From: a virus | Direction: 5' to 3' (one strand) | DNA: 20,551 bases | IMG/VR virus record: IMGVR_UViG_3300043775_000683 | Coordinates: 1 to 20,551 of that record | Part shown: in pieces, positions 1 through 20,551 of the stretch | How the letters are laid out: every line of letters begins with the position of its first letter | Numbering within the stretch: the stretch's first letter is position 1 | Notes under the pieces: generated by a model | Database searches by the model: none | What the model saw: only the letters and a program-made list of their open reading frames with translations | Told to the model about the DNA's origin: nothing | Program-made: the position numbers and the translations under genes

Positions 1-97
1 TAATGGTAGATTTGAGGTTGTCAATCTCGTCCTCGATTTCCATTGTATATGGTTTGCCAGCAAGTGTTTCTGCGGCGGTTTCAGTTGATAACTTCAT
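1..97 (-). CDS. 5' end of a gene of unknown function (partial)
   Basis: The first 32 codons of a minus-strand gene run off the left edge. The visible N terminus begins MKLSTETAAETLAG and continues into an acidic, probably helical stretch (EIEDEIDNLKS). It starts 25 nt after the small-terminase stop and has no clear Shine-Dalgarno, only an A/T-rich leader, as for many genes here. In many phages the large terminase follows the small one, but nothing in these 32 residues identifies a terminase ATPase, so no function is assigned. The start rests on the ATG at 97 and the absence of an earlier in-frame alternative close to the upstream stop. Confidence 0.6.
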   Translation of the reverse strand, partial: MKLSTETAAETLAGKPYTMEIEDEIDNLKSTI

Positions 98-121
98 ATA
101 AGGTAGATAATAGATAATGGA

Positions 122-595
122 TCACTTCTCGCCCTGTTCCAGCGTAAGTGTCTCAGCGTTCTCCAATTCGATAACTTCAACGTCATTACCACGGGATGGA
201 ATGTTGAATGATAACGTCAGGTTCTGGTTGTTGTTAGACTCCAATTCGATCTTTTCGCCATACTTCTTGGGGGCGATCTTAGACGATGCCCACTTGAGAG
301 CGTCCATGCGTAATCTGCCGATCTGAGCGTCATGCGCTCCAAAGGATTCATCGATGATCATCTCGGCGTAATAGTCAGCTTGACGAACCCGCGCTTGTGC
401 GTATTGCTCACGAAAGCTTTCGTTGCTATCAAGCCACCTATAGATCGTTCCTGATGGTGGCATATGCTTATCCAGCACCATCTTTCTTAGTGTTTCACCA
501 TGTGCGAGACGTTCACAAATCTCATCAGCGAGTGCCTGAGTGTAAATTGTCGGTCTTCCACCTTTATTTTTCGGTTCTGTAACTTCTTCACTCAT
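122..595 (-). CDS. terS: Small terminase subunit (DNA-recognition component of the packaging motor)
   Basis: A 157-residue protein with the layout of phage small terminases. A short basic start (KNKGGRPT, residues 10-16) leads into a helix-turn-helix region (about 17-60; TQALADEICERLA and TIYRWL). A helical segment follows, with the family-typical sequence ALKWASSKIAPKKYG near residues 97-111, then a polar tail. Small terminases bind the phage packaging site as oligomers and regulate the large-subunit ATPase/nuclease; this role comes from the family, not from direct evidence here. The gene lies downstream of the replication/recombination block. It follows a 125-nt gap with alternative hairpins and has an A/T-rich, SD-less leader. 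The family call is strong from the N-terminal GGRPT and the ALKW...APKKYG region. Confidence 0.87.
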   Translation of the reverse strand: MSEEVTEPKNKGGRPTIYTQALADEICERLAHGETLRKMVLDKHMPPSGTIYRWLDSNESFREQYAQARVRQADYYAEMIIDESFGAHDAQIGRLRMDALKWASSKIAPKKYGEKIELESNNNQNLTLSFNIPSRGNDVEVIELENAETLTLEQGEK

Positions 596-720
596 AATCT
601 ATTTGTATTGGTTGAAAATAAGTCTTGACGTGTTTTTGGTTGTTGTTATTATCTCGGGAACCGAGGCAGTGCTGTGTTGTGTTCCCTCGAAAATTACATT
701 CGTTGTTATTGCATCTTCAA
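596..720 (-). promoter_or_regulatory. Leader of the small-terminase gene with mutually exclusive hairpins
   Basis: This 125-nt gap between the RusA-like gene and the small terminase holds no credible ORF. Three short perfect stems compete: CTCGG/CCGAG with a 3-nt loop (653-657 with 661-665), GGGAAC/GTTCCC (656-661 with 681-686) and CGAGG/CCTCG (662-666 with 685-689). They share bases, so only some can form together. A weak promoter-like pair may sit upstream on the minus strand (TTGAAG, 18-nt spacer, TAATTT), but it is below the standard used for the three promoters listed elsewhere. The function is inferred. Confidence 0.35.
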
Positions 721-1089
721 TCATCGATTCTCGTTGATTTCGATTTCCGTGCGTTCTTGGGTTTTGGTTTTAACCTTAACCTGTTTAAACTCGACTTCGA
801 TATCTTCTGGCGAGTCGTCGCGGATAAGTTTAGCGTAGCGTAGTTGGTCAATAATTGGCTTACAGCCTCCTGCGTAGTTGTCGCAGTCGAGTGGTCTGCA
901 AGAATATCTTGTAATGCGGATGTGAGTGCGTGTGCTGCGAGTTTCTTTTCCTTGAGATAGTGACTCCAGTGTTTGTTGAGTAGAGTGTTGAGCGAAGGTG
1001 TCAGGTAGCCTTTTAGTATTAGGTGAATATGATCCATCTGGTTGTTCAGTGTAGCCAAGTTTTTTTAAAAAATTAATACTAATGCTCAT
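721..1089 (-). CDS. rusA: RusA-like Holliday-junction resolvase
   Basis: A 122-residue protein, about the length of E. coli RusA (120). The diagnostic C-terminal half has the acidic centre: LDCDN at residues 67-71, KPIIDQLR at 77-84 and the DD pair at 91-92 (LIRDDSPEDIEV). These match the RusA pattern of Asp-rich metal ligands and a conserved lysine. RusA-type enzymes are dimeric endonucleases that resolve branched DNA; in phages they trim recombination and replication intermediates before packaging. Its start overlaps the stop of the upstream PD-(D/E)XK gene as ATGA (1086-1089), implying coupled translation. The N-terminal half is less conserved, with no catalytic residue missing as far as can be seen. 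Confidence 0.82.
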   Translation of the reverse strand: MSISINFLKKLGYTEQPDGSYSPNTKRLPDTFAQHSTQQTLESLSQGKETRSTRTHIRITRYSCRPLDCDNYAGGCKPIIDQLRYAKLIRDDSPEDIEVEFKQVKVKTKTQERTEIEINENR

Positions 1090-1562
1090 ACATGATTCAG
1101 CAGTTCAAAGTTATTCTTTGGTGACCCTGTCCAATTGATTGACGATTGTCCGCATATGTCTTTAAGTCTGTATAATGCCCAACAGTTTTGTTCGGCAATG
1201 TGTGCTGCGATGATGTCAAAGTCTCCTTCATTGTAATTTGTGTAAAGAGAGCCTTTTTCATTTGGATTTGCTTGGCACGATGGTTTTTTTGATGATGTTG
1301 ATATTTGCCATGAGTTTGCCGTCCTTGCTACTCCTTTTTTAACTTGAACACTTATTGGTTTTGATGGTGATTTCCATATTACGCAATCTGCTTTTTGGCT
1401 ATGTCCGATTGGCATAAACACATCAAATCCACTTTTTGCAGCTTCAGCAATAAACATAATTTCAGATATTGTTCCAGTTTTTGCATTAGTATTACCTTTT
1501 TTCTCATCGCATTCCAAAGAATACAGCGACAAGTCAAACAAGGTGTCTTGCAATTCAACCAT
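1086..1562 (-). CDS. PD-(D/E)XK endonuclease-family protein
   Basis: A 158-residue protein with the spacing of a PD-(D/E)XK nuclease core. It has Glu34 in a helix (SEIMFIAEAAKSGF), then a strand (DVFMPIG), Asp59 (KADCVIW) and the QVK motif at 73-75 (ISVQVKKG). This resembles small archaeal/phage endonuclease-like proteins of the PDDEXK group often seen beside restriction or repair genes. The substrate is unknown; Holliday-junction or flap cleavage and host-DNA degradation are all possible. Translation is coupled to the RusA-like gene by a 4-nt overlap, so two nucleases are made together. The start follows an ATAAATAA leader without a Shine-Dalgarno and is preceded by a structured 204-nt gap. 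Confidence 0.62.
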   Translation of the reverse strand: MVELQDTLFDLSLYSLECDEKKGNTNAKTGTISEIMFIAEAAKSGFDVFMPIGHSQKADCVIWKSPSKPISVQVKKGVARTANSWQISTSSKKPSCQANPNEKGSLYTNYNEGDFDIIAAHIAEQNCWALYRLKDICGQSSINWTGSPKNNFELLNHV

Positions 1563-1766
1563 TTATTTATAGGTAATGAGAGGTTCAGTTTTTATGTAGT
1601 TACTGAACTGGCACTATGATAACCAGATGTAACCCCGCCAAGGGACATCCGCTACATTGCCACGTCATTGCTCTCAAATTCATTAAAGTATGGTCAGCGT
1701 TTTTTTTGGATGCGCTGCCCCCATTTGCCCCTGCTTGCCCGAATACTCAGTTAAGCGAGGAAAGTA
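1563..1766 (-). promoter_or_regulatory. Structured intergenic leader before the PD-(D/E)XK gene
   Basis: This gap of 204 nt lies between the SSB-like gene and the nuclease gene. It contains a perfect 7-bp stem (GTTCAGT/ACTGAAC, 1583-1589 with 1602-1608). An overlapping, competing two-part stem pairs 1599-1603 with 1629-1633 and 1608-1611 with 1623-1626. A third hairpin pairs 1695-1699 with 1713-1717. A 27-codon ORF with a CxxC exists on the minus strand, but it has no ribosome-binding signal and overlaps the hairpins, so it is not called. No convincing promoter was found. Confidence 0.4.
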
Positions 1767-2042
1767 TCAGAACGGGATATCATCTCCGTTATCGTCTTGT
1801 TTGCGTCCTTCGTATTTAGGCTTTGCTGGCGCAGATTTGACCTGTGGCGCGTTTTGTTGCTGCTTGGGCTTGACTGACAAGCTGAAGTATTTCTTGCCGT
1901 CTTTCTTGCTCTCCTTGAGCCATGCGTTGAGCCAGAATTCTGTGCCTTCGATGTTGATGCTGCCATTGTAGTCGGCATGGCTATCTTGTTCCTTACGCTC
2001 GTTTTTGAAGAGCGATCCGCGATTAGTGTTATCGTATTCCAT
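1767..2042 (-). CDS. Small SSB-like / DUF736-like protein with an acidic DDIPF tail
   Basis: A 91-residue protein. Residues 6-58 carry a small beta-rich domain (NRGSLFKNERK, ADYNGSINIEG, FWLNAWLKESKKDGKKYFSLSV) resembling the DUF736-like, OB-type family common in phages and plasmids. A disordered Pro/Gln/Lys linker follows, and the tail DDNGDDIPF closely matches the acidic DDxPF tip that bacterial SSB uses to recruit partners. The likely role is binding single-stranded DNA, or mimicking SSB, at the phage fork; this is inferred. The start at 2042 is chosen because the previous stop (TAA, 2045-2047) is followed after two bases by this ATG. A longer start at 2084 would overlap the upstream gene and add a Thr/Asn-rich stretch. 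Confidence 0.62.
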   Translation of the reverse strand: MEYDNTNRGSLFKNERKEQDSHADYNGSINIEGTEFWLNAWLKESKKDGKKYFSLSVKPKQQQNAPQVKSAPAKPKYEGRKQDDNGDDIPF

Positions 2043-2044
2043 AT

Positions 2045-2248
2045 TTATTGTAGTGTTGCTGTTTGTTCTTTTGGTTTCTGCCATAGTTCCATTCCTTTAT
2101 CGGAATTCACAAGGCAAATCTCTTTGTTGTTTGCTTCAGCGTCTTTGATGACGTTATCGAGCATCCATTTCTCTCTTGGGAGCTTGTATCCATCCGTTAG
2201 CTGGATGAACCCATGTTCCTTGGCATATTCGTTTGTTTCAATTCTCAT
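2045..2248 (-). CDS. Hypothetical protein, 67 residues
   Basis: A short polar protein starting MRIETNEYAKEHGFIQL. No domain is recognised. Support comes from context: it starts 11 nt inside the end of the preceding gene and ends two bases before the next ATG, filling the space in a compact operon. Its composition is that of a soluble protein (charged, one Trp, one Cys, no membrane span). The start ATG overlaps the stop of the NPGS-family gene in a different frame, which suggests translational coupling. Confidence 0.6.
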   Translation of the reverse strand: MRIETNEYAKEHGFIQLTDGYKLPREKWMLDNVIKDAEANNKEICLVNSDKGMELWQKPKEQTATLQ

Positions 2249-2456
2249 TTTCGTTGTTAGTTGATTTTGTAGGAAGGCTATGGATTTTGCATCCTCCTGA
2301 GTAGATGTAGACGCCTTCCATGCCCATGTAGCCTGCTCCGTATTCGTTATCCATGACTGGACAAGTGCAACCTGCGTCTATTGCCGCCTTGCTGCCGGGG
2401 TTTGGATTAGTCTGACCAGCAATCAAAGCTTCCATTGTAGATGTAGTTGTCTTCAT
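2238..2456 (-). CDS. Small phage protein of the NPGSxxA...GCTCPVxDN family
   Basis: A protein of about 72 residues. The central motif is NPNPGSKAAIDAGCTCPVMDN, followed by Gly/Tyr-rich sequence (EYGAGYMGMEG) and a C-terminal GGCKIH. The pattern, with CTCP near the middle and Cys-x-x-His near the end, recurs in small phage and bacterial proteins of unknown role and suggests one metal site made of two N-terminal Cys plus the late Cys/His. ATG codons at 2489, 2471, 2456 and 2435 are all in frame. Overlap with the upstream gene (stop at 2407) and the lack of a Shine-Dalgarno make the choice uncertain; 2456 or 2435 seems most natural. Confidence 0.6.
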   Translation of the reverse strand: MKTTTSTMEALIAGQTNPNPGSKAAIDAGCTCPVMDNEYGAGYMGMEGVYIYSGGCKIHSLPTKSTNNENEN

Positions 2457-2634
2457 TCTTGGTTTCTTCATAGGAAAATGATTGTCCAACCATGCCGTGG
2501 ATGCCGCATAGTTTCTTAATTGTCGATTCGTTGAGCCACTTGACTGATGTAATGCAGAAGTTCCCCCATTCGTGCGTCCCTCGGTCGTTCTTGTTTATTG
2601 ATCCCTCGATGGTGATTGTATTGAGTAATTTCAT
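2407..2634 (-). CDS. Hypothetical protein, 75 residues
   Basis: A soluble, beta-strand-like sequence beginning MKLLNTITIEGSINKNDRG, with GTHEWGNFCITSVKWL and an acidic Trp-ending C terminus. No family is recognised. It follows an A/T leader (AATAAATATATACATCAAA) without a Shine-Dalgarno, and a T-arm-like hairpin lies about 50 nt upstream. Its 3' end overlaps the next gene in another frame. Confidence 0.6.
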   Translation of the reverse strand: MKLLNTITIEGSINKNDRGTHEWGNFCITSVKWLNESTIKKLCGIHGMVGQSFSYEETKNEDNYIYNGSFDCWSD

Positions 2635-2682
2635 TTTGATGTATATATTTATTGGATGTGAGGAAATGTTTTTATTGGTTGT

Positions 2683-2703
2683 GAGCGGGGATAGAACCCG
2701 CTC
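2683..2703 (-). other. Perfect 7-bp hairpin with T-arm-like 7-nt loop
   Basis: On the minus strand GAGCGGG pairs with CCCGCTC around the loop TTCTATC, which resembles a tRNA T loop (TTCRANC) except for T at the fifth-stem-adjacent purine position. It begins about 10 nt after the stop at 2713 and lies about 50 nt before the start at 2634. No U-tract follows, so it is not an ordinary intrinsic terminator. No matching acceptor, D or anticodon arm is present, so it is not a tRNA. Confidence 0.55.
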
Positions 2704-2712
2704 TGATTTTGG

Positions 2713-2937
2713 TTAAGCGAAACAAGTGCGAATCATTTTAGAAGACCATGGCCCCATTGCGCAAGGGCTACCATGAAATTTGATGAACCATTGCAAGCGT
2801 GTTTTGTATTTTTTACCCATCGGAGTAATTCCGCTTTGACGCTCGCACGTTAGAACGGCGATTTTGTTTTTTAGTTTTGCCTCAATGGATTTTTTTCTGA
2901 CTTCAAAGGGGCCGTAGTTTTTTGTAGTTGTTGTCAT
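2713..2937 (-). CDS. Hypothetical protein, 74 residues
   Basis: A basic protein starting MTTTTKNYGPFEVRKKSIEAK, with a mid-region strand pattern (KIAVLTCERQSG, TRLQWFIKFHG) and three cysteines. No family is recognised. It is the first gene after the promoter at 2992-3019 and has a 60-nt leader ending ACATACATACATCAA before the ATG. That leader is shared in large part with the leader of the gene starting at 9045, which supports real, co-regulated expression. Confidence 0.62.
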   Translation of the reverse strand: MTTTTKNYGPFEVRKKSIEAKLKNKIAVLTCERQSGITPMGKKYKTRLQWFIKFHGSPCAMGPWSSKMIRTCFA

Positions 2938-2991
2938 TTGATGTATGTATGTATTTTTTATTCGCTCGGCATCGTGCCTTGCTTGGGAATG

Positions 2992-3019
2992 AATCTACAG
3001 CATCATCAAAACGGGTCAA
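2992..3019 (-). promoter_or_regulatory. Putative promoter (TTGACC, 16 bp, TAGATT) for the gene at 2937
   Basis: On the minus strand the -35-like TTGACC (3014-3019) and -10-like TAGATT (2992-2997) are separated by 16 bp, with a TG two bases upstream of the -10. The downstream 60 nt match those below the promoter at 9102-9129: CTGTAG, AAGCA, a GGCACRAYGCC element and an ACATACATACA leader. It lies over the 3' end of the gene at 3006-3251. Confidence 0.5.
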
Positions 3020-3251
3020 CATTATTTTCAAAAAAAGAATCCCACTCGGAAACCGCATCAACACTGGGTTTCCTGTCGCATTGGTCATCTGAACCGCTTG
3101 TAGACTCGCTGAAATATTTTTCGTAGATTATTCTTGCCTCTTGATAGTTTTTCTCAGCGAGCGCAAATCGAGACTGGATGCCGCTCTCCCAGATTACAGT
3201 GCTTGTTTCAAGGAGCATGAGGCAATGCTCGTATGCGTCATCTTTATTCAT
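3006..3251 (-). CDS. Hypothetical protein, 81 residues, downstream-coupled to the helicase
   Basis: A helical first half (MNKDDAYEHCLMLLE through YQEARIIYEKYF) is followed by an acidic Ser/Asp tail ending WDSFFENNVDPF. The start at 3251 is well supported: GAGGAG lies 4 nt upstream and the ATG overlaps the helicase stop by 8 nt. The acidic, aromatic-ending C terminus (NVDPF) is again SSB-tail-like and could be a protein-docking tip; this is inference. No family is recognised. Confidence 0.68.
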   Translation of the reverse strand: MNKDDAYEHCLMLLETSTVIWESGIQSRFALAEKNYQEARIIYEKYFSESTSGSDDQCDRKPSVDAVSEWDSFFENNVDPF

Positions 3252-4536
3252 TGATCTCCTCGAATCGTGAAATGTCTCCGCGCATTTTGACTGGAACAAA
3301 TACATCTCGTTGACCCCGGCGATTCTTGTCTATTCGGATGCGCGATGTTGGTTGCGCTGGTGCTGTCTTGCGGAAGCTCTGAGCCTCCTTCTTCTTGTCG
3401 TCTGGATGGGAGATGATGAGGAGAAAATCTGTGTGATGGCCGATTGCTCTACTCTCACGAACTGCTCCATCGTCGTTGAGTTGTGATGCAGTCAAGACCA
3501 CGGAATTTGTTTTCAGTGCCGTCAGCTTCAGTCTGCGTGATAATTCACTCACTGCCTGCTCCCTATTGTCGGCGTTAGGCATCGTTACAATTTGTAGGTA
3601 ATCGACCACAATTACCTCTGCCTTGCCAAGTGATGCGAGTCTCTGAGCTTCAGCAATGATCTCGCCCACTTCAGACAGGTCATCGCGGATAGTGAGTTTC
3701 ATCTTCATCAATTGTCCGATTGCGTTTGATACGTCCTTGGCAGTGGCAACACTGCGCCAGTCTGTGACTGATGATAGTTCCCGCATTGGAACAATTGTCT
3801 TTCCAATCAGATTGCAAGCCATTCGTTGCAGGATGGACTTCGCAGGCATTTCAAGGCTGAAGATGGTGACCGCCTTGCCATCGAGTAGTGCGTTGAGTGC
3901 GGCTTGGTAGAGGAGGATTGATTTGCCTCCACTGGTCTGCGCTCCAACAACCATCATCTCGCCACGTCTCATGCCGCCACCGAGGAGTTTGTCAACCTTC
4001 GGAATTCCAGTCTTGAAGTTTTCGAGTGGTGCATTGTTTTCCAAATCATCGAGGAAATCGCTCAGATGCTCCTTTACGCCTTTGCACATGGTTTCTGGCT
4101 GGATTGCATTAGACAGCGATTCCGCGATGGCAGAAAGGTCAGCACGCATCGCGCAAACGTCATCGTGTGCATCGTCCCAAGTCTTGATGGCATCTCTGTA
4201 GCCTTTTGCCCTGAGAAGTTGTGAGCGATAATCAGCGGCAGTCTCAACGCACATAGCTCCGGGCGAGATGAACATCGTCTTTAGAATTTCAATCACTCCT
4301 TCTCTGCCTCCAGCGGCATTAAGTTTGCCAGTTGTTTCGAGGTCAGAAATTGCTCCAAGCATATTTGTTGCTCCAGTGCGCTGATAAACACGTTCTAATG
4401 CGCTAAATATCAGCTTATGTTGTTCAAATGCGAACAGGTCAGAGTGCCATGCGAGGTGCGGTAGAACCTCTGGATCGATTGCGATGAGTGATAGTGCCGC
4501 CTTTTCTGCGGTGACTGCGATCGGTAGTGTTTTCAT
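3244..4536 (-). CDS. dnaB: DnaB-type replicative DNA helicase
   Basis: A 430-residue hexameric-helicase homologue. The N-terminal DnaB domain occupies about residues 8-115 (EKAALSLIAIDPEVLPHL, FSALERVYQRTG). A linker leads to the RecA-like domain. Its motifs are Walker A GAQTSGGKS (198-206), FSLEMPAKSILQRMA (226-240), Walker B VIVVDYLQ (308-315), TASQLNDDGAVRESRAIGHHTD (349-370) and a C-terminal RIDKNRRGQ (401-409). It unwinds DNA 5'-3' ahead of the fork using ATP. The start at 4536 is preferred over 4581 because its ATG overlaps the upstream stop as ATGA (4533-4536) and the family begins just before EKAAL. No DnaG-like primase or DnaC loader gene is visible in the window, so priming and loading may use host proteins or the DUF1376 protein. 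Confidence 0.93.
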   Translation of the reverse strand: MKTLPIAVTAEKAALSLIAIDPEVLPHLAWHSDLFAFEQHKLIFSALERVYQRTGATNMLGAISDLETTGKLNAAGGREGVIEILKTMFISPGAMCVETAADYRSQLLRAKGYRDAIKTWDDAHDDVCAMRADLSAIAESLSNAIQPETMCKGVKEHLSDFLDDLENNAPLENFKTGIPKVDKLLGGGMRRGEMMVVGAQTSGGKSILLYQAALNALLDGKAVTIFSLEMPAKSILQRMACNLIGKTIVPMRELSSVTDWRSVATAKDVSNAIGQLMKMKLTIRDDLSEVGEIIAEAQRLASLGKAEVIVVDYLQIVTMPNADNREQAVSELSRRLKLTALKTNSVVLTASQLNDDGAVRESRAIGHHTDFLLIISHPDDKKKEAQSFRKTAPAQPTSRIRIDKNRRGQRDVFVPVKMRGDISRFEEINE

Positions 4537-4754
4537 ACTAAAGCTAAATAGCGTTTTGGGTTTTGTCTTACTGTTTCGCATATTTCACATTCGCAATATA
4601 GCCAGTCTTTCCTATCTCCTTCGTTCGCATCAACTGTGGCTCCGCAAGGCCAAACTGATACATCGCTTCCTAAATAACAGGCAACATCGAAACCATTAAA
4701 TCCAATGCTGTCCTTATCAATTCCCCACGATCTGTGTAATTTTATTTTTTTCAT
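4533..4754 (-). CDS. Hypothetical cysteine-containing protein, 73 residues
   Basis: This protein begins MKKIKLHRSWGIDKDS and carries cysteines at 26, 37, 54, 56 and 59, with the cluster YCECEIC suggesting a possible metal site. No family is recognised. It is translationally coupled to the helicase by a 4-nt overlap. Its leader AATACATACATG abuts the Mom-like gene stop at 4762. It may assist the helicase, but only position supports that. Confidence 0.62.
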   Translation of the reverse strand: MKKIKLHRSWGIDKDSIGFNGFDVACYLGSDVSVWPCGATVDANEGDRKDWLYCECEICETVRQNPKRYLALV

Positions 4755-4761
4755 GTATGTA

Positions 4762-5442
4762 TTAAAAAAATGATGTCTGAATATTTATTTCTGCGTTTGC
4801 ATTGTATCTCTGACTAACTCCCTTTGGATAGGATAAAATTTTATATTTTAAAGATTTCATCAATCTTTTCTTTTGTGTTCTCGACCCACATAAAAAGACA
4901 TATCGATGCTTTCTGTCTCTTTCGACATAATAAACATTCTCATGTCCATATTTTTCACGAAGGAACTCAATTCTTGATGGGTGTCCTCTTCCTTCATCTC
5001 CAATTGTGGTATGGTGTTTGTGTTCCATGCCTTTTACCATTGGGTCTTTGAATGCCGAAGAAAGACCAGTGTATATGAAATTTGTGGCTTGATAAACATA
5101 ACCAACATGACCTTTCCCGCTGTCTGCATAGGACACTACAATGGTTGGATTAGGAAGCATTGTTAAAGAGCGTCCAACTAATATCGATGCAACATTCTTT
5201 TTGTTTTCGCAACATAGCCTGTTCAATTCCAAAACAGATTGCGAGTAGTCTTTGCCACATACACCATCGCGCAATGTTGATGAAAGAGGAGTGCCATATG
5301 TTACAACTCCGATTATTTCATTATCAATAAAAGCACCGAAAGCATATGAAATCGGACATAGTCTACGTGCGTAATGTCTAAATAACAACCAAGGTTCAGC
5401 TTCGCTTGATGGTATTGGTCTGACCACAATATTATTTTTCAT
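4762..5442 (-). CDS. mom: Mom-like DNA adenine modification enzyme (GNAT-fold)
   Basis: A 226-residue protein, close to Mu Mom (about 231), with the conserved series of phage Mom homologues. These are VRPIPSSEAEPWLLFRHYA (7-25), ISYAFG (31-36), IIGVVTYGTP (43-52), LELNRLC (71-77), VVSYADSGKGHVGYVYQATNF (102-122), VKGMEHKH (136-143), RKHRY (177-181) and a KYKILSYPKG tail. Mu Mom converts adenine to an N6-(methyl)carbamoyl form that blocks many restriction enzymes; it has an acetyltransferase-like fold and unusual chemistry. The same role is inferred here. It starts one base after the stop of the DUF1376 gene without a Shine-Dalgarno. A com-like zinc-finger activator, which Mu needs for mom translation, is not obvious, so regulation must differ. 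The fold and family are well supported; the exact base product is not. Confidence 0.83.
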   Translation of the reverse strand: MKNNIVVRPIPSSEAEPWLLFRHYARRLCPISYAFGAFIDNEIIGVVTYGTPLSSTLRDGVCGKDYSQSVLELNRLCCENKKNVASILVGRSLTMLPNPTIVVSYADSGKGHVGYVYQATNFIYTGLSSAFKDPMVKGMEHKHHTTIGDEGRGHPSRIEFLREKYGHENVYYVERDRKHRYVFLCGSRTQKKRLMKSLKYKILSYPKGVSQRYNANAEINIQTSFF

Positions 5443-5443
5443 G

Positions 5444-6163
5444 TCAACAAGCCCGTGAGTATGTCATCTCGGCCTGTTGTTGCTTGGGTTTGACCCAATC
5501 AGCTTTGAAGCTCTGCCATCCACGGGTGACGCATTCTGTCAGTGCATCGTTGAGTGTCAAGCCTGCAAGTTCAGATTCTTTTTCAATCATGTTCAATGCA
5601 GTTTCAGTGAGTGGTGCGCGTTTGGCTTTACGAACTGCAAGGAAATCATTCCAGACTTGATCGTCAACAGTGAATGGTTGAATTGCTGTAGTAGTTTTCT
5701 TTTCTGTAGTAGAAATAGAAGATGTAGAAGAAGACTGAAGAAGAAGTGTTGCCTTTTGGTTGATACCATTTGGCAAGCATTCTTCAACCACCGTTGCAAG
5801 GGTGCTTGAACCACCCTTGAGACTTTTCCTCATTTCAGCAGACTTTTTGCCGCCTTCAGCACTCTTCCTTGCCCATTCATTTTGTTTCACGATTTCCTGC
5901 TGTAGTCTTTCGTGAACCAACAACGAACCATTTTCTGGGTGTGGTTGGAACATGGTTGCAACGGTGGTTGCAAGTGTGGTTGAAGCACCCTTACCAATCA
6001 AGCGTGCGATTTGTTCTGGATTGGAAGGTATGCTGCCATGTTGCCAACAATAGCAAAGCAATCTCAAGTATGCGCCTTCTTCTTCAAGTGTCATCAATGC
6101 CACCCTCTGAGAGCCTAAATAATCTGCGGGGTAGAACTGGAATGCTGGTCGTTTAATTTTCAT
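5444..6163 (-). CDS. DUF1376 phage replication protein (YdaU-like)
   Basis: A 239-residue protein. The N-terminal DUF1376 domain covers about 1-95: FQFYPADYLGSQRVALMTLEEEGAYLRLLCYCWQHGSIPSNPEQIARLIG, the usual Y-DYL, GAY-LL and W pattern. A lysine-rich EWARKSAEGGKKSAEMRKSL segment (96-115) follows, then a Ser/Thr-rich linker and a C-terminal helical domain (DQVWNDFLAVRKAKR ... GWQSFKADWVKPKQ). DUF1376 proteins sit next to helicase or helicase-loader genes in many phages, and some have primosome-like architecture, so a DNA-binding initiator or loader role is likely. The start at 6163 follows TTAGATT directly and lies just after a structured terminator-like leader, so expression may be gated there. 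Confidence 0.78.
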   Translation of the reverse strand: MKIKRPAFQFYPADYLGSQRVALMTLEEEGAYLRLLCYCWQHGSIPSNPEQIARLIGKGASTTLATTVATMFQPHPENGSLLVHERLQQEIVKQNEWARKSAEGGKKSAEMRKSLKGGSSTLATVVEECLPNGINQKATLLLQSSSTSSISTTEKKTTTAIQPFTVDDQVWNDFLAVRKAKRAPLTETALNMIEKESELAGLTLNDALTECVTRGWQSFKADWVKPKQQQAEMTYSRAC

Positions 6164-6289
6164 AATCTAAAAAAAGACCCGCCTCAAGTGATACTCCCAC
6201 AAGGAATCCTGTGGGCATGAGGCAGGCCAAATTTGTTTTAGTGTTTAGCGATGGTATCAAACATCGACCTCAATCGAGGTAGCACTACT
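6164..6289 (-). promoter_or_regulatory. Structured leader RNA: three consecutive stem-loops
   Basis: This 126-nt gap holds an ordered set of inverted repeats on the minus strand. The first is ACCTC/GAGGT with a 4-nt loop (6267-6271 with 6276-6280). The second, immediately adjacent, is CGATG/CATCG with an 8-nt loop (6249-6253 with 6262-6266). An A-rich spacer follows, then a two-tier stem that ends in a U-tract (separate entry). No ORF fits here. The array is consistent with a folded leader or attenuator controlling the DUF1376 gene; a ligand or protein partner cannot be inferred. Confidence 0.5.
6169..6228 (-). terminator. Terminator-like two-tier hairpin directly before the DUF1376 start
   Basis: The outer stem TGAGGC/GCCTCA (6218-6223 with 6181-6186) extends discontinuously with GG/CC and encloses an inner 6-bp stem CCCACA/TGTGGG (6196-6201 with 6210-6215). 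Reading on the minus strand, seven T residues follow (6169-6175). That is the arrangement of an intrinsic terminator, yet only 5 nt separate the T-tract from the next start codon. It therefore probably lowers read-through to a controllable level rather than ending an operon. Confidence 0.55.
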
Positions 6290-6589
6290 TTAAGCGTATC
6301 TTGCGCCTTTGTAAAGCGAAATCCTGCGAGCGTGTGCGTTGTCGCGTTTAGCAATGACATCGCCAATGCGGATAATCAATCCCGTTTTTGTAGCGGCATT
6401 GAATAATGCTCCAAATGCGTTAGGATGGTTTGGGGGATCACCAACAAGTCCTCTGACATCTTCCGCATGAAATGTCATGCCGCTGGATGCCATTGCTTTT
6501 ATTATAGCCAGAGCAGCATCTTTCCAATCGTCTGGAGTGTTGTCTATCACCTTGGAACATCCTTTTTCTTTTAACGTATAGCCGCTCAT
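6290..6589 (-). CDS. Hypothetical protein, probable small winged-helix type, 99 residues
   Basis: The pattern resembles a phage family with an N-terminal helix (DDWKDAALAIIKAMASSG), a recognition-like segment (TFHAEDVRGLVGDPPNHPNAFGALFNAATKTGLI) and a C-terminal HARRISLYKG. The central part fits a winged helix, suggesting DNA binding, but this is by pattern only. The start has a strong ribosome site, AGGAGGG six bases upstream, and overlaps the preceding stop by 4 nt (6586-6589). Confidence 0.68.
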   Translation of the reverse strand: MSGYTLKEKGCSKVIDNTPDDWKDAALAIIKAMASSGMTFHAEDVRGLVGDPPNHPNAFGALFNAATKTGLIIRIGDVIAKRDNAHARRISLYKGARYA

Positions 6590-6879
6590 TCTGCCCTCCT
6601 GACTCTGGAGATTGCACGATCTTTGGAGTATCCGCAGAGCATCAATCCGTTGATCAGTGCCTTTGCAGGAATGTCATCGTATGGAGGAACAAGGAATTCA
6701 TCGAACTTTTCCCACCTGTCTTTTACTGGTCGTTCCGCTGCAAAGTCCCACCAGATCATTCTTGCTACAAGTGCGCGAGCAAATGCCGGAACTTGTTTAA
6801 TGCCGCTAATCCATTCATCTTGAGTCTTTAGCCTGAGACTAAATCCATCAATCCATTTATTACGTTGTTTGATTATCAT
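6586..6879 (-). CDS. Hypothetical protein, 97 residues
   Basis: A basic, Trp-rich helical protein (KWIDGFSLRLK, FARALVARMIWWDFAAERP, DRWEKFDEFLVPPYDD, YSKDRAISRVRRAE). No family is recognised. Its leader is a pure A/T repeat (ATAAATAAATAAATAA) with no Shine-Dalgarno. It is coupled to the winged-helix-like gene by an ATGA overlap, so the two are probably made together, perhaps as a complex. Confidence 0.65.
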   Translation of the reverse strand: MIIKQRNKWIDGFSLRLKTQDEWISGIKQVPAFARALVARMIWWDFAAERPVKDRWEKFDEFLVPPYDDIPAKALINGLMLCGYSKDRAISRVRRAE

Positions 6880-6902
6880 ATTTATTTATTTATTTATACA
6901 AT

Positions 6903-7916
6903 TTACTTCTTCTTTTTTCTGTCTTGAACTAATTTTGTAAACCCATTACCTTGAACCACTCCAAATTGATAGTCGCAATCGCGTTTATCAAGAAACCCTC
7001 TCATGTCTGATGACTTAACTTTATCTCCAAGGAACTTAACAACTTCATGCATTGTTGCACCGCATACTGTAAACGATTTGGCTATTTCGGTTGGATCGAT
7101 GTAATCGGTTCCCTTGACCTTTTGGAGCTTATATCCCGATATCTCCTCACCATTCGCAAGTTTTGATTTCACCAACTCCTTTGCCCAATCGACAAGTTCA
7201 TCGTTGAAGATTGCCGCTTTGGAAAGAAACGCTCCAAGAGTCTCTGGCGAGTCTGCGAGATACGTCTTCAATTGCGCAAGGTTAGCGTTTAAATCGCTAT
7301 CAACGATTTCCAGTGTCTCGGACGCTGCCTTGCCAAGTGCAGAACAATTATCCTTCAATGCACACCAGCCACAATATTCAGATGGCGTTGGTTTTTTATT
7401 TGGATTAGCAACCTCTGCGAGAATTCCCTCCACAAGCGATTTTGCCTGTTCGTATGTAAAAGTATGTGTCACCACACGCCTTTGGTCGCAGAATAACAAG
7501 TGGCACGTCCAATCAGGAGCAAACTCACGTTCCATGTTGCCATACGAGTAAGCCGCCATTTGCAAAAAATAATCCCTGATTTGACCTGACTTTAGATCAA
7601 GGCTCATTCGCTTGTCAGGAACCCGCGAATCCTCTGTGCCGATATGCTCGATGCCGGGAGTTTTCACTTTCAGCAATGATTCATCGCTGATGATCGTTGC
7701 ACCTTCGGCGCGTTGCTTAACTTCGTTGACTGCCCACACAACGGAATCTCTGTCATCTTCATTCTCGATTGCCATCAGCTTAGAATGATCTCCAGCGAGC
7801 ATGAAACGGAATGCCTCGTCCATTTGCGTTCCTCTTGCTGCCGCAGGGGATGTTCCCCCTGCGGATTCGTAGCAAGCACACTGAGCGATCTTGGGTAGCG
7901 ATGAATGGCGTATCAT
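6903..7916 (-). CDS. Cas4/RecB-like PD-(D/E)XK exonuclease (DUF2800-type) with Fe-S cysteines
   Basis: A 337-residue protein. Its nuclease core includes IGTEDSRV (92-99), DLKSG (107-111) and the following RDYFLQMAAYSYGN helix (114-127), the D-x-K and QxxxY motifs of RecB-type nucleases. Cysteines 13 (or 15), 182, 185 and 191 (CGWCALKDNC) are placed as in the 4Fe-4S cluster of Cas4 and AddB: one N-terminal ligand plus three at the C-terminal end. A further domain of about 140 residues follows. The probable role is degrading one strand at double-strand ends to make a substrate for the RecT-like annealing protein, whose gene overlaps it by 4 nt (7913-7916). The start has GGAGG seven bases upstream. 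Confidence 0.8.
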   Translation of the reverse strand: MIRHSSLPKIAQCACYESAGGTSPAAARGTQMDEAFRFMLAGDHSKLMAIENEDDRDSVVWAVNEVKQRAEGATIISDESLLKVKTPGIEHIGTEDSRVPDKRMSLDLKSGQIRDYFLQMAAYSYGNMEREFAPDWTCHLLFCDQRRVVTHTFTYEQAKSLVEGILAEVANPNKKPTPSEYCGWCALKDNCSALGKAASETLEIVDSDLNANLAQLKTYLADSPETLGAFLSKAAIFNDELVDWAKELVKSKLANGEEISGYKLQKVKGTDYIDPTEIAKSFTVCGATMHEVVKFLGDKVKSSDMRGFLDKRDCDYQFGVVQGNGFTKLVQDRKKKK

Positions 7917-8692
7917 TTGAATGCCTCCAGAGCAGCAATGAACTTATCGGTTGCTTCAATAATGCGCTTGCGGTATGGGCCTTCACCGAGATCAATCCAT
8001 GATTGACCCTCTATAAGTTGTCCTTTGGCAGCAAGGAAACGAGTCGCAGCATCTGCAACAGGGTCAATCTGTGATTTTATGCCATCAAACCAGTTCTCAA
8101 CTTCCCAGTCGATTGTTGGAGCGTCTTCAATCGAGACTACCTCAACCGCAACTGGTGTTGCTTCTTTTATGACAACTGGTGCTGTTGTCCTAACCACTGG
8201 CTTGATGTCAAAGTCCTGCACCTCTTCAGCAAGGTAGACTCCATTGAGGCAGGCAGGGAAAACTGCACGGACACCTTCAGCCACAACGCGAGCAGAAAGC
8301 ATCTGGTCTGGATACTGCCTCCATGTTGCTTTACCAGTCAATCCAGCGGCATTTGCGCGTTCCATCGTCCAAGTGATCTCAAGTTCGCCGCCTTGGGCAT
8401 GAGCGAACTTCGCGGAGCATTTGCTTGGCCCTCGGCTTGTCCATTGAATCTTGCCGCCTGCTGCTTGGAAGCGAGCGAGTGCCGCTTGGCTCTTCAGTGC
8501 AGGACGACCTTGGATAATGTCAAACTCGCTGGCTACGCTGGCTGGATGCCGTCCTTCAGATTGAGCGACGAGCATCAATGCTACTGCTTGCTCTGGAGAC
8601 TTGATCCCGAAAAGGCCGGATTTGGTAATGGCTTTTGCCATTGTTTCGATGTCCGATACGGACTGGTTGTGAACTACGATTTGGTTACTCAT
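7913..8692 (-). CDS. recT: RecT-family single-strand annealing protein
   Basis: A 259-residue protein matching phage RecT/Bet-type annealing proteins: IETMAKAITKSGLFGIKSPEQAVALMLVAQSEGRHP (16-51), FDIIQGRPALKSQAALARFQAAGG (58-81), and YPDQMLSARVVAEGVRAVFPACLNGVYLAEEV around 127-158. The acidic C terminus varies, as usual. It anneals complementary single strands and promotes strand invasion for phage recombination and repair. The exonuclease gene next to it shares the ATGA junction, giving a classic exonuclease/annealase pair. Its start at 8692 follows an AATACAT leader instead of a Shine-Dalgarno. Confidence 0.87.
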   Translation of the reverse strand: MSNQIVVHNQSVSDIETMAKAITKSGLFGIKSPEQAVALMLVAQSEGRHPASVASEFDIIQGRPALKSQAALARFQAAGGKIQWTSRGPSKCSAKFAHAQGGELEITWTMERANAAGLTGKATWRQYPDQMLSARVVAEGVRAVFPACLNGVYLAEEVQDFDIKPVVRTTAPVVIKEATPVAVEVVSIEDAPTIDWEVENWFDGIKSQIDPVADAATRFLAAKGQLIEGQSWIDLGEGPYRKRIIEATDKFIAALEAFK

Positions 8693-8698
8693 ATGTAT

Positions 8699-8833
8699 TT
8701 ATTTGTTGGTTGTTTCGTCTTGGGAGGAAGTTTTATTTTGTTTGTGGATTGCGTTTTCTTGTCCTAATCGGAAGCAAGCATAGCAGCTCCCAAAACAAAT
8801 CAAGAATAAAGTTACTGCAAACTCAGCACTCAT
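8699..8833 (-). CDS. Membrane microprotein, 44 residues
   Basis: This gene is too short for a 60-codon cutoff. The protein starts MSAEFAVTLFLICFGSCYACFRLG, a single hydrophobic span with three cysteines, followed by a polar tail (QENAIHKQNKTSSQDETTNK). The start overlaps the previous stop as ATGA (8830-8833), and the stop lies six bases before the RecT start. Topology is probably N-out or N-in with a short cytosolic tail; this cannot be fixed. Possible roles are a membrane anchor, a small lysis or superinfection factor, or none related to recombination. Confidence 0.65.
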   Translation of the reverse strand: MSAEFAVTLFLICFGSCYACFRLGQENAIHKQNKTSSQDETTNK

Positions 8834-9045
8834 TTTGCAGACATCTGGATTGTTGCCCAGTTGTGGAAGATTGCCGCTGGATGCGATTCTTTGCTGACTC
8901 GTTCATGGTGCTTGGCAATACGGATGGCATTGCAGAACGATTTGGCGCGAGGCACTGTGATGCGGATTTCGTCCAGATCGTGACGTTGAGCCTGCTTGAT
9001 TTGGAATGCGAACAGATCGTGGATTTCTGTGAGTAGTGGATTCAT
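8830..9045 (-). CDS. Hypothetical protein, 71 residues
   Basis: It begins MNPLLTEIHDLFAFQIKQAQRHDLDEIRI and is helical and basic, with several His. No family is recognised. It is the first gene after the control region at 9046-9285. The ATG at 9045 is chosen because the leader ACATACATACA immediately precedes it, as for the gene at 2937; an upstream in-frame ATG at 9222 would put coding sequence across the promoter and repeats. Confidence 0.65.
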   Translation of the reverse strand: MNPLLTEIHDLFAFQIKQAQRHDLDEIRITVPRAKSFCNAIRIAKHHERVSKESHPAAIFHNWATIQMSAK

Positions 9046-9101
9046 TGTATGTATGTATTTATTTATTGCGCTTCTGGCGTTGTGCCGTCTGCTTGAAATC
9101 A

Positions 9102-9129
9102 AAACTACAGCACGGCATTTCGATGTAAA
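9102..9129 (-). promoter_or_regulatory. Putative promoter (TTTACA, 16 bp, TAGTTT) for the gene at 9045
   Basis: On the minus strand TTTACA (9124-9129) and TAGTTT (9102-9107) are 16 bp apart. Spacer, -10 and downstream leader resemble the promoter at 2992-3019, including TGCTGTAG over the -10 and an 11-base GGCACRAYGCC hairpin element about 25 bases later. Confidence 0.5.
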
Positions 9130-9150
9130 GTTTTTTTTAAACTTTTTTTC

Positions 9151-9209
9151 ATGCTCGTAGAACCGCATGGAATCTACATCTGCGGACATCGATGCTCGCA
9201 GAACCGCAT
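9151..9209 (-). repeat. Two 18-bp direct repeats (ATGCGGTTCTRCGAGCAT)
   Basis: The copies at 9151-9168 and 9192-9209 differ at one base and are 41 bp apart, close to four helical turns, as expected for sites bound by the same protein on one face. The sequence between them carries a TAGATT that could be a -10, suggesting operator function. Confidence 0.6.
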
Positions 9210-9285
9210 AAACACTACGCAAGAAATTTTTTCAGCGTAGAAAAATAATTCTCTAAATATATTGACACCGCAGATGCCGATAAAA

Positions 9286-9456
9286 TCAAGCTCTGCGGTC
9301 GTCTTCGTATGGAACGATGTCTTCAGACTTCTTTTTGCGATGAGCAGACCAATCGATTTCTTCAAAGTTTGAACGAAACTTTCTGCGGTCAACTGGTCTT
9401 TCGGCATCGCCTTTTCCTGCTCCGTGATGCCAGTCTGATTGCTTCATGGATTGCAT
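9286..9456 (-). CDS. Small phage protein, GKGDxxRPVDRxKFxxNxExIDW type, 56 residues
   Basis: A clear short gene missed by length cutoffs. The protein starts MQSMKQSDWHHGAGKGDAE and continues RPVDRRKFRSNFEEIDW, then a Lys/Glu/Asp-rich end (EDDRRA). The GKGD...R...F..N...I.W pattern is widespread among small phage proteins of unknown function. The start at 9456 has a strong AGGAG seven bases upstream and lies one base after the upstream stop; ATG 9447 is the alternative. Its last codons overlap an inverted repeat of the control region. Confidence 0.78.
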   Translation of the reverse strand: MQSMKQSDWHHGAGKGDAERPVDRRKFRSNFEEIDWSAHRKKKSEDIVPYEDDRRA

Positions 9457-9457
9457 A

Positions 9458-9703
9458 TCAAAACTCCTTCAAGATGATTTCCGCATCTTCGATTGTGTCG
9501 AAATATGACTCCATCTCGCCGATGTCGCGTGAGTAGTCTGGTTGCTCTATGTAGTGCAGCAAATCCGTAATAATGCGCTTGCACTCTTGAATGCGCTCAC
9601 AGAGCGATGTTGGCCCCCGGTGGTCAATCCACTCAGTGCCGCAAGCGGAACACTTGTGGGTAAGGTCGTGCGTGTCGGATGCGCTATCAGATATAATGCT
9701 CAT
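9458..9703 (-). CDS. Hypothetical protein with a possible zinc-binding segment, 81 residues
   Basis: MSIISDSASDTHDLTHKCSACGTEW begins the protein. Cysteines 18, 21, 35 and 41 (CSACGTEW...SLC...EC) could bind zinc, though the second pair is not tightly spaced. A helical C-terminal half follows (ERIQECKRIITDLLHYIE). The start at 9703 follows an A-rich leader (AATAAACACGCC). Earlier in-frame ATGs at 9736 and 9772 would translate a hairpin and are less likely. Confidence 0.6.
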   Translation of the reverse strand: MSIISDSASDTHDLTHKCSACGTEWIDHRGPTSLCERIQECKRIITDLLHYIEQPDYSRDIGEMESYFDTIEDAEIILKEF

Positions 9704-9736
9704 GGTTCTTGGCGTGTTTATTAGCTTTTCCTGCAT

Positions 9737-9767
9737 GGGAGCGCGAGGATTGGACTCGCTCGCTCCC
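9737..9767 (-). other. tRNA minihelix-like hairpin (6+5 bp, T-like loop)
   Basis: On the minus strand GGGAGC pairs with GCTCCC (9762-9767 with 9737-9742). A two-base bulge follows, then GCGAG pairs with CTCGC (9755-9759 with 9743-9747) around the 7-nt loop TCCAATC, which is near a tRNA T loop. This mimics a stacked acceptor plus T arm without D and anticodon arms. It lies in the leader of the gene at 9703; no poly-T follows. Confidence 0.55.
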
Positions 9768-9790
9768 TGCAATTTTAGATGATACTTTAT

Positions 9791-10045
9791 TTATTCTGGC
9801 TTTTCATCGCCTGCTACTGGCGTTCCTGACTCTGCATTGGCCATGTCAAGAATGGTTTTCTTTTCGAGAAGATAGAGCGCAACTGTCATCTCAAAGTTGA
9901 AACGCTTGAGACGATTGATGACATCAAGGAACACTTCGTCTTTTGTAACTTCATTGATATCGATGTCCTTCAAGACGTGTTCGATTGCTTGAACCTGATC
10001 GTCGCTGAATCCCGCGCTTGTTTCTGGTGTTTGTGCTTCGCTCAT
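9791..10045 (-). CDS. Hypothetical acidic protein, 84 residues
   Basis: It begins MSEAQTPETSAGFSDDQVQAI and is acidic and largely helical (AIEHVLKDIDI, DEVFLDVINRLKRFNFEMTVALYLLEKK), with a disordered tail. No domain is recognised. Its start overlaps the preceding 46-residue gene by 4 nt (ATGA), which supports both. Confidence 0.62.
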   Translation of the reverse strand: MSEAQTPETSAGFSDDQVQAIEHVLKDIDINEVTKDEVFLDVINRLKRFNFEMTVALYLLEKKTILDMANAESGTPVAGDEKPE

Positions 10046-10182
10046 TTTTTTATTGATTTTAGTTTATTTGTTTTTTTCGGTGTTTTGGCTACCGCAACAT
10101 TCATGTTCGATAGTTTTTTTTTTGATTGACCATTGGAAATTACCATTGGCCCACCAAATTTTAGTGTTGCTGATGTTGACAT
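10042..10182 (-). CDS. Basic microprotein, 46 residues, with a competing second frame
   Basis: This short gene starts MSTSATLKFGGPMVISNGQS, passes three AAA codons in an A10 run and ends lysine-rich (KKTNKLKSIKK). GGGAG lies nine bases before the ATG, and the stop forms ATGA with the next gene. A second open frame over the same stretch (10064-10189, no ATG) encodes a more protein-like sequence with IWWANGNFQW and HECCGS. Which frame is used, or whether a -1 shift joins them, is not decided. Confidence 0.45.
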   Translation of the reverse strand: MSTSATLKFGGPMVISNGQSKKKLSNMNVAVAKTPKKTNKLKSIKK

Positions 10183-10185
10183 AAA

Positions 10186-10419
10186 TCAGTTCTCCCTCTC
10201 TTCAAGCATTGCGTCTGCGAACTTGTATGCAAGACGAGCGATTTCTTCTGCTGGAGCTTCCATAGCCTCTTCGTCAGGATTTGCAAGGATGCCTTCTAAT
10301 GCGCGTCCAGCAAACCAATCTCGCATCCCCATGCCAGAGTTGGGTCTTACTTTCGGCGTGTGCTGATCTCCAGCGTATGCCTGCACAGGAAATGCAGGAT
10401 GGTTGTTTACTTTCGGCAT
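10186..10419 (-). CDS. Small phage protein, GMxxRDWFAGRALxGIL family, 77 residues
   Basis: The protein contains GMGMRDWFAGRALEGILAN (around 29-47) and IARLAYKFADAMLEER (60-75), a pair of motifs common in small phage proteins of unknown function (xLRDYFAxxAL ... AYxxADAMLxxR). The N terminus is proline-rich (NNHPAFPVQ). The start follows an AATAAAT leader without a Shine-Dalgarno. It precedes the 46-residue gene with a 3-base gap. Confidence 0.75.
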   Translation of the reverse strand: MPKVNNHPAFPVQAYAGDQHTPKVRPNSGMGMRDWFAGRALEGILANPDEEAMEAPAEEIARLAYKFADAMLEEREN

Positions 10420-10421
10420 AT

Positions 10422-10634
10422 TTATTGTCTGTTATTGTTGTATGGATTTGATTTGTAATATTGGGCGTTGAGACTGCGACGTTCTTCTGTTTTTGTCCAG
10501 AAATTATCGCAAGCCCGTGCCACCTCGGATGCAAGTTTGATTAACCACGCATCTGCCTTTTCTTCCATGCCAGAGGTTTCACATGATCCCTTGGCAGAAA
10601 AACTTTTTAATCGTTGTCCTCTATGTTTAGTCAT
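10422..10634 (-). CDS. Hypothetical basic protein, 70 residues
   Basis: It starts MTKHRGQRLKSFSAKGS, with a helical middle (EEKADAWLIKLASEVARACDNFWTKTEERRSLNAQYY) and an Asn-rich end. No family is recognised. Its ATG overlaps the end of the upstream membrane microprotein by eight bases, as in coupled gene pairs. Confidence 0.62.
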   Translation of the reverse strand: MTKHRGQRLKSFSAKGSCETSGMEEKADAWLIKLASEVARACDNFWTKTEERRSLNAQYYKSNPYNNNRQ

Positions 10635-10758
10635 TTTGAGTAAGGAGAAATGTTAAACCAGCGAGCAGTGCAATTGGTGACAAGCAAAGGAATGCCTGCC
10701 AGCAGTGCTGGAGCGTAACGAGGATCGGCGTATTAGTGAATGTGTCGATTAGGTTCAT
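10627..10758 (-). CDS. Membrane microprotein, 43 residues
   Basis: It starts MNLIDTFTNTPILVTLQHCW, with a single hydrophobic span near the C terminus (AFLCLSPIALLAGLTFLL) and a short TQND tail. The start at 10758 follows AATAAATAT; a longer in-frame start at 10818 would translate the promoter and hairpin region. It overlaps the next gene by eight bases. A holin-like or membrane-regulator role is possible, but a single span of this size fits several roles. Confidence 0.6.
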   Translation of the reverse strand: MNLIDTFTNTPILVTLQHCWQAFLCLSPIALLAGLTFLLTQND

Positions 10759-10767
10759 ATATTTATT

Positions 10768-10784
10768 ATCGTTGGTTGAACGAT
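10768..10784 (-). other. Leader hairpin ATCGTT/AACGAT with 5-nt loop
   Basis: Positions 10768-10773 pair with 10779-10784 in the leader between the promoter at 10791-10818 and the microprotein start at 10758. It lacks a T-tract and ends about 10 bases before the start codon, so it may modulate translation. Confidence 0.45.
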
Positions 10785-10790
10785 GCCGCG

Positions 10791-10818
10791 AATCTATAAG
10801 GTCATTCTCATATTGCAA
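10791..10818 (-). promoter_or_regulatory. Putative promoter (TTGCAA, 16 bp, TAGATT) for the gene at 10758
   Basis: TTGCAA (10813-10818) and TAGATT (10791-10796) on the minus strand are separated by 16 bp, like the two other promoters. It lies in the gap after the Erv1/Alr-like gene. Confidence 0.45.
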
Positions 10819-10826
10819 GATTTATT

Positions 10827-11456
10827 TTAGAAGTGCCTTTGCATCCACAATTCTTTCGCGTTCTCAACATCCATCGTTGGCTTGCCAATCCGCATATTTA
10901 CTGCGTTGTGCAGGTCAATGCCCCACTCAAAAAAGCGGTTCCAGTCTGGAGGATTTTCACTCATCCACTCGTCAAGATGCTCCTTGCATGGACATCCATT
11001 AAACGGAAGTGAATCGCGCCAATCATTCAGCCACCCAGTCATGTTTTTACCAGTCCTATGACGCAAGCCAAGGAGGTGTAGTTCAGCCCAAAATCTTGGG
11101 CCATTGAGAAGGATTACTGGCACTTCGTCGCCTTGTTTGCGCTCCACTTCGTCGTTTGCTCGCTGCACCCATTTGCTATGCTCCTCCCAATCGATCCCTG
11201 CCGCTTGACAAGCAATGCGCTCGATCTGCGTTGCTGTTTGATGCTCGGCAATATCATTGCTAACCTCATCCTCACGGATTCCAGCTTTGTTGCATAGCCA
11301 CCCCTCAACCATCTGATGCAGGTTAACCAAGAATGCGCCATCCTCGTTGCCGTAATCGGCTACAGAGCATTTTAGGTGACCATTAGGCAACCATTCCCAA
11401 TCGCCAGTTGTCGCATATCGCATGGCAACTGGATCAATATTTTTAAGCGTGATCAT
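10827..11456 (-). CDS. Erv1/Alr-like protein with altered CPC-x-x-H centre
   Basis: A 209-residue protein. The C-terminal half follows the Erv1/Alr sulfhydryl-oxidase pattern: GPRFWAELHLLG (119-130), a helix (TGWLNDWRDSLPF), the redox position NGCPCKEHLDEW (153-164), FFEWGIDLHNAVNMRIGKP (175-193) and ENAKELW. Trp123, His127, Trp178, His183, Asn184 and Asn187 match the flavin-binding positions. The usual CxxC is CPC-x-x-H here, so the second cysteine is replaced. The N-terminal 110 residues are not recognised. Erv-type enzymes transfer disulfides using FAD and oxygen; whether this protein is active is open. It overlaps the upstream membrane microprotein by four bases. Confidence 0.62.
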   Translation of the reverse strand: MITLKNIDPVAMRYATTGDWEWLPNGHLKCSVADYGNEDGAFLVNLHQMVEGWLCNKAGIREDEVSNDIAEHQTATQIERIACQAAGIDWEEHSKWVQRANDEVERKQGDEVPVILLNGPRFWAELHLLGLRHRTGKNMTGWLNDWRDSLPFNGCPCKEHLDEWMSENPPDWNRFFEWGIDLHNAVNMRIGKPTMDVENAKELWMQRHF

Positions 11457-11551
11457 TTGTCATCCCACCAGCAGGCAGCAGCAATGCAGAAACCGCCTGC
11501 GATAAACGATGCCGTAGCAATCACCAAAATTGTCCAAGTGTGAATTGTCAT
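11453..11551 (-). CDS. Membrane microprotein, 32 residues
   Basis: MTIHTWTILVIATASFIAGG is followed by FCIAAACWWDDK: one hydrophobic span with two cysteines and an acidic end. The stop forms ATGA with the start of the Erv1/Alr-like gene (11453-11456), so the two are likely coupled. The start lacks a Shine-Dalgarno (TTTTTCTA before the ATG). It could tether or recruit its partner to the membrane, but only the overlap supports this. Confidence 0.58.
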   Translation of the reverse strand: MTIHTWTILVIATASFIAGGFCIAAACWWDDK

Positions 11552-11566
11552 TAGAAAAACAATCTG

Positions 11567-11707
11567 TTATTTTTTCTTCTTGGATTTCGCCTTGCGTTGG
11601 ACGCTATATGCGATTGCAAGAGCCTGTTTGATGGGCTTGCCAGATTTGATTTCAGTTTTCAAATTGCGTGTGAAGCAATTTTGCGAGGCACATTTTCGTA
11701 GTGGCAT
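11567..11707 (-). CDS. Small phage protein, GKPxKQALAIAYSVxR type, 46 residues
   Basis: It starts MPLRKCASQNCFTRNLKTEI and continues KSGKPIKQALAIAYSVQRKA, then a basic tail. The K-x-GKPxKQALAIAYS pattern is common in very small phage proteins of unknown function, sometimes near structural genes. The two cysteines at 6 and 11 are less typical. The stop is followed by 15 bases before the membrane microprotein. The gene is too short for common length cutoffs. Confidence 0.75.
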   Translation of the reverse strand: MPLRKCASQNCFTRNLKTEIKSGKPIKQALAIAYSVQRKAKSKKKK

Positions 11708-11711
11708 AGTG

Positions 11712-11912
11712 TTAGTCTTCTCTGTCAAGTTCTGTGTCGAATTCAGCTAACTCATACATTTCGTCCATGTCACCATTGGCATAGTCTTCTGTTAGCTGGA
11801 TAATTTTTTCTTCTGATATTTTTTTGGGGTTGTAGAATACATATTCATCTTGGACGGGAATCATCTCCCATCCTTCTGGCCCCTCTTCTTTGTCAGTTAC
11901 AAGTATGTTCAT
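11712..11912 (-). CDS. Hypothetical acidic protein, 66 residues
   Basis: It begins MNILVTDKEEGPEGWEMIPVQ and is strongly acidic throughout the second half (LTEDYANGDMDEMYELAEFDTELDRED). No family is recognised. The ATG overlaps the giant gene's stop by four bases. It may be a small partner or an acidic DNA mimic; only composition suggests the latter. Confidence 0.6.
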   Translation of the reverse strand: MNILVTDKEEGPEGWEMIPVQDEYVFYNPKKISEEKIIQLTEDYANGDMDEMYELAEFDTELDRED

Positions 11913-14900
11913 TTTAGTATTAATGGTATTTTTGATTTCTTCATTGTCCCAACAATGGTTTCTTTGCTGCCTTCTCTAACTGTTTTCTTGGGATGACTGC
12001 TTGCGTAGTCAGGAAAAAGTTTAACTGGATCAGCAGGCGTTTCAAGAATAAAATTATTGGCATCCTCTGGCCCAAGCATCATCCAGTCGTAGGAAGGATG
12101 TATTCTGAATTGTGGATTTTTCAAGAATTGATCACGAAGATATCTTTCAGTGGCACTCATTTTAGCCTCTTGCTTTGGATCATTGCCAGTGTAAATAGCA
12201 AATGCATCCATGTCTTTTGACAACTGAACCGCCGCAACAATATCCAAGTTTTTGCCTTTATTGAAATCCATTGATTCTAACAAGCGTTGCGAGATTGAGG
12301 GAATAAATGGTATGCCACTAATCCTGTCCATTGCGCTACCACGTTGGTTAAATGTGAATTTAGACGCTTCTTCTGCAAATGTTTTGTTTTTATATTTAGC
12401 AACAATTTTTTTATACCAATCTTGATCCTTGTATTTGCTAATATGCTCATCAAATGCTTTATCAAAAGCAGTGATATTTCCCTTTGTTGCTTGGGATTTC
12501 ATTGATCCAAGTGCATTTAAAAAATCTACACTTGGTTTATATTTTTCAATTTTTTCTGATTCAAATCTTTCAATTAAATTAAATTCAGATTGAGTTATTT
12601 CATTATCTTTTAATAACTTTTGAGCTTTCTTGTAACGATTTAAATGTTTAGCTGGATTTTTTGCACCAAGCTCAAGAATAACGTGCAACGCATCAAGTCG
12701 TTCTTGCGGTATCGATGTAGACATTGAATCAACTTCAGACATTACATCTTGAACAAATTTGCGATTGCTCTTATGCGCTTTTTCTTTCATCAACTGGATA
12801 AGTGCCATTCCAGAAGTTGTATTGTTTATAATATTTTTGGCTCTTGTAACAAAGGCGGCAGTCATATTTGCCCAAACAGGTTTAAATCCTCTTCCATCTG
12901 GCAATTTAGCTACAGCTTGATTTGAAATAAGAAAAGGATGCAATGGGCCACCCATATTTGATCCTCTTGTATTGTGCCTATCAGCTTCCAGCATTGCAAC
13001 TTGTTCTCCTTCAATTGACGATATGTTAGCAACATTTGGAAGAACAGTTGTTTTTGGGTCTAATTCGTATTCAATAACCCTGCCATCCTCTGTGGGATTT
13101 GTCGCTATTTTAAAATATCCTTTTTCTGGAGTTTGAGTTGGCAATTTTGCGCCAACAAAATGCGTGAAATCTGGTTCAATTTCTCTCTCTAATTCTTTTT
13201 TTGCTGTCTTTGGTTTTTTACCTTCTTTGCGCTCTGGCATGAACTGAATTCCACCTATCATTTCGGAACTTTGTAGTTTTTCCGAGATAATAGGTTCCAT
13301 CTCCACCATGTTACTGTGTAGAACACCCCTATCAGCATTAAACTTGTCTTCCTCACTGGTTGCCTCTTTAAGTTGCCCAGTTGCCTCGGCAATACGATAT
13401 GCCTCTTCACGATCTACAACGCGCCCAGTGTCCGTTTTGAACCCGTAGTAACGCGATTCGCGATCTGTTTGCTCGTCTGGCGCATTTGGATTAGCTGCCT
13501 TGTGGTTTACGCCTTCACGAACCTCACCAGTGCGAGGATCGGTATATGTTGCGGAAACTATGCGTTCTTCCGTTGGACGCTCTGGCATGAATTGCAACTG
13601 ACCACCTTTTACTTTGCCTGCCATTTCTGGAGTGATGTTTACTTTCCAGATTGGTGTTGATGATCTCTTTTCAGCTTCCGCCCATGCTTCATCGGCAGTT
13701 GCAAATCTTGCCAATACTTCTGTAGAATCACTAAACTCAAGTCGATATGGCAATGGTTGACTATCTTTGTTTACTTTATATTGAGCTTCAGATTGATCAA
13801 TTGCATCCTTCTCAACCTTGCCACCCATCTTGGCTACATACTTGCCAATCTCTTTAGGCAGGATTTGATCGTAGAATCCTTTCATGCCTTCGCCTCCAAC
13901 TTTAAGGTCAAGACCAGATATTTGCCTCTCCATGTCTTCATCTGGTGTTTGTTCTACAAGTTTTTGAGCAACTTCTTTTCCAACATAATCCGCAAGTTTG
14001 TCAGATGTTATGTTGGATTCTTGAATAACTGTTCTTTTCTGACTTGGATCATAAGCAGTCAGCATTTTTGTATCTTCATTCCATACAACTTTGCCAATCT
14101 GCTTACTCAAATCGTAGCGTTCAGCCTGCGTGTCTCCAGTAGTCCAACCAATCCATTGTTTGCCAGACTCTACCGCATCACGCAATGCGCGTTTGAAGAG
14201 TTGAACAGACCAGTCTTTGCGGAATGGTGCGTCTGGAATTCCTTCGCCTTCAACTTTTGCGCCTAACTCGTTCCACCTTGCTTTATCTTCTGCGTTAAAT
14301 CGAACAACTCCACCTTCCTTCCTTGCCTTGTCTTCAAGTGCTTTTATTTCGGATCGTTCAGATTCTGTTAATGCATACCCCTTCTCCCTTCCCGCCTGAT
14401 GCCTGTCAGACTGCAATTCCTCGATGAATAATCCATCGTTGCCTTCAGCGTCAGTGCGTTCGTTCAAGCGCATATGCGCTACATAGTTTGGAACATTTGG
14501 GAAATGAGAAGAAGTGTATATTCCTTTCGCTACACTTCCTCCCCCTGCGGTTGTGTCGTAACTGGAATCTCTTGCCGCTTCAAGTTGAGCTTGCTCCTCC
14601 TCTGTTCTATTGATTGCATAATCTTCACCATACTTATCTTTCAGTTTTTTAAGCAGGCGAGAAAACTCGTTTACTGGAGGAGGCATTGCCATCACAACTT
14701 CACGATAGTTTTCACCACTGGGGAGTTGGTATTGTCCAAATTTCGTAGGAATATTTTTGCTCAATGCGCCTTGTAACTCTTTAGGCAAGTCTTCAAAATC
14801 TACTTCATCTCCATCTTTATCAATAAAAGTTGTTTCTTCGTATTCTTTTTGAATTTCAATGCCATATTTTTGAGCGATTTTATTAGCTTCCGTATTTTCA

Positions 14901-17900
14901 CCGAGTGTTGCTTCCTCAAACTTAACAGCACCTTCATTGCGAAGGTAATCCATAACTTTGTCTTTTGGAACCTTGCCTTGATTCTCTGTTGCAAGACGAT
15001 CAATTTCATTAAGCACTCCAGACCATTTCAGTTCTTCAGCTTTTACGTTTTGGGGATTGCTGATAATAGCTTTCAACTGATCTGGTGATGCAAACTTTCC
15101 TTGCACTTTCTGATCTATTGTTTGTTGCAATCCAGAATAGAATCCACGTTCTGGAGTTGGGAAACGCTCTGTTGGACGTTCCGGCATGAACCTCGCAGAT
15201 ATTCCACCACTCCTTGGTGCTTGAGTTTCTTGTTCTGCTTGAATTGTTTCTGCTGCTTGTTCTTGCGCTTGCAACTCCAGTTGCTGATTTATTTTACCCA
15301 GTTCGTTTTCAAGTGCTGGAATAATCGGACTGCGCCCTCCGTCAACGTAGAGTTGTTCAAGTTTGGACGAAAGCATTTTGGCAATGTCTTGCGGCGGCAT
15401 AGTTTCATCCTGTGCGTCAAGAATAGCTAACTCTGCCTCGGTCTCGGCATCAATGTCGGAAACGATTTCTTCTGGTTCCAGAGAGGCTATATTTTCAGGG
15501 TCGAACATTGAGACGATCTGAATTCTTGGAATCTGATCTTGCCCCTGCACCAACTGCAATGACTCGGTGGGGAGCAAATCGTCCATCTGTCGCAATTCGC
15601 TTTCAAGCGCGTTGATTTCGCCAGTTGCCATTGCCTGACGAACCCGTGTGGCAGTAACGCTACCATCGAAGCGGTTTTGGACTTCCTCGGCAGTCATCGG
15701 TGCTGCCATCGGATTAACCGCTGGCATATAGTTTGTGGTTAGGTAGCCATAGTTGATTGGCAGCTTTTGCGATGGTGACTCCTCAAAATTATTGATGCGA
15801 TCAAGCCGACGAGAACGAATAACGATGTCGAGATTATCTTTTCCTCGCGCCCTTGGAAGTGTGCTGCGTTCAGGATTCGATTGCTTTGTCTCGGCATTGT
15901 AAGCGTTAAAAAGATCGTTGATCTTGTTCTTCATCTTACCTGCGATGTATGCGTCTGGATGTAGTCCAGTCTCGCCTTTTTCGCCTCTCGCATGATTGTC
16001 CAAATACTTCACCACAGAGTCCCAGAATGCGCCTGTATCGCCATTCCAAGGTTGCAGGTTCGTTGGCTTTTTATCTGCCCATGCCTGCATCTTGTCATAA
16101 AGGCGACTGACCGAAATTGTGGTAAGCGCAAAGTTGCCATCCTTCGTTAGTTGGAATCCGATTGGAACTTCATCACGAATTTTTGGCGAAAGTGCTTTGT
16201 ATTTCCCGTTGAGAAGTGCCGCTTGGTATTCCATCACCACGCGAGTGCCGTCATTCCGCGCCATAAGTTCATTGAAAAACTTCGTCATGCGCTTCAAATT
16301 TGGCGATACCACCTCGTTTGGCAATGCCATGAATGCCTCGATTTGAGAGGGAGACATAACCCCTCGATAATTGCCATTGCCAATGTCTGAAAGTCTAACT
16401 CCAGAACCATCGTCCTTCGCGGAATCAATCGCAGTCTGGATAATCTCTGTCCGCTTCCTTGCGCGAGCTTTCATCTCACGATTTGTCAGGATGATTGGCG
16501 CCCCGTTTGATTTGCGAGCGATTCGCGTGTCAACTTCAAATGTCGTGCCATCTGGCATCGATCCAAAAGTTATCTCTGGCCCAAGCGTGACCACATTGCC
16601 ATCAGCATCCACCAACTGCCCGCCCTGCGTCCTGTATACATCAACGAATGGATCAATTTTTGCGCCAGCAGGAACGACGATTTCAGTAACGCTACCATCG
16701 GGCGCAGTCGCCTTGATGATCTGCTCTTTCTCAAAAAAGTCTGCGTGTCGATATTTATTTTGAAGCGCAATACTGCCAAGAACCTTAGTCAACGGAATAT
16801 CAGGTTCGTCAGATTCGCGTGACTGCTGGATAGTCATTGTGCCGTCAAAATCCTTCAAGCCTCTTTGGTATTGGCGCATCATTGCAAGCGTCTCTGGCGA
16901 CATCCTCGCATCAAGAACAGACGATACTGCACCGATATTATCAAAGATAACCCCGTTCCTACGGAGTGCCTCTTTCAATTGTTTCAACCTGCCACTTTTG
17001 GTCTTGACCTCCAACCAGTCCATGACATTGCGTCCAACATCATCGAGCGATGCGCGAGTGCCGCCTGCATACTCACCAGTTGCAGCAGCAGTCTCTGCCA
17101 AAATTTCGTCTTTGATGTAAGCTCGCATCTTCTCGGAGTCGCCACCAAATTGAGCGTAGAAACTCGCTCCATTGTCGTTTGGCGACATGAGATTCGCGTA
17201 TCGAGCAGCATAACGATTCAAGTCCTCATCAGAGTAAATTCCCTGCTGATAAACTTCGGTGGTTCCATCGTCGTTTTTAATTTTCTGATCGAACAATTGC
17301 CCGCGCAACGGAGCAAGCATCTTGTTCACTTCTCCAAACTGCTGCACTGCGTGTTGCACCTCATGCTGAAGTGTGTGGCGTATATTGAATCCTTGATCCG
17401 ATAGATGCTTAATAAGGTCTGCGTTAATAACAGCAGTTGCTCCTTGTTGGTTGATTCGACGTAAATGCGGAGGAACAAATTCCGTTGAATTCGGATCAGT
17501 ATTGTCTTCTTGAATAGCAAATCCTCGTGCAGATTTTGCGCCTTCGACATCGTTCTGGAACTTCTGCAAAAGTTGCCGTGACTCGGTTAGTTTCTGGCTA
17601 TCGGTCTCGGTCAAACTTGGAATTCCAGTCAGCAAATTTACAGTTGCTTCTGCCTGCCTCAAAGAATCTCCATAAAGGTCACGAAAGAATTGGTCAGCAT
17701 TGTTAGGATCAAGGACGGCAATGTTCACGCCGCGAAGTCCAGCAACTCCACCTGTTGATTGGGCAAGATCATAAGCGTCAATGAACGCGAGTTGAGTCTG
17801 TCGCAATGCCTCTGCCTGCGTTTCTGGAGTTGTCTTGGAGAGTGCTTCTTTTTGCTTCAGGAACCCGTCAATCTGCTTTTGTTTGAATGCGACATCCTCT

Positions 17901-19573
17901 GGGTCTATCTGTGCATCTCTGCTTTTTTCAAGATTTGCAATTGTGGCATCAACTGCTGCCTTGCGCCTTTCAATGTTAGCAACGTCAGTAATGTTTTGTT
18001 GAATCTCTGGCGATGCCTGCGCCATGAATCGTTTAATATCCGCATCCTCATCGCGGCGATATGCGGCAGGGTCAGGCGTAACAAGATTGCTGATCTTTTC
18101 AGCCATTGTTGTGCGAGGATCAATTAGTCCACCAACTCGCTCAAATGATCTTGTTCCCGCCATACTGCCAATGCCAAAACCAGTGCCAGATACAAACCCA
18201 AGGTCTTCTGCGGTCTCGATGTCGGGCAGACCCATTGCCACATTCAATGCGGCAGCATTAATGCCCGGCTGAATAAGAGCGTTCGATTGGCGAATCGTCC
18301 AGTCGGCTAACTTTGCTCGCGTCACCCCACCTTTACCTTGCGCTCCAAAAAGTTTTTTTGTTAGGTCACTGGAGTCCACTGCCTGTCCCGCTCGCTCAAA
18401 CATTCCCCTTCTTCCTGCCGTGCCGCCAACATCGACTTGTTTAGTGATGTCCTTGATCACTCTTGCAGTTGCAGAAACAGGTTTTGCAACGCCAACTACA
18501 GGCATAATTGCAGTGTTGACAGTTCCCTTGATCCAAGTGTCTGGATCATTTATTGTATACTCTCCAATTTTTCTTGCGCCAGTTTGAAGAAGTTCTGTGC
18601 CTTGAAGAACTTTATTTGCTGCGAATTCTGTTCCTCCAGCAACTTTTGAAATGCCTCTTGCCGTAAGATCAGTTGCTTTATTAAAAACTGGAGCGGTTAT
18701 TTTGGAAAGAGGCTTTAAAACTGCTTTGCTCAACCTACCGCCACCGGGAATAGCCACAGGAGAAACAAACTCTCCCAATGTAGCAACCTGCTCATTGATC
18801 TGGTCTTTGGTGAGACCCTGATCAAGCATTGTTTGGATGTAGTCTTGCTTTACATTCTCAACTTCTTTAGGAGACAAACCCATCTTCTTTGCCTCATACT
18901 CTACATATCCTTGAATCAACGGATTTTGAGAAAGAAGTGCAGCAACTCGATCTGGATTTTGCTCTACTTCTTGAGCTTCCAACTGCCGCATTGTCTGCCT
19001 GTTCTGCCATGCTCGAAATCGTTCCTCGTCGCTCTTGCCAAGTAGTTTGTCAGTTGTAGCACTTCCAAACATCCCAAATCGGACAGCAGCATTTACTGTT
19101 TCTTCAATATCTTTTGCTGCACCGACCCCAAGAGACCTAATCGTTTCTTCTCGTTCTTTAAATACTTTCTTCGCCTCTTCTGAGTCTAAACGATTGTATC
19201 CACCAGAAAGCGCAAAAGCGGCAGGTTGAACAACTGCTTTGTTGGCTAACTCAACTGCACCTGTTGCAGTTTGCCCAATAATGTCTGCTGCTGCTGGGAT
19301 AAATGCTCCTACCGCACCAGATACTTTGTCCAGAAAACTACGCTCGTCATCTGCTTTGAAAAGAATTCTTTGTTGCTTATCTGTAAGTTTTTGACCAGTA
19401 GATTGTATTTCTTTTAATTTATCTACATCTTCAATCTTTGTAAGACTATCATCGAAAGATTCTTCAGGAGGACTCCATTGTGGCTTTTTTGCATCATCAA
19501 AAGATTCTTCTGGTGGACTCCATTGCGATTTTTTTGTATCGTCAAAGGACTCTTCAGGTGGTTGCCATGCCAT
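11909..19573 (-). CDS. Giant phage polyvalent protein (2554 residues)
   Basis: A multi-module protein of the kind described as phage 'polyvalent proteins', proposed to enter the host with DNA. In order: three copies of a W-x-PPEESFDD repeat (3-42), an alanine/glycine-rich, partly hydrophobic helical part (about 85-500), and coiled-coil-like segments (about 520-690). A zincin-like HEVQH motif follows (His737, Glu738, His741; TLQHEVQHAVQQFGE), with an acidic DEILAETAA further on as a possible third ligand. Then come mixed regions, a conserved YVAHMRLNERTDAEGNDG ... FIEELQSDRHQAG segment (about 1700-1726), a GMKGFYDQILPKEIGKY segment and an ITPEMAGKV boundary. Finally there is a GGPLHPFLISNQAV module near the C terminus. 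FMPER recurs at about 1463, 1995 and 2111, marking module ends. It follows the virion-type gene by one base and ends in ATGA. Confidence 0.82.
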   Translation of the reverse strand: MAWQPPEESFDDTKKSQWSPPEESFDDAKKPQWSPPEESFDDSLTKIEDVDKLKEIQSTGQKLTDKQQRILFKADDERSFLDKVSGAVGAFIPAAADIIGQTATGAVELANKAVVQPAAFALSGGYNRLDSEEAKKVFKEREETIRSLGVGAAKDIEETVNAAVRFGMFGSATTDKLLGKSDEERFRAWQNRQTMRQLEAQEVEQNPDRVAALLSQNPLIQGYVEYEAKKMGLSPKEVENVKQDYIQTMLDQGLTKDQINEQVATLGEFVSPVAIPGGGRLSKAVLKPLSKITAPVFNKATDLTARGISKVAGGTEFAANKVLQGTELLQTGARKIGEYTINDPDTWIKGTVNTAIMPVVGVAKPVSATARVIKDITKQVDVGGTAGRRGMFERAGQAVDSSDLTKKLFGAQGKGGVTRAKLADWTIRQSNALIQPGINAAALNVAMGLPDIETAEDLGFVSGTGFGIGSMAGTRSFERVGGLIDPRTTMAEKISNLVTPDPAAYRRDEDADIKRFMAQASPEIQQNITDVANIERRKAAVDATIANLEKSRDAQIDPEDVAFKQKQIDGFLKQKEALSKTTPETQAEALRQTQLAFIDAYDLAQSTGGVAGLRGVNIAVLDPNNADQFFRDLYGDSLRQAEATVNLLTGIPSLTETDSQKLTESRQLLQKFQNDVEGAKSARGFAIQEDNTDPNSTEFVPPHLRRINQQGATAVINADLIKHLSDQGFNIRHTLQHEVQHAVQQFGEVNKMLAPLRGQLFDQKIKNDDGTTEVYQQGIYSDEDLNRYAARYANLMSPNDNGASFYAQFGGDSEKMRAYIKDEILAETAAATGEYAGGTRASLDDVGRNVMDWLEVKTKSGRLKQLKEALRRNGVIFDNIGAVSSVLDARMSPETLAMMRQYQRGLKDFDGTMTIQQSRESDEPDIPLTKVLGSIALQNKYRHADFFEKEQIIKATAPDGSVTEIVVPAGAKIDPFVDVYRTQGGQLVDADGNVVTLGPEITFGSMPDGTTFEVDTRIARKSNGAPIILTNREMKARARKRTEIIQTAIDSAKDDGSGVRLSDIGNGNYRGVMSPSQIEAFMALPNEVVSPNLKRMTKFFNELMARNDGTRVVMEYQAALLNGKYKALSPKIRDEVPIGFQLTKDGNFALTTISVSRLYDKMQAWADKKPTNLQPWNGDTGAFWDSVVKYLDNHARGEKGETGLHPDAYIAGKMKNKINDLFNAYNAETKQSNPERSTLPRARGKDNLDIVIRSRRLDRINNFEESPSQKLPINYGYLTTNYMPAVNPMAAPMTAEEVQNRFDGSVTATRVRQAMATGEINALESELRQMDDLLPTESLQLVQGQDQIPRIQIVSMFDPENIASLEPEEIVSDIDAETEAELAILDAQDETMPPQDIAKMLSSKLEQLYVDGGRSPIIPALENELGKINQQLELQAQEQAAETIQAEQETQAPRSGGISARFMPERPTERFPTPERGFYSGLQQTIDQKVQGKFASPDQLKAIISNPQNVKAEELKWSGVLNEIDRLATENQGKVPKDKVMDYLRNEGAVKFEEATLGENTEANKIAQKYGIEIQKEYEETTFIDKDGDEVDFEDLPKELQGALSKNIPTKFGQYQLPSGENYREVVMAMPPPVNEFSRLLKKLKDKYGEDYAINRTEEEQAQLEAARDSSYDTTAGGGSVAKGIYTSSHFPNVPNYVAHMRLNERTDAEGNDGLFIEELQSDRHQAGREKGYALTESERSEIKALEDKARKEGGVVRFNAEDKARWNELGAKVEGEGIPDAPFRKDWSVQLFKRALRDAVESGKQWIGWTTGDTQAERYDLSKQIGKVVWNEDTKMLTAYDPSQKRTVIQESNITSDKLADYVGKEVAQKLVEQTPDEDMERQISGLDLKVGGEGMKGFYDQILPKEIGKYVAKMGGKVEKDAIDQSEAQYKVNKDSQPLPYRLEFSDSTEVLARFATADEAWAEAEKRSSTPIWKVNITPEMAGKVKGGQLQFMPERPTEERIVSATYTDPRTGEVREGVNHKAANPNAPDEQTDRESRYYGFKTDTGRVVDREEAYRIAEATGQLKEATSEEDKFNADRGVLHSNMVEMEPIISEKLQSSEMIGGIQFMPERKEGKKPKTAKKELEREIEPDFTHFVGAKLPTQTPEKGYFKIATNPTEDGRVIEYELDPKTTVLPNVANISSIEGEQVAMLEADRHNTRGSNMGGPLHPFLISNQAVAKLPDGRGFKPVWANMTAAFVTRAKNIINNTTSGMALIQLMKEKAHKSNRKFVQDVMSEVDSMSTSIPQERLDALHVILELGAKNPAKHLNRYKKAQKLLKDNEITQSEFNLIERFESEKIEKYKPSVDFLNALGSMKSQATKGNITAFDKAFDEHISKYKDQDWYKKIVAKYKNKTFAEEASKFTFNQRGSAMDRISGIPFIPSISQRLLESMDFNKGKNLDIVAAVQLSKDMDAFAIYTGNDPKQEAKMSATERYLRDQFLKNPQFRIHPSYDWMMLGPEDANNFILETPADPVKLFPDYASSHPKKTVREGSKETIVGTMKKSKIPLILK
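19448..19567 (-). repeat. Three 45-bp (15-residue) tandem repeats at the giant protein's N terminus
   Basis: The unit W-x-PPEESFDDxKKxQ occurs at residues 3-17, 18-32 and 33-42 (the last shortened). The DNA is similar as well, differing mainly at third positions, so expansion by slippage is plausible. Short acidic/aromatic repeats like this often act as docking or translocation tags. Confidence 0.75.
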
Positions 19574-19574
19574 A

Positions 19575-20551
19575 TTATTTAGTTCCCGGTCTTCCGTTAA
19601 AGATAAATTTTTGCCCCGATTTTAATGCATTAAATTCTGATTGTGTTTTAACTTCAACACGATTTTCTGGAGTTTGAATAGGTTGAAATTTAGTTGGTTT
19701 TTCAACAGTAATTAATTCTTTTTTATCTGCTTCAAGTCCATCAATAAGTTTATTTGCAGATGTTTTAATACTTTTAAGATTCCCTAAGAATGTAGCTTCA
19801 TCAAGGTCTGGATCAACCGATCCTTTAAGCGATGTCAGCATAGATAATTCAGAATCTGACAATGCACCAAGAGAACCTCCTGCTGCCTTTAATGCAACTA
19901 ATTCATCAAATCCAACAATTCCCTTAACTGTATCTACTAATTTTCTAACTGTCCTTGCATCATTTGAAAAAGGATTATACTGCATAATCCCTGAAATTCC
20001 ACCAGCACCTGCTAAAAGATATCCGGGTGCTATTTTCTCAATTTTTTCTATTGTAGTTTTTAAAACTTTTGCTTTTTCAATGTTATTATCAAGTGTTGCT
20101 ACTTGTTGTTTAACAGGAGGCTTAGGTAGATATGTTGTAGTAAGATTGCCGTCTTTATCTGTAACTTGTTTTATTACCATGCCTTCAGGAACAGTTTCCA
20201 TTGGAGATGGTGCATCTTCCGTGATTTCTACACGATAAATTCTTTTGCCCTTACCTGCGTCAATACCATTAACTTTAGCCTTAACTCCTAATTGTTGTTC
20301 AAGAATATTTTTTGCCATCCTTGCGTCAGCAGGACTCATGAAGGGTTGACCAGTCAAATCGCTTTCTACTCTGTATCGATATTCTGATTCAGTCTCAGGA
20401 ACTGCTTGAGCAAGCACTGGTTCAGAAGGTTGTTGGGTTGGAAGAGCAGGCTCAACTGGGGTAACTCCAGCAAGAGGTTTATCTTCTGCTCCAGAAACAG
20501 GAACAAGTGGGACTGTTACATCTTGAAGAGTTACTTTGCCTACTTCTTCTG
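19575..20551 (-). CDS. Probable virion/internal protein, partial (start outside the window)
   Basis: The frame is open to the right edge, so the true start is upstream; the GTG at 20417 is only an internal codon. At least 324 residues are visible. A proline-rich, low-complexity region (PVEPALPTQQPSEP) is followed by MSPADARMAKNILEQQLGVKAK, a DGNLTTTYLP stretch and a long helical part. Near its end, VALKAAGGSLGALSDSELSMLTSL resembles a motif seen in phage structural and internal virion proteins (GALS-x-x-E). A charged tail ends in GRPGTK. It lies one base upstream of the giant gene, so both may be late virion components. Confidence 0.6.
   Translation of the reverse strand, partial: EEVGKVTLQDVTVPLVPVSGAEDKPLAGVTPVEPALPTQQPSEPVLAQAVPETESEYRYRVESDLTGQPFMSPADARMAKNILEQQLGVKAKVNGIDAGKGKRIYRVEITEDAPSPMETVPEGMVIKQVTDKDGNLTTTYLPKPPVKQQVATLDNNIEKAKVLKTTIEKIEKIAPGYLLAGAGGISGIMQYNPFSNDARTVRKLVDTVKGIVGFDELVALKAAGGSLGALSDSELSMLTSLKGSVDPDLDEATFLGNLKSIKTSANKLIDGLEADKKELITVEKPTKFQPIQTPENRVEVKTQSEFNALKSGQKFIFNGRPGTK

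Follow-up and report, generated by a model that had tools for sequence, protein, structure and literature searches.

A Mom-family gene in an exchangeable slot of a phage replication operon with a structured leader RNA

In phages of the Mu type, mom is a late gene that lies just downstream of com (PF10122) or is overlapped by it, and it is held in check by an inhibitory RNA fold at its start codon and by an upstream GATC cluster (Dam/OxyR control). The window analyzed here is a 20,551-base linear phage fragment, to which all window coordinates refer, and it carries a mom-like gene inside a replication operon. This arrangement raises the question of what such a gene does among replication genes and how its expression is governed there. 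Anti-restriction modifiers tend to be recorded as single genes, and here we considered the gene together with its operon and the corresponding loci of related contigs. Our reading, to which we assign a probability of about 0.8, is that the gene encodes a Mom-type GNAT base modifier directed against restriction and is one interchangeable occupant of a slot between the DUF1376 and dnaB genes, in an operon that begins with a structured leader RNA. The genes and the slot are listed below, with the evidence for each in parentheses.

5444 to 6163, minus strand: gene for a DUF1376/O-like or primosomal replication protein of 239 aa, the upstream border of the slot (profile matches, relatives)
4762 to 5442, minus strand: mom, predicted Mom-family (GNAT) DNA-modification enzyme of 226 aa (Pfam, PHROGs, PDB, model, alignment)
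4533 to 4754, minus strand: orf73, a cysteine-containing ORF of 73 aa, the second slot gene (relatives)
3244 to 4536, minus strand: dnaB-like replicative helicase gene, the downstream border of the slot (profile matches, conserved start)
4533 to 5443, minus strand: exchangeable slot from the DUF1376 stop codon to the dnaB start codon, holding mom and orf73 in the window (relatives)

The mom gene and its protein

The mom product matched the Pfam Mom family (PF25680) over profile positions 2 to 202 of 202 (5e-35; 121.4 bits against a cut-off of 27.1), the PHROGs family phrog_1384, "Mom-like DNA modification protein" (2e-52), and, in a sequence search, the solved Mu Mom chain 8bv8 (4.5e-10). The SYAD, YQATNF, KHRY, and ELNRL blocks, which the original prediction had picked out, were all present and are conserved among Mom relatives. 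An AlphaFold model built from 14 aligned relatives (mean pLDDT, 81) has a GNAT fold, and its top Foldseek matches were two chains of Mu Mom (8bv8_A; E value, 1.3e-11; TM score, 0.65), followed by GNAT acetyltransferases. The rmsd between the model and 8bv8 was high, 5.2 Å, at 21% identity. The PDB title of 8bv8 describes Mu Mom as "inactive mutant S124A"; based on an alignment with D108 Mom, S124 of Mu/D108 corresponds to S86 of the window protein, at a position that is serine in 17 of 18 Mom proteins and threonine in the other. H23, Y24, E72, R75, D107, and Y117 are also conserved and fit the family pattern in the alignment. Following the Mu literature, we take the H-Y, D, and Y positions of Mom to serve iron and acetyl-CoA chemistry. 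A comparison with the mom gene of relative L003 gave a dN of 0.074 and a dS of 0.89, and this low dN/dS (about 0.08) indicates strong purifying selection on window Mom. Based on these matches and on the model, we conclude that the window gene is truly related to phage Mu mom, as had been predicted, with the active-site serine in place. Its product probably modifies DNA bases (adenine, by homology to Mu), and the anti-restriction role originally suggested for it is likely, judging from sequence.

The original prediction had also drawn attention to the lack of a com partner. Com (PF10122) indeed matched nothing in the window, a 20.5-kb fragment of the phage, or in its relatives, and no com ORF overlaps the mom start, while the positive controls, D108 and Pseudomonas phage PAN70, both matched, with com just upstream of mom. 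This lack turned out to be nothing special. Of 15 Mom phages searched over their full length, only 2 had com; 12 had no match even at an E value of ≤0.01, and Arthrobacter phage Martha had a single match below threshold, elsewhere in its genome. In several unrelated phages, Mom adjoins or lies near helicase or DNA polymerase genes, and Mom without com beside replication genes is the normal arrangement outside Mu-like phages. Other Mu-like controls at the mom start were not supported by counts and folds. The upstream 300 nt hold one GATC against 1.2 expected, and thus no cluster, and a fold at the start reached a z score of −2.1 in the window only; the corresponding folds in L002, L003, and L095 were weak and different, and none was conserved. 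The gene is also neither late nor terminal in position, lying as it does between the DUF1376 and dnaB genes, and gene order makes its early or constitutive expression plausible.

Mom proteins about 70% identical to that of the window were found in contigs with unrelated or distantly related neighbors and without a DUF1376 relative. Since these contigs are otherwise unrelated to the window, we conclude that mom moves alone. Contig L014 carries two different Mom genes about 2 kb apart (1096 to 1764 and 3790 to 4407; 70% and 39% identical to window Mom), and the same was seen in L015 and L016.

The slot between the DUF1376 gene and dnaB

A single base separates the DUF1376 stop (5444) from the mom start (5442), and mom lies in the replication operon, both as first described. 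The further description of mom as standing just before the helicase group was right in that dnaB is downstream, but orf73 is the gene that directly follows mom, and dnaB comes next. For dnaB, the start given by the longest ORF (4581) was discarded in favor of the conserved start at 4536. No Pfam or PHROGs match was found for orf73; a relative, 82% identical, is the sole occupant of the L075 slot.

We assembled 68 contigs, the window included, that hold both the DUF1376 C terminus and dnaB. They were drawn from Mom and DnaB searches, with 80 of 480 relatives kept from the latter. The slot was occupied in 36 contigs and empty in 32, where all tallies count contigs rather than independent events, and the TET-associated glycosyltransferase (TAGT) and 334-aa groups each consist of near-identical contigs. 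The contents were as follows.

Mom: 4 contigs, the window, L002, L003 (86% identical), and L095 (45% identical)
C5-cytosine methyltransferase: 10 contigs, at least three types
N4/N6 methyltransferase: 2 contigs
ABC-GNAT protein: 1 contig (L028)
TET-associated glycosyltransferase (PF20691; E value, 1e-30): 7 contigs
334-aa protein without family assignment: 6 contigs
Small ORF only: 6 contigs
Nothing: 32 contigs

Recognizable DNA-base-modifying enzymes of five families filled 24 of the 36 occupied slots, and proteins without an assigned function filled the other 12. The junctions are exact, running from the stop codon of one gene to the ATG of the next. The clearest single case of exchange is L023, which is nearly identical to the window in DnaB (98%), recB (96%), g6586 (100%), and the DUF1376 protein (94%) and has a C5 methyltransferase where the window has mom and orf73. 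The gap between the DUF1376 gene and dnaB is thus an exchangeable DNA-modification slot, suggesting that these phages disguise their DNA chemically and swap the disguise as one swaps a cartridge.

Genes of other kinds may enter the slot as well, because a third of its occupied copies hold proteins without an assigned function. Possibly, then, it is a general site for small accessory genes in which DNA-modifying enzymes are merely common passengers, with small ORFs (orf73, s72, s86, and s88) and the 334-aa protein as ordinary contents. We consider this unlikely, though it deserves the most weight among the alternatives, since the remaining 24 occupants share one theme across five enzyme families, and several of the small ORFs sit beside modifying enzymes, as in L025 and the window. 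It is far less probable that the GNAT protein acetylates protein or RNA instead of DNA. Most GNAT enzymes do act on other substrates, and the Foldseek list for the model includes the tRNA cytidine acetyltransferase 2zpa; this reading must nevertheless contend with a Mom profile matched over its whole length, with Mu Mom as the best fold match and the Mom serine kept, and with a slot common to DNA methyltransferases and TET-associated glycosyltransferases. Slot position and homology therefore both point to DNA modification. We give just as little credence, or slightly less, to a functional pairing in which, for example, the DUF1376 protein recruits Mom to the replisome. The one-base spacing in the window and the same gene order in L002, L003, and L095 would fit such a pair, but in most relatives the DUF1376 gene occurs with no Mom, and the ∼70% identical Moms occur where no DUF1376 relative is present. 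A homolog search had been proposed to reveal whether the Mom-DUF1376 linkage is conserved; it is not, Mom being one of several occupants and present in 4 of 68 contigs.

The 334-aa slot protein (L127, 3752 to 4753; L143, 1501 to 2502) has a conserved C-terminal block (YSLYIEDKHTHENYAFMANRFYEAL) that by eye is reminiscent of glycosyltransferases, and sequence searches returned weak, unannotated relatives only, in Cronobacter phage S13 and Citrobacter phage Ci1. In L074, L075, L083, and L108, C5 methyltransferase-like matches upstream of the DUF1376 gene suggest a second modifier position. The DUF1376 gene itself keeps its C terminus and has an N-terminal part that is swapped between relatives (L003, 2982 to 3926; L024, 6146 to 7111; L025, 395 to 1243); the L003 version contains an extra stretch (SGFIYLMKRSSGHIKIGISQHPEKRAYK) that by eye resembles a GIY-YIG-type domain. 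Searching the DnaB alignment against 84,980 species genomes for prophages or hosts gave one match only, at 24% identity. Elsewhere in the window, a gene for a PD-(D/E)XK nuclease (1086 to 1562, minus strand; PF11645, 3e-8) precedes rusA-like and small-terminase genes and was found in some relatives and undetected in others. A 2,554-aa ORF (11909 to 19573, minus strand) probably encodes a large multidomain virion or injected protein, and 50,697 phage records yielded no relative of the adjoining 280-aa ORF (19575 to 20417).

The leader RNA of the operon

A structured RNA with the following parts precedes the DUF1376 gene.

6164 to 6294, minus strand: structured leader RNA of 131 nt, model R1 (133.6 bits in the window)
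6267 to 6280, minus strand: hairpin P2 (ACCTC-GATT-GAGGT), covarying (alignment, covariance)
6249 to 6266, minus strand: hairpin P3 (CGATG-TTTGATAC-CATCG), whose loop (6254 to 6259, TGATAC) pairs with a bulge of the terminator stem
6189 to 6194, minus strand: the pseudoknot bulge, GTATCA, located in the terminator stem on its 3′ strand and complementary to the loop of P3
6169 to 6228, minus strand: terminator-like bulged hairpin (6176 to 6228) followed by seven T (6169 to 6175)

The terminator-like hairpin is stable (−33 kcal/mol; z score, −4.8) and ends 5 bases before the DUF1376 ATG, so that the operon would be made only by read-through. Among 17 aligned relatives, 22 of 34 pairs had changed on both sides, with a covariation score of 0.53 compared to 0.05 to 0.07 when the pairing partners were slid. 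A search of 79 sources with a covariance model then recovered 54 copies, a single one at each locus and each just upstream of the operon. In these copies 20 of 28 nested pairs were doubly changed and 98.6% of cells were paired (score, 0.59, compared to 0.03 to 0.06 slid), figures that lean towards the model because the 54-copy alignment was fitted to it, as the 17-relative alignment was not. The P3 loop was complementary to the terminator-stem bulge over 6 to 7 bases in 54 of 54 leaders, in four classes of loop and bulge (TGATAC/GTATCA, TAAGAC/GTCTTA, TAGAACC/GGTTCTA, and TGAACC/GGTTCA). This is a direct count; the MAFFT alignment (A3) misplaced one P3-loop column and so shows helix 3 as 86% paired. 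Shuffling loops among bulges had little power, because there are only six distinct pairs.

The window had no Rfam match at the gathering score, the one match being at chance level on the opposite strand (E value, 1.7), and blastn found no copy of the leader in 50,697 phage records. A scan for sigma-70 and terminator consensus sequences gave counts no higher than those in shuffled sequence, and, being simple, the scan does not pick up the bulged stem of the leader. The leader RNA is absent from Rfam and well supported by covariation. It resembles attenuators and terminators in having a stable hairpin and a U run before a gene, with compensatory changes conserved.

What this RNA controls was approached through the relatives. 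The original prediction had offered the terminator-like leader as a possible control of mom, and in a strict form it would be a dedicated safety switch replacing com. The hairpin is real, and the operon that includes mom is indeed preceded by a strongly structured RNA. The same RNA, however, was found in 12 of 14 longer relatives, one copy to a genome, and all 14 lack Mom; among the operons that it precedes are some with a cytosine methyltransferase or a glycosyltransferase in the slot and some with an empty slot. It also stands beside the DUF1376 start, 720 nt from mom, whose own start has no conserved inhibitory fold. We therefore regard a mom-specific switch as the least probable of the alternatives, scarcely worth retaining; a leader kept whatever the slot holds is a structured RNA of the operon. 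At the other extreme, it might simply terminate the recombination genes upstream, like any other terminator, and regulate nothing. Its stem and seven T have the terminator form, but a plain terminator needs neither a covarying upstream hairpin nor a loop-bulge pseudoknot kept in every leader, and we rate this explanation as improbable, if less so than the switch. Instead, attenuation by the leader probably extends to the whole operon and is not confined to mom.

Proposed mechanism and comparison with known systems

The operon starts with the pseudoknotted leader, which ends in the terminator-like hairpin, and we propose that regulated read-through would lead into the DUF1376 gene, mom, orf73, and dnaB, presumably as one transcript. 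Expressed with the replication operon, the Mom-type GNAT enzyme would be made while phage DNA is copied and would modify bases, probably adenine, in the new DNA, which may then escape cutting by host restriction enzymes. Related phages have another modifying enzyme in the slot or leave it empty, and the precise fit of each cassette between a stop codon and the next start codon keeps the operon intact. More tentatively, at somewhat less than even odds, an undescribed pseudoknotted terminator RNA with at least four covarying classes, carried by a family of uncultured phages, may set the level of a single operon that couples the start of replication (DUF1376 and dnaB) to a replaceable modification cartridge. 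Replication and disguise would then be controlled together, and the disguise could be exchanged without rewiring.

Near-identical phages that differ in their DNA modifier at one precise position make possible a direct test of a change in DNA chemistry against host restriction. The slot could also serve as a finding tool, with the 334-aa protein, orf73, s86, and s88 as candidate new DNA-modification or helper proteins. The leader RNA, with its covarying loop-bulge pseudoknot, deserves study of its own.

Like Mom of Mu and D108 (PF25680; 8bv8), window Mom combines a whole-length family match and a predicted GNAT fold with the key serine (S124, equivalent to S86) and the H-Y, ELNR, D, and Y motifs. 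Unlike its counterpart in Mu, the window gene has no com, overlapping or otherwise, no conserved start-codon fold, and no GATC cluster, and its place is an exchangeable slot within a replication operon, not a late or terminal position. The Moms of phrog_1384 in Roseobacter phage CRP-902, Microbacterium phage LeeroyJenkins, and Salmonella phage SaI_NFG_5577 are likewise without Com and near helicase or DNA polymerase genes, but they are at most 51% identical to window Mom and have other neighbors and no DUF1376-dnaB slot. The TET-associated glycosyltransferase (PF20691), found in the same slot in seven relatives, differs from Mom in chemistry, as it needs a hydroxylated base. With Com/TIS control of mom translation in Mu, where an RNA structure at the mom start needs Com (PMC6483171), the leader shares an RNA structure upstream of a mom-containing message; unlike that system, it precedes all the genes of an operon and persists in relatives that have no mom. 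An ABC-ATPase-coupled GNAT DNA-modification system has been predicted in Tenacibaculum phage pT24 (PMC7824862), and the ABC-GNAT protein that fills the L028 slot shares 42% identity with the protein from pT24. As with Mom, its GNAT domain is predicted to modify DNA bases, although it belongs to another GNAT branch, carries an ATPase domain, and is absent from the window. The location of this relative in the same slot as Mom gives independent positional support to the predicted ABC-GNAT system.
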